The position numbers and the translations under genes were made by a program. The notes under the pieces are model-generated. The model saw only the letters and a program-made list of their open reading frames with translations. It had not been told where the DNA came from and did no database searches. From positions 806,001 through 870,000 of the forward strand of contig NZ_CP071794.1 in assembly GCF_017498565.1 (NCBI RefSeq): DNA of 64,000 nucleotides, in the 5' to 3' direction. The stretch comes from Parasphingorhabdus cellanae (lineage in GTDB: Bacteria; Pseudomonadota; Alphaproteobacteria; Sphingomonadales; Sphingomonadaceae). How positions within the stretch are numbered: position 1 is the first letter of the stretch; every line of letters starts with the position of its first letter. Shown here piece by piece: positions 1 to 64,000 of the stretch.

Positions 1-1016
1 ACCCCGCGAGAGGCATGGCCCGTCGGTTGCAAACCCAATTGCCGCGCTGATGCGCTTTCCATAATCCATTGAGTTAGGCGGCCATTATCAATCAGTTTTG
101 TTTTCGCCGTCGGCAATCCTTCGCCGTCAAAGGCTTTGGACCGCAACCCGCGCTTGCGGTGCGGGCAGTCGATAATGTTGATCGCGTCGCCAAAGACTTG
201 CGTATCCATGGCGTCGAGCAAAAAGCTGGTTTTACGGGCAATCGCACTGCCAGCAATCGCACCGACAAAATGACCGAGTATCGAATTACTGATCCGCGGA
301 TCAAACACTACGGGCATCGCGCCTGATTTAAAGTCTACCGGGTTTAAGCGTGATACCGCGCGTTCACCCGCTTCCTTGCCAATCATGTCCGGCGTATCGA
401 GATCTTCAAAATGGCGTGTGCTGTCATAAGCATAGTCGCGTTCCATGCCGTCACCTTCGCCTGCAATGACACTGGCGTGACAGCTATAACCACTAGTGGA
501 ATACGCTCCAGAGAAGCCGTGACTGGTTGCCAAAGCGACAATCGAGCGGCCGGCACTCGCACCGCCGCCTTCACTATTCGTCACACCTTTAACCGCCCGT
601 GCAGCATCTTCGGCCTTGAGCGCCATTTCGCGCAGCGCTTCCGGATCGGGATCAACACCATCATCACCATCAATCATATGGGGATCGGATTTCAGGATGA
701 GTTCTTCCGGTGCCAAACCGGCATATTGGTCTTCCGGTGCCTCCCGTGCCATATCCAACGCGCGTCCAACCAACGCAGACAAAATTTCCGGATCCATATT
801 AGAGGAAGATACGGTGGCAGAGCGCTTACCTGCAAAAACGCGCAGGCCGATTTCTTCACCTTCGGACCGTTCTACATCTTCCAGATTGCCAAGCCGCATC
901 GATACCTGTGTCGATGCATCACAGACATAAATTGCATCTGCGGCATCAGCACCGGCTTTTTTGGCTTGGGAGATAAGGGCGTCGGCGCGATCCTGCGCTT
1001 CTTGTGGCTTTAACAT
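1..1016 (-). CDS. pmbA: PmbA/TldE-type metalloprotease subunit (partial, C-terminus off the left edge)
   Basis: Reading the minus strand from an ATG at 1016 gives about 338 uninterrupted codons that run off position 1. The N-terminal half has the PmbA layout: an Ala/Gly-rich first helix, then a region reading VFAGKRSATVSSSN. The later block RKTSFLLDAMDTQVFGD followed by a Gly-rich FDGEGLPT segment is typical of PmbA/TldE. No HExxxH zinc motif is visible in the part present, which fits PmbA (the non-catalytic partner) rather than TldD. TldD/PmbA pairs act as a cytosolic heterodimeric protease on unfolded or modified peptides. The last roughly 100 residues lie outside the window, so an intact 3' end cannot be confirmed. 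Confidence 0.85.
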   Translation of the reverse strand, partial: MLKPQEAQDRADALISQAKKAGADAADAIYVCDASTQVSMRLGNLEDVERSEGEEIGLRVFAGKRSATVSSSNMDPEILSALVGRALDMAREAPEDQYAGLAPEELILKSDPHMIDGDDGVDPDPEALREMALKAEDAARAVKGVTNSEGGGASAGRSIVALATSHGFSGAYSTSGYSCHASVIAGEGDGMERDYAYDSTRHFEDLDTPDMIGKEAGERAVSRLNPVDFKSGAMPVVFDPRISNSILGHFVGAIAGSAIARKTSFLLDAMDTQVFGDAINIIDCPHRKRGLRSKAFDGEGLPTAKTKLIDNGRLTQWIMESASARQLGLQPTGHASRG

Positions 1017-1087
1017 GGGCAGGACATAGGGTTGACAGGCATTGAGGTCAACGCCGCGTGCGGCCTTTGTTTACAAAACTGAATTGA

Positions 1088-1393
1088 TTAGATGATTGCG
1101 CCAATTATTTTTATGATGCCGACAAAAACAAACGGTAAACCAAGCGCCAAAATCCAGAGGGTGACCTGATCCCTGCGAAAGCGGGCAGCCAAGCTTTGTT
1201 CACCAAGGCCGCTATTGGCGACGCCTTGCCAGCGTTTTTCATATTTTCGGCAGAAGGGGACGATGACGGCAACCAACAGCACTAGTCCGAAATAGGGTGC
1301 AATCGACATGCCTTTGGTTTGAATGAAACTGAGAACAAAGAATATCTGCATCAGTGTGTAGACGAGCAAAGCCGTAGCGCAATTATTGCTCAT
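1088..1393 (-). CDS. Small two- to three-helix membrane protein, unknown function
   Basis: I do not recognise this 101-residue protein. The start at MSNNCATALL is chosen because a purine-rich GGGAAAAGAAA precedes it; an open frame continues 32 codons upstream but is charged and non-hydrophobic. There are two clear hydrophobic segments near residues 6-23 and 30-45, a basic stretch (CRKYEKRWQ), and a C-terminal hydrophobic helix ending in IIKIIGAII. A cytosolic loop rich in Arg lies between. It sits 70 bases downstream of nothing obvious and is transcribed in the same direction as pmbA, so co-transcription with pmbA is possible but not shown. Confidence 0.55.
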   Translation of the reverse strand: MSNNCATALLVYTLMQIFFVLSFIQTKGMSIAPYFGLVLLVAVIVPFCRKYEKRWQGVANSGLGEQSLAARFRRDQVTLWILALGLPFVFVGIIKIIGAII

Positions 1394-1690
1394 TTTCTTT
1401 TCCCATCGCGTGGCCGACGTCGACCGAAGTTCTCGATCATCGCGATGCTTTGCAACTGTTTTACGAGAAGTTGCTGCAACCATATCCATTCCCCTTCAAC
1501 ATGCTCTCTCTCCGCGCCGCCGAATGTTTCCCCAAACTGGCGTTGGCCAACACTATAACCGCTTTTTTCCAAAAGCCAAATCGGCAGATTTCTGTGTTAA
1601 AATGTCGTTAATGTCACATAGGACTTGCTAAAAATTGCGCTCTCAGACAGAATCAGTTTCTAATCGCAATGCAATTTTCGGGGCAAATTC

Positions 1691-2977
1691 ATGACCAACA
1701 CTCTCGCCAATCCTCTCACCCTGCCCTGCGGCGCCATATTACCCAATCGCATCGGTAAAGGCGCAATGACCGAGGGAATGGCAACGCCCGATGGTGTCCC
1801 TACCCCGGAACTCGAACGGCTCTATGGCATCTGGTCCGATGGCGGTGCCGGGATGTTGCTCAGCGGGAACATCCAGATCGACCGCGATCATCTGGAACGC
1901 CCCGGCAATGTTGTGATCGACCAGCCAGCCGATGACGTCATGATGGCAGCACTGAAAAGCTGGGCCGCAGTTGCCACCCGCAATGGCAATCATTTTTGGG
2001 CGCAAATAAGCCATGCCGGACGGCAAACGCAAAGCAATGTGAACAAACACCCCAAAGCGCCCTCTGCGGTCAAGCTCGGCCTGCCTGGTGGTCAATTTGG
2101 TGAACCGGTTGCGCTGACGGTCTCAGAGATTGAGGAACTGGTCGATCGCTTCGCATTGGCGGCAAAAACCTGTCAGGAAGCGGGCTTTACCGGCGCGCAA
2201 ATCCATTCTGCGCATGGCTATTTGCTCAGCAGCTTCCTCAGCCCGCGCGCCAATCAACGCCCCGATGAATATGGCGGCAGTCTGGAGAACCGCGCGCGCT
2301 TTCTCTTGTCGGCAGTTGCCAAGGTTCGCGCAGCGGTTGGCCCCGACTTTCCAATCTCGGTAAAACTCAACAGCGCCGACTTTCAAAAAGGCGGCTTTGC
2401 GTTCGAGGATAGCTTACAGGTTGTGCAATGGCTGGAAGCAGCGAGTGTCGATCTGATCGAGATTTCTGGCGGTACTTATGAACAACCCGCACTGATGGGC
2501 GCTGACGGGATGGAAGAAAAAGAGGAGCAAAATGTCGCGCCCTCCACGCAAGCCCGCGAAGCCTATTTTGTCGATTTTGCCAAAGCGATGCAGGCTTCGG
2601 TCACAGTGCCGCTCATGGTTACAGGCGGTTTCCGGACGCGCGCTGCCATGGAACAGGCGTTGGAAGGCGGAGCTGCCGACTTGATCGGTCTCGGTCGCCC
2701 GATGTGTGTGATGACGGACGCGCCGAAACAATTGCTCGCTGGCCTTGATGAATTGCCCCGTTATGAAAACACACTGCAACTCATTCCTGATTGGCTAGGC
2801 TTTTTAAAACGGTTTCAGATGGTCAAAGCGGTGGATGGTTTTGCTACCATCTATTGGTTTTACGAACAGCTGTTTAATATTGGCAAAAGCGGCAAAACCG
2901 ATCCAGGCTTGAGCGTCTTTAAAGGTTTTCGAGCCGTCGAAGCGCGAAATAAAAAGCTGATGGCAGCCCGTAGTTAA
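1691..2977 (+). CDS. NADH:flavin oxidoreductase, old yellow enzyme family
   Basis: The 428-residue product is a TIM-barrel FMN enzyme that reduces activated C=C bonds with NAD(P)H in the cytosol. Diagnostic blocks are visible: AQISHAGRQ (residues 104-112), the substrate-anion pair in IHSAHGYL (His172 and His175), RPDEYGGSLENR (190-201, FMN/loop signature), and a C-terminal phosphate-binding Gly-rich stretch, GGFRTRAAMEQALEGGAADLIGLGRP. Length matches the short OYE class without a C-terminal FeS/FAD module. A GGGGCAAATTC ribosome site precedes the ATG. Substrate cannot be told from sequence. It stands alone between divergent or unrelated genes. Confidence 0.9.
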   Translation: MTNTLANPLTLPCGAILPNRIGKGAMTEGMATPDGVPTPELERLYGIWSDGGAGMLLSGNIQIDRDHLERPGNVVIDQPADDVMMAALKSWAAVATRNGNHFWAQISHAGRQTQSNVNKHPKAPSAVKLGLPGGQFGEPVALTVSEIEELVDRFALAAKTCQEAGFTGAQIHSAHGYLLSSFLSPRANQRPDEYGGSLENRARFLLSAVAKVRAAVGPDFPISVKLNSADFQKGGFAFEDSLQVVQWLEAASVDLIEISGGTYEQPALMGADGMEEKEEQNVAPSTQAREAYFVDFAKAMQASVTVPLMVTGGFRTRAAMEQALEGGAADLIGLGRPMCVMTDAPKQLLAGLDELPRYENTLQLIPDWLGFLKRFQMVKAVDGFATIYWFYEQLFNIGKSGKTDPGLSVFKGFRAVEARNKKLMAARS

Positions 2978-3032
2978 CGCGATTGATCAAATAATATTTG
3001 CATAGCGGCTAGCTAGCAGACAGAAAAACGCC

Positions 3033-3704
3033 ATGAGACCGCTCCTGAAAATCATGGCCGCACTGACTTTCGTTTTTCTGACGATATTCTTGATCGGCCA
3101 GCTCTTCGGTATTCTGACCGTGGATAGGGTACGCGGCGTACTGGAAGCCGCTCAGCAAGTCGATCCAGTCTATATTTTCGGAGCCATTGTGATCTTGCTG
3201 CTGCTCGACATCCTACTATCTGTGCCCACGTTGGCAACAACCTTGCTAGCTGGCTTTTTCCTCGGCTTTCCGATCGGCGCGGCAGCCGTCTTTACGGGGC
3301 TAACCTTCGCAATGCTCACCGGATACACACTTAGCCGCAAATATGGGCACCGGGCGATCAGCATATTGATCAAGGACGAGACGGAACGGGCGCTTATGGC
3401 TGAAGCCTTTGCCCGCAGCGGTCCTGCGATGATCATGCTGGCCCGCGCCGCACCGATGGTGCCAGAGGTTACCGCCTGTATGGCTGGGGTCACGCGTATG
3501 CCACTGCCGCGCTATCTAATATTCTATGCACTTGGCACCATTCCCTATGTCGGGATTGCTGCCTATGCCGGTTCGGTTAGTAGCTTGGATAACCCGCAGC
3601 CAGCAATATTCACCGCTTTGGGGCTCTATGCGCTACTGTGGACAGGCTGGTTTATCTATCAGCGGGTAGAAAAGCGCAAAAAGCCCTCTAACCCGCTTCC
3701 GTGA
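3033..3704 (+). CDS. TVP38/TMEM64 (DedA-like) membrane protein
   Basis: The 223-residue protein has an N-terminal helix, then a hydrophobic core (residues about 45-110) with the family hallmark: a small-residue-rich LLAGFFLGFPIGAAAVFTG followed by ARAAPMVPEVTACMAGVTRMPLPRY, the conserved Arg/Pro motif of the SNARE-associated domain. Proteins of this fold are thought to move or scramble lipids in the inner membrane. The last 17 bases overlap tail to tail with cobC on the other strand. Its function here cannot be assigned beyond family level. Confidence 0.8.
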   Translation: MRPLLKIMAALTFVFLTIFLIGQLFGILTVDRVRGVLEAAQQVDPVYIFGAIVILLLLDILLSVPTLATTLLAGFFLGFPIGAAAVFTGLTFAMLTGYTLSRKYGHRAISILIKDETERALMAEAFARSGPAMIMLARAAPMVPEVTACMAGVTRMPLPRYLIFYALGTIPYVGIAAYAGSVSSLDNPQPAIFTALGLYALLWTGWFIYQRVEKRKKPSNPLP

Positions 3705-4224
3705 TGGAGCCTGTTTGCGGAATATAATCGGGCAGGGACGAGATTGAAGCCTCAGCACGATGTGCCAAAACGGCGGCAATAGGCCCCCCATGAGCGATAA
3801 CCGCTATATCTTTGTCAGTTAGAAGCGTCCGCCAGCCGTCGAGCGCCCGATCAACCAGCTCTTGCGTTGTTTCGCCACCACCTGGCCGAAATCCTTCGGG
3901 ATCATCAAGCATCCCGTCCATCGCGTTGCCGGTCGCGCGATATATTTCATTCCAGCTGCACCCTTCCCAATCACCAAAGTCCCGTTCCCGCCAACGATGA
4001 TCGGCGCGTATCTCGGCAGACAATTTTTCCGCGGCTTGTTCAGCGATTATCCGGGTACGTTTGCGGTCCGAATGGACAATCAAGTCAGGCGACAATGTCA
4101 CCAGCTTGTCCACCAAAACCTTCGCTATGCGCGCACCTTCACGGCTCAATCCCATATCACTGGCGCCATAACAAAGCTTTTGCCAATGGATAGCCACGGG
4201 AGGATGCCGGACCAGCCAGATCAT
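3688..4224 (-). CDS. cobC: Histidine phosphatase, probable alpha-ribazole-5'-phosphate phosphatase
   Basis: The start MIWLVRHPPV is chosen because its ATG overlaps the cobS stop by one base (TGATG); the longer open frame upstream lies inside cobS. The product has about 178 residues. The phosphoglycerate-mutase-type RH motif is at residues 6-7 and the second catalytic His is in VIAHGGPI near residue 144. Cob-type members often carry RHPP in place of RHGE. It would remove the 5' phosphate from alpha-ribazole phosphate or adenosylcobalamin phosphate, the last step of B12 assembly. It is the last gene of the riboswitch-led B12 operon. Confidence 0.82.
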   Translation of the reverse strand: MIWLVRHPPVAIHWQKLCYGASDMGLSREGARIAKVLVDKLVTLSPDLIVHSDRKRTRIIAEQAAEKLSAEIRADHRWRERDFGDWEGCSWNEIYRATGNAMDGMLDDPEGFRPGGGETTQELVDRALDGWRTLLTDKDIAVIAHGGPIAAVLAHRAEASISSLPDYIPQTGSITEAG

Positions 4225-5015
4225 CAACCGACCATGGCCAACAAAGCCAAAAGCAAAAGAAGTTGCCCCCCATAAACAGCAAAGCCCAGACAATCACCCG
4301 TGCTGCCACCCAACCGTCGAAGCAGAATTGCGCGGAACCAGAGCAAAAATAACACAGCCCCAGAAAGCGTCAGCAAGGCAGCGGCCGGATGCCAATAAGC
4401 AAACAGACCCAGGACGGGTGCAGCTATAAGGTTCGCCCAGATCAAATCCATGACATCGGTTCGCCCGCTGACATCTTTTGCCAGACCGCCCCCTTGCGTT
4501 TTCGCAGGAGCGACGATCGCCATGACCGCAACAGCCAGGAACCGCCCAAAACAGGCGGATGCGATTAGTGCAATCATGATCCAATCCTGTGGCATCGCAA
4601 TCAGCAAAGCCGCGCGCAAACCAACCGCCAGAACCAAGCCGAGCGCACCATAGCTGCCAATGCGACTGTCTTTCATTATCCGCTGCGTCGATTCTACATC
4701 ATGGCCGCCGCCAAATGCATCACAGAAATCGGCTACGGCATCTTCATGGAAAGCACCCGTTAGACGCGCCTCAATCGCAAGCGCAATGATAACCGCTACA
4801 GCGCGCGGCCAGATATGGGCGGTTGCCACCAGCACTGCCGCTGTGATGACACCAACCAAAGCACCGACCAGCGGGAACCAAATAACCGAACGGGATAGGC
4901 CATATCGCGCTTGTTCCGCAGATAGTCGGTTCAATCCGGGCACAGGTAGCCGCGTCAGAAACTGCACCGCCAATAGCGGCGGCATCCACCAACTTATCAC
5001 CGGATTGCCCGTCAT
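4224..5015 (-). CDS. cobS: Adenosylcobinamide-GDP ribazoletransferase (cobalamin synthase)
   Basis: The 263-residue integral membrane enzyme joins adenosylcobinamide-GDP to alpha-ribazole (phosphate). The conserved acidic signature is seen as GAFHEDAVADFCDAFGGG near residues 88-105, followed by RIMKDSRIGSYGALGL, which is typical of CobS. About six hydrophobic segments follow. It overlaps cobT upstream by four bases (ATGA) and cobC downstream by one, so translation is probably coupled. Confidence 0.93.
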   Translation of the reverse strand: MTGNPVISWWMPPLLAVQFLTRLPVPGLNRLSAEQARYGLSRSVIWFPLVGALVGVITAAVLVATAHIWPRAVAVIIALAIEARLTGAFHEDAVADFCDAFGGGHDVESTQRIMKDSRIGSYGALGLVLAVGLRAALLIAMPQDWIMIALIASACFGRFLAVAVMAIVAPAKTQGGGLAKDVSGRTDVMDLIWANLIAAPVLGLFAYWHPAAALLTLSGAVLFLLWFRAILLRRLGGSTGDCLGFAVYGGQLLLLLALLAMVG

Positions 5016-6025
5016 GGCATAATGTCTGATAATTTTGCGACATCATTGAGCAGAGCCGCAGCGCTATCAAGTAACGGCAAAGCGGTCAGCGCACCGGTCC
5101 CTTCTCCAAGCCGCATATCCCATTCGAGCAGTGGTTCCAGACCGAGATGATCAAGCGCCGCCCGATGCCCCGGCTCCGCGGACAAGTGGGCCGCGATCAT
5201 TTTTTCCGTGGTTCCAGGCACCAGCCGCTCAGCGATCAACGCAGCGGATGTGGCAACATAGCCATCCAACAAAAGGACTGAAGCCTGCGCCGCACCTTGG
5301 GCATAAAAGCCGGCCATAGCCGCAATCTCAAAACCGGCCACTGCCGCAATCGCAGCGACCGGGTCGTCGTCGAGCGAATGTCTGGCTCGTTCCGCAGCTC
5401 GCGCAACGATATCCTGCTTGTTCGATAATATTGCATCGTCTGACCCGGCCCCATGTCCGGTTGCGGTTTCGGCGTCAACATCCGCTAAAAGCATCGTCAA
5501 GCAAGCTGCCGGCGTTGTATTTCCAATCCCCATTTCTCCGGCGATCAACAGAACAAAGCCTTCATCGTGCGCGCGCTTGGCTTCGGCTTCTCCCGCAGCC
5601 CATGCGGCTTGAAACTGTTCCTTCGTCATTGCTGGCCCGGTGGCTAAATTAGCCGTTCCAGCCGCTAAGCGCGCATTAACAAAGGATGACGTCTGACCGC
5701 CGGTTTCAGCTGGTTTAATGCTTCCTACGTCAACCAACCGTAGGTCGGTCATATGCGCAGCAGCCAATGCTGTACTGGTGGCCTGCTTGGCGATGATAGT
5801 TTCCATCATCACGGTGGTCACAGCCGAAGGCCAAGCGGACACGCCGCTCTCGACAACGCCATGGTCGCCCGCAAACAATACGATCCGGCGCGGATTGGTG
5901 TGGGCTGGCAAAACTTGCTGCGCGACTGCCAATTGAATAGCGAGCCCTTCCAGACGACCCATGCTGCCTTGCGGCTTGGCCAGCGCATCGAGATATTCGG
6001 CAACATATTCTGGGGTGATAGTCAT
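5012..6025 (-). CDS. cobT: Nicotinate-nucleotide:dimethylbenzimidazole phosphoribosyltransferase
   Basis: The 337-residue protein makes alpha-ribazole 5'-phosphate from DMB and nicotinate mononucleotide in the cytosol. Visible signatures are the N-terminal KPQGSMGRLE, FAGDHGV, GEMGIGNTTPAA in the middle, and MRLGEGTGA near the C-terminus, which carries the catalytic Glu. Length and motif order match the family. It overlaps bluB upstream and cobS downstream by four bases each, consistent with BluB supplying DMB directly to this step. Confidence 0.95.
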   Translation of the reverse strand: MTITPEYVAEYLDALAKPQGSMGRLEGLAIQLAVAQQVLPAHTNPRRIVLFAGDHGVVESGVSAWPSAVTTVMMETIIAKQATSTALAAAHMTDLRLVDVGSIKPAETGGQTSSFVNARLAAGTANLATGPAMTKEQFQAAWAAGEAEAKRAHDEGFVLLIAGEMGIGNTTPAACLTMLLADVDAETATGHGAGSDDAILSNKQDIVARAAERARHSLDDDPVAAIAAVAGFEIAAMAGFYAQGAAQASVLLLDGYVATSAALIAERLVPGTTEKMIAAHLSAEPGHRAALDHLGLEPLLEWDMRLGEGTGALTALPLLDSAAALLNDVAKLSDIMP

Positions 6026-6684
6026 CGCACGAACCGCGTCTGTTTTAAATCAATCCGGTCCTGCCACCCATAGGTGACCAATTCCGGTTCATCACTTTCT
6101 TGCGCCGGATAGCCGATGCAAAGATAGCCGATGAAATGCCATCCGGCTGGCACGTCCAGCAAAGCTGTAATCTGATCCGGCTCGCATATCGAAACCCAGC
6201 CGAGTCCGATATTACGCGCACGAGCAGTGAGCCAGAGATTATGGATCGCCATGACCACGGAATAGATCAGCGTTTCCGGCATGGTTTGACGGCCCAGACC
6301 GCGCCCTTCTTCTACCGCCATATCGCAGAACACAGCCAGATGAACCGGGGCTTCGCGCAAACCGTGCAGTTTGAGTTTCTGATATTCTGATCGCTCATTA
6401 TCATCCGCGTAGGCCGCCGCCGCCTTACGATTTTCGGAGTCAACATGCGCAATAACCGCCTGTCGCCGTTCGGTGTTTTCCACGGAAACAAACCGCCATG
6501 GCTGGGCATTACCAACCGATGGCGCCAGGCAGGCGCGGTTCAGCAAGTCATCCAATATTTCGGGACTGATCGAACGATCACTGAAACGCCGCACGTCCCT
6601 TCGCCATGCCAATAGTTGGTCCAGCCCATCACGAAATCCATCGTCGAATGTCGGGGCATCATCATGTGCGTTATCGTCCGTCAT
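6022..6684 (-). CDS. bluB: 5,6-dimethylbenzimidazole synthase
   Basis: The 220-residue nitroreductase-fold protein converts FMNH2 and oxygen to DMB, the lower ligand of B12. Motifs: WRRDVRRF near residue 28, CLAPSVGNAQPWRFV (about 51-65), a central SVVMAIHNLWLTARARNIGLGWVS stretch (in two parts), and a C-terminal CIGYPA. The Ser/Asn in APSVGNAQPW is characteristic of BluB rather than general nitroreductases. Its place between cobQ and cobT, with four-base overlaps on both sides, supports the call. It implies oxygen-dependent lower-ligand synthesis. Confidence 0.93.
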   Translation of the reverse strand: MTDDNAHDDAPTFDDGFRDGLDQLLAWRRDVRRFSDRSISPEILDDLLNRACLAPSVGNAQPWRFVSVENTERRQAVIAHVDSENRKAAAAYADDNERSEYQKLKLHGLREAPVHLAVFCDMAVEEGRGLGRQTMPETLIYSVVMAIHNLWLTARARNIGLGWVSICEPDQITALLDVPAGWHFIGYLCIGYPAQESDEPELVTYGWQDRIDLKQTRFVR

Positions 6685-8153
6685 AAAGCTTTTTCAGCAA
6701 TCTTAAGCAGACGGTCAATACCAACATGTTTTTCCAATGCCATGGCAAGATCATCAAGCGCCTGATCAACAACCGCGGCATGTTCTTCGCCATTGGAACT
6801 TGTGCCCAGTCGTTTCAGCCACGCACGCCTTTGCGCGGCCATGTCAAATAAACCATGTATATAGCATCCCGATATCCGCCCATCGGCGCTTATCGCGCCA
6901 TCCTCCCGCTTATCATTCAGCCGCAGCATGGCTTTGCAGCCCCGTTCACCGGATTGCACATGCGTATCGCCTGCGTGAATTTCATACCCGCTAAATGGCT
7001 GATTATCGGCGATGCTTTTGCCGGTAATATTGGTCAATATTTTTGACGGAGTTAATACCGTGTGCACAGGTAACAAGGCCAGTCCGTCAACCGTTTCGGC
7101 CGGGCCTTCTATACCATTTGGATCCGCAATAGTCCGGCCCAATATTTGATACCCGCCGCAAATACCCAAAACATGCCCGCCGCGCCGGACATGGGCCGCC
7201 ATATCAATATCCCATCCCTGTGCGCGCATGAATTTCAAATCTGCAATTGTTGCTTTCGTACCCGGTATAATGACCAGCGACGCACTGGCCGGTATCGGAT
7301 GACCCGGTGGCACCATGTGCAGGCGCACTTGGCGTTCAAGCCGCAGCGGGTCAAAATCATCAAAATTAGCGATGCGGGAAAGCATTGGCACAGCTATGTC
7401 GATCGTGCCTGTTGCCGTTATTTCGGATTGCTGCAACACCACCGCGTCCTCGGCGGGCAATTTATGAATCATGGGCAGCCACGGAATAACCCCTAATCCA
7501 GGCCATCCCGTGCGATCTGTAATAGCGGTATACCCATCGTCAAACAAACGGACGTCCCCGCGAAATTTATTGATCAGGAAACCATGGATCATCGCGGCAT
7601 CATCACCGTCAATCACCGCTTTCGTGCCGGCAATGGATGCAATGACGCCGCCGCGATCAATATCCCCGATCAGAACAACTGGTACGCCCGCGGCGCGGGC
7701 AAAGCCCATATTGGCAATGTCGCCCGCGCGCAGATTAATCTCGGCGGGGCTGCCTGCGCCTTCGACCAACACGATATCCGCTTGTTCCGACAGGCGGTGA
7801 TATGACGCCAAAACCGCCTCCAGCAGCGTCTTTTTATGATCCCGGAAATAGCCTGCATTGCCGGTATTGCGGACCTTGCCATGCACGATGACCTGCGCGC
7901 TTTTGTCGGATTGCGGTTTTAACAATACCGGGTTCATATCCACATGGGGCGGCACCCGGCACGCCAATGCTTGCAACGCCTGTGCCCGGCCGATTTCACC
8001 GCCTTGCGGGGTCACGGCAGCATTATTGGACATGTTTTGTGGCTTAAACGGGCGCACCGCCATGCCGCGATTGCTGAGCAAGCGGCATAAGCCGGCAACC
8101 AACACCGATTTTCCCACATCAGAGCCCGTCCCCTGTAACATCACAGCAGCCAT
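6681..8153 (-). CDS. cobQ: Cobyric acid synthase (glutamine-hydrolysing)
   Basis: From the ATG at 8153 (MAAVMLQGTG) the product has about 490 residues; an ATG 12 codons earlier is possible but gives an atypical N-terminus. The N-terminal dethiobiotin-synthetase-like ATPase domain shows GTGSDVGKS and MSNNAAVTPQGGEIGRAQ. The C-terminal glutamine amidotransferase domain has the nucleophile Cys in LGICGGYQILG and the His in CYIHGLF. It amidates positions b, d, e and g of adenosylcobyrinic acid a,c-diamide. Its start lies inside the end of cbiB (13-base overlap). Confidence 0.95.
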   Translation of the reverse strand: MAAVMLQGTGSDVGKSVLVAGLCRLLSNRGMAVRPFKPQNMSNNAAVTPQGGEIGRAQALQALACRVPPHVDMNPVLLKPQSDKSAQVIVHGKVRNTGNAGYFRDHKKTLLEAVLASYHRLSEQADIVLVEGAGSPAEINLRAGDIANMGFARAAGVPVVLIGDIDRGGVIASIAGTKAVIDGDDAAMIHGFLINKFRGDVRLFDDGYTAITDRTGWPGLGVIPWLPMIHKLPAEDAVVLQQSEITATGTIDIAVPMLSRIANFDDFDPLRLERQVRLHMVPPGHPIPASASLVIIPGTKATIADLKFMRAQGWDIDMAAHVRRGGHVLGICGGYQILGRTIADPNGIEGPAETVDGLALLPVHTVLTPSKILTNITGKSIADNQPFSGYEIHAGDTHVQSGERGCKAMLRLNDKREDGAISADGRISGCYIHGLFDMAAQRRAWLKRLGTSSNGEEHAAVVDQALDDLAMALEKHVGIDRLLKIAEKAL

Positions 8154-9073
8154 ATCAATGTCCCTATTATGGCCCCCGTAATGATCCACAGCAACAAACA
8201 GGCGCGGATATAAATAGCGAGCGCGCCGGATAATTGCTGAACCTGTGGGCGCGGCCCATCACCCAAGGCCTGCCGCTCTATCCACTCCCCATCATAAAAA
8301 GCGCCGCCGCCCATTTGCACATGCAAAGCCCCGGCCATTGCCGCCTCTGACCATCCGGCATTGGGGGAAAGATGCTTGCGCGCATCGCGAAACATGATCC
8401 GCCATCCCCCCGGTGCAGCAATACAGATCAGAAATCCGGCAATCCGGGCCGGCAGGAAATTCATGACATCATCCGCCCGCGCCGCCGCCCAGCCGAAATG
8501 GCGATAGCGCGCATCCAAATGGCCAATCTGACTATCTGCCGTGCTAATCGCCTTGAACACAAACAGCCCCGGCAACCCCGCGATCAAAAACCAGAAGGCG
8601 GGCGCAACAATCCCGTCACAGAAACTCTCCGCAAGGCTTTCGGTGGCAGCAGAGGCAATCGCCTGTTCATCGAGATGGTCGGTATCCCGGCCCACGATCA
8701 TAGATAATGCTTTGCGAGCCTGCGCCATATCGCCCTGTTTCAAAGGGATCATAACCCCGCGGACGTGGATATACAGGCTGCGCTGCGCAAGGCCGGTGGT
8801 GGCAATCAAAACCAGCAGCACCATTCCGAACCATCCTATCAGAAAAACCTCCAGAATCAGTCCAATGGTAGCTGGGAGCAGGACAAGAATCACGACCACG
8901 ACAATTCCGGCCCGGCGTTGCTGTCTGGCATGGCCGTTATTCCATCGCCTGTCCAATCCTGAGATCAGGCGGCCGGTCCAAACCACCGGATGCGGTATCC
9001 GGCGGTTTAAGGTATCGGGATATCCTATCACCGCTTCGACCACCAAAGCTACGAGCAGAAGCGCGCTATTCAT
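8141..9073 (-). CDS. cbiB: Adenosylcobinamide-phosphate synthase
   Basis: The start at MNSALLLVALVVEAVIGYPD is chosen because it gives the standard membrane N-terminus; the frame extends 34 codons into btuD but without family character. Product about 310 residues, hydrophobic. Signatures include IPHPVVWTGRLI, and the central region with SIVGRDTDHLDEQAIASAATESLAE (read in two halves), which is the conserved acidic/Ser block of CbiB. It attaches aminopropanol phosphate to cobyric acid. It overlaps btuD by 8 bases and cobQ by 13. Confidence 0.93.
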   Translation of the reverse strand: MNSALLLVALVVEAVIGYPDTLNRRIPHPVVWTGRLISGLDRRWNNGHARQQRRAGIVVVVILVLLPATIGLILEVFLIGWFGMVLLVLIATTGLAQRSLYIHVRGVMIPLKQGDMAQARKALSMIVGRDTDHLDEQAIASAATESLAESFCDGIVAPAFWFLIAGLPGLFVFKAISTADSQIGHLDARYRHFGWAAARADDVMNFLPARIAGFLICIAAPGGWRIMFRDARKHLSPNAGWSEAAMAGALHVQMGGGAFYDGEWIERQALGDGPRPQVQQLSGALAIYIRACLLLWIITGAIIGTLIWLL

Positions 9074-9875
9074 CCCGATGGCCGTTACGATTGGCTCCCA
9101 AATTGTCACAAACGCCGAACCGGAACCACCAAGGGTTCCCCCTATCGCTGATGCCAATTTGCACCTCCACCCCATAAGCCTGCCCCATGATTGCCGCCGT
9201 CATAACCTCTTCGCGCGGTCCAGAGGCCAGAATTGCGCCTTCTTTCAGCACGATGATATTATCCGCAAAGCGCGCCGCCTGGGTCAGATCATGCAACACC
9301 ACAATCACACCATTTCCAGCGATGGCATAGGATTTCAGACGCTCCAGAACATCAAATTGATGCGCGGGGTCCAGGCTTGCCAGCGGCTCGTCAGCCAATA
9401 ACCATTGCGGTTCACCGGCCAGTACGCGGGCCAGCAATACCCGACCCTGTTCGCCGCCGGACAGGCGCATCGCCTTGCGATCCGCAAGATCGGTGCAATC
9501 TGTCGCTGCCATTGCCTTGACCACGGCTTCATGATCCGCCGCGCTCATGCCCCAGCGGCCGGAATGGGGCAGCCGCCCCAACCCTACGATGGTTTTAACA
9601 TCCACATTCCAGTGAATATCGGGGCGCTGCGGCAATAGCCCGATGGCCCGGCCGCGTTCGCGATTGTCCAGCGACAATAGAGGGCGATCATCCAATGTCA
9701 CCGATCCGCTTTGCGGTTCGCGCAGACCGACAAGACAGGATAGCAGGCTGCTCTTACCCGCGCCATTGGCGCCCAATATGACGGTAACTTTGCCCGGTTC
9801 AAACTGTCCGCTCACGCCTCTTAATATTTCCCGCCCGCGCAGCGTGAGAGTCAGATTTTCAAAGGAGAGCAACAT
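9066..9875 (-). CDS. btuD: ABC transporter ATPase for corrinoid uptake
   Basis: The 269-residue cytosolic ATPase has Walker A GANGAGKSS (about 34-42), Q-loop LLPQRPD, signature LSGGEQGR and Walker B WLLADEPLASLD, then the H-loop VVLHDL. It is a FecE/BtuD-like subunit. The start ATG overlaps the btuC stop by one base (TAATG), and a GGAG-type site lies just upstream. Alone, the sequence could equally be a haem or siderophore importer; its place inside a riboswitch-led B12 operon with btuC and btuF makes corrinoid the likely cargo. Confidence 0.9.
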   Translation of the reverse strand: MLLSFENLTLTLRGREILRGVSGQFEPGKVTVILGANGAGKSSLLSCLVGLREPQSGSVTLDDRPLLSLDNRERGRAIGLLPQRPDIHWNVDVKTIVGLGRLPHSGRWGMSAADHEAVVKAMAATDCTDLADRKAMRLSGGEQGRVLLARVLAGEPQWLLADEPLASLDPAHQFDVLERLKSYAIAGNGVIVVLHDLTQAARFADNIIVLKEGAILASGPREEVMTAAIMGQAYGVEVQIGISDRGNPWWFRFGVCDNLGANRNGHRDE

Positions 9876-10843
9876 TATGCCAGCTCCCGATGCATTTTGA
9901 ACAATAGCATCATGAAAAATGGCGCGCCGAGCAAGGACATAGCGATGCCCAGCCGCAATTCGCTAACACTCGGCAAAATGCGCACACCGCTGTCCGCCGC
10001 AACGACCAGCAACGCTCCGGCCAGTGCCGATGGCAACATTACGGCGGATGGTTGATGCCCGGCAAACGGACGCACCAGATGGGGAACGATCAGACCAACA
10101 AAACCAATAATGCCGGCCACGGCCACAGATGCACCGACGGTCAGCCCTACTCCGATCACGGCCAGCCCTTGCAGGCGAAGTACATTGACGCCCATGGACC
10201 GGGCGGCATCCTCCCCCAATGTCAAAGCGTCCAGTGACTTTCCGGTGGCCATTAAAAACAGCATGCCCAATGCGATCAGCGGCACCGCCAACTTCACATC
10301 ATCCCAGCTGCGATCGGTCAGCGCGCCCATCAGCCAGGTTACTATTTCGCTAGTCGCAAATGGCGTGGGGGCCAAACTGATCATCAAAGACGTCAGCGCC
10401 CCGGCAAGACTGGCGATAATCACCCCGGCAAGAGTGAATAGGATCAAACTGCCCGAACGCCCGGCAAGCATGGCCAGAAGCCCCATGCCTATAGCGGCGC
10501 CGATTAACGCAAAGGCCGGCAAAAGCCATGCGGTCATTGCATATCCAAAATAAAGCGATGTCACCGCGCCCAATGCCGCGCTGCTCGACACGCCGAAAAC
10601 CCCGGGATCGGCCAGCGGATTGCGCAAATACCCCTGCATCGCCGCACCCGCCATGCCCAGACCCGCCCCGATTGCAGCCCCTAAAATCGTTCGCGGAATG
10701 CGCAGCTCCATGATGATGAGCCCGCTCAAATCATCGCTCCACCACATGGCAGGCGCGACCCACACCTTGCCTGCCATTAAAGAAAGCAGCATCGCCGCAA
10801 CAAGCCCAATCGCCAAAAGACCATTTAACCGAAATGCTGTCAT
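9875..10843 (-). CDS. btuC: FecCD/BtuC-family permease for corrinoid uptake
   Basis: The start MTAFRLNGLL is chosen because its ATG overlaps the btuF stop by four bases. The product of about 322 residues is highly hydrophobic with roughly ten segments. Family signatures include LRIPRTILGAAIGAGLGMAGAAMQGYLRNPLADP (in several parts, near residues 55-90), the GxxxGxxG region, and GFVGLIVPHLVRPFAGHQPS near residues 245-265, the contact region with the ATPase. It forms the inner-membrane channel with BtuD and accepts cargo from BtuF. Confidence 0.92.
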   Translation of the reverse strand: MTAFRLNGLLAIGLVAAMLLSLMAGKVWVAPAMWWSDDLSGLIIMELRIPRTILGAAIGAGLGMAGAAMQGYLRNPLADPGVFGVSSSAALGAVTSLYFGYAMTAWLLPAFALIGAAIGMGLLAMLAGRSGSLILFTLAGVIIASLAGALTSLMISLAPTPFATSEIVTWLMGALTDRSWDDVKLAVPLIALGMLFLMATGKSLDALTLGEDAARSMGVNVLRLQGLAVIGVGLTVGASVAVAGIIGFVGLIVPHLVRPFAGHQPSAVMLPSALAGALLVVAADSGVRILPSVSELRLGIAMSLLGAPFFMMLLFKMHRELA

Positions 10844-11718
10844 CGCTTCGCCTTTAACTTGTGCCTTGCGGCCGACAGGGTTTTGACCGCTTCGATCAAT
10901 GTCGGCCCCGCGCAATGCATCAACCGCGCAGGATAATCGGCAATCATGATCCGGTGGGAAAGTTTTTCGACAACCGGGTGGGATAGCATCCGGTCTTTTC
11001 GCCCGGTTTTGACCTCAGAAGCGTTCGAAAACAACAATTGCGGCGGCCGCGCCACCAGATGTTCGAGCGGCAGAATATCCCATTGCTTCAGCCCGTAAGT
11101 GCTGCTGACATTTTCAAAACCGGTGCGGCGCAACAGCTCGTCAGGCAATGTGCCGTCACCAGGGGTCAGCCCTCCGCTGCGCCAGATCAAAGCGGATATC
11201 TTATCGCTGTCTTTCGGTCTGGCTTTGTCAAAAGCATTCGAAATGCGCTGGTTAACAGCCACACCGCGCTGCGTGGCACCTACTATTTCAGCCAACTGAC
11301 TTATCTGCTGCTGGCTTTCCGCCACGCTTTGCGGAATCGAAAGCTGCACCATAGGAATTGCCATGCGTTTCAGCGCAGTGGCCGTTGGCCGTGCAACATG
11401 CGAACCAGCCACGACCAGATCGGGACGCATGGCCAAAATCTCTTCCGCCGTGCCCGATGTGGCCGGAAATTGCAGCGCCTGCGCCAAAGGAATAGAGGTC
11501 GCGCGCTTGTCATGCGAATAATGGCTGACCGATGCGATCTGGCGCTTGTCCGCCAATTGCATGAGCAGCGCATCGGCGCAGGGATTTATCGACACAATCC
11601 GTTTGGGATAGGCCGGTATTTTTGCCCCTGCGCTACGCGTCACAACCTGCGCATCGGCCATGGCAACCGGGCAGAACAATAGCGCCAATGCGATCAAAAA
11701 GACAGAAATCTGCTTCAA
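10840..11718 (-). CDS. btuF: Periplasmic corrinoid-binding protein
   Basis: The 292-residue product begins with a clear signal peptide (residues 1-23, ending CPVAMADA) and then a type III substrate-binding fold: KRIVSINPCADALLMQLADK near 39-58, EILAMRPDLVVAGSH, and a long linking helix. BtuF captures cobalamin or cobinamide in the periplasm and hands it to BtuCD. It overlaps cobO upstream and btuC downstream by four bases each. Siderophore binding would be the alternative, but operon context argues for corrinoids. Confidence 0.88.
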   Translation of the reverse strand: MKQISVFLIALALLFCPVAMADAQVVTRSAGAKIPAYPKRIVSINPCADALLMQLADKRQIASVSHYSHDKRATSIPLAQALQFPATSGTAEEILAMRPDLVVAGSHVARPTATALKRMAIPMVQLSIPQSVAESQQQISQLAEIVGATQRGVAVNQRISNAFDKARPKDSDKISALIWRSGGLTPGDGTLPDELLRRTGFENVSSTYGLKQWDILPLEHLVARPPQLLFSNASEVKTGRKDRMLSHPVVEKLSHRIMIADYPARLMHCAGPTLIEAVKTLSAARHKLKAKR

Positions 11719-12329
11719 TATTCAACGCCTTTTTGCGCCTTAAAACCGGCTTTAAACGGGTGTTTGACCTCTTCAAATTCGGTTACCAGATCGGCCATTT
11801 CGATCAGTTCCGGTTTGGCATTGCGCCCGGTAATGCAAATATGCTTTTCCAATGGCCGCTGTTTCAGGAATTCAGCTATTTCCCCAATATCAAGCGTGTC
11901 ATCGCGCAGCACGATGTTCAGTTCATCCAAAATGATAAAATCATATTCGGGATTCATGATCAGCTCTTTGGACCGTTCCCAAGCGGCTTTAGCTGCTGCA
12001 ATATCCTGCGCGCGGTCCTGTGTGTCCCAGGTGAACCCATCACCCATGACTTCAAAGGTCAACAGATCGGGATTGGCCTGAAAAAAATTCTTCTCCCCCG
12101 TTTCCCAGCTGCCTTTGACATATTGCACAACCGCGACCTTCATGCCCCAGCCAAGCGAGCGGATGGCCATGCCGAAAGCGGAGGAGGATTTGCCTTTGCC
12201 ATTGCCGGTATGGACAATTAAAAGACCGCGTTCAATCGTCCGGCGCGCCTGCATTTTCGCGCGGGCGGCCTGCACGCGTTTCATCCGGGCATTATGTTTT
12301 GCATGTTGGTCACCACTGGATTCGGTCAT
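11715..12329 (-). CDS. cobO: Cob(I)yrinic acid a,c-diamide adenosyltransferase, CobA/CobO type
   Basis: From MTESSGDQHA (ATG overlapping the previous stop by four bases) the product has about 204 residues. The P-loop is VHTGNGKGKSSSAFG near residues 39-53, followed by SLGWGMKVAVVQYVKG and the DFIILDELNIVL stretch. This ATP:corrinoid adenosyltransferase transfers the 5'-deoxyadenosyl group to cobalt(I), making incoming corrinoids usable by CobQ, CbiB and later enzymes. The N-terminal extension (HAKHNARMKRVQAARAKMQ) is typical of CobO. Confidence 0.95.
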   Translation of the reverse strand: MTESSGDQHAKHNARMKRVQAARAKMQARRTIERGLLIVHTGNGKGKSSSAFGMAIRSLGWGMKVAVVQYVKGSWETGEKNFFQANPDLLTFEVMGDGFTWDTQDRAQDIAAAKAAWERSKELIMNPEYDFIILDELNIVLRDDTLDIGEIAEFLKQRPLEKHICITGRNAKPELIEMADLVTEFEEVKHPFKAGFKAQKGVEY

Positions 12330-13309
12330 TGCTTGTCTCTCCATATTTTGAGGGCATTTTCCAAACGCTGCCATTCCTCTTCGCTAGCTGGCAGACCAAA
12401 ACGCAATTGTTCTTCATCACCATAAAATGGCCGAACCAACAGGCCCGCTTGGCCGAGAATATGAAATAATTTCTGTGCCTTATGGTGAGATACCAGACGG
12501 AACAGCGATGTCCCCCCCACAATATGCAAGTTAGAATCTTTAAGCAAATTGTCGAGCCGGGCCGCCGCTGTTTGAAGGCGCTGCCGCTGTTGGTCCTGCC
12601 AATCCCGATCGGCATAGGCAGCCAATCCGACAGTTGCCGCCACGCCCGATATGGGCCAGTCGCCCAGCATGCGACGCAGTTTTTCCACAATCGCAATATT
12701 GGCAATTACAAAACCCAGCCTGATCCCCGCCAGACCATAAAATTTACCAAATGAGCGCAGGACAATGGCATTGCCGCGCTCCGGCAAAATGCTGGCGGAC
12801 GGCGCAGTATCTGCAAAAGCCTCATCAACAATCACTTGTCCGTGCAGTGCCCGCAATTTTTCGGGCGCAACGATACGACCGTCGGGATTGTTCGGATTGG
12901 CGAGAATGACCAGCTCTTTATCCGCCGCCTCTTCGATGGAAATTTCCTCCACCTCTGGCCAGGCCGCTTTATGGCCTGAATATATCGGTGTCAGCATCGC
13001 GCCGCGTTGATCTGCGAACAAGGAGCCCAACATCCGGATGGCCATATCACTGCCCGGCACGGCAATGATTTCAGCAGGATTGCTCACACCAAATGCCTTA
13101 GCTGCGGCGAGCTCCAGATCAGCGATAAGTTCGGGTTCCGGCAAGCGGCTCCAGATGTCCGGCGCCAGTTCGGGTAAGGGATAAGCCCACGGGCTGATCC
13201 CGGTCGAAAGGTCAACCCATGGCGCCGGCGCATCCGCAAATTGCACAGCCGCAGCCGCCAATCGTCCGCCATGAAAGCGGAACGGATTGGTGGCTGGACT
13301 ATTGCTCAT
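12326..13309 (-). CDS. cobD: L-threonine-O-3-phosphate decarboxylase
   Basis: The start MSNSPATNPFRFHGGRL is chosen because it lies one base after the btuB stop; the longer frame runs into btuB. The product of about 327 residues is a fold-type I PLP enzyme. The PLP lysine is in VLRSFGKFYGLAGIRLGF near residue 195; ANPNNPDGR and DEAFAD are the other PLP motifs. It makes (R)-1-amino-2-propanol phosphate for CbiB. Named cobD after Salmonella; the same enzyme is called CobC in the Pseudomonas denitrificans scheme, so the symbol clashes with other usages. Confidence 0.88.
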   Translation of the reverse strand: MSNSPATNPFRFHGGRLAAAAVQFADAPAPWVDLSTGISPWAYPLPELAPDIWSRLPEPELIADLELAAAKAFGVSNPAEIIAVPGSDMAIRMLGSLFADQRGAMLTPIYSGHKAAWPEVEEISIEEAADKELVILANPNNPDGRIVAPEKLRALHGQVIVDEAFADTAPSASILPERGNAIVLRSFGKFYGLAGIRLGFVIANIAIVEKLRRMLGDWPISGVAATVGLAAYADRDWQDQQRQRLQTAAARLDNLLKDSNLHIVGGTSLFRLVSHHKAQKLFHILGQAGLLVRPFYGDEEQLRFGLPASEEEWQRLENALKIWRDKQ

Positions 13310-13310
13310 A

Positions 13311-15170
13311 TTAGTAGCGTAACCGGACGCCGGCAAAGGCAGATCGGCCCGGCGTGCCATAGCGGAATATCGTTTCATATTCCTCGTCAAACAGATTCTC
13401 GACGCGGCCATAGACCTCGATATTATCGGTTATTGGCATAGCCGCACGCAGATCAACGACGACATAACCTTCCACTTCGCGCGTGTTTGATGTGTTGTCA
13501 AAATTCGATCCGACATGGGTGATCGTCGCACCGGTTTTGAGACCAAAGGACCAGTCATAATCCAGCGAAGCATTGATGCTATGCTTCGGACGCCGATTCA
13601 GCTTCAAGCCGGTTTCCCGGTTTTCCGCATCGACCAGCCCGTAGTTGAGGGAAAAAGCGAGTGGCTCAGCCGGTCGGACAAGCAATCCCATTTCCAACCC
13701 TTGCGCTCGCGCACGACCGACATTTTCGTAGGTACTTCCGACAAAGTTGATCAGGTTGCGGCTGTTGCGTCGGAAAATCGTCGCACTCAATTCCACTTTG
13801 CCACCGATAAGCTTTTGCGTGATGCCGGCATCATAGCTTCGCGATGTTTCTGCTTCGAGCGCTGGATTTCCGAAATTATCGCTAAACAACTGGAATAAGG
13901 ATGGCACGTTGAACCCCTCGCCATAGCTGGCACGGAAAATCGTGTTCCCTTGATTGGGGCTAAACACCAGATCACCAGCAAAGGTCGTTTCACTGCCATA
14001 TGTGCTGTGATCATCGTAACGCAGGCCAGCCGTGGCCGTAAATCCTTCCAGCGGCGTCACGCTCAATTGACCGTAGAAACTGTCAATCTCAGACGAAAAA
14101 TTTTGTGCTGTATCACCGGAACCCGTGCGGTATTTTGATGTTTCCGTTTCCGCACCAATTGTTGTTTGGAATATTTCGGAAATATCGAAAACACCCTGAT
14201 ATTCAAATCGCTCATTACGGCCGAGCGCGTCAAATGTCTGCACATCGAGATTGAAATTATCCCGCTTAATGCTGGTATAGGCAAAGGCTAAGCGATTACG
14301 GAACCGCCCATCTAGCAGGTTTATATTCAGGCCTGAATATCCGACAAATTCCTCTACATTGGAAACCTCGGGTGTGTCACCGAATGTGAAATTGGGCGGT
14401 ATAAAACCATCAATGTCAGTTCTGCCGTCTGAATAATAACCGCGCAGATCAATTGAAACAGCCTCGTTCAGCGTAATTTCAAACTTTCCGTTCGCACCGA
14501 AATTTCGATAGCCGTCGCTCTCCGTTGCGCCGCGCTCTTCATTAAAGGCGGAGAACCCGTCGCTGCGGTAATAGCCCGCACCGACACTGGCAGCGATCGG
14601 ACCGAAGCGTCCGGAAATATTACCAACTATTTGCCCAGTATCGCGATAACCATATTCGGCGCGCGCATTGATGCTGAGGTCTTCCGTCGGCTCCCGCGTA
14701 ATCGTGTTGATCACCCCGCCAATGGCCTGGCTACCCCAGATAACCGACTGCGATCCACGCAGCACCTCGATCCGAGATATATTACCGGTGAGGAGGTTAC
14801 CGAAGTTGAAGCCGCCACCGGGAGATGACGGATCATTCAGTTTAACCCCGTCGATCAGAGCCACTGTCTGGTCAGAATCTGCTCCGCGAATGGATACCGA
14901 TGTTGCGGTTCCAATGCCGCCATTGCGCGTAAAGGTAACGCCAGGCACATTTCGCAACAGGTCGACAACCGCAACGCTCTGGGTCCGTTCGATCCGGTCT
15001 TGGTCGATGACGGTAATGGACCGCCCGGTTTCCGATAACAGCTGCTTGGACCGAGATGCCGTTACAACGATAACCTCGTCACCATCTTCGGTCACTACTG
15101 CCGTTTCGGCCAGAACCGGCTGCGCCATGACAAGCCCCGTGGTGGATAAAATAAAACTATGAAAACGCAT
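13311..15170 (-). CDS. btuB: TonB-dependent outer-membrane receptor for corrinoids
   Basis: The start MRFHSFILST is chosen because AGGA lies seven bases before its ATG and a signal peptide follows (ending QPVLAE); the 81-codon upstream extension is riboswitch leader. The product has about 619 residues. The TonB box is in DEVIVVTAS near residue 30, followed by the plug (RNVPGVTFTRNGG, IEVLRGSQSVIWGSQAIGGVINTITR in parts) and a 22-strand barrel ending in the aromatic terminal strand RSAFAGVRLRY. The B12 riboswitch leader and downstream btuFCD point to corrinoid import. It is the first gene of the B12 operon. Confidence 0.93.
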   Translation of the reverse strand: MRFHSFILSTTGLVMAQPVLAETAVVTEDGDEVIVVTASRSKQLLSETGRSITVIDQDRIERTQSVAVVDLLRNVPGVTFTRNGGIGTATSVSIRGADSDQTVALIDGVKLNDPSSPGGGFNFGNLLTGNISRIEVLRGSQSVIWGSQAIGGVINTITREPTEDLSINARAEYGYRDTGQIVGNISGRFGPIAASVGAGYYRSDGFSAFNEERGATESDGYRNFGANGKFEITLNEAVSIDLRGYYSDGRTDIDGFIPPNFTFGDTPEVSNVEEFVGYSGLNINLLDGRFRNRLAFAYTSIKRDNFNLDVQTFDALGRNERFEYQGVFDISEIFQTTIGAETETSKYRTGSGDTAQNFSSEIDSFYGQLSVTPLEGFTATAGLRYDDHSTYGSETTFAGDLVFSPNQGNTIFRASYGEGFNVPSLFQLFSDNFGNPALEAETSRSYDAGITQKLIGGKVELSATIFRRNSRNLINFVGSTYENVGRARAQGLEMGLLVRPAEPLAFSLNYGLVDAENRETGLKLNRRPKHSINASLDYDWSFGLKTGATITHVGSNFDNTSNTREVEGYVVVDLRAAMPITDNIEVYGRVENLFDEEYETIFRYGTPGRSAFAGVRLRY

Positions 15171-15177
15171 GAATATT

Positions 15178-15202
15178 CCTTTTTGACAATCATTCAAAAA
15201 GG
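15178..15202 (-). promoter_or_regulatory. Hairpin overlapping the btuB ribosome-binding site
   Basis: Perfect nine-base arms CCTTTTTGA (15178-15186) and TCAAAAAGG (15194-15202) flank a seven-base loop. In the btuB message the 3' arm ends in AAAAAGG, immediately followed by AATATTC and the start codon, so pairing would bury the Shine-Dalgarno sequence. This suggests translational control downstream of the riboswitch. Pairing is seen directly; regulation is inferred. Confidence 0.6.
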
Positions 15203-15265
15203 CCACGCATATTTGACGCCCATGGGATTCCCACATGCGTAGCCCGATGGTAATCGTCGCTACGC
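15203..15265 (-). promoter_or_regulatory. Candidate expression platform with mutually exclusive stems
   Basis: Two stems share the same bases. Stem A pairs GCGTAGC (15237-15243) with GCTACGC (15259-15265), extended inward by CGAT/ATCG. Stem B pairs 15235-15242 with 15203-15210 (eight pairs, one G-U) and would be followed in the transcript by a CCTTTTTG run, resembling an intrinsic terminator. The shared segment 15237-15242 cannot be in both. The layout fits a riboswitch switching element; the mechanism is inference. Confidence 0.45.
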
Positions 15266-15314
15266 GAGGAACTCCTCGATCATATGGCACACCCCGTCCG
15301 CATGATAGAACGAC

Positions 15315-15498
15315 AGCCACGGGCAGGTCTCCTGGCTCTCGGATCATCGCTGGGTTCGTCCCCTTCCCAGACACAAAGTCCAGTGGGATTTGACGAGCCC
15401 GCTCACCGATCACAGTTGCGGGGGCAGCTTCGGATTAAGAAATCGCTTTCCCTTCCGAATTCCCTTTTGATCCCGTCTCCGGGAACCTGTAGCAAAGG
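15315..15498 (-). promoter_or_regulatory. Cobalamin riboswitch
   Basis: On the minus strand the aptamer carries its landmarks in order: GGTTCCCGGAGACGGGA (about 15470-15486), GAAGCTGCCCCCGCAACTGTG (in parts, about 15415-15435), CCACTG then GGGAAGG (15360-15385), GATGATCCGAGAG and the B12 box GCCAGGAGACCTGCC (15323-15337). Length and order match the adenosylcobalamin aptamer class. It lies about 150 bases upstream of the btuB start and should repress the whole operon when coenzyme B12 is plentiful. Confidence 0.93.
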
Positions 15499-15536
15499 CT
15501 TCTCTAGTCATCCCAATTCTGCGGAGCAAGACAATT

Positions 15537-16079
15537 ATGCCGACCAAATCCGACAGAAGCAGCCATATCACGCTAGTTTTGGGCGGCACCCGATCGGGTA
15601 AGAGCAGCTTTGCACAGCGCCTGGCCGAGCAAAATGGCGACAAGCTTGTTTACATCGCAACGGCCGAAGCCTTTGACGACGAAATGACCGACCGAATTGC
15701 ACGCCATCAGCAGGATCGCGGCGAACAGTGGCACACGGTCGAAGAAACGCTGGATCTGGCTACTATTATTACCACCCATAGCGCTCAAAAAACTACGCTA
15801 CTGATTGATTGTCTGACGATATGGTTGAGCAATGTCATGCTCGCCGATCGGAACATTGCGACAACCGTTGACGGACTGGCCCAATCCATATCGAACGCGC
15901 CAGGGCCGGTGATCCTAGTATCCAATGAAGTCGGCTCGGGTATTGTTCCGGAAAGTGCCTTAGGACGCGAGTTTCGCGACGAATCCGGCTGGATGAATCA
16001 ACGCATTGCCGCAGCAGCGGACGATGTTGCATTGATCACTGCAGGTCTGCCACAATGGCTCAAGCGCGACGGCGCATAA
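15537..16079 (+). CDS. cobU: Adenosylcobinamide kinase / adenosylcobinamide-phosphate guanylyltransferase
   Basis: The 180-residue bifunctional enzyme phosphorylates adenosylcobinamide and then attaches GMP, giving the CobS substrate. Motifs: P-loop LVLGGTRSGKSSFAQ (about 13-27), YIATAEAFDDEMTDRIARHQ with the family's nucleotide-binding His, and LVSNEVGSGIVPE. Length matches CobU/CobP. GGAG lies ten bases before the ATG. It is divergent from btuB; its 5' flank is the complement of the riboswitch, so the two promoters must overlap or interleave. It ends two bases before the convergent DUF1501 gene. Confidence 0.94.
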   Translation: MPTKSDRSSHITLVLGGTRSGKSSFAQRLAEQNGDKLVYIATAEAFDDEMTDRIARHQQDRGEQWHTVEETLDLATIITTHSAQKTTLLIDCLTIWLSNVMLADRNIATTVDGLAQSISNAPGPVILVSNEVGSGIVPESALGREFRDESGWMNQRIAAAADDVALITAGLPQWLKRDGA

Positions 16080-16081
16080 GT

Positions 16082-17206
16082 TCACACAAAATCAGGAAAC
16101 AGCGTCTTCTTCATCTGGCCCGGCTCAATACCATAATGATCGGACAGCGCGCCGGTAACCATGGCCTCAAATCGCATGGTCGGACGCAAATCCCGGTTGT
16201 CCAGCAAGTTGGCGGGCGCTAGGCCCGGCCAGTCAGCTTGTACCGTACCGCCATTTTTTAGAGCACCTCCGAAAAGCATTGCAGCCGATCCGGTACCGTG
16301 GTCCGTCCCTCCCGTGCCGTTAAAAGCAACGGTACGACCAAATTCGGTTGCAACCAGCACAAGTGTGTTGTTCCAATTTTCTCCAAGGCCATCCCGTAAG
16401 GCCGCGATCAGCGCATCCGCCTGTTTCAACTGATTACCAAGCCGTCCTTTTTGACGGCTGTGCGTGTCCCAACCATTGGTCTCTAGCATCAAAACCCGCG
16501 CACCAGCGAGCCCGCTCATCAATCCGGCAGCCATCGAACCAATCGCCGCACCACCGCGCATTTGGCCTTGCTGCATATTCGCCATCGCATCGGCGGCCAA
16601 AGCATCTTGCCACAAGGATGAGAGCGCAGGATCCTCAGCATAGAGCATCGCGACCCGCTGCATTAAATCGCCATCCGGTCCTTTGGCTCGGGACTTTTCA
16701 TAGCTACTCGCCGGCACCGGACCGCGCAAGATCAGCGGTACAGCTGGCGCTATCGCCATTGCCTTGGCACTCTCTGCAGGCAGTAGAGATAGGAGCCGGT
16801 TCATCCATCCATCATCTCGGCCATAGGGCTGCATCGCCCCAGATTCCATGACATTCTGGGCATCGAAATGGGAGCGTTCGCGATAACCAGAGGCCAGCGC
16901 ATGGAGAAAGCGGGCTTGCTTTTCCCGATACAGTTTGGCTGATTCAACCATAGCGGGATGCAGTGTGAAAAAACTATCAAGCTTGTTGCCAGTCAGAGCT
17001 TCCTGTGCCAGATCGCCGCGCGCTGGCAGATAATCGGGATCGCCAGTCGGGGCAATCGTCGCCAGACCATCGGCTGCTCCACGCTGCAGAATGAAAACAA
17101 ACCGCTTGTCGGTGGCTGCCGATGCCCATGCCATCCCAGGATATGCCACACTCATGGCTAGACCTGAAAGACCGGCGGCAATAACGGAACGACGATGATA
17201 TTGCAT
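16082..17206 (-). CDS. DUF1501 protein, probable Tat-exported
   Basis: The 374-residue product starts MQYHRRSVIAAGLSGLAMSV, a twin-Arg type leader, and carries the DUF1501 signatures RFVFILQRGAADGLATI near residue 34, SHFDAQNVMESG near 113, VLMLETNGWDTHSRQ and TEFGRTVAFNGTGGTDHGTG near 290. These resemble the metal-site residues of the alkaline-phosphatase/sulfatase superfamily. No reaction is established. It follows a DUF1800 gene by two bases; this pair recurs together in many bacteria, implying joint function in the envelope. Confidence 0.85.
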   Translation of the reverse strand: MQYHRRSVIAAGLSGLAMSVAYPGMAWASAATDKRFVFILQRGAADGLATIAPTGDPDYLPARGDLAQEALTGNKLDSFFTLHPAMVESAKLYREKQARFLHALASGYRERSHFDAQNVMESGAMQPYGRDDGWMNRLLSLLPAESAKAMAIAPAVPLILRGPVPASSYEKSRAKGPDGDLMQRVAMLYAEDPALSSLWQDALAADAMANMQQGQMRGGAAIGSMAAGLMSGLAGARVLMLETNGWDTHSRQKGRLGNQLKQADALIAALRDGLGENWNNTLVLVATEFGRTVAFNGTGGTDHGTGSAAMLFGGALKNGGTVQADWPGLAPANLLDNRDLRPTMRFEAMVTGALSDHYGIEPGQMKKTLFPDFV

Positions 17207-17208
17207 GG

Positions 17209-18651
17209 CTATCTCCGCAAAAATTCTGGTGAGACAAGTAACAGCGACAGGCCTTGAGACGGGCTTTCCGCGCGAGCGACAGCTTCAACGGTATTGTTAG
17301 CGAGTACACCCGGTAAAATTTGCGGAGCTAATGCCCGCGCATCGATACGATCTGCGCTGCGTCGCGCAATGCGTTCTGCCAACTCTACCCGCCGCATCAG
17401 CGCCGCACTCCCTGCCCAAGTTGCGGTTTCGTCGGCGTAGCCCGCGGGTGACCCCGGCTTCCAGACCGGTTGACCTAGTTGGCGCAACAGTTGTGCTGTT
17501 TTCATATTGGTCGGCAAATCACGCACATTCAACGCGCGTAATGATGAAACCAACCATTCCCATGGCGATTTAAATTTCGCCTGCGCACCGTTCCACGGTG
17601 TTGGCCAAGCCTCTGGCGCTTCGACCAGCGTGCGATAGAGTGATGGGAGGTCACCGCCCGTGCTCAGGAAATCGTCTTCGAGCCTATTGACCAATTTTTC
17701 CGGCGGCTTATCCGAAACGAAATGCCGCGCCAGCTTCATCGCAACGTGGCGCGCTGTGGCTGGATGAACCGCAAGATCAGAGAGAATCGCCTTGACTTGG
17801 TCAGCCCCTTCAGCACCATAGGTTTTGTCCATGATCCGCCGCTGACCGGGCTCGTGGACAGCATCTATAAAAACGGTGTCTCCCGTTTTCGCACTTTCCG
17901 CCAACCGGCGCTGCGCTGGTCCGCCCTGAAATCCTGCGATTGTCCAGCCCGTTAGCGCACGCGCCAATTCGGTAACGTCAGACTGATCATAGCCGGTGCG
18001 AACACCAAGCGTATGCAGCTCCAAAATCTCCCGCGCGAGATTTTCATTCAGCCCGAATTGCTTGCCGCGCCGCTGCGATATGCGCTTTGCCATGGGGCTT
18101 GATGGACCGACCGATTGCGCCTGATCCAAAAATAATAACATCGCCGGATGCTGGACCGCAGCAAATAACAGATCGGAGAACTTACCCATGATATGCGGCC
18201 GAATAGCTCTAAATTCATAGTTGCCCGAAAGCGCCACCACCGGCGGTTTTTCGACAGAAATGGCAAAATGATTCGACCAAAAATGGACCAGTCGCTCCGC
18301 AAAATCCGTATCGCTATTCAGAGCGACGGTCAGCCGCGCATCGACCGCTTCCATATGGATATTTTGCAGAGATTTGCGGGACTCTTTTCGTTGCGCCTCC
18401 AGCATCGCGATTTGATCTTCAGTGCCGGCCTTGTTTTTCCGCATATTCCGAAACTGCTTCGCGTCCATACGATAAGACTGAAACGCACTGGCAATAGCCT
18501 GGCGTGAAGGCTGAGCTGCAACTACCTGTGGTGAAGGATCAAAACGTATCAGCTGATCTAACAGCCACGCTTGCTGTCTATCCGAGCTGCCATAGTCCGG
18601 ACGGTGGCCGAGACCGAACCGGTTCATGGCTATGGCTTTCGCGATGGTCAT
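17209..18651 (-). CDS. DUF1800 protein
   Basis: The start MTIAKAIAMNRFGLGHRP is chosen because it opens directly into the family's N-terminal motif (AxNRxGxG); 29 codons upstream in frame lack character. The product has about 480 residues. Conserved blocks include WSNHFAISVEKP near 135-146, NENLAREILELHTLG near 220-235, DVTELARALTGWTI, and a C-terminal LLVSPEFLRR, which is a usual ending for the family. Function is not known. It lies two bases upstream of the DUF1501 gene and the two surely share a transcript. Confidence 0.85.
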   Translation of the reverse strand: MTIAKAIAMNRFGLGHRPDYGSSDRQQAWLLDQLIRFDPSPQVVAAQPSRQAIASAFQSYRMDAKQFRNMRKNKAGTEDQIAMLEAQRKESRKSLQNIHMEAVDARLTVALNSDTDFAERLVHFWSNHFAISVEKPPVVALSGNYEFRAIRPHIMGKFSDLLFAAVQHPAMLLFLDQAQSVGPSSPMAKRISQRRGKQFGLNENLAREILELHTLGVRTGYDQSDVTELARALTGWTIAGFQGGPAQRRLAESAKTGDTVFIDAVHEPGQRRIMDKTYGAEGADQVKAILSDLAVHPATARHVAMKLARHFVSDKPPEKLVNRLEDDFLSTGGDLPSLYRTLVEAPEAWPTPWNGAQAKFKSPWEWLVSSLRALNVRDLPTNMKTAQLLRQLGQPVWKPGSPAGYADETATWAGSAALMRRVELAERIARRSADRIDARALAPQILPGVLANNTVEAVARAESPSQGLSLLLVSPEFLRR

Positions 18652-19015
18652 ATTCACTCCCAATCGTGCCTGCCCCAGCCCCAAACATAGTTCGCGACTA
18701 TTTGCCAGCAACCGAAAATTTGTATCACTTTGTCGCAAACATATTTAAATCATTATTTACAAAATCTTACGGGAAATTTCTGTCTGTCTCTTCAAAGAAA
18801 ACTTGGTGGCTATTTCAGTATGGAGGCAGCTTTAGCGTATCACCAAAATGAATTTTGAACGCCACACGGAATTGGGCCACCCTTGGAAAGTTGAGTAAAC
18901 CCACAAAGGCCCTTCAAAAAATGCCCTCTCTCTATAATTGCCCAACAGGTTAGTCGACTATGTGCGACTGTTGAACTGAGATATTGAAGCGAGCACCCGA
19001 TCGATGGTGGCAGCC
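18652..19015. other. Intergenic stretch without a credible gene
   Basis: This 364-base gap separates two minus-strand units and has AT-rich sequence at 18735-18800 that may hold the promoter of the DUF1800/DUF1501 operon. A 74-codon minus frame overlaps the end of the GMC gene and lacks protein-like character. I see no strong terminator or repeat. Confidence 0.5.
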
Positions 19016-20713
19016 TCAACCTAGCGCGCGGACGGCGTGTCCCTCGCGTTGGCGCGTTTGCCAATTTTCATCTATCCAGCTCGGCGCGGTTGATGCAGAC
19101 AACAAGGGGGTTCCCAAAATCATGTCCGAAGCGCGCTCGGCGACCATGATCGTTGGCGCATTAATATTCCCGTTGGTGACGGTGGGAAAGACCGAAGCAT
19201 CCACGACGCGCAAGCCGTCGAGACCGATTACCCGACACTGTGTGTCAACTACGGCCATGGCGTCGCTTTCTGATCCCATTTTGCATGTGCCACAAGGATG
19301 ATAGGCACTTTCCACATTATCCTTTACCCAGGCATCAATCTGGGCATCTGTTTCAACTTGTATACCGGGCTGTAGCTCTTCGTCGCGATATACATCCATC
19401 GCCGGTTGTCCGATAATCTCACGCGTCAGTCTTATGCATTGTCGCCATTTCGTGACATCATCTGAATGCTGCATATAATTGAACGTGATGATTGGCGCGG
19501 CAGCGGGGTCTGTAGAGGGGATATGCACATGCCCCCGACTTTTGGGCTTGTTGGGTCCGACATGAACCTGAAAACCATGGCCTTTTAAAGACGGTGTGCC
19601 GTCATAGCGCATCGCGGCTGGCAAAAAATGATATTGGATATCCGGTGACTTGATACCAGCGCCCGATCGAATGAAGGCACAGGATTCAAAATGATTGGTC
19701 GCACCAAGACCGGATTTAAAAAAGAACCAGCGCACCCCGATCAGAAGCTTGCTAAACCATCCCAGCTTATTGTTCAAACTCACAGGTTCTTTACAGCGAA
19801 ACTGAAAATAGATTTCCAGATGATCTTGAAGATTTTCCCCGACACCAGGCAATTCATGCAAGACTTCAACACCGGCTTTGCTCAGCACAGGCGCCGCTCC
19901 AACACCGGAGCGCTGCAAAATTGCTGGCGAAGCGATGGAACCGGCGGACAGGATTATCTCCTTACCAGCAAATATAGTCTTCTGCACACCGCCATGAGTC
20001 AGAACCACACCGACAGCCCTTTTGCCTTCCAACACTATGCGATCAACTAGCGCATCGGTCCATACGGTCAGATTAGCTCGCGATTTTACGGGATCGAGAT
20101 AGGCTCGGGACGTGGACTCCCGGATGCCGCCACGCACCGTCATATGCATTGCGCCGAACCCCTCCTGACGAAAACCGTTATAGTCTTCCGTGGACGGATA
20201 TCCCGCCTCGACGCCGGCGTCGATAAAGGCCTGATAGAGCGGATTGCCAGTCATATCATTTCCGCCGCCGACACCCAGCGGTCCGCAGCCGCCGCGATAG
20301 TCATCTGCGCCAGCTTGCCAGGTCTCTGATCGCTTGAAATAGGGTAAGCAATTGGCATAGCTCCAACCTTCTGCCCCCGCCTGCTCCCATTCTTCAAAAT
20401 CGCAAGCATTACCGCGAACATAAACCATGCCGTTGATGGAAGATGTCCCGCCCAACCCCTTACCGCGCGGACAGGTAATTTGACGGCCATCAAGCGCAGC
20501 TTCGCTCTCAGACATATATCCCCAGTTATACGTATCGGACGCCATGGGATAGGACAGCGCAGTGGGCATCTGGATCAGGATATTTTTATCGCTACCGCCA
20601 GCTTCCAGTAACAACACGCGGTTCTTGCCATCTTCTGTAAGGCGGTTGGCCAGCACGCACCCGGCAGACCCTGCGCCAATTATGATGTAATCCCAGTCAG
20701 AAGCGGTTGGCAT
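19016..20713 (-). CDS. GMC-family FAD oxidoreductase (choline dehydrogenase-like)
   Basis: From [10 protein letters not shown] the product has about 565 residues. The FAD dinucleotide fold is at [18 protein letters not shown] (7-24), the GMC signature 1 is [19 protein letters not shown] (residues about 82-100), signature 2 is [15 protein letters not shown], and the catalytic His lies in [13 protein letters not shown]; a second lies near the C-terminus as NGNINAPT with the usual Asn. It oxidises an alcohol to aldehyde. The neighbour is a BCCT-like transporter 11 bases upstream, so choline is a reasonable but unproven substrate. Confidence 0.9.
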
Positions 20714-20724
20714 GCGTTTTACCC

Positions 20725-21864
20725 TTAAAACGAAGCGGCTGCTAGTTGACGTCGCCGCTGAAAAATCAGCGCGTATATACAAGCGTAGAGCAAAATGACC
20801 ACCATACCGATCCACTCAATTTTCAGCGGTGTGAATTGGTATAGCAGGATCAACCCAAAGAGCAGACCCCAATGGACGGCAATATAGAACCATCGGCCCA
20901 GTCGTTCCACGGTGAGATTAAGGTTTTCGGAATAGAGGCGGGTTAATGAGTCCAGCGAGTTCACGACGAAAATAATCCCAACCACGATCATCGCAATTTG
21001 CAAAGGTGCGGTTAGGGAGATTTCTTGGCTGTGAACATAAAATAATATCGAGAACCATAATGCGATGGGAATTGATGGCAAGACGAGCAGTGCCGCCAGC
21101 AGCTGCCACGGCCGAAGCCCCCCGACAAATCGCGCAACAAATTGGCCGATCATGATGCTCCAAGCGAACCACCAGAACAGATAAAAAGCATGATAGTCAG
21201 TCAGTGGGCTGACGAACCGGTGTAAATTGCCAAAATAGCCGCCCAGATATTGTCCGCTCTGTAAAAATTGGTCGATACCCATATCGCTATGCACCAAAAT
21301 CGCGGCAATCAGGGCAAGGAACAGCACGAACGAACCCATACTCAGCCAAATAACCAATCGAATGTCGGTGCTTGATATCACAGCGGCGAGCACGACCACA
21401 GCAACAAGCGCATAGCGCGCCGCCTCCGGGATATTGGTGATATAATCGGGAAGATAGCTGAAAAAGAGAAATCCGGTAAACGCACAAGTCGCTATGATCA
21501 CGAGATTGTTCATCACCTTCACCCATCCGATCTCGAACAATTTCAGCCGTGGTTCGACAACACAAAAATAAAATGTCGTGAGAAAATAAAAACCCCAAAC
21601 CAAAAACCCCCAAAAGCCAAATTCGAGCGCCAACGGGTTCGTGAAAGAATATACAGCTTCCGTTTCGTAGACCGGGAATTCAGTCAAGGGGAACAGGATC
21701 AAACCGACATCCAGACCAGAAGTGAATAAAATGGCGATAAATGCCATCAAGCTACTCGGCTGCTCCCCAGTGAGTAGGGTTTTTCGGAACCAGATGATCA
21801 AGAACACTGAAGTAATCAACGTAATCAATATAGCAGTGGTCAATATGATGTGGGCGCTTTGCAT
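20725..21864 (-). CDS. Short BCCT-family (betaine/choline/carnitine) transporter
   Basis: From [10 protein letters not shown] the product has 379 residues, against 500-700 for ordinary BCCT carriers. About ten hydrophobic segments are seen. The aromatic-box signature [20 protein letters not shown] near residues 210-229 is clearly BCCT-like (WW..W), and [27 protein letters not shown] follows as in the family. The early Gly motif is weak: [17 protein letters not shown] in place of the usual Gly-rich stretch ending in Glu-Pro. It appears to lack the first two helices and the cytosolic tails, leaving the LeuT-fold core. The GMC gene lies directly downstream. Confidence 0.7.
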
Positions 21865-21925
21865 CGATCGCGTTTTTTCGAGTGAAGATATTGCAATACC
21901 TATGCAAAAAACCGATGGAAGCAAA

Positions 21926-22597
21926 ATGGAAACTTATTTTACCACCGCTTTGTTGATCCATATCGGTGCTCTATTTTACATCGTCGCCTTCCTGATCCGC
22001 GATGAAATGAAGCTGCGTCTGCTGGTATTGAGCGGCTCTATTTTTTACCTGCTATATTACTATCTGTTTCCGGACGTTCCTCTGTGGGATGCAATCCTGA
22101 CTACGGTCATTTTGACGCTTGCCAATTTAATCGTCCTGTTCCGCATTGCCTTGGAACGGTCTGTGCTCGCATTAAGTCTTGAGGAAAAGCAACTGTTCGC
22201 AGCGTTTGAAGGATTTACGCCCGGGCAATTTCGACAACTGCTCAAAATCGCCGAATGGCGCACGGCCCAATCCTCTGATGTGCTCACCACAGAGAATGAA
22301 CCGCTTTCCAAATTATATTATATTTTTGAAGGATCTGTTCATGCGAAGAAGGGGAAGCATGAATTTACATTGGCCGCTGGAAATTTTATTGGAGAGATCG
22401 CATTCGTTCTCAAAGGCCCTCCAACTGCGAATGTTAGCGCTCTGGCTAACACCAGATATGTCGAGTGGAATAGCGCAGAAATTGAGCGACTAATGGCGAA
22501 ATCATCCAGTTTTGAAAATGCCATGATGGCGCTACTCAGTCGTGATCTTGCTGATAAACTCGCGACTAGCATTCAGCCAGGATCGGTGATTGTATAG
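21926..22597 (+). CDS. Membrane protein with three helices and a Popeye/cyclic-nucleotide-binding-like domain
   Basis: The start METYFTTALL is chosen because GGAAG lies four bases upstream; the frame extends 68 codons back across the divergent transporter start. The product has about 223 residues. Three hydrophobic helices (about 5-22, 30-47, 52-72) are followed by a jelly-roll of cyclic-nucleotide type: LYYIFEGSVHAKKG, then GNFIGEIAFVLKGPPTANVSA near 150-170. The usual phosphate-binding Arg of the cassette is replaced (PPTAN). The three-helix plus CNB layout resembles Popeye-domain proteins. Ligand binding is uncertain. Confidence 0.7.
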   Translation: METYFTTALLIHIGALFYIVAFLIRDEMKLRLLVLSGSIFYLLYYYLFPDVPLWDAILTTVILTLANLIVLFRIALERSVLALSLEEKQLFAAFEGFTPGQFRQLLKIAEWRTAQSSDVLTTENEPLSKLYYIFEGSVHAKKGKHEFTLAAGNFIGEIAFVLKGPPTANVSALANTRYVEWNSAEIERLMAKSSSFENAMMALLSRDLADKLATSIQPGSVIV

Positions 22598-22635
22598 TAA
22601 GCCTTGCTAAGCGCTAACTTTCAGGCACGTTTTTT

Positions 22636-24336
22636 CTAGCCCAGTTCCTCCGCGCGAAGAGTCTTGCGGTCGAGTTTCCCGATCATCGTCTTGGGCAAGC
22701 TGTCACGAACAATCACATCACTGACGCGCTCATGCTTGCCAAGTTGTGGGTTGAGCCAGTCTTTCAGAGCTGCACCGTCAACATCCATTCCCTCTTCCAA
22801 AGCAACATAAGCTCTGGGGCTTTCGCCGCGATAATCATCGGGAACACCAATGACGAGCGCTTCCTTAACAGCTTCATGCTTGTAAAGCACTTCCTCGACC
22901 TGACTCGGAAAAACCTTGAAACCGCCAACGGCGATCATGTCCTTTATCCGGTCGACAATCTTTATATAGCCATCGTCGTCAATCTCCGCGACATCGCCGG
23001 TGCGCAGAAAGCCATCGACAAATACCTCGTCATCGGCCTGCGGCAAATTCCAATAGCCTTGCATGACCTGCGGGCCAGAGAAGATCAATTCGCCCGGCTC
23101 GCCTTCGGGGACTTGTTTGGTCGGGTCTTCCTTGTCGACCAGCTTGACCAAAGTCCCCGGTACTGGCTGTCCGATGGTTCCGGATTTATTGAGGCCGGAA
23201 TAGGGGTTAGCGCTCACCACGCCGGAACTTTCGGTCAGGCCATAACCCTCAACGAGCTTGGCGCCGGTCTTCGCTTCGAATTTCTTTTTGAGCTCCAGTG
23301 GCAATGGCGCCCCGCCGGATACACAGACTTTAAGCGAAGAAAAATTGGTTTTGTCGATATCAGGATGATCGAGCAGCGCCTGATACATAGTGGGCACACC
23401 GGGCATGGCGGTAATATGGCTGCGGGTGATCGCTTTCAAGGTCTGCTTGGCGTCAAAGCGCGGCAGCATGACAATCTCCCCGCCCCGCTGAACCGTGCGA
23501 TTGAGCACTGCGCTATTGGCGAAGACGTGGAAGAAAGGCAGCACGCCCATCAGCCGGTCATCTTCGTCAATATAAGGATCAATACTATTAATCTGCCGCG
23601 CATTGGCCGTCAGGTTCTGATGGCTGAGCATCGCGCCCTTGGGAGTCCCTGTCGTCCCGCCCGTATATTGCAACAAAGCAATATCTTTTTCCGGGTGGAT
23701 ATTGGGCGCGATATATTTGCCATCATTGGCCGTCAGGTCCGCAAAGGGCGTGATCCGGTCATCCTCGGGCTGCGGTGAATTTTCCTTGCTGCGAAACAAC
23801 CGGTAGAAAAGCGCTTTTGCGCCCGGCAGAGCGCCGGCTACGCTGCCTACAACCAGTCGTTCGAGGCTGGATTGCTGGAGCACTTCATAGGCTGTGGGGA
23901 ATACCGCGCTTGCCGACAATGTGAAGAGAATCTTCGTGCCGCTATCTTCAACCTGATGGTTCAGTTCCTCAACCGTATAAAGCGGCGAGAAATTTACCAC
24001 CGTCGCGCCAATCGCCATTGCGCCATAGTAAGCCGTTACATAATGTGGAACATTCGGAAGAAACAGACCGATCCTGTCGCCCTTTTTGGCACCGAGATCT
24101 TGCAGACCTTTGGCTACACGGACGACGCCAGCCGCCACTTCGGCGTAGCTATATTTACGCCCCATGAAATCGAGCAGATTCGCGTCTCCTCTGCGACCAG
24201 CCGAGCGAAAGAACATGCCGGGCATCGACAGGGGCGCAAAAAATTGATCCCAGTTGGTAGGATGATTATAGCGCGATTTCCAGATTGGACTGGGTTCAGC
24301 GGATGGATGGGTTTCGGGGATATCAGTCATTAACAT
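22636..24336 (-). CDS. fadD: Long-chain fatty-acid--CoA ligase (AMP-forming)
   Basis: The 566-residue product is an ANL-superfamily adenylate-forming enzyme. The AMP-binding core QYTGGTTGTPKGAMLSHQNL lies near residue 225, VEGYGLTESSGVVSANP near 370, the TGD motif at RTGDVAEIDDDGYIKIVDR near 450, and the C-terminal catalytic Lys in PKTMIGKLDRKTLR. It activates fatty acids to acyl-CoA. An ATG two codons downstream (24330) is an equally good start. Substrate chain length is inferred only from overall resemblance to FadD. Confidence 0.88.
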   Translation of the reverse strand: MLMTDIPETHPSAEPSPIWKSRYNHPTNWDQFFAPLSMPGMFFRSAGRRGDANLLDFMGRKYSYAEVAAGVVRVAKGLQDLGAKKGDRIGLFLPNVPHYVTAYYGAMAIGATVVNFSPLYTVEELNHQVEDSGTKILFTLSASAVFPTAYEVLQQSSLERLVVGSVAGALPGAKALFYRLFRSKENSPQPEDDRITPFADLTANDGKYIAPNIHPEKDIALLQYTGGTTGTPKGAMLSHQNLTANARQINSIDPYIDEDDRLMGVLPFFHVFANSAVLNRTVQRGGEIVMLPRFDAKQTLKAITRSHITAMPGVPTMYQALLDHPDIDKTNFSSLKVCVSGGAPLPLELKKKFEAKTGAKLVEGYGLTESSGVVSANPYSGLNKSGTIGQPVPGTLVKLVDKEDPTKQVPEGEPGELIFSGPQVMQGYWNLPQADDEVFVDGFLRTGDVAEIDDDGYIKIVDRIKDMIAVGGFKVFPSQVEEVLYKHEAVKEALVIGVPDDYRGESPRAYVALEEGMDVDGAALKDWLNPQLGKHERVSDVIVRDSLPKTMIGKLDRKTLRAEELG

Positions 24337-24423
24337 GAGTGTAAGTCAATGGAGCGGCGGTGACAATGGGGCTTACCGTTTTTGGCGGTCACTTATCGCA
24401 GCCTGTTACTCATGTGCCACGGG

Positions 24424-25746
24424 TCAGACGGCCTGACTAAAGGTTCCCGCCGTTTGTCCGCGAAATTCGTCAAATGTCGCAGCGATGCTCCGCGCATAAG
24501 GTCTGGCAGAAGGCATTAATTTCATCCGCTGATCAACAATCTCGATCAGACCGCGGTTAATAAAGGGCGCGAGTCGACCGGCATAGGTCGCCGCCCCGCC
24601 AAGTGTCGCAAGGTCAGCCTCCCCATTGGTCAAAATCTGTTCAATAATCGCGCCGTGCATTTGATGGTTGAAGTTCCGGCTTATGCCCACAGCCGCTGGC
24701 AATTGGCCTTGCCCCAAGCAAGCGCGGTAGCGGCCGGTATTTTTCTCGTTCTGGACGATCAGGTCAGGAAATTCGCTGATCGCCGAAGCGCCCATTCCGA
24801 TCAATATATCGCTCTGATCATCGGTAAAGCCTTGGAAATTTCGCCTAACCGTACCGCTTGCCCCTGCCTGCCCGAGGGGATCGCCGGGCAGTGCGAAATG
24901 GTCAAAGCCGATGGGTTGATAGCCCGCTCGGGTTAGAAAGTCATAGCCGAAAGCGGCCATATCGAAACGCTGCCTGGCATCAGGCAGATGAGTATCGTCA
25001 ATCTGACGCTGACGGGGAATGAGGCTCGGAATATGAGCATAGCCAAACAGCGCGATCCGTTCCGGCGCGAGCGCAATCGTCTGTTCCAGCGTTTTCCGCA
25101 AAATATCCATCGTCTGGTCGGGCAGACCGTACATCAAATCAAAGTTGAGTGATGTAACGCCGGTCGCTCGCAAGTGCGCGACCATATCCGTCACCATGTC
25201 CAGAGGTTGCACTCGCCCGATCGCAGCCTGCACAGCCGGATCAAAGCTCTGCACGCCAAGGCTTACATTATCCATACCGGCCCCCACCATCAGTTCCTGC
25301 CATTCTGCCGAATAGCTTCGGGGGTCCAGTTCGATCGAGAGGACAGCTCCATCGATTTGGAAAACTGTCTTCAGTTGATTCAATAACGCCTTGAAATCAC
25401 CAGCGAAAAGAGCATTTGGACTGCCACCACCAAAGGCGATCCGCTTCACCCGGCCTCGGTGATTCAGCTTGGCTGCAACCAGATCAATCTCGGCAAATAA
25501 TGCTTTCATATAGGCCGTCAGACGGTGCGTCCGGTTTGCTCTGTCGGTGTTACAGCCGCAATACCAGCATATCTGATCGCAATAGGGGATATGGACATAA
25601 AGCGACATATCGTCGCAAAGCCGGACATTTTTCAGCGCGCGATCCAGATCGGGCGAACCGACGCTGGCATTGAAATCAGCGGCGGTTGGATAGCTTGTAT
25701 AGCGCGGAACCGGGCGTTCGAGCAGTTCTGGATGATACTTCCACAT
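24424..25746 (-). CDS. hemN: Oxygen-independent coproporphyrinogen III oxidase (radical SAM)
   Basis: The 440-residue product starts MWKYHPELLERPVPRYTSYPTA, the usual HemN N-terminus. The radical-SAM cluster cysteines are in YCDQICWYCGC (Cys56, Cys60, Cys63, with Cys65 next), followed by AFGGGSPNAL. It decarboxylates coproporphyrinogen III to protoporphyrinogen IX for haem synthesis under low oxygen. The domain order and length match true HemN rather than HemW. No FNR-type box was identified with confidence upstream. Confidence 0.93.
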   Translation of the reverse strand: MWKYHPELLERPVPRYTSYPTAADFNASVGSPDLDRALKNVRLCDDMSLYVHIPYCDQICWYCGCNTDRANRTHRLTAYMKALFAEIDLVAAKLNHRGRVKRIAFGGGSPNALFAGDFKALLNQLKTVFQIDGAVLSIELDPRSYSAEWQELMVGAGMDNVSLGVQSFDPAVQAAIGRVQPLDMVTDMVAHLRATGVTSLNFDLMYGLPDQTMDILRKTLEQTIALAPERIALFGYAHIPSLIPRQRQIDDTHLPDARQRFDMAAFGYDFLTRAGYQPIGFDHFALPGDPLGQAGASGTVRRNFQGFTDDQSDILIGMGASAISEFPDLIVQNEKNTGRYRACLGQGQLPAAVGISRNFNHQMHGAIIEQILTNGEADLATLGGAATYAGRLAPFINRGLIEIVDQRMKLMPSARPYARSIAATFDEFRGQTAGTFSQAV

Positions 25747-25790
25747 GACAGCGGTTTATGCGGAAATAAACTGGCTGTCTTTGCGCTAGA

Positions 25791-26906
25791 TCAAGGCGCG
25801 CTATACCAAGCCGTTCCGTCCTTCATGTCATGCACTGCCCGGCCCGTATATTCGAGATGGCGGAGCGTTGCCATCGCCTCTCCAGTTGCCATCCCGATGA
25901 CATCATGGCCAATGGGACGGGAGAAAAGTAACGGAAAGCTATCGACCACCCGCATCGGTTTTTCAGCAAGGGCATCGGCGAGATCATCCAACGCCTCATT
26001 ATGCCGCAACGCCAAAGTATCAAGGCGTTGATGCGCGCCCTTAAATGGCCGACCATGGGCTGGTAACACAAGCAGGTCGGGGTCAATCTCGGCCCGAAAT
26101 CGGTCAATACTGGTCAGCCATTCACCCAGAGGGTCGGCTGTTGGTTCGCTCAGCATCACCGAAATGTTCGAGGTAATTCGCGGCAGGATCTGATCACCAG
26201 AAATCATCACCTGGTTTTTGTCATCAATCAAACAAGCATGCTCTGGCGTATGGCCACGCCCGATCATTACCCGCCAATGATTGTCGCCGATAGTCAGGCT
26301 ATCGCCCTCATCCATGCGAATATGACCGATGGGCATCTGTGAGACCGCGCGCGCAAAGCGGCCCCAGCCGCCCTCACATTTTTCCTTGATCAGCGCTTCA
26401 TCCCAACCCGCAAACCGCCATTCGTCAATTGCTTCCTGCGGCACATCAGCGCTCACGTCAGCCGTCAGCATCCGTGCCAGCAGCCATTCGGTGCGGTTCA
26501 TATGCAACGGTGCTTTGAACCGATTGGCTAGCCAGCCGGCGCAGCCCACATGGTCAGGGTGGAAATGGGTGACAACAATTTTGGTGGCCGTTTTCCCGTT
26601 CAATCCAGTTTCAAAAAGCGCTTTCCACGATTCAATGACGGCGGGCATGAACAAGCCGGTATCGACAATAGCAAAACCCGGCGTTCCATCCGGATGCAGG
26701 TCATCCAATATCCAATTGTTAATATGTCCCAGAGGTCCCGGAACCGGCGTGCGGGTCCAGCCGATGCCGGGCATCAATTCGAAATATTCGCCATATTTGG
26801 GCTCATATTCGCCGAGCGGATAGGTGAGACCTTCGACTTCGATCGGATCAAAGCCGTGATCAGCCAGCGTTGCGTCATAAGCGGGTGGTGTTGTGAGAGC
26901 ATCCAT
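25791..26906 (-). CDS. Metallo-beta-lactamase-fold hydrolase
   Basis: From MDALTTPPAY the product has 371 residues. The metal motif is VVTHFHPDHVGCAGWLAN (HxHxDH near residues 115-120), with further ligands in GRGHTPEHACLI and LPAHGRPF. The C-terminal extension (about 100 residues, SFPLLFSRPIGHDVIGMATGEAMATL in parts) resembles the BLACT winged-helix found in hydrolases acting on acyl or glutathione thioesters. The exact substrate cannot be read. It is followed after about 118 bases upstream by the trcR gene on the same strand. Confidence 0.85.
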   Translation of the reverse strand: MDALTTPPAYDATLADHGFDPIEVEGLTYPLGEYEPKYGEYFELMPGIGWTRTPVPGPLGHINNWILDDLHPDGTPGFAIVDTGLFMPAVIESWKALFETGLNGKTATKIVVTHFHPDHVGCAGWLANRFKAPLHMNRTEWLLARMLTADVSADVPQEAIDEWRFAGWDEALIKEKCEGGWGRFARAVSQMPIGHIRMDEGDSLTIGDNHWRVMIGRGHTPEHACLIDDKNQVMISGDQILPRITSNISVMLSEPTADPLGEWLTSIDRFRAEIDPDLLVLPAHGRPFKGAHQRLDTLALRHNEALDDLADALAEKPMRVVDSFPLLFSRPIGHDVIGMATGEAMATLRHLEYTGRAVHDMKDGTAWYSAP

Positions 26907-26989
26907 GGATAGACCATAGACATATCCCTTGTCGCCAAGCAACCGGATTTAATCGGTCAATTAAGGGAATTACCGCACCAAAAGTTTAT

Positions 26990-27019
26990 TGCTCCGGACA
27001 CCGCATAAAACGCGGAGCA
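26990..27019 (-). terminator. Weak candidate terminator after trcR
   Basis: Inverted six-base arms GCTCCG and CGGAGC enclose a loop and lie just past the trcR stop on the minus strand, followed by AATAAACTTTTGG. The T-run is poor, so this may only be a stabilising hairpin. Confidence 0.3.
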
Positions 27020-27024
27020 TCAGA

Positions 27025-27738
27025 TTAGCTATCCTTGAACAACGTCTCTGCAGTCAAATCTTCGGTCGCGATTTCTTCCTCGCCAGATTCAGCGGCCAGC
27101 GCAGCTTCCGCATCACGTTCGGCCTGCGCCCGTTCTTCGTGCAGTTCAGCAATAAGCGCTTCTTTGTCGCCGCCGAGTTTCTTGTCTTCGGGCACTTCAG
27201 GCTCAATACCGGCTTTTTTCGCTGCCTTGGCAACAACAGCATCCAGTTCGCGCTGTGAGCAAAGCCCCAGAGTCACGGGATCTTTGGGAACGATATTTGC
27301 AATATTCCAATGCTCGCGATCACGGATTGCGTTGATTGTTGTGCGGGTTGTACCGATCAACTTGCCCACCTGTGCGTCGGAAATTTCCGGATGATTGCGC
27401 AGCAACCAGGCTATGCCATCTGGCTTATCCTGACGCTTAGACACCGGGGTATAACGCGGTCCCTTGGTGCGGCGCACCTGATCGGGGCCTTTTTGCAGCT
27501 TCATCCGATAATTGGGATCTGCTTCTGCTCTGGCAATTTCCTCATTGGTCAGTTCATGCGCCTGCACCGGATCGCGGCCGGTATATTTGGAACCGGCCAG
27601 ATCATCGGCCATCGCATTGACTTCAAGAATGTGAATGCCACAAAATTCAGCAATTTGTTCAAAGCTCAATCCGGTATTATCCACCAGCCAGCTGGCGGTG
27701 GCGTGCTGCATGAGCGGAGTTGGGTTATCTTGGGCCAC
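27025..27738 (-). CDS. trcR: Cell-cycle transcriptional regulator TrcR (DUF1013)
   Basis: The 237-residue protein matches the alphaproteobacterial DUF1013 family. The N-terminal domain shows ATASWLVDNTGLSFEQIAEFCGIH near 14-36, and a second helix-turn-helix like stretch ISDAQVGKLIGTTRTTINAIRDREHWN lies near 118-145 (read in two parts). The C-terminus is a highly charged, probably coiled-coil tail rich in Glu and Ala. The family is reported to influence cell-cycle transcription with CtrA-related factors. It stands alone. Confidence 0.88.
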   Translation of the reverse strand: MAQDNPTPLMQHATASWLVDNTGLSFEQIAEFCGIHILEVNAMADDLAGSKYTGRDPVQAHELTNEEIARAEADPNYRMKLQKGPDQVRRTKGPRYTPVSKRQDKPDGIAWLLRNHPEISDAQVGKLIGTTRTTINAIRDREHWNIANIVPKDPVTLGLCSQRELDAVVAKAAKKAGIEPEVPEDKKLGGDKEALIAELHEERAQAERDAEAALAAESGEEEIATEDLTAETLFKDS

Positions 27739-27753
27739 GGTGGCGTCCTTCTC

Positions 27754-27786
27754 AAAAAATAAGGGCCGCCCCTTTCGGGAGCGGCC
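27754..27786 (-). terminator. Rho-independent terminator after the glycosyltransferase operon
   Basis: On the minus strand GGCCGC and GCGGCC arms with a CCCGAAAGGG core form a GC-rich hairpin followed by CTTATTTTTT. It sits about 85 bases past the glycosyltransferase stop and just upstream of trcR, separating the two units. Confidence 0.85.
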
Positions 27787-27870
27787 TGTTGTTGAGCCCT
27801 ATGTAGGGGATATCGAAAGAGTCGGCAAGATATTTGGTTGAACCATCATTTTTTTGCAAATTTTCTAGAT

Positions 27871-28935
27871 TCAAGCCCTCGCAAAAATCGCCTTTGCTAT
27901 AAATCGGCGAGATAGATGAACTGTCCGGTCCGGCTCTATTGGAACCAATCCATCGAGAAATTGACTCGCGCTTGCCCCCCAACTAAACTTTGCAGCCCTT
28001 TCCAAACAATCATTTTGATGCAAACACTGGGCAGCGGCAATCGCGCGGTTTAGATCGTCATCCATAACGCCGCTATTTCCGGTTAGTATATCTATAGGTC
28101 CTGTTACCGGAAAAGCCGCAACTGGCGTCCCGCAGGCCAGCGCCTCAATAAGCACGAGCCCGAACGTATCGGTTTTGCTAGGGAACACAAAGACATCGGC
28201 ACCGGCATAACAGCCGGCAAGTTCTCGCCCCGATTTCCGGCCTAGAAAATAGGCTTCTGGATAATCCTTGCGCAAGGTTTTCAGAGCAGGGCCGTCACCA
28301 ACTACTACCTTGCTACCAGGTTGATCAGTTTTCAGAAAGGTCTCGATATTTTTCTCTACCGCCACGCGTCCGACATAGAGCTGAATAGGGCGTGGTAGCT
28401 GCTTAAACAGGTCTGGTGTTGGTGCATCTGGCGAAAAATTATCAAGGTCAACACCACGGCTCCAGTGATGGACTTGCGGCAAATGTTCATCGATCAGTTG
28501 CTGACGAACACTATTTGTAGACACCATTATGGCTTGTGATGGGCGGTGAAACCAGCGGATATAGAGCCAAAAAATCCGCGGCGAAAAATATGTACGTTTT
28601 GCAAGATACTCGGGGAATTGGGTGTGATAGGCTGTCGTGAATGGCCGATGGTTGCGGCGACACCAGCGCCGTGCCGACAAACAGAGAGGCCCTTCCGTCG
28701 CCAAGTGGATAGCATCTGCATCAAACTCTGCAATCCGCTGCCCGACGCTGCGCGCGCGGGTCACGGCCAAACGGATTTCTGGATAGCTAGGTGCAGCAAC
28801 AGAGCGATATTGATCAGGCGAGATAACCAACACCTCATGCCCCCAATAGCGTAATATACCGATAACGGTGTCGAGGGTTCGAACAACACCATTGACTTGG
28901 GGGTGCCAGGCATCAGTGACCAGTGCGATTTTCAC
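27871..28935 (-). CDS. Family 4 (GT-B) glycosyltransferase
   Basis: The 354-residue protein starts MKIALVTDAWHPQVNGVVRT, a hallmark of the GT4 branch near MgtA, SqdX and related glycolipid transferases. The C-terminal donor domain has LYVGRVAVEKNIETFL, GDGPALKTL and the ExFGLVxxEA-type motif TDTFGLVLIEALACGTPVAAFP near 253-276. The start overlaps the LpxH-like gene stop by four bases, so the two are coupled. It probably adds a sugar to a membrane lipid, but acceptor and donor are unknown. Confidence 0.87.
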   Translation of the reverse strand: MKIALVTDAWHPQVNGVVRTLDTVIGILRYWGHEVLVISPDQYRSVAAPSYPEIRLAVTRARSVGQRIAEFDADAIHLATEGPLCLSARRWCRRNHRPFTTAYHTQFPEYLAKRTYFSPRIFWLYIRWFHRPSQAIMVSTNSVRQQLIDEHLPQVHHWSRGVDLDNFSPDAPTPDLFKQLPRPIQLYVGRVAVEKNIETFLKTDQPGSKVVVGDGPALKTLRKDYPEAYFLGRKSGRELAGCYAGADVFVFPSKTDTFGLVLIEALACGTPVAAFPVTGPIDILTGNSGVMDDDLNRAIAAAQCLHQNDCLERAAKFSWGASASQFLDGLVPIEPDRTVHLSRRFIAKAIFARA

Positions 28936-29846
28936 GCCGCTTGCTCCAAGTCACCCTTTACGGTCTTCAGCTTTAGCGGTTGATCGCGACGCGCCTCCCG
29001 AGCAGCAATTTCATCCGCCCAATGCAATATTTCCATTGTCCCGTCGTCACATTCGACCAATGCGGTGCAACCTTCCACCCAATCTCCGTCATTATAATAT
29101 TCGATACCTTTGATCTCACGCATTTCGGCCGTGTGGATATGACCGCAAACGACGCCGTCAACGCCCCGGTTACCTGCCGCTTTGGCAACCAGCTCCTCAA
29201 AGCGGCCGATAAATTCAACTGCGTTTTTAACCTTGTGTTTGGCGATTTTTGAAAGCGACCAATAGGGCAGCCCCATCCGCCCCCTCACCTTATTCACCAC
29301 CCAATTTAGTCGCATCAATGTGGTGTAAGCGGCATCACCGACGAACGCGAGCCAACGATGTGCTAGCATCACGGCATCAAATTCATCGCCATGGAGCACC
29401 AACAGACGTCGCCCGTCAGCAGTTTCGTGAATAGCAGAGCGGCGTATTTCGACACCACCGAAGTTAAGCCCCGTAAATTGCCGAAACATTTCGTCATGAT
29501 TGCCAGGAATATAGACAATCCTTGTATCTCGCTTGGCCCGTTTCAATATCCGCCAGATGATATCATTATGTCCATCAGGCCAGTAGAATTTCTTCTTCAA
29601 CCGCCAGCCATCAATAATATCGCCGACCAGATAAAGAGTATCGCTATCCACATGGTCAAGGAAATCAATCAACATTTCCGCATTGCAACCGCGTGTTCCA
29701 AGATGGATGTCAGATATCCAGATCGTACGATAGCGCGTTCGGTCAGCCGAATTGACTTGTGTTTTTCTTGACAAACGTGCTTCGTATCTGTCGGCGTCCA
29801 GCAACGGAACACTGGACGCAGAAATTGACGGAAATTGTTTGGTCAT
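28932..29846 (-). CDS. LpxH-like metallophosphoesterase
   Basis: From the ATG at 29846 (GGGAG seven bases upstream; the frame opens with a GTG one codon earlier) the product has 304 residues. The calcineurin-like metal motifs are complete: WISDIHLGTRG (about 44-54), LVGDIIDGW, YIPGNHDE, and VVCGHIHTAEM. It resembles the UDP-2,3-diacylglucosamine pyrophosphatase family but is longer than Escherichia LpxH (about 240). Its neighbour is a GT4 transferase. Because sphingomonads usually lack lipid A, a phospholipid or glycolipid precursor is a plausible alternative substrate. Confidence 0.8.
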   Translation of the reverse strand: MTKQFPSISASSVPLLDADRYEARLSRKTQVNSADRTRYRTIWISDIHLGTRGCNAEMLIDFLDHVDSDTLYLVGDIIDGWRLKKKFYWPDGHNDIIWRILKRAKRDTRIVYIPGNHDEMFRQFTGLNFGGVEIRRSAIHETADGRRLLVLHGDEFDAVMLAHRWLAFVGDAAYTTLMRLNWVVNKVRGRMGLPYWSLSKIAKHKVKNAVEFIGRFEELVAKAAGNRGVDGVVCGHIHTAEMREIKGIEYYNDGDWVEGCTALVECDDGTMEILHWADEIAAREARRDQPLKLKTVKGDLEQAA

Positions 29847-29950
29847 CACTTAGCTCCCAAAGAAACCATCTATGGGAGCAGCCTATAACTGCTTTATATT
29901 ACAGGATGATTCACGTTTTGTGACCATTTATTTACAGCGTCAGGCAGGTT

Positions 29951-30379
29951 TTAGAGCCGTTTCGTGAGGTAATCACGCAACCGGTCCTGTAAATGCGGAA
30001 CGGCCTCTTGGCTCTCCAGAAAGTCGGCTACAGTCATCATTTGCCAGTGCTGCCCCTCATCACCAAAAACGATTCCAGACACTTGCTTGCGGGTCAGGCG
30101 ACCAACGAAAAACAGCGCCCGCCGACTGCTAGAGCCTCGCCAATTTTCATAATACTGAATATAGTCAATGGCTGCAATTTGCACCTTGATACCAAATTCT
30201 TCAAACGTTTCCCGGACAACGCATTCAGCGCCACTTTCGCCACCTTCGCGGCCACCTCCCGGAAGATCCCACATATCGGGAAACGGAATATTGGGCTTGT
30301 TATCACGGCGATAGACTAGAAGCCGGTCCTCGACAAATAGCGCCACTTTTGCGCCGTGGAAGTCGATCTCATCATTCAT
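29951..30379 (-). CDS. NUDIX hydrolase
   Basis: The 142-residue product has a Nudix box, GGREGGES...RETFEEFGI, with the GX5EX7REUXEEXGU pattern satisfied at about residues 41-63. It hydrolyses nucleoside diphosphate-linked compounds with Mg2+. The start ATG at 30379 follows GGAG closely; a GTG lies one codon earlier. The substrate cannot be told; general housecleaning of oxidised nucleotides is the default. Confidence 0.85.
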   Translation of the reverse strand: MNDEIDFHGAKVALFVEDRLLVYRRDNKPNIPFPDMWDLPGGGREGGESGAECVVRETFEEFGIKVQIAAIDYIQYYENWRGSSSRRALFFVGRLTRKQVSGIVFGDEGQHWQMMTVADFLESQEAVPHLQDRLRDYLTKRL

Positions 30380-30477
30380 CACTCCGCTCGCCTTTGCTTT
30401 GTCGTATCATCTCCTTTCCTACTCCAGTATGTAAGTCGGTGGGTTTTCAGCGCAAATGCGTTGCACAACGGTAAACC

Positions 30478-31467
30478 TCATGTTTGCCGCTGATATCCGG
30501 CACGCTCGGATGACGAGCCCCGTTTCTCACCCATCCATTTCAACTTAGCTGCAAGATAGGTAGTAATCGGCGTTTCAATTGAAATGTGAATTGAAATACC
30601 TACAGCCACTGCCGCCAAGATGCCAACCGGGATAAACCACACCGTCACTTCTTCATGAGTCGTCCACACGTGATAAATCGAAGAAAATACCAACATATGG
30701 AATAGGTAAATCGAATAAGATGCGTCACCGATTAAAGACAGAATTGGGATATTTGCAATCTTATGCTCAAAGGAAACCAATCCCCAGACGATTAGCATTG
30801 CGGGTACGCCTAAGGAGATCAGCCGTACATCCACCGTCGCATATAATATTGGCATCAAAACAAAGCCCAGAGGTACAAAAAACGGAGAAATCGATTTGCC
30901 TGACTTGGCTATAACCATGCCGAACACGAATTCCAGTAATATAGTTTTCGTATAAAACTCGGATATCCCGCTTACCGGTAAAAGCAATCCTGCAACTACC
31001 AGCATCGTCAGAAAAGAGGCGACGGCAAAGACCTGCCGGGCAGATGACACCAGCAGACCGGCACCGAAAATCAGATAGAAAAACATTTCATAATTCAACG
31101 TCCATCCAGGCTACAAAATAGGTAAATATGCACCATTTTCCGGATGGACGGCTGGCAAAAATAGAAAAGATGCAATGCTATGCCAGCCGGTCCAGGTGGA
31201 CGATTGAATGGTAATTATGATTGCCAACCAATAAAGCGGTACGATACGGATAATTCTCTTCAAGTAAAAATATAGAATTGAATATCTCTTATTGATGGTC
31301 GATTTAACCATTATAAATCCAGATATAACGAAAAATATATCTACCCCGCCTCGCAGCCAGGTATTTGACCATTTTTCGATGAACAAGCTTCCAGTGAACA
31401 AGTGCAGGATGACGACCATTAAAGCCGCGATACCTCTAAGGTATTGAATAGATAAATAATTATGCAA
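30478..31467 (-). pseudogene. Acyltransferase-3 family membrane protein, interrupted by one amber codon
   Basis: A single frame from ATG at 31467 to a stop at 30478 encodes about 329 codons, but TAG at 31111-31113 interrupts it. On each side the protein is sound: LRGIAALMVVILHLF and RGGVDIFFVISGFIMVKS are acyltransferase-3 N-terminal motifs, and PGWTLNYEMFFYLIFG right after the stop is the next conserved block. The frame stays intact across the stop, so only one base need differ from a functional copy. The family O-acylates sugars or surface glycans. The region is AT-rich compared with its neighbours, suggesting acquisition. Readthrough or suppression is the alternative to a pseudogene. Confidence 0.85.
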
Positions 31468-31571
31468 AGCAGGAAAACTCCCAACACCTGAAGTGCTAGA
31501 AATATATGATCCAATACTTTATTATTTGTTACATAATTAATATTTTATATTATACAATATTGTAAAGATGG

Positions 31572-32579
31572 TTACTTTATTAACAAAATTATCTTCCCAA
31601 CATGGTCGCCAGCCTCCATATGGGCATGAGCCTTGGCAGCATCCGCCAGGGCGAAACTTTCATCCATAACCGGCTTCAATTTGCCCGCTTCGATATCTGG
31701 CCAGACATAGCGATAGAGCTCGTCAGCGAGCAGCGCTTTGCGATCGGCAGATTGCGGACGCAGTGTTGAGCCGGTAAGCGTCAGCCGCTTCATCATCACC
31801 TGCGCCATATTGAGCGTGGCGTTCATTCCGCCTTGAACGGCTATCGTTACGTGTCGGCCATCTTCTTTCAGACAATTGAGATTGCGCGGCACATAATCAC
31901 CTGCGACCATGTCGAGCACTATTTCCAGCCCCTCGCCACCAGTGATCTTCTTGACCTCTTCCACGAAATCCTGTGCCTTGTAATTAATCGCGTGATCCGC
32001 GCCGATGCCCTTGGCCGCAGTGCATTTCTGATCCGAACCGCATGTCACGATCACTTTCAGTCCAAATAACTTCCCCAGCATGATCGCCATTGTACCGATA
32101 CCGCTAGTGCCGCCGTGGACAAGTACCGTTTCATCTTCTCTTGCAAAGGCACGATTGAATAAATTGCTCCACACGGTAAAAAGGGTTTCCGGCAAGGCCG
32201 CAGCTTCTTCCATTGTCAGCCTGTCCGGAACCGGGAGACATTGTCCAGCTGGCGCAACGCAATATTCTGCATAACCTCCACCATTGGTAAGAGCGCAGAC
32301 CTTGCGGCCCATCCATTCAGGCTCGATGCCTTTACCTAATGCAACGACAGTGCCGGACACTTCCAGACCGGGCAAAGGTGATGCGCCTGGAGGCGCGGGG
32401 TATAGCCCCATGCGTTGCACTACATCAGGCCGGTTCACCCCAGCAGCAACGACTTGTATCAAAACTTCTCCGGCTGCTGGTTCAGGCACCGCCATAGTTT
32501 GCGGCTTCAACACTTCCGGGCCACCTGGCTCGCTGATCGCGATCGCAGTCATTTCCGATTGTAAGACCTTCGATGCCAT
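31572..32579 (-). CDS. NAD(P)H-quinone oxidoreductase, PIG3/zeta-crystallin type
   Basis: From MASKVLQSEM the product has 335 residues. The MDR fold is clear: GEVLIQVVAAGVNRPDVVQR near 38-57, GLEVSGTVVALGKG, and the NADPH-binding VLVHGGTSGIGTMAIMLGKLFG near 142-164. No structural or catalytic zinc Cys set is present, as expected for the quinone-reductase branch. It reduces quinones or related carbonyls in the cytosol. It stands alone after the AT-rich acyltransferase region. Confidence 0.88.
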   Translation of the reverse strand: MASKVLQSEMTAIAISEPGGPEVLKPQTMAVPEPAAGEVLIQVVAAGVNRPDVVQRMGLYPAPPGASPLPGLEVSGTVVALGKGIEPEWMGRKVCALTNGGGYAEYCVAPAGQCLPVPDRLTMEEAAALPETLFTVWSNLFNRAFAREDETVLVHGGTSGIGTMAIMLGKLFGLKVIVTCGSDQKCTAAKGIGADHAINYKAQDFVEEVKKITGGEGLEIVLDMVAGDYVPRNLNCLKEDGRHVTIAVQGGMNATLNMAQVMMKRLTLTGSTLRPQSADRKALLADELYRYVWPDIEAGKLKPVMDESFALADAAKAHAHMEAGDHVGKIILLIK

Positions 32580-32712
32580 TATGTGATCCCCCAACTGCCG
32601 CAAGGCTCAAGTAAAGAGCAGCAAGCTTTTTCTCTATTGCCCTTATTGACAGCAAACCCCGGCCGGTCAACATTGCCGATGCAGATGGCCGAAAAAGATA
32701 GGAATTATGGAC

Positions 32713-32913
32713 ATGAATGAAGATGATGATCTGCCGCGTAGCGCAAATGATCCACTCAGCTTGCTGACAAAACAGGATCTCGACCCTTTTTCTGTCGATG
32801 AACTGGAAAAGCGGATATCTGTCCTCAAAAATGAGATAAGCCGCTGCGAAGCCAAGAAAAGCTTTGCAGTGTCGCATCGCGCCAACGCCGATAGTCTGTT
32901 TAAAAGGCCATGA
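32713..32913 (+). CDS. DUF1192 family small protein
   Basis: The 66-residue product (MNEDDDLPRSANDP) matches the DUF1192 pattern: an acidic start, then LSVDELEKRISVLKNEISRCEAKK-like coiled coil and a C-terminal short basic segment ending in SLFKRP. The second ATG is chosen since AGGA lies nine bases before it; the ATG two codons earlier is too close to AGGA. Function is unknown; the family is widespread in alphaproteobacteria. It precedes clpA by 264 bases. Confidence 0.72.
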   Translation: MNEDDDLPRSANDPLSLLTKQDLDPFSVDELEKRISVLKNEISRCEAKKSFAVSHRANADSLFKRP

Positions 32914-33108
32914 ACTTTGATAGCTTGGTAAGGATTTGTTAACCCTATATCTTAATAGTTGGATTTAAGTTGATCCGACTTGAACCGTATAGGAGAAGAT
33001 ACGAGTAATTGCACATAACCTTGGCTCTACGCTTGTCCTTCTTGCTAAATGCCCTTGATGTTTTTCGGGTTACGCATAGATTAAGAAGAACACCGAATAG
33101 TTAAGGTC

Positions 33109-33162
33109 GGGACACCATCAGGTCCCATAGGCTTTCGGCTACCGGGACACTCATTTTGTCCC
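33109..33162 (+). promoter_or_regulatory. Tandem hairpins in the clpA leader
   Basis: Two short stem-loops share identical five-base arms: GGGAC/GTCCC at 33109-33126 and again at 33144-33162. The second ends three bases before the clpA Shine-Dalgarno AAGGAG (33165-33170). The repeat is seen directly; a role in clpA mRNA stability or translation is inference. Confidence 0.4.
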
Positions 33163-33177
33163 CCAAGGAGTAAATAA

Positions 33178-35502
33178 ATGCCTTCATTCGCAGAATCGCT
33201 GGAAAAGACCCTCCATCAGGCTTTGAAAAATGCCGCTGATCGGTCTCATGAATATGCGACTCTTGAACATCTTCTTCTCGCATTGATTGATGATGGTGAT
33301 GCCTCGCAAGTGATGAATGCATGCGGTGTCGATCTTGGTGAACTCGAAGACGCAGTCGTGCTTTATCTCGATAGCGAGCTGGACTCCTTGAAGGTTGAAA
33401 AATCGATTGATCCCTCCCCTACTTCCGGTTTCCAGCGCGTTGTTCAGCGCGCGATTCTTCACGTGCAGTCATCCGGTAAAGATGAAGTCACCGGTGCCAA
33501 TGTATTGGTAGCCTTATTCTCGGAACGCGAAAGCTATGCCGTCTATTTCCTCCAGCAGCAGGATATGAGCCGCCTGGATGCCGTTAGCTTTATAAGCCAC
33601 GGCGTCGGCAAGGGCGGGCAATCTGTTGACCCCGCCGAGCTGTCCGGTGCCGACGAAGGCGAAGAGAAGAAAGACGCCAAAGCCAAAAAAGAAACCGCAC
33701 TCGACCAGTTTACGGTCAATTTGAACGAGAAAGCCAAAGATGGCCGGATTGATCCTCTCATTGGCCGCCAAGCTGAAGTTGATCGCACGGTGCAAATCCT
33801 TTGCCGCCGGTCAAAAAATAACCCGCTTTATGTCGGTGAACCCGGCGTTGGTAAAACTGCCATCGCAGAAGGGCTTGCGCTGCGCATTGTTGAAGAAAGC
33901 GTGCCTGACGTGCTTAAGCCAGCGATCATCTATTCGCTGGACATGGGTTCTTTACTGGCTGGCACACGTTATCGTGGTGACTTTGAAGAACGGCTCAAAC
34001 AGGTTGTTTCCGAACTTGAAAAAATGCCGGACGCGATCCTGTTCATTGACGAAATTCACACGGTTATCGGCGCTGGTGCAACCAGCGGCGGCGCGATGGA
34101 TGCGTCCAACCTGCTGAAACCAGCGCTGTCGGGCGGCATTATCCGTTGCATCGGTTCGACCACTTATAAAGAATTCCGCAATCATTTTGAGAAAGACCGC
34201 GCCTTGCTGCGCCGGTTCCAGAAAATTGATGTCAACGAGCCTAGCGTTGAGGACACGATTAAAATCCTCGCTGGCCTGCGCGGCGCATTTGAAGAGCATC
34301 ACAAGGTGCGTTACGCACCTGATGCGTTGAAATCCGCGGTTGAGCTATCAACGCGATATATTAATGACCGCAAGTTGCCGGACAAAGCCATTGACGTGAT
34401 TGACGAGGTTGGGGCGATGCAAATGCTGTTGCCACCTTCGCGTCGCAAAAAAATGATCACGACCCGTGATATTGAAGCGGTTATTGCAACCATGGCGCGC
34501 ATACCGCCCAAATCCGTGTCGAAAGATGACAAGAAAACGCTCGAAAATCTGGACAAAGATTTGAAACGAGTCGTCTTCGGTCAAAATGCGGCCATCGAAA
34601 AACTCTCAAGCGCGATCAAACTCTCTCGCGCTGGTCTTCGCGAACCCAACAAACCGATTGGCAACTATTTGTTCTCTGGCCCCACTGGTGTCGGTAAAAC
34701 CGAGGTTGCCCGGCAATTGTCATCCATCATGGGCATCCCGCTCAAACGTTTTGACATGTCCGAATATATGGAGCGCCATAGCGTTTCACGCCTAATTGGT
34801 GCTCCTCCGGGCTATGTCGGTTATGATCAGGGTGGCCTGCTGACCGATGCGGTGGATCAGAACCCGCATTGCGTGCTGCTGCTCGACGAGATTGAGAAAG
34901 CCCATCCGGACCTGTTCAATATCCTACTGCAGGTGATGGATAACGGCAAACTCACCGATCACCATGGCAAGACTGTTGATTTCCGTAATGTTGTCCTCAT
35001 CATGACTACCAATGCCGGAGCGTCCGACATGGCAAGAGAGGGCATTGGCTTTGGCAATGTATCCAAAGAAGACGCCAGCGACGAGGCGGTGAAGAAAATG
35101 TTCACCCCCGAGTTCCGCAATCGTCTGGATGCGATTGTTCCCTTTGCTTATCTGCCGCCAGAAGTTGTTGAACGGGTTGTCGAGAAGTTTATCCTCGAAC
35201 TCGAACTGCAGCTGGCTGATCAAAATGTCCATATCACGCTCGATGACGATGCGACCAAATGGCTGACCGAGCGTGGCTATGACAAACTCTATGGTGCGCG
35301 TCCAATGGGCCGCTTGATCCAAGAAAAGATCAAACAACCGCTGGCTGAGGAACTTCTATTCGGCAAGCTGATGAATGGCGGCGAGGTCAAGGTGCATTTG
35401 AAAGATAATGAACTAAGCTTTGAGGTCACGCCGTCAGCACCAGCAGCAAAGAAAAAGAAAAAATCAACGCCCAAGAAAAAGGCTCCGACCAAAAACAAAT
35501 AA
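33178..35502 (+). CDS. clpA: ATP-dependent Clp protease ATP-binding subunit ClpA
   Basis: The 774-residue protein has the double N-repeat (residues 1-140), AAA-1 with Walker A GEPGVGKTAIAEG near 219-231 and Walker B ILFIDEIHTVIGAG, and AAA-2 with GPTGVGKTEVARQ near 501-513 and VLLLDEIEKAHPDLFN. The IGL-type ClpP loop and the absence of the long ClpB middle coil identify ClpA. The tail is Lys-rich. AAGGAG is eight bases upstream. No clpS is adjacent; it must lie elsewhere if present. Confidence 0.95.
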   Translation: MPSFAESLEKTLHQALKNAADRSHEYATLEHLLLALIDDGDASQVMNACGVDLGELEDAVVLYLDSELDSLKVEKSIDPSPTSGFQRVVQRAILHVQSSGKDEVTGANVLVALFSERESYAVYFLQQQDMSRLDAVSFISHGVGKGGQSVDPAELSGADEGEEKKDAKAKKETALDQFTVNLNEKAKDGRIDPLIGRQAEVDRTVQILCRRSKNNPLYVGEPGVGKTAIAEGLALRIVEESVPDVLKPAIIYSLDMGSLLAGTRYRGDFEERLKQVVSELEKMPDAILFIDEIHTVIGAGATSGGAMDASNLLKPALSGGIIRCIGSTTYKEFRNHFEKDRALLRRFQKIDVNEPSVEDTIKILAGLRGAFEEHHKVRYAPDALKSAVELSTRYINDRKLPDKAIDVIDEVGAMQMLLPPSRRKKMITTRDIEAVIATMARIPPKSVSKDDKKTLENLDKDLKRVVFGQNAAIEKLSSAIKLSRAGLREPNKPIGNYLFSGPTGVGKTEVARQLSSIMGIPLKRFDMSEYMERHSVSRLIGAPPGYVGYDQGGLLTDAVDQNPHCVLLLDEIEKAHPDLFNILLQVMDNGKLTDHHGKTVDFRNVVLIMTTNAGASDMAREGIGFGNVSKEDASDEAVKKMFTPEFRNRLDAIVPFAYLPPEVVERVVEKFILELELQLADQNVHITLDDDATKWLTERGYDKLYGARPMGRLIQEKIKQPLAEELLFGKLMNGGEVKVHLKDNELSFEVTPSAPAAKKKKKSTPKKKAPTKNK

Positions 35503-35544
35503 CCATTTGAATAGCGGGGTGACTCGCTATTCCAAAAAACACAA

Positions 35545-35575
35545 AGCGGCGTGACTGGTCTCACGCCGCTTTTTT
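35545..35575 (+). terminator. Rho-independent terminator after clpA
   Basis: Ten-base arms AGCGGCGTGA and TCACGCCGCT with a six-base loop are followed by a run of T. An additional perfect hairpin GAATAGCG/CGCTATTC lies at 35509-35532. The pair ends the clpA transcript. Confidence 0.9.
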
Positions 35576-35630
35576 GCTCCAGTTTTATTCAATCAGGCTC
35601 TTCTGCTATAATCTTGGCGGGAGATTGAAT

Positions 35631-36356
35631 ATGGCCTATTTTCAAGGGTTTATTATACCCGTTCCAAAAAAGAATAAAGAAGCCTATCGCAAGATGGCTC
35701 AAGAAGTCGCCCCGTTTTTTGCCGAATATGGCGCTCTGCGTACGGTTGAATGCTGGGGCGACAATGTCCCACATGGAAAAACCACGGATATGTATGGCGC
35801 AGTCAACGCTGAAGAAAACGAAGATATCGTCTTCTCGTGGATTGATTGGGAATCCAAGCAAGCATGCGACAAAGCAGCGGACAGCATGACCAAAGATGAA
35901 CGCATGGAGGCACCGGGTGAGATGCCATTCGATGGCATGCGCATGATCTATTCAGGCTTCGAATTGCTAGGGAAACATGGCCAAGGCGGGCCGACGGGCT
36001 ATGTCCAGGGATATGTTGCCCCGGTCGCGAAAGTAAAACGCAAACCATTTGCCGATATGTGCGCGACCATGCGCGAAATCGCTGTGGATAGCGGAGCGCT
36101 GCATGCCGTCGATGGTTGGGCCGAAGAAATTGAACATGGCAAGCTGACCGATTGCAAGCGCGCAGTAAAAGCCGAAACCGGAGAAGCGATTGCTTTCGGT
36201 TTTGTCGAATGGCCCACCAAAGAGGCCTATGAGCGTGGCTCGGCGAAAATGCGCGAAGACACGCGCATGCCACCATCCGATGCCGACATGCCGGTTGATG
36301 GCGAACGGATGATTCTCGGTGGTTTTGATGTTCTTCTTGTCGCTGACAGTCGCTAG
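35631..36356 (+). CDS. Tandem DUF1428 protein
   Basis: From MAYFQGFIIPVPKKN the product has 241 residues made of two DUF1428 repeats. Repeat one covers about 1-115 and repeat two about 122-238; they share the pattern YxQGYxxPVxK, then G-(A)LxxVxxW, HGK-TD, and DxMPxDGxRMIxxGF. DUF1428 proteins are about 115 residues and usually single. The structure is of the dimeric ferredoxin-like ABM type, so one chain may replace a dimer. Function is not known. The start is chosen because the upstream 19 codons are leader-like and lack the domain. Confidence 0.85.
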   Translation: MAYFQGFIIPVPKKNKEAYRKMAQEVAPFFAEYGALRTVECWGDNVPHGKTTDMYGAVNAEENEDIVFSWIDWESKQACDKAADSMTKDERMEAPGEMPFDGMRMIYSGFELLGKHGQGGPTGYVQGYVAPVAKVKRKPFADMCATMREIAVDSGALHAVDGWAEEIEHGKLTDCKRAVKAETGEAIAFGFVEWPTKEAYERGSAKMREDTRMPPSDADMPVDGERMILGGFDVLLVADSR

Positions 36357-36447
36357 CTTTGAATATTATGGAAACACTCCTGACAATATGCTGTCAGTAG
36401 GCCTATGTCATTACCTGCTTGTCCGCAAAAATGAAAGGAACAAGCAT

Positions 36448-36819
36448 ATGACCGAAGCCAACCAAAATCGTCTCGTCTGGACGGAGATACCTGTTACCAA
36501 CTTAAAACGGGCGGGCACTTTCTATGAAACACTGCTCGAAGTGCCCTTAACGGAGGACAATAACGGACCGCAGCCAATGCTCATGCTGCCTGATCTCCAA
36601 GGCAACGGTGCGGTCGGGCACCTCTATGAAGGAAAACCCGTTACTCAGGGAGATGGCATAACCGCGCATCTGGCGGTGAAAGGAAGCCTGGATGACGCGA
36701 TGGCAAGGGTCGCAAGAGGCGGCGGCGAAATCGTGTCCGAAGAGATCACTATTCCTGCTGGCTCTTTTTTCTACGCGAAAGATACCGACGGTAACTCGCT
36801 CGGAATCTTCAAATACTAA
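36448..36819 (+). CDS. VOC superfamily (glyoxalase-like) protein
   Basis: The 123-residue product starts MTEANQNRLVWTEIPVTNLKRAGTFYE, a glyoxalase/bleomycin-resistance fold. The C-terminus has PAGSFFYAKDTDGNSLGIFKY, the usual final strand. Metal-ligand positions are only partly kept, so the reaction is unknown. GGAAC lies before the ATG. It ends one base before the downstream regulator, implying co-transcription and a possible shared ligand or stress response. Confidence 0.82.
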   Translation: MTEANQNRLVWTEIPVTNLKRAGTFYETLLEVPLTEDNNGPQPMLMLPDLQGNGAVGHLYEGKPVTQGDGITAHLAVKGSLDDAMARVARGGGEIVSEEITIPAGSFFYAKDTDGNSLGIFKY

Positions 36820-36820
36820 T

Positions 36821-37513
36821 ATGCGTAGAGCCGACCGCCTGTTTCAGATTGTGCAATATCTGCGCGGTGGTCGGCTCATTACAGCGGCTAGGCTCGCTGA
36901 GCGTTTGGAAGTTTCTGAACGTACCATCTATCGCGACATTGCGGACCTTCAGTCGACCGGCGTCCCGATCGATGGCGAGGCGGGTATCGGCTATATCATG
37001 CGCAGTGGATTTGATCTGCCGCCGCTGATGTTCACGCGCGAGGAGATTGTCGCGCTTGTCACCGGTGCCCGCATGGTGCGCGCTTGGGGTGGCACCGCCA
37101 TGGTGGGCGCGGCGGAAGAAGCGTTAGTCAAAATTGAAACCGTATTGCCCGAAAAAGAACGCGGCCGAGTCGGCGGCACCAAGATATTCGCACCCGAAAT
37201 GGGGCTCGGCGATCAGACAAGAGCCATAATCGACCTTTGTGAGGCCGCTATCGAAGCGCGCAGTATATTGTCTTTCGACTATCATGATCAGGCAGGCTTA
37301 GCTACAACCCGCAATGTTCAGCCATTGGGACTGTGGTTCTGGGGCAAAAAATGGACATTGGTCGCATGGTGCGAATTGCGTGATAATTTCCGGATGTTTC
37401 GCCTAGATCGTATGGAAAAGCTTGCTAAAACAGGCCGCACTTACGCTCAGGTGCCGGAACGGTCACTGGCCGAAATCCTGAGGCAGATCGAAGACAAATA
37501 TGGCAAACAGTAA
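36821..37513 (+). CDS. YafY-type HTH/WYL transcriptional regulator
   Basis: The start MRRADRLFQIVQYLR (ATG at 36821) follows the VOC stop by one base. The product has 230 residues. HTH_11 occupies residues 1-60 (TAARLAERLEVSERTIYRDI), and a WYL domain lies near 125-195, with the ligand motif read here as RNVQPLGLWFWGKKWTLVAW. WYL regulators often sense nucleic-acid or metabolite ligands. The linked VOC gene is the likely target or partner. Confidence 0.88.
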   Translation: MRRADRLFQIVQYLRGGRLITAARLAERLEVSERTIYRDIADLQSTGVPIDGEAGIGYIMRSGFDLPPLMFTREEIVALVTGARMVRAWGGTAMVGAAEEALVKIETVLPEKERGRVGGTKIFAPEMGLGDQTRAIIDLCEAAIEARSILSFDYHDQAGLATTRNVQPLGLWFWGKKWTLVAWCELRDNFRMFRLDRMEKLAKTGRTYAQVPERSLAEILRQIEDKYGKQ

Positions 37514-37533
37514 CTTGTTGCTGGATATCACCG

Positions 37534-37878
37534 TCATTCAAAAGTCTCTATCCGTAAGGACCGTGTAGCGTCGCTGATCAGAAAATTAGCTTCATCCGCC
37601 CGTATCTCCGCGATCACGTCGGGATCCGAAACACGCTCCATAAAGGCGTCATAGTCTGCCGGATGAGCAAACCAGATTTCGGTGACAACATCAAAGTCAG
37701 GATCGGCTTGGTCTTCGCGGATACCAGCATTTTCGTGATCGAGATAATGTCGCCGATAGCGCGCAAACATGGGCAGCAAGCGCCGGATTAATGGCACATG
37801 CCTGGCCTCATAATAGGCGCGAAACTCGGCAGATGTCAGTTCAGACTTTTTCGAAATCAGGAAAAACTGTTTGATCAT
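37534..37878 (-). CDS. EthD-domain (ferredoxin-like fold) protein
   Basis: From MIKQFFLISK the 114-residue product has the EthD/ABM pattern: KSELTSAEFRAYYEARHVPLIRRLLP, then DVVTEIWFAHPADYDAFMERVSDP (in two parts), both typical. Related proteins serve as dimeric aromatic or ring-modifying accessory enzymes. No substrate is visible. GGGTGGGA precedes the ATG; a GTG lies three codons earlier. Confidence 0.72.
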   Translation of the reverse strand: MIKQFFLISKKSELTSAEFRAYYEARHVPLIRRLLPMFARYRRHYLDHENAGIREDQADPDFDVVTEIWFAHPADYDAFMERVSDPDVIAEIRADEANFLISDATRSLRIETFE

Positions 37879-37983
37879 TAGTCCCACCCCATGATTTAAT
37901 CTGCGACATTATAGGGCATGGTGTAACCTGTGAGCTATCGGCTGCGAACTAACAAATATCTATACCGAAAAAAGGCTTTAGAC

Positions 37984-38778
37984 ATGCTATCGCGGTTCTT
38001 GTTATCCTTCGTGGCTCTCTCGCTCTCAACCAGTGCATGGGCGGCGCATGATCATTCCGACTGGAACTCTCTGCTGAAACGCAATGTTGTCGTTACCGGC
38101 GGAGGCACTTCGTCAAAGGTCAACTATGCGCGCTTCAAAACAGATCGGGCGAAGCTAAAAACCTATCTCGATTCCACATCGTCTGTCAGCCAAGCAACCT
38201 TCAATAAATGGTCCAAAAACGATCAGCTCGCTTTTCTGATCAACGCTTATAATGCTTGGACGGTTGAACTAATTCTAACCGAATATCCCAATTTGAAATC
38301 GATCAAGGATCTCGGCTCGATCATCCGGTCTCCCTGGAAACAGAAATTCATCCCGCTATTCGGCAAGACCGTATCACTCGATCATATCGAGCACACGTTG
38401 ATCCGCGGCAGCGGACGTTACAACGAGCCGCGCATCCATTTTGCAGTGAACTGTGCCAGCATCGGATGCCCGGCGCTTCGCAACTCCGCCTATCGCGGTA
38501 ACACTCTGTCCGCTCAACTTCAAACGGCGACAAAAGATTTCCTGCGCGACCGCAGCCGCAATCGCTTGAAAGACGGCAAGCTTCAGGTCTCCAATATCTT
38601 CAAATGGTATCGTGGCGATTTTGAAAAGGGGTGGCGCGGCGCGCAAAACCTCAATCAGTTTCTCGCCATCTATGCTGGGTCGCTCGACTTGACCAAGGGT
38701 CAGCAAGCGGCATTGAAATCTGGCAAGATAAAGGTCAGCTTTCTAAGTTATGATTGGCGCTTGAACCGGATCCGATAG
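37984..38778 (+). CDS. DUF547 secreted protein
   Basis: The 264-residue product starts with a signal peptide (MLSRFLLSFVALSLSTSAWA). The DUF547 core is complete: QLAFLINAYNAWTVELILTEYP near 83-104, GKTVSLDHIEHTLIR near 132-147, and HFAVNCASIGCPALR near 157-171. The family may be a cysteine-dependent enzyme of the transglutaminase-like type, given the conserved Cys in ASIGCP. The start is set by AAGG upstream and the leader. It is followed by a DUF3047 gene three bases later. Confidence 0.85.
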   Translation: MLSRFLLSFVALSLSTSAWAAHDHSDWNSLLKRNVVVTGGGTSSKVNYARFKTDRAKLKTYLDSTSSVSQATFNKWSKNDQLAFLINAYNAWTVELILTEYPNLKSIKDLGSIIRSPWKQKFIPLFGKTVSLDHIEHTLIRGSGRYNEPRIHFAVNCASIGCPALRNSAYRGNTLSAQLQTATKDFLRDRSRNRLKDGKLQVSNIFKWYRGDFEKGWRGAQNLNQFLAIYAGSLDLTKGQQAALKSGKIKVSFLSYDWRLNRIR

Positions 38779-38781
38779 ACC

Positions 38782-39522
38782 ATGCACAAAATCGCTCTTT
38801 CCGCCATCGCCTTCATTCTCACCGCTTCATCAGCTCCCGTTTCGGCGCAATCGGGCGGCCTCCAAAGGATCAGTAACTTCGCCAGCGGTACGGCCGGATG
38901 GCGCAGCGTACAAATCGACAAGAAAGTCCCGGCGACAAAGTTCACGGCCAAACGCATTCAGGGCGTCCCAGCCATTCAGGCCTATGCGCGCAAAAGCATG
39001 GCCCTGTTCACGCGGCCAGTGACTGTCAACCTTGCGAAAACTCCAGTGCTCTGCTGGCGCTGGCGGGTTAACGATGTTGTGAGAACAGCGAACATCGCCA
39101 AAAAGTCAGGCGATGATCAGGCAGCGCGTGTGTATATCGGGCTTGACCTGCCGAACAGCAAAATCCCGCTAGGCACTCGCGCCCAACTGGCGCTGGCCAG
39201 GACACGCGGCAGCGAAGCGATACCTGACGGAGCGATAAACTATGTCTGGGATAACCGCTTTCCAGTTGGGACTGCTCGCAACAATGTCTATACCAAACAA
39301 GCAAAGATCATCGTCGCGCAGAGCGGAGCTGCACAAGCCGGAACATGGGTGAATGAACGCCGCGACCTTGCTGCCGATATCCAAAAACAATTTAAAACCG
39401 GCAGAGCCAAAGTTACCTCTATCGCCATATCCAGTGATACGGATAATAGTGGAGAGACCGTGACAGCTGCGTTTGCCGATATCCATCTGGTTTCTGCAAA
39501 CGCTAAATGTCAGTATAGATAA
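38782..39522 (+). CDS. DUF3047 secreted protein
   Basis: The 246-residue product starts with a signal peptide (cleavage after APVSA). Family blocks are seen: PVLCWRWRVND near 92-102, KSGDDQAARVYIGLDLP near 110-126, AINYVWDNR, and VNERRDLAADIQKQF near 190-204. It may bind or act on cell-envelope polymers; function is not established. It lies three bases after the DUF547 stop, suggesting a two-gene envelope operon. Confidence 0.82.
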   Translation: MHKIALSAIAFILTASSAPVSAQSGGLQRISNFASGTAGWRSVQIDKKVPATKFTAKRIQGVPAIQAYARKSMALFTRPVTVNLAKTPVLCWRWRVNDVVRTANIAKKSGDDQAARVYIGLDLPNSKIPLGTRAQLALARTRGSEAIPDGAINYVWDNRFPVGTARNNVYTKQAKIIVAQSGAAQAGTWVNERRDLAADIQKQFKTGRAKVTSIAISSDTDNSGETVTAAFADIHLVSANAKCQYR

Positions 39523-39593
39523 AGACTGACTACAAGCTGGCGACGGCCTGTTATAGCTTTCATCCTCAAATTTCGCCGCCATAGGAGACGATC

Positions 39594-40220
39594 ATGGCTT
39601 TATCTTCATCCACCCTCACCTTCTACACCAACCCGATGTCCCGTGGTCAGATCGCCCGCTGGGCGCTTCATGAAGCCGGGGCGGACTATGATCAGAAAAT
39701 TGTCCAATATGGCGAGGAGATAAAGTCTGCGGACTATCTTGCGATCAACCCTATGGGTAAGGTGCCAGCGATTGTTCACAATGGCAAAACCGTTACAGAA
39801 TGTGCTGCAATCTGCGCCTATCTGGCGGATGCTTTTCTCGGTGCCGGGCTTGCGCCGACGCCGGACGAACAGGCCGACTATTATCGCTGGCTGTTTTTCG
39901 CGGCAGGGCCAGTTGAACAAGCTGTCATGGATCGCAATTTGGGATTGTCACCCACCACCGAACAAGAACGCTCGGCTGGTTATGGCAGTTATGACCGCGC
40001 GATGGATGTGCTGGACCAAATGCTGCAGTCCAATCAATATGTCTGTGGAGACCGTTTTACGATGGCAGACGTTTATGTCGGATCACAGGTGGATTGGGGC
40101 TTGCAATTTCAAACTTTTCCAGAGCGCGACAGTTTTACTGCCTATGCAGAGCGTCTGCGGGAACGCGAGAAATACAAGGAATCCAAAGCGATTGACGCAG
40201 CATTAATGCCGGAATCCTAA
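39594..40220 (+). CDS. Glutathione S-transferase family protein
   Basis: The 208-residue product has an N-terminal thioredoxin-like domain (LTFYTNPMSRGQIARWALHEAG near 7-28, KVPAIVHNGKTVTECAAICAYLAD near 56-79, the cis-Pro and Glu-Cys glutathione contacts) and an all-helical C-terminal domain with FTMADVYVGSQVDWG. The catalytic Ser/Cys position is Ser19-like. Substrate is unknown; detoxification or thiol exchange is usual. A GGAGACGATC site lies upstream. Confidence 0.88.
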   Translation: MALSSSTLTFYTNPMSRGQIARWALHEAGADYDQKIVQYGEEIKSADYLAINPMGKVPAIVHNGKTVTECAAICAYLADAFLGAGLAPTPDEQADYYRWLFFAAGPVEQAVMDRNLGLSPTTEQERSAGYGSYDRAMDVLDQMLQSNQYVCGDRFTMADVYVGSQVDWGLQFQTFPERDSFTAYAERLREREKYKESKAIDAALMPES

Positions 40221-40330
40221 AACAAACCAATAAAAAACACGGGCGCTGTAACCTTATTCGGTGCTGGCCCGAAACCTTCTATGAGAGCAGCAAGCAAGTG
40301 CTGGCTGCTAACGATAGGAAGGACGAAGTC

Positions 40331-40780
40331 ATGAAAAATGTTACCCTCGCTGCTGCAGCTGCCCTTATCAGCACCACCGCAACACCCGCATTTGCTGACT
40401 CCGCCATCGACACCGAAACCATGGTCGAGACTGCTGCCCCTCAACAGCATCAAGCGATCGACCTTCCTATCGGCCATTTCAATCTGGCAGGCGTAACAAC
40501 AGACCAAGGCTATAGCTTCATGGCTACGATGGTGGATATATTTGAGCCAGGTTACAGAGTACAAGACAACGGCGCTCGCCCCGCTTCTAAACCGAATGAG
40601 AGTCTTGCTAGCCTGCTGGTGTCAGAAGAATTTTCTTACCGGTCCACTGCTCAGGACAGCGGTGTGGATGCAGTCAATCCGGGCCGCTTCATATCAAGCT
40701 CTGTCCGCTCAGACTATCTATCCGATGCCGGACCAGCTGCAGCCGACAAAAGCTCTATCGGAATACGCTTCGGCTTTTAA
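40331..40780 (+). CDS. Small secreted protein of unknown function
   Basis: The 149-residue product starts MKNVTLAAAAALISTTATPAFA, a signal peptide, after GGAAGGA. The mature part is hydrophilic with a repeated Ser/Asp-rich C-terminal half ending in SSIGIRFGF, a C-terminal aromatic motif like those of outer-membrane-associated proteins. I do not recognise a family. No neighbour suggests a role; it is followed by a terminator. Confidence 0.55.
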   Translation: MKNVTLAAAAALISTTATPAFADSAIDTETMVETAAPQQHQAIDLPIGHFNLAGVTTDQGYSFMATMVDIFEPGYRVQDNGARPASKPNESLASLLVSEEFSYRSTAQDSGVDAVNPGRFISSSVRSDYLSDAGPAAADKSSIGIRFGF

Positions 40781-40834
40781 CCTCATCCCTCCTTCTTTCA
40801 GCGCTCTCTCCTCATTTCTGGAAAGCTGAAAGAC

Positions 40835-40872
40835 AAAGGCCAGATGGTTCACTCCATCTGGCCTTCTTTTTT
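40835..40872 (+). terminator. Terminator between convergent genes
   Basis: Arms AAGGCCAGATGG and CCATCTGGCCTT form a twelve-base stem with a short loop, then TCTTTTTT on the plus strand. It lies between the convergent small secreted protein and lipoprotein genes and may serve both directions weakly. Confidence 0.85.
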
Positions 40873-40902
40873 GTCCAAACCCAAATAACGGCTCGGGAAT
40901 AG

Positions 40903-41610
40903 TCAACCGCCCTCGGTCAGGCCTGTTGTATTGATTGTCTCATCAGCTGCGTCCTGGGCCTGCTCCGGTGCATATTGCCGGCGCCAAGCATCAAGATCAC
41001 GCTCATATTCTTCGTAAGCGAGATAAAAGTCAGTAAACGGTTTTTCGAGTTCCATCAGCGCCTGTGCGCCGAAAGCTTCCATATCTTCTGGTTTCGTTAC
41101 AATTGCGCGCTGACTCACTTGTACAGCCTGATCGCAAAACGGGCGACGGAGAGGCGAAAAGGACCAGTAATTATACAGGCGCGTCTGGTGGCGGTCATGG
41201 GCCTGCTGATAGCCATTTCCTATATCGCGGCGGAATTTACGCAGGATCGCGCTATTGGCGTTGCGCAGAAACCGCTTATTATTGCCAATAAACGCATTAT
41301 AGTCACTAACGATCCGCTCATATTGTGGACCGGTGCAACTAAGCGCTGCGACATTTAAAGCGGCACGAACGTGCCACACGGTTTGTAGTGGCCCTATGTC
41401 GCGGTTAATCGTTTGCCGTAAGCCATCTGGGCGCAGTTGCGGTACAATCGTATTGATACTCGCTCCAAATGGCGTTGTTGGTGCACGCGGCGTATATTGT
41501 GGCACCACGACAGGCGCGACCGGTGGCGGCGGGGGTGTCTGACAAGCCGCCAAAACAGATACAGCTGCCGTCGCCATCAACAGACGGACTTTGTTTATAC
41601 CCTGGAACAC
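40903..41610 (-). CDS. Lipoprotein of unknown function
   Basis: The 235-residue product has a lipobox at SVLAACQTPPPPP (Cys22), then a Pro-rich spacer and a long, helical mature region (about 80-190). No family is recognised. Residues near the end, DAWRRQYAPEQAQDAADE, form an acidic tail. It is probably anchored in the inner or outer membrane. Its role is unknown. Confidence 0.6.
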   Translation of the reverse strand: MFQGINKVRLLMATAAVSVLAACQTPPPPPVAPVVVPQYTPRAPTTPFGASINTIVPQLRPDGLRQTINRDIGPLQTVWHVRAALNVAALSCTGPQYERIVSDYNAFIGNNKRFLRNANSAILRKFRRDIGNGYQQAHDRHQTRLYNYWSFSPLRRPFCDQAVQVSQRAIVTKPEDMEAFGAQALMELEKPFTDFYLAYEEYERDLDAWRRQYAPEQAQDAADETINTTGLTEGG

Positions 41611-41696
41611 TTCACTCTCCCCTATAACAATCCAAAATCCTTATGACGCGGCTTTGTCATTGTCCAGTTATAGCAATCGAAAAGCGGTCAAAAGGC

Positions 41697-41731
41697 AAAA
41701 GAAAAAGCCCAGCAGTTTCCTACCGGGCTTT
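41697..41731 (-). terminator. Terminator after the Bax-inhibitor-1 gene
   Basis: On the minus strand AGCCCGGTAG, a GAAA tetraloop and CTGCTGGGCT pair over ten bases (two G-U), followed by TTTTTC. It is about 30 bases past the stop. Confidence 0.8.
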
Positions 41732-41760
41732 GTTCTAGTTCAAAGCATATGAATAGAGGC

Positions 41761-42495
41761 TTAGTCCTGGCTGCCCATGAAGCTGAGCAGGAACTGGAAC
41801 ATATTGATAAAGTCCAGATACAGGTTCAGAGCGCTCATGATGATGACCTTTCCGACCATGTCGGTGCCGGCGACATAAGCATACATGCTTTTGATCCGTT
41901 GCGTGTCGTAAGCGGTCAGACCAGCAAAGACCAGAACACCGATCGCACTGATAACAAAATGCATCATCGTGGACTGCAGGAAGATGTTGATCACCATCGC
42001 CACCAACAAGCCGATAACACCCATGATCAGGAAACTGCCCCAACCGGACAAATCTTTCTTAGTAGTATAACCGAACAGGCTAAGCCCCAGGAAAGCCGCC
42101 GATGTGGCAAAAAATGTCTGGGCAATTGAAGCGCCGGTGTAGACCAGGAAAATAGTCGACATGGAAAGACCCATCAAGGTCGCGAAGCCCCAGAACATCG
42201 CCTGAAGGGTAAATGTCGAAAATTTATTCTGTCCAAAGCTCATCGCGAATACGATTGCCAATGGAGAAAGGATAATCAGCCATTTCAGCGGTCCGCCACC
42301 AAACATGATTTCCGCTGCCATGCCAGAACTGGCAAACAGCATCGCCACAATACCGGTAAGCAGCACACCGCTTGCCATGTAATTATAGACTTTGAGCATG
42401 TAAGACCGCAATCCGGCGTCATAAGCGACATCGGATTGTGGCGTCGTGCCAACAGGTGTACGCGACATTGTCGCTCTAGGGTCAGGCCAAGCCAT
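41761..42495 (-). CDS. Bax inhibitor-1/YccA family membrane protein
   Basis: From the ATG at 42495 (AGGAG ten bases upstream; a TTG lies three codons earlier) the product has 244 residues with seven hydrophobic segments. A UPF0005-type motif, GLTAYDTQRIKSMYAYVAG, lies near 180-198 and contains the conserved Asp-Thr pair. Family members act in calcium or proton handling in the inner membrane and interact with FtsH in enteric bacteria. The N-terminus MAWPDPRATMSRTPVG is the usual alphaproteobacterial form. Confidence 0.9.
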   Translation of the reverse strand: MAWPDPRATMSRTPVGTTPQSDVAYDAGLRSYMLKVYNYMASGVLLTGIVAMLFASSGMAAEIMFGGGPLKWLIILSPLAIVFAMSFGQNKFSTFTLQAMFWGFATLMGLSMSTIFLVYTGASIAQTFFATSAAFLGLSLFGYTTKKDLSGWGSFLIMGVIGLLVAMVINIFLQSTMMHFVISAIGVLVFAGLTAYDTQRIKSMYAYVAGTDMVGKVIIMSALNLYLDFINMFQFLLSFMGSQD

Positions 42496-42790
42496 GATAT
42501 TCAAACTCCTCGGTTATTCAGCCGCAAAAATACATGACTGCGGCGCTATCCTAGTCAATATCGGTTGATTATGTGAATTTTTCAAGAAAAACCGGATGTG
42601 TAGCGCATAAAATCAACAAACAAACTCATAGATAACATCAATCGATATTAGAAATTCACGCAGGAAAGCCGTGGTTGAGGGTGAAATATGCCACGAATCA
42701 AGACTTAATCGATGATTTCGAAAATCTGCAGGCTTGTTTGGATCGGTTGTCCCGTTACGAACATTCTACACCAGATGCCATCAGCCATTT
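42496..42790. other. Intergenic stretch, no gene seen
   Basis: This 295-base gap between two minus-strand genes is AT-rich near 42540-42660 and probably holds the Bax-inhibitor-1 gene promoter. I see no open frame of credible composition, repeat or terminator. Confidence 0.5.
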
Positions 42791-43264
42791 TTAAACAGCT
42801 TGGGATCGGGACAGGCTTTTAATAAGAGCCTTGGCACCGGCAACCGCATCAGCCCAGGTCACATCAAACGCTTGATCATCTTTATAATAAGGATCAGCAA
42901 CATTTTCTCCTGCTCGCCCCTCCACATGATCAAGCAACAGCGACAGGGTAGCGCTGCCATCGACAGGCTCCATGGCTTGCAAATTCCTCAAATTATCGCC
43001 ATCAAGCGCTATAATGTGATCGAAATCCCGAAAGTCCGCCGTTCGAACTGGACGCGCCCTGAGATGATCAATCGGAGCGCCGTTTTTCGCCGCCACCGTC
43101 TGCGCCCGATCATCGGGCGGCTGGCCGGTATGCCAGTCATGCGTTCCGGCCGAGTCAATGATCAAACTTAGCCCGGACAGGGCAGATTGCTGACGCAGCG
43201 CTGCTTCCGCCAATGGAGATCGGCAGATATTACCCATACAAACAAAAAGAACTGAAATAGCCAA
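42791..43264 (-). CDS. Low-molecular-weight protein-tyrosine phosphatase
   Basis: The 157-residue protein carries the P-loop CMGNICRSP near residues 9-17 (Cys-x4-5-Cys-Arg-Ser type) and the general-acid loop DPYYKDD near 123-129. It dephosphorylates phosphotyrosine in the cytosol; in many alphaproteobacteria related enzymes act in exopolysaccharide control or arsenate reduction. No cps or ars genes are nearby, so the target is unknown. Confidence 0.88.
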   Translation of the reverse strand: MAISVLFVCMGNICRSPLAEAALRQQSALSGLSLIIDSAGTHDWHTGQPPDDRAQTVAAKNGAPIDHLRARPVRTADFRDFDHIIALDGDNLRNLQAMEPVDGSATLSLLLDHVEGRAGENVADPYYKDDQAFDVTWADAVAGAKALIKSLSRSQAV

Positions 43265-43316
43265 GCGACCCCCCGATAGCTAAATTTAGTAGTAAGATTT
43301 TATCGACTATATGTGA

Positions 43317-43898
43317 TTATCGGACCGGTTCGAATTTCTGAAGCTCAAAAATACCGCAAGCAACACGCCCTCCACTTTCTCCTGACGGATCCGTCTTCAT
43401 ATCGTCGGGACCCGCGTGCACGACAAATGCCGCGCCGTCGCTATCCATAAGCGCATTCGCGCCCTCTTTCAGGTTACCGCCTTCAATAGTGGCCTCGATA
43501 GAACCTGATCCGTCTTCTCCAATTTCCAGATTGACGAAATCACCCATATGTGCGCCTTTCGGATTATCAAATCCATGCTGCTTTTCGGTCGGATTCCAGT
43601 GGCCACCAGCAGACTTGAAATCCGGGCCATCGCATTTCCCGACCTGATGGATATGAACACCGCGTGGTCCTGGCTCAAGACCCCGGGCATCAACGCGAAC
43701 AATCAAGCCGCCATCACCTTCGCCGATAATAACTTCTCCATATTGTGTTCCATCGGCGCCAAGCAAAGTTGCTCTTGCAATACTCTCGGCTGGCGAAACT
43801 TCAGAATCAGAATTCCCGTCGCTGCAAGCGACTAATGAGATGCTCAGTCCTGCTATTAACAGCCTCAAGCTACCCGTTTTTCCAAGTTGACGAATCAT
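43317..43898 (-). CDS. sodC: Lipoprotein Cu,Zn superoxide dismutase
   Basis: From MIRQLGKTGS the product has 193 residues with a lipobox (LSISLVAC). Metal motifs are intact: HIHQVGKC (Cu ligands and disulfide Cys), HWNPTEKQHG, GAHMGDF with the zinc Asp, and VVHAGPDD. The C-terminal GRVACGIF closes the disulfide. It removes periplasmic superoxide. It is divergent from folK. The upstream 12 in-frame codons overlap the folK leader and are left out. Confidence 0.9.
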   Translation of the reverse strand: MIRQLGKTGSLRLLIAGLSISLVACSDGNSDSEVSPAESIARATLLGADGTQYGEVIIGEGDGGLIVRVDARGLEPGPRGVHIHQVGKCDGPDFKSAGGHWNPTEKQHGFDNPKGAHMGDFVNLEIGEDGSGSIEATIEGGNLKEGANALMDSDGAAFVVHAGPDDMKTDPSGESGGRVACGIFELQKFEPVR

Positions 43899-43996
43899 AA
43901 TGATGTTCCTCGGTTTGCCTTCAGTCCATTCCATGGTAGCAGCGCTTCAATGGCCGTGAAACCATTTAAGTAGCAGCATTTATCGATCGGAGTATG

Positions 43997-44482
43997 ATGC
44001 CAAAAAGCCGCTTTCTGATCGCTTTGGGATCCAATCAGAGGCATGTCCGTCACGGCCTGCCGCCGTTGGTCCTTAACGCAGCGATCGCAGCATTGAGTGA
44101 GCGCGGGATTATAATCGTCAAACGATCATCTATAGTCCGCTCTCTGCCAATAGGGCCTTCAAAGCGTTGTTACGCCAACGCCGTTGTTATAGTCGAAACC
44201 CCGCATGGCCCCATACACATGCTAAAAATATTAAAGTCGGTCGAATCAGCTTTTGGATCAAGGCGCGGGAAGCGCTGGTCGCGGCGTGTGCTTGATCTCG
44301 ATATTATTTTATGGACCAACGGTGCCTTTTCCAGCCGCCACCCGCATCTTGTGATCCCTCATATCGAGATGCGGCGGAGGCCGTTCGTCCTGCGCCCCGC
44401 TGCCGAAATTGCGCCCGACTGGAGCGATCCGGTCACCGGCCTGACGGTTAGGCAATTGGCCTATCGGATTGATCAAACCTAA
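43997..44482 (+). CDS. folK: Hydroxymethyldihydropteridine pyrophosphokinase
   Basis: The 161-residue protein transfers pyrophosphate to 6-hydroxymethyl-dihydropterin in folate synthesis. The signature is RWSRRVLDLDIILW near 91-104 (family: RxxxRxLDLDIL), with ALGSNQ near the start and HLVIPHIEMRRRPFVLRPAAEIAPDW near 115-140 (read in parts). CGGAG lies four bases upstream of the chosen ATG; an ATG one codon earlier is equally possible. The core Gly-Asn motif is normal; the rest is Arg-rich. It is 85 bases upstream of tRNA-Lys. Confidence 0.92.
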   Translation: MPKSRFLIALGSNQRHVRHGLPPLVLNAAIAALSERGIIIVKRSSIVRSLPIGPSKRCYANAVVIVETPHGPIHMLKILKSVESAFGSRRGKRWSRRVLDLDIILWTNGAFSSRHPHLVIPHIEMRRRPFVLRPAAEIAPDWSDPVTGLTVRQLAYRIDQT

Positions 44483-44568
44483 AAACCTCATAAAACCGCC
44501 CAAAGCCGCTTGACCCGAAAGCCAAGCCCCACTAGGGAAGCGCTTCGCAGCAGCAATTGCGCAGTTGT

Positions 44569-44644
44569 GGGCCCTTAGCTCAGTCGGTAGAGCAACTGAC
44601 TTTTAATCAGTAGGTCGCTGGTTCGAACCCAGCAGGGCTCACCA
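44569..44644 (+). tRNA. tRNA-Lys (UUU)
   Basis: A full cloverleaf with encoded CCA. Acceptor pairs GGGCCCT with AGGGCTC (one G-U), T at position 8, the anticodon stem ACTGA/TCAGT with loop CTTTTAA, giving anticodon TTT, and the T arm GCTGGTTCGAACCCAGC (T-loop TTCGAAC). Discriminator A then CCA. It is followed by a decayed integrase remnant, as is usual for tRNA-linked insertion. Confidence 0.96.
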
Positions 44645-44815
44645 TTATTTCAATGATTTAGGGATGGTGGGAACGTTACAGGAGGCTTGCGGGTATCATA
44701 TGGTATTAGATTATGTTCCTGATATTCTATTCTATTCCAGCTTTCCGGATAGATTTAGGGGTCGATCCGGTCCATCGCTTCCCGCACCGTCAGCATGGCG
44801 CCAAACGCCGGATCA

Positions 44816-45268
44816 TCAATTAAGCTTGTCAAGAAACACTCCCCATTTGTCGAGCGCCTCCCGCTTCTCCGGATCATAGCCGTAGCGGTTTTAGACAGCG
44901 GCTATACCGGAGATGATTTCGCTGACATGGTTCAGGACCTTTTCGACAATATCGGGAGCCAGTAAGGCTCTGGCCATGCCTGAGGCAACCGTGCGGCGCA
45001 GGTCATGCAAGCGCCAGCTGGATGTCCCGGATCTCGCCTGAATGCGTTTGAGCATTTTGTTCATGCCGCTGATGGTTGTGGTGCCCGTAACAGAAAAAAC
45101 AAAATCGCAGTCTAGAAATCTAGAAATATCATCAATGACGGACAATAAGTTTCGTGATTGGAAAACTTGACTGACGACTTGTGTAATAGTGGGGACCGCA
45201 ATTGCATGAACCGATTTCAGCGTTTCATTTTGCAGGCCGGCTCCCTTCCTCCTGCTCCACCCGGCCAT
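44816..45268 (-). pseudogene. C-terminal remnant of a tyrosine recombinase (phage integrase)
   Basis: A minus-strand frame shows the catalytic domain of a tyrosine recombinase: FVFSVTGTTTISGMNKMLKR, then SWRLHDLRRTVASGMA (the HxxR box), and VLNHVSEIISGIAAV. At the next codon, TAA (44891-44893), the frame stops, but continues as NRYGYDPEKREALDKWG, the usual integrase tail, to a TGA at 44816. In intact relatives the stop position holds Tyr (VYNRYGY). The N-terminal half of the integrase is missing. The element that placed it beside tRNA-Lys appears lost. Confidence 0.8.
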
Positions 45269-45470
45269 CGTGAAATTGAAATTTCGTTATGATCTTGTCG
45301 CCGACGGTTAACACCTTTTCCGACAGTTCCAGAGGAATGGACATGGCGCGGCCTGTCACAGGCAGCGTCGCAAACTGTGCGCTGGTCACGGCTTTGCTTT
45401 TCAGCCTCGTGCCTGTGACAACGATCACATTGGCTTTACCGCCAGATGCTTCCGATTCTGTCTGCGTCTA
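45225..45470 (-). pseudogene. Decayed reading-frame fragment, origin uncertain
   Basis: In the minus strand, after an in-frame TAG, the frame reads ESEASGGKANVIVVTGTRLKS, similar to the N-terminal, TonB-box-containing segment of sphingomonad receptors, then continues with non-receptor sequence MSIPLELSEKVLTVGDK to a TGA. It overlaps the integrase remnant in another frame. No signal peptide or plug follows, so this is either a chance resemblance or a mosaic fragment. Confidence 0.3.
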
Positions 45471-45550
45471 GGCCGTGGCCGAGGACCAATAAGCCAAGAC
45501 CGATAAAAGCCAGGCACCATTCGGAATTGAACGGACTTGGAAGATATCTT

Positions 45551-47029
45551 CTACTCTGCTGACACTACCATATCGGCTTTTTTGCCTCGATCTTTGAAGC
45601 TTGAAACGCGCAGCAGAATTGCGCCGACAGCAAGCACCAAAAAACTCGCTGTGATTGGCAGCCCTGCGGCAGTCAAAACCATTTTCTGATAGCGCGCTGC
45701 ATAGACTGCCACCACCAAGAACAAAAAAGCTCCGTTTGCGGCGAACAACATCTTGGTGATGGCGGCCTTCCCGACACGCTTGCCCTGTACGACCGCCAGG
45801 GCCAGGGATAACCAAAATGCTGCCACCAGCCCCATCGCCGGAACGATATCCAGTAACGCCAAAACCAATGTAAGCGCTAGCGCAGCCGGGGTACCCCAGA
45901 CGACAGCCGTCCATGCCCCTTCAAGTCGGGGTGCTGGATTACCTTTTTCTTCCCTTTTGGTGAAATAGATTTTCAACCCAGAAGCGATGATCACGCAGAG
46001 ACCTAGACCAAACAGCAGATAAGCAAATTTGACCGGCAAACCGCCCCAGTTGCCAAAATGAATATTATACACCGATCCTGTAATCTGTTGACCGATTGTA
46101 CCGTCGGATATGCCAACATTGCCCAGATAATGGCCGTCCGCAGTATAGCTATAATATTCGCCAAAAATCAGACGATCAGGATGCTCCGCTATTATCTGGC
46201 TGTTCTGGCCCGCGGTTCCGGGATCATGTAAAATGAAATAGGTAACATCCAGATTCGGGAAAGTCGCCGCCATGTGCTTTAGCGGCTTGGCGATTGACGC
46301 AACTGCCGCTGGCGCGGCGTTGGCAGCCGGTTCAGAGCCGAAGACCGGGCTGAAAACCGCTTCTGTATCATTGTTGAACCCCGCAGCGGCAATCGCAAAG
46401 GCCAATATGCTTGCGAGCCCCAGGATCGCGCCGGTCAGCGCGTTGGACAGGTGAAAAGGCATTGTCCACACACTCAGACGGTTGTGGAGGTCAACTGTGC
46501 TCAGCCGCCCCGCCTTTCTCCGGAAAGTGAAGGCGTCTCGAAATATTCTGGGATGAGCAAGAAGGCCAGAGAGCGACAAGCCGATCAGCATAACACCCAG
46601 CGCACCGACGATGGTCAGGCCAAGGATTTGCGGCATATGCAGATAATAGTGCAGATCGAGGAGAAACTGTGTCCATGGAAAAGATTCCTCCCCGACAATA
46701 TCGCCCCTCGCATCCGCAAAAAACGCCTGCGTGTCTGTGGTGACTATCGTTCGGGGTAAATCGGGTTGCGGGAAATTCACATAAAGATGCGTGGTCGGGG
46801 TTTCTTCGCTGTTAAATACGGATAGTGCGGCCCGCTCTACCGCTTTTGGAGAAATAGACACCATTTCCGGTGCATCTGGCTGCTCCCAGCGCTGCAATTC
46901 ATGGTTGAATACGCTGAGCGTACCGGTGACGGCCAATATGTAGATAAGGCCCCCGAAAATGACCGCCAAAAAGCTATGCGCTTCAAGAGAGCGCGCTACG
47001 CGAATTGCGGATTTTTTTGCTGATGCCAT
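45551..47029 (-). CDS. PepSY-associated membrane protein, probable ferrisiderophore reductase
   Basis: The 492-residue protein opens with LEAHSFLAVIFGGLIYILAVTGTLSVF, the PepSY_TM start, and continues with DLHYYLHMPQ, DLHNRLSVWTMPFHLSNALTG and a total of about seven hydrophobic helices; a large periplasmic segment lies at about 220-350. Conserved His residues in the helices fit haem or metal binding. FoxB-like members of this family reduce ferric siderophores in the periplasm. It is 46 bases downstream of the 194-residue protein in the receptor operon. Confidence 0.82.
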   Translation of the reverse strand: MASAKKSAIRVARSLEAHSFLAVIFGGLIYILAVTGTLSVFNHELQRWEQPDAPEMVSISPKAVERAALSVFNSEETPTTHLYVNFPQPDLPRTIVTTDTQAFFADARGDIVGEESFPWTQFLLDLHYYLHMPQILGLTIVGALGVMLIGLSLSGLLAHPRIFRDAFTFRRKAGRLSTVDLHNRLSVWTMPFHLSNALTGAILGLASILAFAIAAAGFNNDTEAVFSPVFGSEPAANAAPAAVASIAKPLKHMAATFPNLDVTYFILHDPGTAGQNSQIIAEHPDRLIFGEYYSYTADGHYLGNVGISDGTIGQQITGSVYNIHFGNWGGLPVKFAYLLFGLGLCVIIASGLKIYFTKREEKGNPAPRLEGAWTAVVWGTPAALALTLVLALLDIVPAMGLVAAFWLSLALAVVQGKRVGKAAITKMLFAANGAFLFLVVAVYAARYQKMVLTAAGLPITASFLVLAVGAILLRVSSFKDRGKKADMVVSAE

Positions 47030-47075
47030 ATTTATCGATCCTCATCGCTCACTTTAAAGGGTTCAGTCTGCGAGA

Positions 47076-47660
47076 TTATCGGCCAATCAGCGTCAAGCCC
47101 ATCAATGGCACGACACCCACACTCATGAGGACCAATGACTTGCGCTTCATATTCTGGTCCGCCCCAGACAACACGGCAAGTCCGGCCCAGACCAGCGGGA
47201 AGGCAAACATGGCCACTGTCAGATTGGCAGTATGTTCCATCCCGATCGACCGGTTGGATACAAATAGCAGAGTCGAAACAGACATGGCGGACAGCCCGGC
47301 GATCGGCCCGACCAATAGACCATCCCACCATTTGACGGCTCTCGCATAGCCCGGCTTTTGCGTCTGATCCGGTTTATTCTGGCTTACCCTAGCAGCACGT
47401 CTTTCACGGATCGGGGCTTGTACAGCGGTTACGGTGACAGCGAGGACCGCGATTACAACAACCACAATGATTCCCAGCGCAGAGCCCTTATCTGCCCCGC
47501 TGGTCTGCGACCAGGCAATGATTGATCCCAATATGCACAACCAGCCGAAGACGAGCCGGGCTGGCGTTTTGTGCCTTTGTTGCCAAGAAGATCGCAGCAG
47601 AAATATGCCAGCTGTTGCAGCCGCCAGTCCCGTGAATTGCCAGATAGTGGTGTCATTCAT
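47076..47660 (-). CDS. Six-helix membrane protein of the receptor operon, unknown function
   Basis: The 194-residue product has about five to six hydrophobic segments (near 7-22, 35-52, 60-80, 117-135, 147-165, 172-190) and a basic loop IRERRAARVSQNKPD. I do not recognise the family. It lies one base after the receptor stop and 46 bases before the PepSY gene, so it is part of the receptor operon; a role in siderophore handling is inferred from context only. Confidence 0.6.
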   Translation of the reverse strand: MNDTTIWQFTGLAAATAGIFLLRSSWQQRHKTPARLVFGWLCILGSIIAWSQTSGADKGSALGIIVVVVIAVLAVTVTAVQAPIRERRAARVSQNKPDQTQKPGYARAVKWWDGLLVGPIAGLSAMSVSTLLFVSNRSIGMEHTANLTVAMFAFPLVWAGLAVLSGADQNMKRKSLVLMSVGVVPLMGLTLIGR

Positions 47661-47661
47661 T

Positions 47662-49806
47662 TCAGAAACGATATGCTACGCGGACCACAGCGGTTCGCTC
47701 TTCACCAACAAAACAATCGCCGCGTGCCAGGCAGGTCGCGAAATATTTCTCGTTTGTGATATTCCGGACGTTAAAAGTGACATCCCAGTTTTCTGTTTCG
47801 TAACCCAGCAAAAAATCGCCTAGGATATTGCCGTCTGTCACAACGCGTATCGGACCAACAGCTCCAGTACCGTTGCTTTCATTTTCGCCGACATAGCGCA
47901 AACCGAAACCCAACTTAAAACCGTCCCATGAGCCGAAACTGGGCTGATATTGGACCCATGCCGATGCCTGTTCTTCCGGAATAGAAGCAAACGGAACGCC
48001 GTCTGCCGTTTCTGTATCCAATAGGCTCCCGTTTAATTCCAGATACCAGTCGCCCAGCGTCGTTTGTGCCTGCAGTTCAAAACCTTTCACCTTTCCAACG
48101 CCTTCCTGCTGACTGTTCGGCTGGTTGATTAGAGAGGACGGGTTAGGCAGATTGGATTCCTCAATATCGAAATAGGCAAAAGTTATGTAAGTCCGCGTTC
48201 CGGGCGGCTGGTATTTGATACCCACTTCCCATTGTTTCCCTTCCCTCGGTTTAAGCGGATTATTTGTCAGGCCATCGGTTCCGATCACCGGTTCAAATGA
48301 CTCAGCAAAGCTCACATAGGGCGAAATTCCACCGTCGAAAGCGTAAAGCGCGCCTACGCTAAATGATACCGCATCGTCCTTTTGGACATTGCCATCACTC
48401 TCTGTCCTGCTGTCATCATAGCGAAAACCAAAGTTCAGCTTGAGATCACCAATCGACATCTGGTTGTTGAGATAAAGGCCGTAATCATCCGTTACGGTGT
48501 CCCCTAAATCGGAAAAATTAGCGTCATCGAACAGAGCCGGCGGTATATTGCCATATACCGGGTTATAGATGTTAATCGCACCGACCCTGCGATTGGCGGG
48601 GTCGCTTAAGAAAATGAATTCATTACCGATTTTGACATTTTGATAGGCAAAACCGCCGAACAATTCATGTTCAATTGGTCCGGTATTGAACGCCCAACGC
48701 GCTCGCAGATCAAACGCGGCCTGTTTCGAAAACGCATTGCTGCGAAAGAAAGTGCGGCCCCCATCACCATTGGCATCGACGCGGGGAGGGCCAATGGGGC
48801 CGAGAAAATCGATATAGGATTGCCGGTAATCAACATCTGCGTCCTTGTACCGAAAAATGCCGTCGACCGAAAAATTTTCGGTGAAGTTATGGCTGGCGAG
48901 AAGACTGACTAAAATGGAGTTGGTATCGTAACGGTTGAAGTCCGGATCCCCCAGATATGTGTCCAGTTCAACCTCCTCGCCCGACGAGTTTACACAGACA
49001 GCAGCCGGCGTAATCGTCACATCTCCACTCACGCATCCGGTACCGGTTAATGGTAGGAACTGCTGCGCCGTGTCACTGTCCCGATCAACATATTCGAGCA
49101 TCGCTGTCAGGCGGGTGCGGCCATCATCATAAGTTATCGATGGCATAGCGATGATGGCGTCATCATCGACGAAACCAATCTGCGTATTGGAATCCCGGTA
49201 CAGGCCGACAAATCGAACGAAAAGGCTGTCGGAAATTTCTGCATTCAAGTCCGCAGCCGCCTGATATCGGTCAAATGTCCCGACATCGACGACAAGTTCA
49301 CTCTGTTTATCAGGACCCGCCAGTTTCGAGACGGCATTTACAATACCCCCTGGAGTGCCCTTTCCATATAAAACGGATGCGGGGCCTTTTAGAACTTCGA
49401 CTTGCTCCAGCACATAGACGTCTGACCGCGTATTGTTGTAAAAGCCAAAAAGTACCTGTTGCCCATCACGATATTCTGCAGCGTCAAAGCCGCGAACTTG
49501 AGGGAAGTCGCCGCGCGTCGCAAAACCGAATGTGTCGCCGACAACGCCCGGAATATAGTTCAGAACATCATCGAGCGTCAGCGCGCCTTTGTCACGAAAA
49601 TGGTCCTCTGTCTCAATCGTTACAGATCGCGCCGTTTCAACTATAGGGGTTGCCGACTTTAACGCACCAAAATCAGAAAGTTGGCCGGTTACGATAATGA
49701 CATCCTCTTCATTATCGGTTTCCGTCTGACTTTTCTGCTGATCCTGAGCATATAACGCGTTGGAAAATGTCAGAGCCGTTGCCGCCAACAGAAACTTTCT
49801 AATCAT
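47662..49806 (-). CDS. TonB-dependent siderophore receptor
   Basis: The 714-residue product has a signal peptide ending ALYAQ, TonB box DVIIVTGQ near 35-42, and a plug with RSVTIETEDHF, LNYIPGVVGDTFGFATRGDFPQVRGFD and VEVLKGPASVLYGKGTPGGIVNAVSK (in parts). The barrel follows and ends with the aromatic-rich AVVRVAYRF. The plug class is that of ferric-hydroxamate and related siderophore receptors. A Fur-like box lies 60 bases upstream. It is the first gene of an operon with the 194-residue protein and the PepSY gene. Confidence 0.92.
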   Translation of the reverse strand: MIRKFLLAATALTFSNALYAQDQQKSQTETDNEEDVIIVTGQLSDFGALKSATPIVETARSVTIETEDHFRDKGALTLDDVLNYIPGVVGDTFGFATRGDFPQVRGFDAAEYRDGQQVLFGFYNNTRSDVYVLEQVEVLKGPASVLYGKGTPGGIVNAVSKLAGPDKQSELVVDVGTFDRYQAAADLNAEISDSLFVRFVGLYRDSNTQIGFVDDDAIIAMPSITYDDGRTRLTAMLEYVDRDSDTAQQFLPLTGTGCVSGDVTITPAAVCVNSSGEEVELDTYLGDPDFNRYDTNSILVSLLASHNFTENFSVDGIFRYKDADVDYRQSYIDFLGPIGPPRVDANGDGGRTFFRSNAFSKQAAFDLRARWAFNTGPIEHELFGGFAYQNVKIGNEFIFLSDPANRRVGAINIYNPVYGNIPPALFDDANFSDLGDTVTDDYGLYLNNQMSIGDLKLNFGFRYDDSRTESDGNVQKDDAVSFSVGALYAFDGGISPYVSFAESFEPVIGTDGLTNNPLKPREGKQWEVGIKYQPPGTRTYITFAYFDIEESNLPNPSSLINQPNSQQEGVGKVKGFELQAQTTLGDWYLELNGSLLDTETADGVPFASIPEEQASAWVQYQPSFGSWDGFKLGFGLRYVGENESNGTGAVGPIRVVTDGNILGDFLLGYETENWDVTFNVRNITNEKYFATCLARGDCFVGEERTAVVRVAYRF

Positions 49807-49865
49807 TTTTGATTCCCTCTATCCGATCAAGTTCGCGCAGCGCTCTAACGGCTCCCCTCATATAT

Positions 49866-49884
49866 GTAAATAAGAATCATTATC
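49866..49884 (-). promoter_or_regulatory. Fur-like box upstream of the siderophore receptor
   Basis: The 19-base stretch GTAAATAAGAATCATTATC matches the classical Fur consensus (inverted GATAAT arms) at 15 of 19 positions. It lies 60 bases upstream of the receptor start. Iron-dependent repression is inferred. Confidence 0.7.
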
Positions 49885-49978
49885 ATTTAAAATTGAACGT
49901 GGTTCTACCGTAAAAATTCAGCAAAAATAGGCTCATTTTCAGAGATTAAGCAAAATTTCGAACAATCTAATTGACAGC

Positions 49979-50024
49979 TTGACACTAACGGACATAGTCT
50001 TATTTGCGAATCGTTCTCATTATC
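49979..50024 (+). promoter_or_regulatory. Promoter with Fur-like box for the divergent operon
   Basis: TTGACA (49979-49984), a 16-base spacer and TATTTG (50001-50006) make a candidate promoter facing the plus-strand operon. It abuts GCGAATCGTTCTCATTATC (50006-50024), matching 13 of 19 positions of the Fur consensus. A second TTGACA lies at 49971. The start of transcription is not known. Confidence 0.55.
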
Positions 50025-50057
50025 AATAATTGACATAACACCTATTGAGGGAGTGCC

Positions 50058-50483
50058 ATGAAGCAGGATGCGTCGGAGTTTGCCAGGTTGCTCAGCAGCA
50101 CACCCGCCTTAGCGAACATTCCGAAAGCGCAAGTCCGTATTGTCAGCGCAATGCGACACACGATTTTGACCCATCGGCAGCAAAAAGACGTCAAGGGTTG
50201 CCTGATCGCGCACTTCGGTACACGAAAGGCCGCCTACAGATTTGCCCGGATACTTGAGGCGATGGGTGACGTTTGGCCAGAACCGATAATGGTTCATGCA
50301 CCGGAATGCGGCACAACGACCTATGACGAGATGCTGCTTCTCGACCTTGTAACAGCCGTTATCCGAAATGACCCCGCCCATTTTAACGGCCTTCTCTGCG
50401 ATATGATCGCCGAAGAAGATTGCGAACGGCTTCACATCACCATTTCGCGATTCATCAAATTATTTCGTCAACAGATCACATGA
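50058..50483 (+). CDS. Small unknown protein of the Fur-linked operon (family A, first copy)
   Basis: The 141-residue soluble protein is not recognised. GAGGGAG lies eight bases before the ATG. It resembles the protein encoded at 51828 along most of its length; both share KAA near residue 57, WPEP near 73, a Cys about ten residues later, a DE-L pattern near 90, and LCxM near 112. No signal peptide or membrane segment is seen, so it should be cytosolic. A terminator-like hairpin follows the stop within six bases. Its place behind a Fur box points to iron-regulated expression. Confidence 0.65.
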   Translation: MKQDASEFARLLSSTPALANIPKAQVRIVSAMRHTILTHRQQKDVKGCLIAHFGTRKAAYRFARILEAMGDVWPEPIMVHAPECGTTTYDEMLLLDLVTAVIRNDPAHFNGLLCDMIAEEDCERLHITISRFIKLFRQQIT

Positions 50484-50487
50484 CATG

Positions 50488-50508
50488 AAGGCCGTAACGG
50501 CCTTTTTT
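50488..50508 (+). terminator. Intrinsic terminator or attenuator inside the Fur-linked operon
   Basis: Seven-base arms AAGGCCG and CGGCCTT with a three-base loop are followed by TTTT (six T in all with the stem end). It lies five bases after the family A stop and 20 bases before the next start, so only part of the transcripts may continue downstream. Confidence 0.75.
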
Positions 50509-50526
50509 AGAGAGGAACAAACACTT

Positions 50527-50988
50527 ATGTATGAATATGTTGATCGCCCAATCCAGCAGCTTGATTATCCCAGCCGGTTTTTCGTCTGGAGCATGCGGCA
50601 ATGGGTGTTTGCCAACATGAACAAGAGATGCCCCTGCTCCACTCTCGGTCCCGCTTTCACCAAATGGAAAATGCTTGAGGCACTCCCCGACTTTTCAATG
50701 GCGATGGCCTATCTGAATGAGTCCGCACAGCAGCAACTGGTTTTCGGACAGCCGTGCTGCGCGGTGGTGCATGAAATTGAAGCGATCCTGCTGGCGGTCC
50801 ACCGGGAAACACTCTCTGGCAACGGCACTGCTGCCAGAGGCATATCGGAGCAGCTTATTGCGAGCGAAGCGGTGATGGGTTTTATGATCGCCTTGCAGCG
50901 CTATTGTGATCACGCAGCAGTTTCACCGCTTAGCCTCGCGCATCTTCCGATAACGACGGAACCTCATCGTGTGAGCAAAAATCGATGA
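50527..50988 (+). CDS. Cysteine-bearing unknown protein of the Fur-linked operon
   Basis: From MYEYVDRPIQ the product has 153 residues; GAGAGGAAC lies upstream, whereas the frame's earlier ATG at 50485 lies inside the terminator hairpin. No family is recognised. Four Cys are grouped in NKRCPCSTLG near 37-46 and GQPCCAVVHE near 79-88, a pattern that could bind a metal or Fe-S cluster. It is soluble. Its stop overlaps the ferredoxin reductase start by four bases, so the two are translationally coupled, which hints at an electron-transfer role. Confidence 0.6.
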   Translation: MYEYVDRPIQQLDYPSRFFVWSMRQWVFANMNKRCPCSTLGPAFTKWKMLEALPDFSMAMAYLNESAQQQLVFGQPCCAVVHEIEAILLAVHRETLSGNGTAARGISEQLIASEAVMGFMIALQRYCDHAAVSPLSLAHLPITTEPHRVSKNR

Positions 50989-51800
50989 ACATGGAAGTCC
51001 GTCCCCCGCTGCGAATTCCGGATGCCAAGGCTTTCAGCACCGTCGAAGTTGTGCGCGTCAAGCATTGGCATGAGCATCTGTTCAGTTTCAGTGTCACTCG
51101 TCCGAACAGTTTCCGTTTTCGGTCAGGAGAATTTGTCATGCTCGGCATGGCGGTTGATGATAAGCCGTTGATGCGCGCCTATTCCATTGCCAGTCCTGCC
51201 TATGCCGACGAGCTCGACTTCCTCTCGGTAAAGGTCCCCGATGGTCCGCTGACTTCCCAATTACAGCGGATAAGGAACGGCGACCAACTGTATCTCGGAC
51301 GCAAGCCTACAGGTACACTGGTCGCCGATGCCCTTTTACCCGGACGCCGGTTGTTCTTGCTGGCCACCGGTACTGGTCTTGCTCCGTTTCTCAGCATAGC
51401 CAGAGATCCGGATATATATGAGGCCTACAGCCAGGTCATTCTGGTGCATAGCGTGCGCCATGTGAGCGAGCTCGCTTTTCGCAACGAACTTGAAGCGCAA
51501 CTGGCCGGAGATCCGCTGGTGCAAGATCAGGCCCTGTTACAGTTCCATTATATCCCCACGGTCACGCGGGAAAGCTTTCGGACCACCGGACGGATCCAGC
51601 AGCTCATTCAGACAGAAGAATTGTTCGGCCACCCGGTTATCGGACCAAAATGCTTCGACCCCGGTCAGGACCGGATCATGCTGTGTGGCAGCATGGAGAT
51701 GATCAAGGAGTTTTCCGAATATTTCGAGGCTCTGGAGTTTCAGGAAGGGTCCAACGCAGCTCCAGGGCAATTTGTCATCGAACGGGCCTTTGTTGGCTGA
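50985..51800 (+). CDS. fpr: Ferredoxin/flavodoxin--NADP+ reductase
   Basis: The 271-residue flavoprotein has the FAD motif RAYSIASP near 64-71 and the NADP motifs LLATGTGLAPFLSI near 126-139 and IMLCGSMEMIKE near 228-239, ending in VIERAFVG, close to the Fpr C-terminus (usually an aromatic-containing tail). It moves electrons between NADPH and ferredoxin or flavin acceptors. In a Fur-linked operon a role in iron release or cluster repair is plausible. The start overlaps the upstream gene by four bases. Confidence 0.92.
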   Translation: MNMEVRPPLRIPDAKAFSTVEVVRVKHWHEHLFSFSVTRPNSFRFRSGEFVMLGMAVDDKPLMRAYSIASPAYADELDFLSVKVPDGPLTSQLQRIRNGDQLYLGRKPTGTLVADALLPGRRLFLLATGTGLAPFLSIARDPDIYEAYSQVILVHSVRHVSELAFRNELEAQLAGDPLVQDQALLQFHYIPTVTRESFRTTGRIQQLIQTEELFGHPVIGPKCFDPGQDRIMLCGSMEMIKEFSEYFEALEFQEGSNAAPGQFVIERAFVG

Positions 51801-51827
51801 AATCTGGGCTTAAATCGGAGCAGTTGC

Positions 51828-52250
51828 ATGAGCTACATGACCAAGTTTTTTGCCGACCATCAACGCACGGCAGATTATCATCCAGCCGACCAGCGTATCA
51901 TACTGGCCGTGCGCACAGCGGTGTTCCAGACACATTGCAAACAGGATCCTGTGGAATCGATGACCAGTATTCTGGGTTCAGATAAGGCAGCTGGCGCGCT
52001 TGTGCATGTGCTTCGTGTCATTGGTGAAAACTGGCCGGAACCGTTCTCAGTCCAACCACCTTTCTGCCATATGGTCAGCATGGACGAGCGGCTGATTGTG
52101 AACCTGATCACCGCAGCGGTTCATGACAATCGCCCCGGCTATGATCATATACTCTGCGAGATGCTGGACGAAGATGTGCGGGATCATGTCTACAACGCCA
52201 TTCAGGCATTCATTCGCCCCTATCTGGCTGCGCGGATAACCATGCACTGA
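51828..52250 (+). CDS. Small unknown protein of the Fur-linked operon (family A, second copy)
   Basis: The 140-residue protein resembles the one encoded at 50058 (shared DQRI near residue 21, KAA near 53, NWPEP near 68-72, a Cys near 80, DERL near 87, LCEML near 109). No family, signal peptide or membrane segment is seen. CGGAGCAG lies about eight bases upstream. The stop overlaps the start of the next gene by one base (TGATG). Two divergent copies in one operon suggest a heteromer or two stages of one process. Confidence 0.65.
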   Translation: MSYMTKFFADHQRTADYHPADQRIILAVRTAVFQTHCKQDPVESMTSILGSDKAAGALVHVLRVIGENWPEPFSVQPPFCHMVSMDERLIVNLITAAVHDNRPGYDHILCEMLDEDVRDHVYNAIQAFIRPYLAARITMH

Positions 52251-52930
52251 TGAGCAAGCCCGAGCCAGACCCGATATTCGGCAAGATCATCCGCCTGGTA
52301 ATCACCATTATGGGACTGGGACTGCTCGTGATGGCCGTATTGAATTGGCAGACTTATGGCTGGGGCGCATTGGTCTGGATTGGAGCAATGATCGGACAGA
52401 CCATCATTCGTGTTCCGCATGCTCGGCGCAATGCGCAAAACACTATCGTCCAGGACAAGAAGGACGTGCAGGAACAGGTTTTGCTTACCGCCATGTTCCT
52501 GACCATGGCTCTGTTCCCTCTCTTGCACATCGCCACCGGTCTCTTTGCATTCGCAGATTATGCCCTGCCGACTTGGGCAACCACTATCGGCTTTGTCATG
52601 CAGGTCCTTTTCCTCTGGCTATTTTGGCGTAGTCATTCAGATCTCGGACAAAACTGGAGCGCGACCCTGGAGGTTCGCGATGAGCATAACCTTGTGACCG
52701 AAGGTGTGTACGCCCGCATAAGGCATCCCATGTACACAGCAATCTGGCTGGCCGCCCTTTCACAGCCGCTGCTAATCCACAACTGGATAGCAGGCGCGCT
52801 GGTCATCCTTGCATTCGCAGTCATGTGCGTTCTGCGTATCCCACGGGAAGAGACCATGATGCGGGACATTTTTGGTGCGGAATATGAAAATTACATACTC
52901 CAAACTGGCAGGTTGATCCCGAAATTGTGA
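52250..52930 (+). CDS. ICMT-like membrane methyltransferase
   Basis: The 226-residue protein has about five hydrophobic helices and the isoprenylcysteine-carboxyl-methyltransferase-type C-terminus: GVYARIRHPMYTAIWLAAL near 156-174 and REETMMRDIFGAEYENYILQTGRLIP near 199-224 (in parts). The RHPxY and EE motifs bind S-adenosylmethionine. Bacterial members methylate unknown small molecules or lipids. It is coupled to the upstream gene. A role in siderophore or lipid modification is inference. Confidence 0.82.
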   Translation: MSKPEPDPIFGKIIRLVITIMGLGLLVMAVLNWQTYGWGALVWIGAMIGQTIIRVPHARRNAQNTIVQDKKDVQEQVLLTAMFLTMALFPLLHIATGLFAFADYALPTWATTIGFVMQVLFLWLFWRSHSDLGQNWSATLEVRDEHNLVTEGVYARIRHPMYTAIWLAALSQPLLIHNWIAGALVILAFAVMCVLRIPREETMMRDIFGAEYENYILQTGRLIPKL

Positions 52931-52971
52931 AAATCATGCAGAACTTGGCAAACCAGTGTTGTGGTACCTCA

Positions 52972-52995
52972 TATTTGATATTCATTTGCAATAAC
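52972..52995 (+). promoter_or_regulatory. Weak Fur-like sequence before the truncated receptor
   Basis: The AT-rich stretch ATTTGATATTCATTTGCAAT resembles Fur sites upstream of many receptors but matches the consensus poorly. It lies about 50 bases before the receptor start. Confidence 0.3.
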
Positions 52996-53042
52996 AAAAC
53001 TTCCAATGGCCTTTCCCAAACCCCCAAATCGATGAGATTATA

Positions 53043-53609
53043 ATGACATCAGGCTTTAATCATATGCGCATCGCATTCCTCCTGTCGGCTTGCGCAAGCT
53101 CGGCATTGACTGTTCCAAGCATGGCCCAAACCAATAGACCTGCAGAAAACGCACAATCCTCAGATGCGGCGGTTGCCGAAGACAGCACCATAGTCGTGAC
53201 CGCTTTTAAGCGCGACTATCTCGCTAACGAGGACCAGAGCATCGCGCTTGGCATCGATTTGAGTCAGCTCGAAACGCCGGCCGCCGTCAGCGTGATTTCG
53301 GAAGATATTCTGAAAGATCAGCAGGTGAACAATGTCGACGATGCACTGCGTAATGTGGCCGGTGTGACCAAGTTCAAGACAGGCAATGGCGGCGAGGAAA
53401 AATTCTCCATCCGTGGTTTCGACGCCTCCCAGTCGATCTACAAAGACGGGGCGCGCATCAACAATGCGCTTAACGCTTCCAACATCCCGTCAACCGAAAC
53501 CGCTAATCTCCAGCGGATCGAAATATTGAAAGGCCCATCGGCGTTGCTCTACGGCCAAGGCCAGCCCGGCGGCATCATCAACTATGTGACGAAACGGCCC
53601 GAGCTATAA
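53043..53609 (+). pseudogene. TonB-dependent receptor truncated after the plug
   Basis: The 188-residue product has a signal peptide (ending SMAQ), TonB box STIVVTAF near 48-55, and a nearly complete plug (LRNVAGVTKFKTGNGGEEKFSIRGFD in parts, IEILKGPSALLYGQGQPGGIINYVTKRPEL in parts). It then stops at TAA 53607-53609 with no barrel. Immediately after, in another frame, a PepSY protein C-terminal half begins. The receptor cannot be a functional transporter. The plug differs from the receptor encoded at 47662. Confidence 0.88.
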
Positions 53610-54294
53610 GAAATTCTGGCGCGGGTTCTTCAGGCGGCCGCGATGGCATCGCGACGGACGCACCTTGATGGGCGATCTTCATCGGCTCGCCGGCCTCTGG
53701 TCGCTCTGGTTCGTTGTGACGATCGGACTGACCTCCGTCTGGTATTTCGTCGAACGGGCAGGTGTCGGGCTTGAAACCCCGCCTCCCGCAGCAACAGTCA
53801 CCGAGGCTCCGCTTGATATCAACGGCGCAACAATCAGAGGCTGGGTGGAACGCACTGAAGCGGAAATGCCTGGCCTTGCGGTCAACGCAGTTTTTCTGCC
53901 GTACTCGCCAGGCGATCCAACCGTGGTGCAAGGCCAGTGGCGTGCCATCCTGGTTCGAGAACGCGCCAATGCCGCTTTCTTCGATCCGGTAACCGGCGCG
54001 CTTCTTCGCATACGCGCAGCGCATGAGATGGGAGTGGGGGAGCGCATTGTTCACACCGCCGATCCGCTGCATTTCGGAACATTCGGCGGCCTCACGATCA
54101 AGCTCATCTGGGTGCTATTTGGCCTTTTCCTGATCGGCATGGCGGCGAGCGGAGCCTATATCTATGCCAAACGAACACGCGAAGCGTTCTCCACCTATGG
54201 ACCTTTCAAACCGCTCGATTATCTTGGCACCTGGAAATGGCCCAGCATCGCAGTCGTGACAGTTGTTCCGCTTTACTTCTTCATTCTCTGGTAG
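53605..54294 (+). pseudogene. PepSY-associated membrane protein, N-terminal part missing
   Basis: From 53605 the frame reads YKKFWRGFFRRPRWHRDGRTLM, a PepSY_TM linker, then GDLHRLAGLWSLWFVVTIGL and two further hydrophobic helices near the C-terminus. About the first half (N-terminal helices and PepSY repeat) is absent. The first ATG is at 53665, so a 209-residue product could be made. The frame overlaps the receptor stop by four bases. Base composition seems more GC-rich than its neighbours, perhaps from a foreign source. Confidence 0.8.
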
Positions 54295-54301
54295 CCGAGA
54301 C

Positions 54302-54335
54302 AAAAGCAAACCGCGGGCATCCGCCCGCTTGGCTT
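54302..54335 (+). terminator. Candidate terminator after the truncated PepSY gene
   Basis: GCGGGC and GCCCGC (54313-54328) flank a four-base loop, with AAAGC and GCTTT further out as a second stem. It may end the Fur-linked operon; the T-run is only moderate. Confidence 0.45.
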
Positions 54336-54581
54336 TCCTCGCATAAGCTCGGGCGCGCGCCATCTGATTCTTGGCGCGCTTGCCGACGCGATGCGTCGGT
54401 TCAGCGCGACACTAAACGCTTCGTTTGAGACCATATAACCGAGCGCAGCGAAGGCAAGGCCGACTGGCCGCCGAGCCTTATTGGCGCGATAGCCAAGGGC
54501 CCGGATGGGCCCGCCCGACGCCTGAGGGAATAAATAAAGACTCCCTTCCAAAGTTCACACCATTCACACCCCCATCCCCCC
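54336..54581. other. Intergenic stretch without a credible gene
   Basis: This GC-rich stretch before the repeat element holds several open frames in both strands (for example 54273-54551 minus), but none has a plausible start site or protein-like composition. I see no RNA gene. Confidence 0.4.
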
Positions 54582-54661
54582 CGTCATCCCAGCGCAAGCT
54601 GGGATCTCCTCGAAACCTGCCGCTCTGCTGCATGGAGATTCCAGCTTGCGCTGGAATGACG
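54582..54661. repeat. Palindromic repeat element
   Basis: Imperfect inverted arms of 28 bases (54582-54609 and 54634-54661) differ at only two positions, both kept as G-U pairs in RNA, around a 24-base loop. The arms hold CAGCGCAAGCTGG, itself palindromic. AAAGTTCACAC stands on both sides (about 54550 and 54681). It resembles the dispersed palindromic elements common in alphaproteobacterial intergenic regions. Confidence 0.8.
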
Positions 54662-54695
54662 ATGGCAAAAGGCGCGCCCTCAAAGTTCACACAGA

Positions 54696-55448
54696 TCACA
54701 CCGGCTCGGGCAGGTCATCGAATATCCCGCTGCGTTCCAGCAAGCCGCTGCGCTCGGCGCGGTCCCAATCGAGGTCGCTCCAGGTTTCCCGGCTCGCCAC
54801 ATCAAGGTCCGATACATCAATATCCTCCGGTGCCATGGCCAGGATCTGCTCCCGTCCCGCTTGCAGCTCCAACATCGCGATAATATGCTCATCAGAGCGC
54901 TGGTTTTCCTCTTCCGAGGCCGTCCGGCCAGACGCCTCTATCTTGTCCACCAGTGCTGCACAATCCTCACCCTTGCCAATGCCGTCGAGCAAATCATCAA
55001 AATGCTCCGCTGCCACCCGCGCAGGCTTGCCCGCCAGATCAATACCATCCGCCATCTTGTCGAGCCGCGCCATGGCGGCCAGAAACAAGGGCGCGCTCCA
55101 GCGGGTGCGCATGCCCACTTCCTCGCCCTGATGCCATACCGCCTCGTTCCAGCCATTGAGGCCCTTGTCGAGCAGCGCATCCTGAAAAATATCGCGCGCA
55201 TGGATAAGCGCCGCATCCCACGCCCGGGCAAAGGCCCGCGCGTCCGGCCTGCGCCGCAGCTTATACGCGCTCTCCCGCGACAATCCGGTATAGGCGGCGG
55301 CTGCTTTGACATTACCGGTTCTTGCTAGGGCTTCGAGAAACACCACCTGCCGGTCCGGCGACCAGCCATCATGGCGCTCCCTGGGCTGCGCCAGATCATC
55401 AGGGGCGGGGATATCGGTGAAGCTGTCGTGTGAAGGGAGTTCGGTCAT
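54696..55448 (-). CDS. Helix-turn-helix protein of unknown function
   Basis: The 250-residue protein has an HTH-like region at GWSPDRQVVFLEALARTGNVKAAAAYTGLSRESAYKLRRR near 28-67 (read in two parts), then a helical middle and an acidic C-terminal tail (EDIDVSDLDVASRETWSDLDW). I do not recognise a named family; similar proteins recur in sphingomonads. A DNA-binding role is likely from the HTH but targets are unknown. The repeat element lies just past its end. Confidence 0.6.
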   Translation of the reverse strand: MTELPSHDSFTDIPAPDDLAQPRERHDGWSPDRQVVFLEALARTGNVKAAAAYTGLSRESAYKLRRRPDARAFARAWDAALIHARDIFQDALLDKGLNGWNEAVWHQGEEVGMRTRWSAPLFLAAMARLDKMADGIDLAGKPARVAAEHFDDLLDGIGKGEDCAALVDKIEASGRTASEEENQRSDEHIIAMLELQAGREQILAMAPEDIDVSDLDVASRETWSDLDWDRAERSGLLERSGIFDDLPEPV

Positions 55449-55594
55449 CTGCTGTTCCTTGTTCTATGGGGGGAACAGAGAAGATAACCTATCTGGTTAT
55501 TTGTAGGAAAGGGGGGATTTTTGCCGAGATACATGGATAAAAACAAAGGCTATTATCCTATATCGAAAACCAGCCTTTCGCCGGTGCCGATACC

Positions 55595-56725
55595 CTAATT
55601 GCCCTTAACATAATATCCCCTGCTGCCATCCACGGGCACAAGCCTATCGTCCGCAATATTCAGTCGAAACTCCTCAAAAGGCGGCTTGATGAATAGCCGG
55701 TTGTCCAGCTTCACTTCGTAAACGGCCGCTTTATTATTCGGTGCGATATCGAAACTGGAGGAATATTCCTTTTCATTATGACGCAATGTCAGCGTGATGG
55801 ACTGAAGCTGGTTGTTTCTGGTTTTGGGTGCGAACGCAAAGCCAAGTTCATAGCTATTCGCGCTGACTTGACTGCCGTCGGCGAAGGAAAATTGCGCCTC
55901 GATTTTTAGACGCGCATTGGGCCGCTCACGCCGGTTAACCCAGATACCTACGCCGTCATTCCAATTCACATTGGGTCTATCGTCATTTTGCGCATGAAAT
56001 GGCGTAAAATCGGACAAGAAGAGACAGTCAGCAGGCAGTGGGGGCGACTGATATTCTCCGGTCTTGCCAGCGGCCCGCCCGCTGTCGGCAAGAAAGGCAA
56101 CCGCCTCTCGCCAATGTTGTCTCGCCGTGCGGGCGGCTATTTCCGCGCTGTCGCTATCATCTTGCAAGTCACGATTAAAATAATTTGCTATCGCTTTTTT
56201 ATAAGCGCCATGCCGTTCGCGCTCGATTTCAACAGCGGCCTCGAACCGCTCCTGGGGCGGTAGATCTTTTGGAAAAGCCAAATCACCTGACGAAGAATAT
56301 TGAGCGCCATATTCAAGGAAGGCGCATGTCCACTTTGCCCGATTACGCAGCCGGATATTTTCCATCTTATAAGCGGCATCTTTTTCTTCGCTTCCCCAAG
56401 AATATTTTGCACCCAGAGCAAATACAGGCGTTTCATCACTGAATTGATGGGGGCCGAGGATCACTTGTCCATTGGTCTGGGTCCATTGACCCTCACTATA
56501 CAAGTCGAGCCCACCAACAATCATCATCCATTTATAACTGCCATCGGCTTCCAACAAAAGGCGTGATGCTGTCTCCATCACCCCGGTAAGCCGATAGGAA
56601 CCCACAGGGGTAGCGGGCTCTGCCTGGCCGTCCTTGTCAGGAAGAGGCTGGGCAAAGCTGTTTGATGTTAGGGTCAGCGCACAAAATGTGGCCGCGAGTT
56701 GGAGTGGCAGGTACCGCAAAGTCAA
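55595..56725 (-). CDS. Secreted protein of unknown function
   Basis: The 376-residue product starts with a signal peptide (TSNSFAQ, residues about 19-25). The mature part has a beta-rich first half (GSYRLTGVMETASRLLLEADGSYKW near 42-66, in parts) that resembles lipocalin-like or META-type barrels, and a C-terminal part also beta-rich. It has three or four Cys. No enzyme motif was seen and no neighbour explains it. Confidence 0.6.
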   Translation of the reverse strand: MTLRYLPLQLAATFCALTLTSNSFAQPLPDKDGQAEPATPVGSYRLTGVMETASRLLLEADGSYKWMMIVGGLDLYSEGQWTQTNGQVILGPHQFSDETPVFALGAKYSWGSEEKDAAYKMENIRLRNRAKWTCAFLEYGAQYSSSGDLAFPKDLPPQERFEAAVEIERERHGAYKKAIANYFNRDLQDDSDSAEIAARTARQHWREAVAFLADSGRAAGKTGEYQSPPLPADCLFLSDFTPFHAQNDDRPNVNWNDGVGIWVNRRERPNARLKIEAQFSFADGSQVSANSYELGFAFAPKTRNNQLQSITLTLRHNEKEYSSSFDIAPNNKAAVYEVKLDNRLFIKPPFEEFRLNIADDRLVPVDGSRGYYVKGN

Positions 56726-56852
56726 ACTCCTTGCATATAGAGGCTTGTTGACCGAAGTCCGCCGGTCAAGGCTTTAAGAAAGTTGCCATATACGGATTTT
56801 TTCCGTTGCCGAGCAACAGTTTCCCAAATTCCCTCGATACGGGCACACGCCT

Positions 56853-58190
56853 TTATTGTTTCTTCTTCATATGATGCATTTCAAGACCAACGGCCCAGCG
56901 GCGCTGAAAGCCTTTCCAATGATCAGACTGTTCATCACCTGCCGTTTTCCCATTTAGCTGCTCACCAAAACCGATGGGCCATTTGCTGTCGTTGGAATCC
57001 ACAGTTGGCACGTTCAAATAATCCGCTTTAGACGCATCACCTTTCAGCGTCATATCGAGAAACGCCGTTACAAAATGCTGATTAATCGCGTTTAAGCGGT
57101 CGCTTCGCCATACTGGCTCTTTCAGAAACTCTGCTGTCGTAAAATCGCTGTCTGCATCCAGATCAAATTCATTGCCGACAATATTATGCCGCGCTTCGCG
57201 ATAGACCAACATGTAGCGATTTGATCCGGTCATATTTTCGAACAGCCACTTCACGCCTTGCTCATAGTTCACCACATCGTCCTGATTTCCAGAAATCACC
57301 AGAACCGGCTTATCAATCGCCGCGATACTATCTGCTGTCCATGCCCGGCTATCCGGCTGACCACCCCAGGGAGCGAAAGTCACCAGTGATTTAACTGGCA
57401 GGGGTTTTTGTGAGGCCTCTTCCATCGCTGTTCTGGCTGCTGCCGGGATATTGGCCATCGGATCATTGGCGAAATCATAGAACGCGCCCGCAGAAGCTAT
57501 GGCGCCATATCCGCCCATAGAATAGCCGATCAGTCCGACATTGTCGGTATCAATTTGCGCCGCATATGGTTGCGATCCTGATTGTGCATCCGCCAATATC
57601 TGCATCAGAATCTGGCGTTGGTCCAAAGATCGGTCCACCAGCACATTACCGAAAGACAGGAGGAAAGACCTGATGCCATCAATAGGCATATCCGCATGAT
57701 TGATCGAAGCCACGATATAACCGTGCGAGGCAATTTGTTCGGCCAAATTGCTAAATTGCGTATCCCATCCACCAAAACCGTGAGACATCAGGACTAGCGG
57801 ATATTTCTCATCGACAAGCGCTGTGGCATCCGGCACCGCCACGCCGTTGGCAGAAACAGTCACCGGGTCCTTCCCTGGTGGCCGCATGATATGCGCATAT
57901 TTTGCGGTTTTACTGTCACTGGTTTTGGCCGGATACCAAAAGCGAACCGAAAGCTCTCGATCCGCATCGGTCAGGTTTCCTGAAATTGCGCCCCAAGTCG
58001 TAATTTTCGTGCGGTCTGCCAGCGCAAATTTTTTGACGCTTGTCCCGATATTATATGCGCCAAGTCGCCCAAATTCCGGGGCTTCGCCGGATTGCCCGGC
58101 GTGGACAGTCGGTGAAGCAACATAAGCGGCAGCACCGCCGCCGACCAGAATGATGCCCAAAGCAATCGCTGCAATTTTTCTCTTTCTCAA
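56853..58190 (-). CDS. Alpha/beta-hydrolase, PAF-acetylhydrolase/dienelactone-hydrolase type
   Basis: The 445-residue product has an N-terminal membrane anchor or signal (residues 7-26), then an alpha/beta-hydrolase core: VLMSHGFGGWDTQ near 133-145 (oxyanion hole), the nucleophile elbow GYSMGGYGA near 222-230, and a later SGNQDDVV (acid) and REARHNIV (His). The long insert between core strands is typical of the PAF-AH II-like family. It is probably periplasmic. Substrate unknown. Confidence 0.82.
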   Translation of the reverse strand: MRKRKIAAIALGIILVGGGAAAYVASPTVHAGQSGEAPEFGRLGAYNIGTSVKKFALADRTKITTWGAISGNLTDADRELSVRFWYPAKTSDSKTAKYAHIMRPPGKDPVTVSANGVAVPDATALVDEKYPLVLMSHGFGGWDTQFSNLAEQIASHGYIVASINHADMPIDGIRSFLLSFGNVLVDRSLDQRQILMQILADAQSGSQPYAAQIDTDNVGLIGYSMGGYGAIASAGAFYDFANDPMANIPAAARTAMEEASQKPLPVKSLVTFAPWGGQPDSRAWTADSIAAIDKPVLVISGNQDDVVNYEQGVKWLFENMTGSNRYMLVYREARHNIVGNEFDLDADSDFTTAEFLKEPVWRSDRLNAINQHFVTAFLDMTLKGDASKADYLNVPTVDSNDSKWPIGFGEQLNGKTAGDEQSDHWKGFQRRWAVGLEMHHMKKKQ

Positions 58191-58303
58191 CCGGCGTTCC
58201 TTTTAGTTTTTGAAGAGCCTCAGAGCAAAAATGAGGCAAGCGGTCCGTGTCGCTGGTCGTTGTGATCCAAACGGGGGGCAGAATCAAATTTATATATACC
58301 GGG

Positions 58304-59092
58304 TCACTCCGGCTTATATCCAAACGCCTCTTTCGCCAGTTTAACGAGTTCTGGATCAGCATCCGGCAGGTCATCCGGCAACGCGGCTTCCAACGTCTCG
58401 GCCACATAGGTCAGTGCGGCAATTCGCGCAGCTTTTTTGTCATTACCGTCGATAACCTTCCACGGGGCCCAGCGTGTGTCCGTCTGTTTGAACATATCCT
58501 CGATGGCGTCCAGATAGTCTGCTCTTTTGGAACGGTTGCGAAAATCTTCTGCAGTAATTTTCCAGCGCTTGTGCGGAACATTCAGGCGCCTTGCAAAACG
58601 ATCGTCTTGCCTGTCTTGCGTTACGTGGAAGAAAAGCTTGATGAGATTAATCCCGCTATCGATGCGTTGCGCTTCAAATTCGTTAATCTCGTCATAAGCG
58701 CGTTTCCATTCGGCTTTGCTGCAAAAGCCCTCAACACGTTCTACCAGGACGCGGCCATACCAGCTGCGATCAAATACCGTGATATTGCGCTTGGCCGGTA
58801 GTTTCAGCCAGAAGCGCCAGAGGAAATGATGATCTTTTTCTACCTGCGTAGGAGCGCTAATTGGGCAAACCTCAAAGTAACGGGGATCCCATTCGGCAGT
58901 CATGCGGCGGATACAACCACCCTTACCAGCCGCGTCCCAACCTTCAAACACCAACATTGTCCGTTTGCCATGAATGATATGTTCGAAATGAACACGGGCC
59001 AAGCGCTCCTGCACTTCTTTCAGTGCATCGGAATAGTCGCCATCAAATTCCTCGCCACCTTCATAATCTGATAGTTTTACATTCTTGCCCAT
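58304..59092 (-). CDS. ppk2: Polyphosphate kinase 2 family protein
   Basis: From MGKNVKLSDYEGG the product has 262 residues with the PPK2 fold: Walker A FEGWDAAGKGGCIRR near 48-62, FDRSWYGRVLVERVEGF near 107-123 (lid and Walker B region), and PWKVIDGNDKKAAR near 214-227. It phosphorylates nucleoside diphosphates or monophosphates with polyphosphate. Length fits class I (nucleoside-diphosphate preferring) but class assignment is uncertain. A TTG four codons earlier opens the frame. Confidence 0.9.
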   Translation of the reverse strand: MGKNVKLSDYEGGEEFDGDYSDALKEVQERLARVHFEHIIHGKRTMLVFEGWDAAGKGGCIRRMTAEWDPRYFEVCPISAPTQVEKDHHFLWRFWLKLPAKRNITVFDRSWYGRVLVERVEGFCSKAEWKRAYDEINEFEAQRIDSGINLIKLFFHVTQDRQDDRFARRLNVPHKRWKITAEDFRNRSKRADYLDAIEDMFKQTDTRWAPWKVIDGNDKKAARIAALTYVAETLEAALPDDLPDADPELVKLAKEAFGYKPE

Positions 59093-59185
59093 AGTTCGCC
59101 TCAAAATGCCCTTCGTCCCTGCACTCAGGAAAAGCTGGCATACTATAAGACGGAAAAAAGAACGAATCTGTTAACCCTGTTTCGA

Positions 59186-60166
59186 TCAATCCGCCTCAGC
59201 TGTCGCAAGCGCTTCGCTCATCATTTCTGTACTGGCATAGCGGATATCCCAATCATCCATGGCGCGCTGGCGATCTTCAACGCGGCGAATAGCTTGACTA
59301 ATTTCGGTTTTACCGCCCGCCAATTGACCGGCTTGACTATAAAGCGTCACAGCCTTTTCCAGCGCGCCTTCCTGTTCGGCGCAAAGCGCTCGGTTGAAGG
59401 CGATTGATCGGTGCGGCGCGCTGTTCATTGCCGCCTGATCCCACATCCGGCAAGCTTCTCGCTCATCGGTTTTGGTCATCTTAACGGCTGCCTTGAAAAG
59501 ATTAGCCGTGGCTTTATCCATGGCTTTGCGACTTTCGAACACACGGATTTTTTGCTGTCTTTCTATGGGCGCAAGATCGCGGCGCACTGAATAGGCGGCG
59601 CTGCTGATCATTCCGCGAATAATGGCCTCGCTGCTGGAAAAGCTCTCTTTTCGGCCGCACACTGTCTGTTCGTGACCGTTCGATTTTCGCTCAGAATAAA
59701 TAGTCTGCCCGTCCCTAAAACGGGAAAGACGGATCTGCGCCTGAAAATCAATCACTCTTTTGAGGCAGGACACTTCGATGCTTTTGCGCTTCTTGCATTT
59801 GCCTTTATCGTCCCGTTTCACGCAGCGATCGCGATATCCCGTGGTCGGGAATTCCTCTATGCCAGCCGTGGCAGTCCCCGACAACGTCGCCTCTGGCTGG
59901 ATGGCGGAACGCCCTGCCATGATTTTGAAATAAGAAGCGCCATCAATCTTAACATCGCTGAGCTTATCTTCGATTGCGAAAGCCAAAGCGATGCCATCAT
60001 CACCGCCAAAACGATCTATCGCGATGGATTTAATCTCTGCGATATTATCTACACGAGCCGGGTAGAGGCCATCTATCTGCAATGTCTCTGCTTGCGCCGT
60101 TGTGGCCAAACACAGTGCGGTTAACCCAACCGAGCCCGCCTTAATCAATGATAGAATTTGATTCAT
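59186..60166 (-). CDS. Secreted protein with C-terminal repeat-like helices, unknown function
   Basis: The 326-residue product has a signal peptide (ending ATTAQA) and an N-terminal beta-rich domain with six Cys (CVKRDDKGKCKKRKSIEVSC near 115-134 in parts). The C-terminal half is helical with an Ala-rich, TPR-like pattern: ACRMWDQAAMNSAPHRSIAFNRALCAEQEGALEKAVTLYSQAG near 232-275 (in parts). I do not recognise the family. It stands alone upstream of PPK2. Confidence 0.6.
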   Translation of the reverse strand: MNQILSLIKAGSVGLTALCLATTAQAETLQIDGLYPARVDNIAEIKSIAIDRFGGDDGIALAFAIEDKLSDVKIDGASYFKIMAGRSAIQPEATLSGTATAGIEEFPTTGYRDRCVKRDDKGKCKKRKSIEVSCLKRVIDFQAQIRLSRFRDGQTIYSERKSNGHEQTVCGRKESFSSSEAIIRGMISSAAYSVRRDLAPIERQQKIRVFESRKAMDKATANLFKAAVKMTKTDEREACRMWDQAAMNSAPHRSIAFNRALCAEQEGALEKAVTLYSQAGQLAGGKTEISQAIRRVEDRQRAMDDWDIRYASTEMMSEALATAEAD

Positions 60167-60251
60167 ATTATCCCTCTAAGTCATTCACTTATAGGGCTTA
60201 TAACAGCATGCCTGAACGCGCTATTACAGTGTCGTTCATAGACCGCTATCG

Positions 60252-61148
60252 TCAAATATGCGGATCAATTCCATTGATAATATAGCCCGCTATCCGCTCA
60301 GGATCCTGCATCGGCATAAAATGTGAAAGCTCGGGGATGTACAACTCTCGCGCGTTAGGAAAGATGCCCACCAGGTTTGGCCAAGTCGGGCTGTTCGCAA
60401 AGTCACGCGCCGCTGTGACGTCATCACTCGCGGTCTGCGCCCGCAATATCGCGACTGGCAGTTTATTCCGTTTCACCAAGGGATAGGGATCAACAGAACG
60501 AAAGCCTTCATAAACGGATGCTTCGAGATAGGGCGGACAGGCCAAGACAAATCCTTCTCCGTCATCGGCGGGCAGCAGGCCATATTGGCAATAATCGATG
60601 AGCACATCGGTTTGCCAAAGGCTGAAAGGATGGCGATCCTTGAATGCGTCAAACATCGCTTCGGGAGATACCCAATCATTGCGGCGGCGCGAAACAGGGT
60701 TCTGGTTCGGATCAATATCTGCTGGTGGAGGCGGATTTTGATAGGCGTCTGGCTCCGTAATAGTCGGATCAACCAGCACCAGTCGTTCCAATCGGTCTGG
60801 CATGACATCGGCAATCTGCACCAGCACATGCGCGCCCATGCTATGACCAACACCGATCATCTGATTCAGGTTAAGCCCCTCTACGAGCCTACCAACCTCG
60901 CGTGCCATTAATCGCCAGTCGCCAAGGCTATCCGGTTTGGCGCTGCGCCCATGGCCACACTGATCCACAGCGATGATGCGATATCCGGGCGGCAACGCCG
61001 CGATCGTCTTGTCCCAGCAACGCGCATGAAAGCCGGTGGCGTGCACCATCAATATGGTCGGATCGGCCGGATTACCCCACTCGAAATAGCAGAGATCCGT
61101 TTCGCCCTGTTGAAACCGCTTTTCTGTTGGTTGCCCCGCTGCGTTCAT
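60252..61148 (-). CDS. Alpha/beta-hydrolase downstream of aspS
   Basis: The 298-residue product has the fold's marks: [19 protein letters not shown] near 34-52 (oxyanion region), the nucleophile [10 protein letters not shown] near 101-110, and the late His in [12 protein letters not shown] near 277-288. A typical class-I epoxide hydrolase/esterase type. Its start overlaps aspS by four bases, so it is co-transcribed, though its role there is unknown. Confidence 0.85.
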
Positions 61149-62929
61149 CCTTCTTTCGGCGGCTCCACAACACGGATGTGCAGTTCGCGCAATTGTTTGG
61201 GCGACACACCGCTTGGTGCGCTCATCATCAGGTCTTCCGCTTTCTGGTTCATCGGGAAGAGCACAACCTCGCGGATATTCGGCTCATCGGCCAGCAGCAT
61301 AACGATCCGGTCCACACCTGGCGCAGACCCACCATGGGGCGGCGCGCCATATTTCAGCGCATTGATCATACCGGAAAACTCTGTATCCACCGCCGCTTTG
61401 TCATAGCCGGCAATTTCGAAAGCTTTGTACATGATATCGGGACGATGGTTCCGGATGGCGCCAGATGACAGTTCGATGCCGTTACAGACAATGTCATATT
61501 GCCAGGCCAAAATATCGAGCGGATCTTTATTTTCCAGTGCTTCCATCTCACCCTGTGGCATCGAGAACGGGTTATGCGAGAAATCGAGCTTCTTCAGTTC
61601 TTCGTCATATTCATACATCGGATAATCGACGACCCAGCAGAATTTGAATTCATCATCGCTGATCAGGTCAAGCTTTTCTGCTGCACGGGTCCGCGCAACA
61701 CCGGCCAGTTTGGCGGCTTCGGCCTCCTTACCCGCGGCAAAGAAAACGCCATCATCAGGACCGCAATCAAGATCCGCGAGTAATTTCGCCGTGCCTTCTT
61801 CACCATGGTTTTTCGCAATCGGGCCGCCAGCCGCGCCCTCTTTCATGTTGATATAACCGAGACCCGCAAAGCCTTCGCCTCGCGCCCAGTTGTTCATATC
61901 ATCAAAGAACTTACGGCTATTCTTGCCGGCTCCTGGCGCGACAAAAGCGCGCACCGTGCCGCCAGATGACGTGATCTTGTCAAACAGACCAAAGCCGGAA
62001 CCTTTGAAATGGTCCGACACGTCCTGAATGATGATCGGGTTTCTCAGATCGGGCTTGTCTGAGCCATATTTCAGCATCGACTCTTTGTAAGGAATACGCG
62101 GAAACTCTCCGGCAGGCGTGACCGATTTGCCATTGGCAAATTCTTCGAAAACGCCGGCAAGAACCGGTTCCAGCGCCTGAAACACATCTTCCTGCGTGAC
62201 AAAGCTCATCTCAAGATCGAGCTGATAAAATTCACCGGGCGAGCGATCAGCCCGGGCGTCTTCGTCACGGAAACAGGGAGCAATCTGGAAATAGCGGTCA
62301 AAGCCAGCCACCATCAGCATCTGTTTAAACATTTGCGGTGCCTGTGGCAGCGCATAGAATTTACCAGGATGCACGCGGCTGGGCACCAGATAATCTCGCG
62401 CGCCCTCTGGCGACGAAGCCGTTAGGATTGGTGTCTGAAATTCTGTAAAGCCCTGCCCCACCATGCGGTTACGAAGCGAAGCGATGACCTGAGAGCGCAG
62501 CATCATATTGGCGTGAACTTTCTCCCGCCGCAGATCGAGGAAACGGTAACGCAGGCGAATATCTTCGGGATATTCCTGTTCGCCAAAGACCGGCATGGGC
62601 AGTTCTTCTGCTGGCCCCTGCATTTCAACCGTATCGGCCACCAGCTCCACTTCGCCGGTTGGCAGATTTGCGTTAACCGTTTCGGCTGAACGCGCGGCCA
62701 CTTTACCGGTGACAGTGATGACCGACTCTTTGCGTGCGGCATCCAGCATTTTGAAAGCGTCGCTGCCTTCTTCACTGACAATCTGGGTTAAACCAAAATG
62801 GTCACGCAAGTCGACGAACATCAAATTGCCATGGTCACGGATATTATGGATCCAGCCCGACAAGCGGACTTCTTCGCCGACGTCAGCAGTGCGAAGCTGT
62901 GAACAGTTATGGGAACGATATGCGTGCAT
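61145..62929 (-). CDS. aspS: Aspartyl-tRNA synthetase
   Basis: From [19 protein letters not shown] the product has 594 residues. The OB-fold anticodon domain starts with [14 protein letters not shown] near 20-33; class II motif 2 is seen as [24 protein letters not shown] (in parts) near 217-240, and motif 3 in [23 protein letters not shown] (in parts) near 550. The GAD domain lies between. It is the bacterial-type enzyme; non-discriminating versus discriminating cannot be judged here. The upstream 24-codon extension is leader. Confidence 0.96.
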
Positions 62930-63129
62930 GATGGACCTTTGATATTTGGAGTGTTTCTGATCACGAAACTTATGAGGGCGTAACACAGGCCGAAAGGACA
63001 TTTGTCAAGGATGAAGCATTTAAACTGCAAATCTTATTCTTCGCATCAGGTTCAGACAAAAGCCGCTGGCTATCGAATTTGTCTATCAGAAATGTTTGCG
63101 AGCTTTGGCGTAACTTGTATAGAACCATC

Positions 63130-64000
63130 ATGAAAATTCATCCATTACTGACTGACAATCAGGATATTGCCGATATTTGCGAACGCTTTTCAACTGCCGA
63201 CTTTGTCGCGGTCGATACAGAATTTATGCGTGAGAACACCTATTGGCCGATCCTCTGTCTGATCCAGATTTCCGATGGCAAAGAAGCTGCCGCTATTGAT
63301 CCGCTCGCCAAAGGCGTTGATTTGAAGCCATTACTGGACTTGCTTGTCGATAATGAAGACGTGCTGAAAATCTTTCATGCGGGCGGCCAGGATGTGGAAA
63401 TCATCCACAATATGACAGGAAAAACGCCGCATCCGATATTTGATACCCAGGTCGCGGCAATGGCATTGGGCCCCAGCGAACAAATCGGCTATGCCAATCT
63501 TGTCGATAGCTGGCTTGGCGTCACGCTCGACAAGGGCGCCCGCTTTACCGATTGGTCGCGGCGTCCGCTGAATAATCGGCAGATTGAATATGCCATTGGC
63601 GATGTGACGCATCTGTCGAAAATTTTTTCAATGATGCTGGAAAAGTTGATCGAAACTGGCCGCGGCATGTGGATCAATGCCGAGATGGAAAAGCTCGCTG
63701 ATCCCAAAAATTATGTGAACGATCCTGAAAATTCGTGGCGCCGGGTGAAATTTCAGGGTCGTAATCTTGAGGCGCTAGGCCGTTTGAAAGCGCTGGCCGC
63801 ATGGAGAGAGAAGGAGGCGCAATCCAAAGATATGCCGCGAGGCCGGATCATGCGTGATGAAACTTTGGCTGATATTGCTGCCCATCCGCCCAAAGATCAG
63901 CATAAGCTATCTCAGGTACGCGGGCTGTCGTCGGGCTGGAAGAATAATGAAATTGGCGAACGTTTGATGGAAGCACTCGCCAATGCCGAACCGCTGACCA
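63130..64000 (+). CDS. rnd: Ribonuclease D (partial, C-terminus off the right edge)
   Basis: The frame from ATG at 63130 runs open for 290 codons to the window edge. The DEDD exonuclease marks are present: FVAVDTEFMREN near 24-35, FHAGGQDVEIIHN near 83-95, and YAIGDVTHLSKIF near 158-170. An HRDC domain begins near residue 210 (LEALGRLKALAAWREKEAQ). It trims RNA 3' ends, including tRNA precursors. It is divergent from aspS; the 3' end is not visible. Confidence 0.9.
   Translation, partial: MKIHPLLTDNQDIADICERFSTADFVAVDTEFMRENTYWPILCLIQISDGKEAAAIDPLAKGVDLKPLLDLLVDNEDVLKIFHAGGQDVEIIHNMTGKTPHPIFDTQVAAMALGPSEQIGYANLVDSWLGVTLDKGARFTDWSRRPLNNRQIEYAIGDVTHLSKIFSMMLEKLIETGRGMWINAEMEKLADPKNYVNDPENSWRRVKFQGRNLEALGRLKALAAWREKEAQSKDMPRGRIMRDETLADIAAHPPKDQHKLSQVRGLSSGWKNNEIGERLMEALANAEPLT

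Follow-up and report, generated by a model that had tools for sequence, protein, structure and literature searches.

Small, predicted all-helical proteins encoded behind Fur-like boxes, and often beside a ferredoxin-NADP reductase gene, in Parasphingorhabdus cellanae and other Alphaproteobacteria

FhuF and SIP-type proteins are cytosolic ferri-siderophore reductases, while Bfd-type [2Fe-2S] ferredoxins have a conserved set of four cysteines. In the Fpr-Bfd-bacterioferritin route of iron mobilisation, Fpr is the electron source for intracellular iron release, according to the available part of PMC9368920. The hiuABC genes of Caulobacter crescentus, in the available part of their description (PMC13001220), specify a TonB siderophore receptor, a PepSY protein and a small inner-membrane protein under Fur. 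The same kinds of parts occur on the minus strand of the window (the 64 kb stretch of the P. cellanae genome analysed here): a hiuA-like TonB-dependent siderophore receptor gene (47662–49806; TIGR01783, 275.6 bits, cut-off 223.5), an ORF for a 194 aa protein (47076–47660) that appears hydrophobic by eye and has no Pfam family over cut-off, and a hiuB-like gene for a PepSY_TM protein (45551–47029; PF03929, 188.2 bits, cut-off 28.8). The 194 aa protein is likened to HiuC by position only. A Fur-like box is assigned to this divergent operon (49866–49884, no strand given; score 22.4 with a matrix derived from other genomes). The window differs from hiuABC in what lies on the other side of this box, as neither fpr nor a small helical protein family is mentioned in the available part of that description, and the window has both.

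The divergent, plus-strand operon is real, and its five consecutive genes were found where the earlier note had placed them. They are sp1 (50058–50483, 141 aa, from the ORF list), cysP (50527–50988, 153 aa), fpr (50985–51800, 271 aa), sp2 (51828–52250, 140 aa) and a gene for a protein-S-isoprenylcysteine O-methyltransferase-type (ICMT-type) protein (52250–52930, 226 aa; NF040696, 241.9 bits, cut-off 160). The ORF of cysP itself opens at 50485, and its start is most likely at 50527, since the family alignment begins at MY. The identification of fpr is upheld by PF00970 (28.6 bits) and PF00175 (35.8 bits), which each exceed their cut-off and give a ferredoxin-NADP reductase with FAD and NAD domains, and by matches to solved FPRs at E 1e-80. 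The genes had been said to mostly overlap, which is so at two of the four junctions, cysP/fpr (4 bp, ATGA, 50985–50988, as claimed) and sp2/ICMT (1 bp); those of sp1–cysP (43 bp) and fpr–sp2 (27 bp) are open. A hairpin followed by TTTT in the first of these gaps (50488–50508), picked out by eye and considered as an attenuator, was rejected, being absent from the terminator scan and from the second copy of the operon. Upstream, a sigma-70-like promoter candidate (TTGACA-16-CATAGT, 49971–49998, plus strand) matches the consensus at 10 of 12 positions, but the region has six promoter-like matches in all, which is no clear excess over shuffles (mean 3.7, sd 1.8).

The second copy of the module is at C1:1914636–1916832, and its sp1, cysP and Fpr are 76%, 78% and 89% identical to those of the window. 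Fur-like boxes precede both operon copies. The ICMT gene is outside the conserved module; the second copy ends with a Fur gene in its place. Together with a lone member at C1:1149090, the genome encodes seven members of the small-protein family at three loci. There are only two Fpr matches in the genome, one in each operon copy. A Bfd-type protein is encoded separately, and neither FhuF (PF06276) nor SIP-type (PF08021) reductases were matched in the genome.

By profile comparison, sp1, cysP and sp2 are three members of one superfamily, which thus accounts for three of the five operon genes. The proposed paralogy of sp1 and sp2 was confirmed (26% identity, with WPEP, P-x-C and LCxM blocks common to both). 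CysP had been regarded as a separate Cys-rich protein and is instead a third paralog: the alignment of the cysP and sp family profiles by hhalign (probability 98.4, E 9.5e-15, 138 columns) indicates homology over the whole length. Profile A2 also matches sp1 at 1.1e-5 and the sp2 of the second copy at 8.6e-7. Both subfamilies are predicted to be small all-helical domains (AF2 pLDDT 94.4 for sp1 and 93.3 for cysP), and the family is soluble-looking. R33, D90 and E91 are invariant in the 24 rows of the sp alignment A6. Profile searches found no Pfam or NCBIfam model covering either subfamily, and Foldseek searches with the predicted structures found no significant solved relative; rows for AhpD, NusB and TetR folds were set aside because they were not significant (E 0.32 or worse). 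No match was found by PADLOC for the four proteins searched (E up to 1). Membership of the Bfd, FhuF or SIP families was rejected for the small proteins, which differ from Bfd in having no PF04324 match and no conserved Cys set, and from FhuF and SIP-type proteins in having no PF06276 or PF08021 match (all at E up to 1) and no conserved Cys quartet. One distant relative (L165) matches DUF6628 (PF20333) around its C-x-DE region, at E 0.016 and 15.7 bits (cut-off 27). The window proteins do not match this model at E up to 1; a search of the P. cellanae genome gave none either, but nor did the control genomes, so absence is not shown. Nothing on these genes was found in the available parts of the literature on Fur in sphingomonads and Alphaproteobacteria and on Roseobacter heme.

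If the family belongs to the Fur regulon, then Fur boxes would be expected upstream of its members. The operon carries such a box at 50006–50024 (no strand assigned; score 19.6), as the earlier note had claimed, the scoring matrix having been built solely from other genomes. The 64 kb window has nine Fur-site calls at six places, whereas five block shuffles averaged 2.8 calls. Beyond the Sphingomonadaceae, a Fur-like box was found upstream of 27 of the 28 class-level homologs (the best 28 of 77 outside-family genomes with a match), which span 16 other alphaproteobacterial families. A box was counted if its score exceeded the 99th percentile of the controls (276, taken from stretches around 20 of the 28 genes), using a site matrix trained only on Sphingomonadaceae. 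Scoring was from domain starts, and for the tandem pairs in L152, L158, L159 and L160 the upstream member alone was scored; the member at L161 has a box when scored in this way. The 28th locus (L151), missed because of a spurious first domain piece, has a site at 1405–1423, about 54 bp before the true domain start, that was left out of the count. Fur-like boxes also precede members in Azospirillum and Novosphingobium, while the scan gave none for the Roseivivax member.

The coupling to fpr is found within the Sphingomonadaceae, where fpr directly follows cysP on the same strand in 22 of 52 loci, 11 of them with the 4 bp overlap, and is not adjacent in the other 30. It was not adjacent in any of the 18 distant loci mapped. 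Viewed from fpr (the best 80 of 580 loci, in titled genomes), a family member lies directly upstream in 24, and a Fur-like box was found for 18 of 23 evaluable operons with a preceding member versus 9 of 55 fpr genes without one. Two loci dropped out as too short (reducing 24 to 23 and 56 to 55), and the stretches compared differ slightly, being 300 + 30 bp before the small gene and 350 bp before the fpr match. The description of the operon as iron-responsive is therefore supported by motifs, namely the boxes of the class-level homologs and of the fpr loci and the fur gene of the second copy, and on this basis the iron link of the family is well supported. The family is probably an overlooked part of the alphaproteobacterial iron-starvation response, given that many members of the class encode it behind Fur sites and that its neighbour is often an electron-donating enzyme.

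We infer that the small proteins act with Fpr, and the reading we prefer, at a probability of roughly 0.38, is that they form a cytosolic iron-starvation family partnering Fpr in intracellular iron release. The operon would then be Fur-repressed, joining three paralogs of an unmodelled all-helical family with the cell's Fpr, and when iron became scarce, Fur would leave and the small proteins and Fpr would be made together. The small proteins may be cytosolic specificity or adaptor subunits, carrying NADPH-derived electrons from Fpr to a step that releases iron from an imported ferri-siderophore or heme, or from stored ferric iron. This step would follow uptake by the divergent hiuABC-like system, and at loci without an adjacent fpr the small proteins would use an unlinked Fpr. 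The use of Fpr as electron source would be shared with the Fpr-Bfd-bacterioferritin route, and the place of action, cytosolic iron release within the Fur regulon, with FhuF and SIP-type proteins.

In distant alphaproteobacteria a member usually stands alone behind a Fur-like box, and no neighbour recurs from locus to locus (18 of the 20 mapped). Tandem paralogs recur among the family loci, there is one natural tandem fusion, and fur adjoins a member in L078 as well as in the second operon copy. These arrangements, and a predicted small helical domain that lacks conserved cofactor residues, would suit a regulatory or iron-sparing role under Fur control, in which the protein would bind another protein or an RNA and cut iron use, either in the manner of an iron-sparing sRNA or by modulating Fur or other enzymes; the fpr linkage would then merely put fpr under iron control. 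Such a role appears somewhat doubtful, as it leaves the specific coupling to fpr, down to the 4 bp overlaps, unexplained, and no DNA- or RNA-binding family was matched significantly.

The cysteines had been taken as a sign of a redox module. Among 43 cysP relatives, C35 is present in 41, its partner C37 in 13, C77 in 8 and C78 in 23, so that the pairs are not a family feature; C35 is the only near-invariant cysteine of the cysP subfamily and none is near-invariant across the superfamily. A Cys-rich metal or redox protein as a family property was thus rejected, and as the small proteins keep no cofactor-binding cysteine set, nothing in them indicates a redox centre. What is left of the redox module is the linkage to fpr, which is indirect. 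Cys-Pro motifs can bind heme, and the family might instead be a cytosolic iron or heme carrier or sensor, using C35-P36 of cysP and the P-x-C...D-E block. P36 is kept in 34 of the 43 cysP relatives, 9 of 11 distant proteins have the P-x-C cysteine, all 24 sp rows and all 11 distant rows keep D-E, and in Roseivivax a heme-uptake cluster includes a member flanked by hemP and a DUF1289 gene. We consider this quite unlikely, since C35 is restricted to the cysP subfamily and the P-x-C cysteine is patchy (15 of 24 sp, 23 of 43 cysP), leaving no ligand set common to the whole family.

A role in siderophore processing, suggested in the earlier note, is a neighbourhood inference from the divergent hiuABC-like operon, but receptor proximity is not above that of local genes: a TonB receptor is near 21 of 61 family loci (13 of 74 without a called family gene being excluded) versus 28 of 84 controls, which were other genes of the same loci rather than genome-wide, and the linkage was dropped as evidence. 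It is very improbable that the locus is an ordinary siderophore-uptake neighbourhood with the small proteins as lineage-specific passengers of TonB-receptor clusters and no dedicated role in iron use, since, although nothing marks them as receptor partners and receptor-rich genomes would yield such neighbours anyway, Fur-like boxes precede members in other families where a receptor neighbour is rare (1 of 18 mapped distant loci, L173), and both the class-level boxes and the fpr comparison already disfavour it.

Returning to the partnership with Fpr, the superfamily homology, the class-level boxes, the fpr coupling, the lack of FhuF and SIP matches in the genome and the Roseivivax heme cluster were counted for it. 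Counted against it were the missing conserved Cys set, the frequent non-adjacency of fpr, receptor proximity at background, the Roseivivax member without a box, and the Bfd-type protein, which could serve Fpr instead. So was the report that Gluconacetobacter fpr is higher with iron, not without it (available part of PMC9368920). The broader proposal, that the family is an as yet unnamed, class-wide part of the Fur regulon in Alphaproteobacteria, switched on in many families when iron is scarce and, in the Sphingomonadaceae, forming with fpr a dedicated module that delivers electrons in the cytosol for iron release where genomes lack FhuF and SIP reductases, is unlikely as a whole.

Of the distant members examined, nearly all have a Fur-like box before them; the family is covered by neither Pfam nor NCBIfam and has no significant solved relative. 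If its members are partners of Fpr, they would supply a missing intracellular iron-release step in a genome without FhuF or SIP matches; if they are iron-sparing regulators, they would do as proteins what iron-sparing sRNAs do. Under either reading, existing datasets on iron limitation in alphaproteobacteria can be re-read for this family.

The five plus-strand genes described in the earlier note are all present in the window, called as open reading frames for the small-protein gene sp1 (50058-50483), cysP (50527-50988; the Cys-rich unknown of the note), fpr (50985-51800), a second small-protein gene, sp2 (51828-52250), and an isoprenylcysteine-methyltransferase-type gene (52250-52930; NF040696, 241.9 bits, cut-off 160). 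They had been described as mostly overlapping: the four-base overlap of cysP with fpr is present and sp2 overlaps the methyltransferase gene by one base, while gaps of 43 and 27 bp separate the genes at the other two junctions. Both its domain match and its solved relatives (E 1e-80) identify Fpr as a bacterial ferredoxin-NADP reductase. A hairpin with a 7 bp stem followed by TTTT lies between sp1 and cysP (50488-50508), a possible attenuator; it is absent from the second copy of the operon.

The products of sp1, cysP and sp2 belong to one family. They were thought to be unrecognised, and the searches agree: Pfam gave insignificant scores only (DUF3110, E 0.094; CENP-L, E 0.049; none for sp2), NCBIfam gave no match for the three at E up to 1, and the second copies and a lone family member likewise had no significant match in either database. 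Among 43 aligned members of the cysP subfamily, Y2, D6, R24, W26, E85 and A86 are invariant, C35 is present in 41 and P36 in 34. The paired Cys motifs of the earlier note did not hold up as a family trait: C37 (13/43), C77 (8/43) and C78 (23/43) are poorly conserved, so the pairs are of local occurrence and do not argue for a metal cluster common to the family. All 24 sequences of the sp subfamily have R33, D90 and E91, and 15 of them C84; in 11 distant proteins (ten from the class and one from Roseivivax) one R, one W and a D-E pair are invariant, with a P-x-C cysteine in nine. Another small-protein group (L123 11864-12412, L124 8714-9181 and L129 7851-8459, all loci of relatives) is marked by a C-S-x-x-L-S-x-D-E block and by CPFD at the C-terminus. 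In two of these three loci it lies immediately beside a family member, and it is possibly a further divergent paralog.

Relatives were found in 47 of 298 Sphingomonadaceae genomes with the window cysP as query, in 75 with sp1, and in 130 with the cysP profile (up to 12 candidates scored per genome). Across the Alphaproteobacteria, 80 of 385 genomes matched, 77 of them outside Sphingomonadaceae (up to nine candidates scored), and in a phylum sample all 25 matching genomes of 299, a set whose share from outside the class is not given, were alphaproteobacterial. Members include Azospirillum lipoferum AZOLI_RS22260, A. oryzae HUE56_RS02450, Roseivivax sp. THAF40 FIU97_RS19360 and a place on Novosphingobium resinovorum pSA1. 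Tandem gene pairs also occur, and one locus (L291 536-1675, G628:C9) encodes a 379-residue protein in which two family domains are fused. The profile matches lie at about residues 106-206 and 233-367 in the 394-residue open frame, and such a natural fusion in tandem hints at dimers.

The genome of P. cellanae itself carries a second module (C1:1914636-1916832) with sp1 (76%), cysP (78%), fpr (89%) and sp2, followed after 74 bp by a full-length Fur gene (L006 9908-10330), which ends this operon copy, and then by a TonB receptor, a 194-aa protein and a PepSY protein. Near family members in L059, L078 and L079 there are Fur-family genes as well. A lone member at C1:1149090 is preceded by a Fur-like box. 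This Fpr has two matches only in the genome, one per operon copy; four Fur-family places and one Bfd-type protein were found, and searches for FAD_binding_9 (SIP) and FhuF gave no match.

Fur-like boxes were scored with a seed matrix, made from the E. coli Fur consensus and variants. Upstream stretches in Sphingomonadaceae exceeded the 95th percentile of 608 controls for 24/43 cysP and 18/24 sp genes, and the 99th for 4/43 and 8/24, counts that are not all independent because an operon contributes the same stretch for each of its genes. A second matrix, from 21 Sphingomonadaceae sites, was tested on 28 class-level loci (28 genomes in 16 families, the best-scoring 28 of the 77 outside the family); 27 scored above the 99th percentile of 276 upstream controls, 11 of them above all controls. 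Because a site is common to some loci of one taxonomic family, the number of independent cases is nearer the number of such families. The plain E. coli consensus was matched at 13 or more of 19 bases in 17/28 of these loci versus 5/276 controls, and at 12 of 19 in 22/28 versus 31/276. A matrix from class sites only recovered the box expected ahead of the operon (50006-50024), another at 49866-49884, and those of L006, L007, two Azospirillum genes and the Novosphingobium gene; in the Roseivivax stretch it found no comparable box. Judged by these motifs, the iron link of the family is well supported.

A same-strand fpr follows cysP in 22 of 52 fetched loci, with the 4 bp overlap in 11. Conversely, among the best 80 of 580 fpr relatives in titled genomes, 24 have a family member directly upstream. 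Fur-like boxes above the 99th percentile of 1275 random stretches precede 18 of 23 evaluable fpr loci with an upstream member versus 9 of 55 evaluable genes without one, so the family goes with iron control of fpr.

PepSY genes lie beside members in 6/61 loci, and DUF6607 (PF20311) adjoins members in 5/61. The operon is divergent from a minus-strand operon (45551-49806) that has its own Fur-like box and encodes a TonB siderophore receptor (TIGR01783, over cut-off), a 194-aa protein and a PepSY_TM protein. These are the same kinds of parts as in hiuABC of Caulobacter, where, according to PMC13001220, the PepSY protein HiuB has similarity to the FoxB reductase and HiuC is a small protein of the inner membrane. 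A receptor lies within 3 kb in 21/61 member loci versus 28/84 control genes of the same loci, a similar rate, so receptor proximity was not counted as evidence. Of 20 distant loci mapped, a member was called in 18, as a single gene in 15 and as a tandem pair in three; no common neighbour was seen among them, and a TonB receptor is next door in one (L173). The Roseivivax member is flanked by hemP and a DUF1289 gene inside a heme-uptake cluster. DUF6607-type genes adjoin TonB receptors near small-family genes in L119, L122, L038, L051 and L082; the L119 gene, the one of the five tested, matches PF20311 at 205 bits. Downstream of the operon, a Fur-like box (52977-52995) precedes a TonB receptor gene (53043-53609) that is truncated behind the plug domain; next comes the C-terminal portion of a PepSY_TM protein (53665-54294). 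The region 53043-54294 has the look of a receptor-PepSY pair reduced by a deletion.

Open-licence literature searches found no paper on DUF6607 or DUF6628, and nothing on these genes for Fur with Sphingomonas, Novosphingobium, Sphingopyxis or Alphaproteobacteria unknown function. Compared by text rather than sequence, the available parts of the Caulobacter iron papers (PMC3751524, PMC6120978, PMC11870441) and of a Gluconacetobacter paper (PMC9368920) do not describe the family.

The small proteins are probably cytosolic, as neither a signal peptide nor a membrane helix can be made out by eye. Under starvation they may act as an accessory subunit bringing electrons from Fpr to an iron-release step. 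The main points against this are that no cofactor site is conserved, that many loci lack fpr, that the genome has a Bfd-type protein, and that fpr of Gluconacetobacter is reported to be higher with iron (PMC9368920); for these reasons a regulatory or iron-sparing role is almost as likely as an accessory subunit of Fpr. As read from sequence, the original observation is real but reframed: an unmodelled protein family of the putative Fur regulon, with fpr as a recurrent partner.
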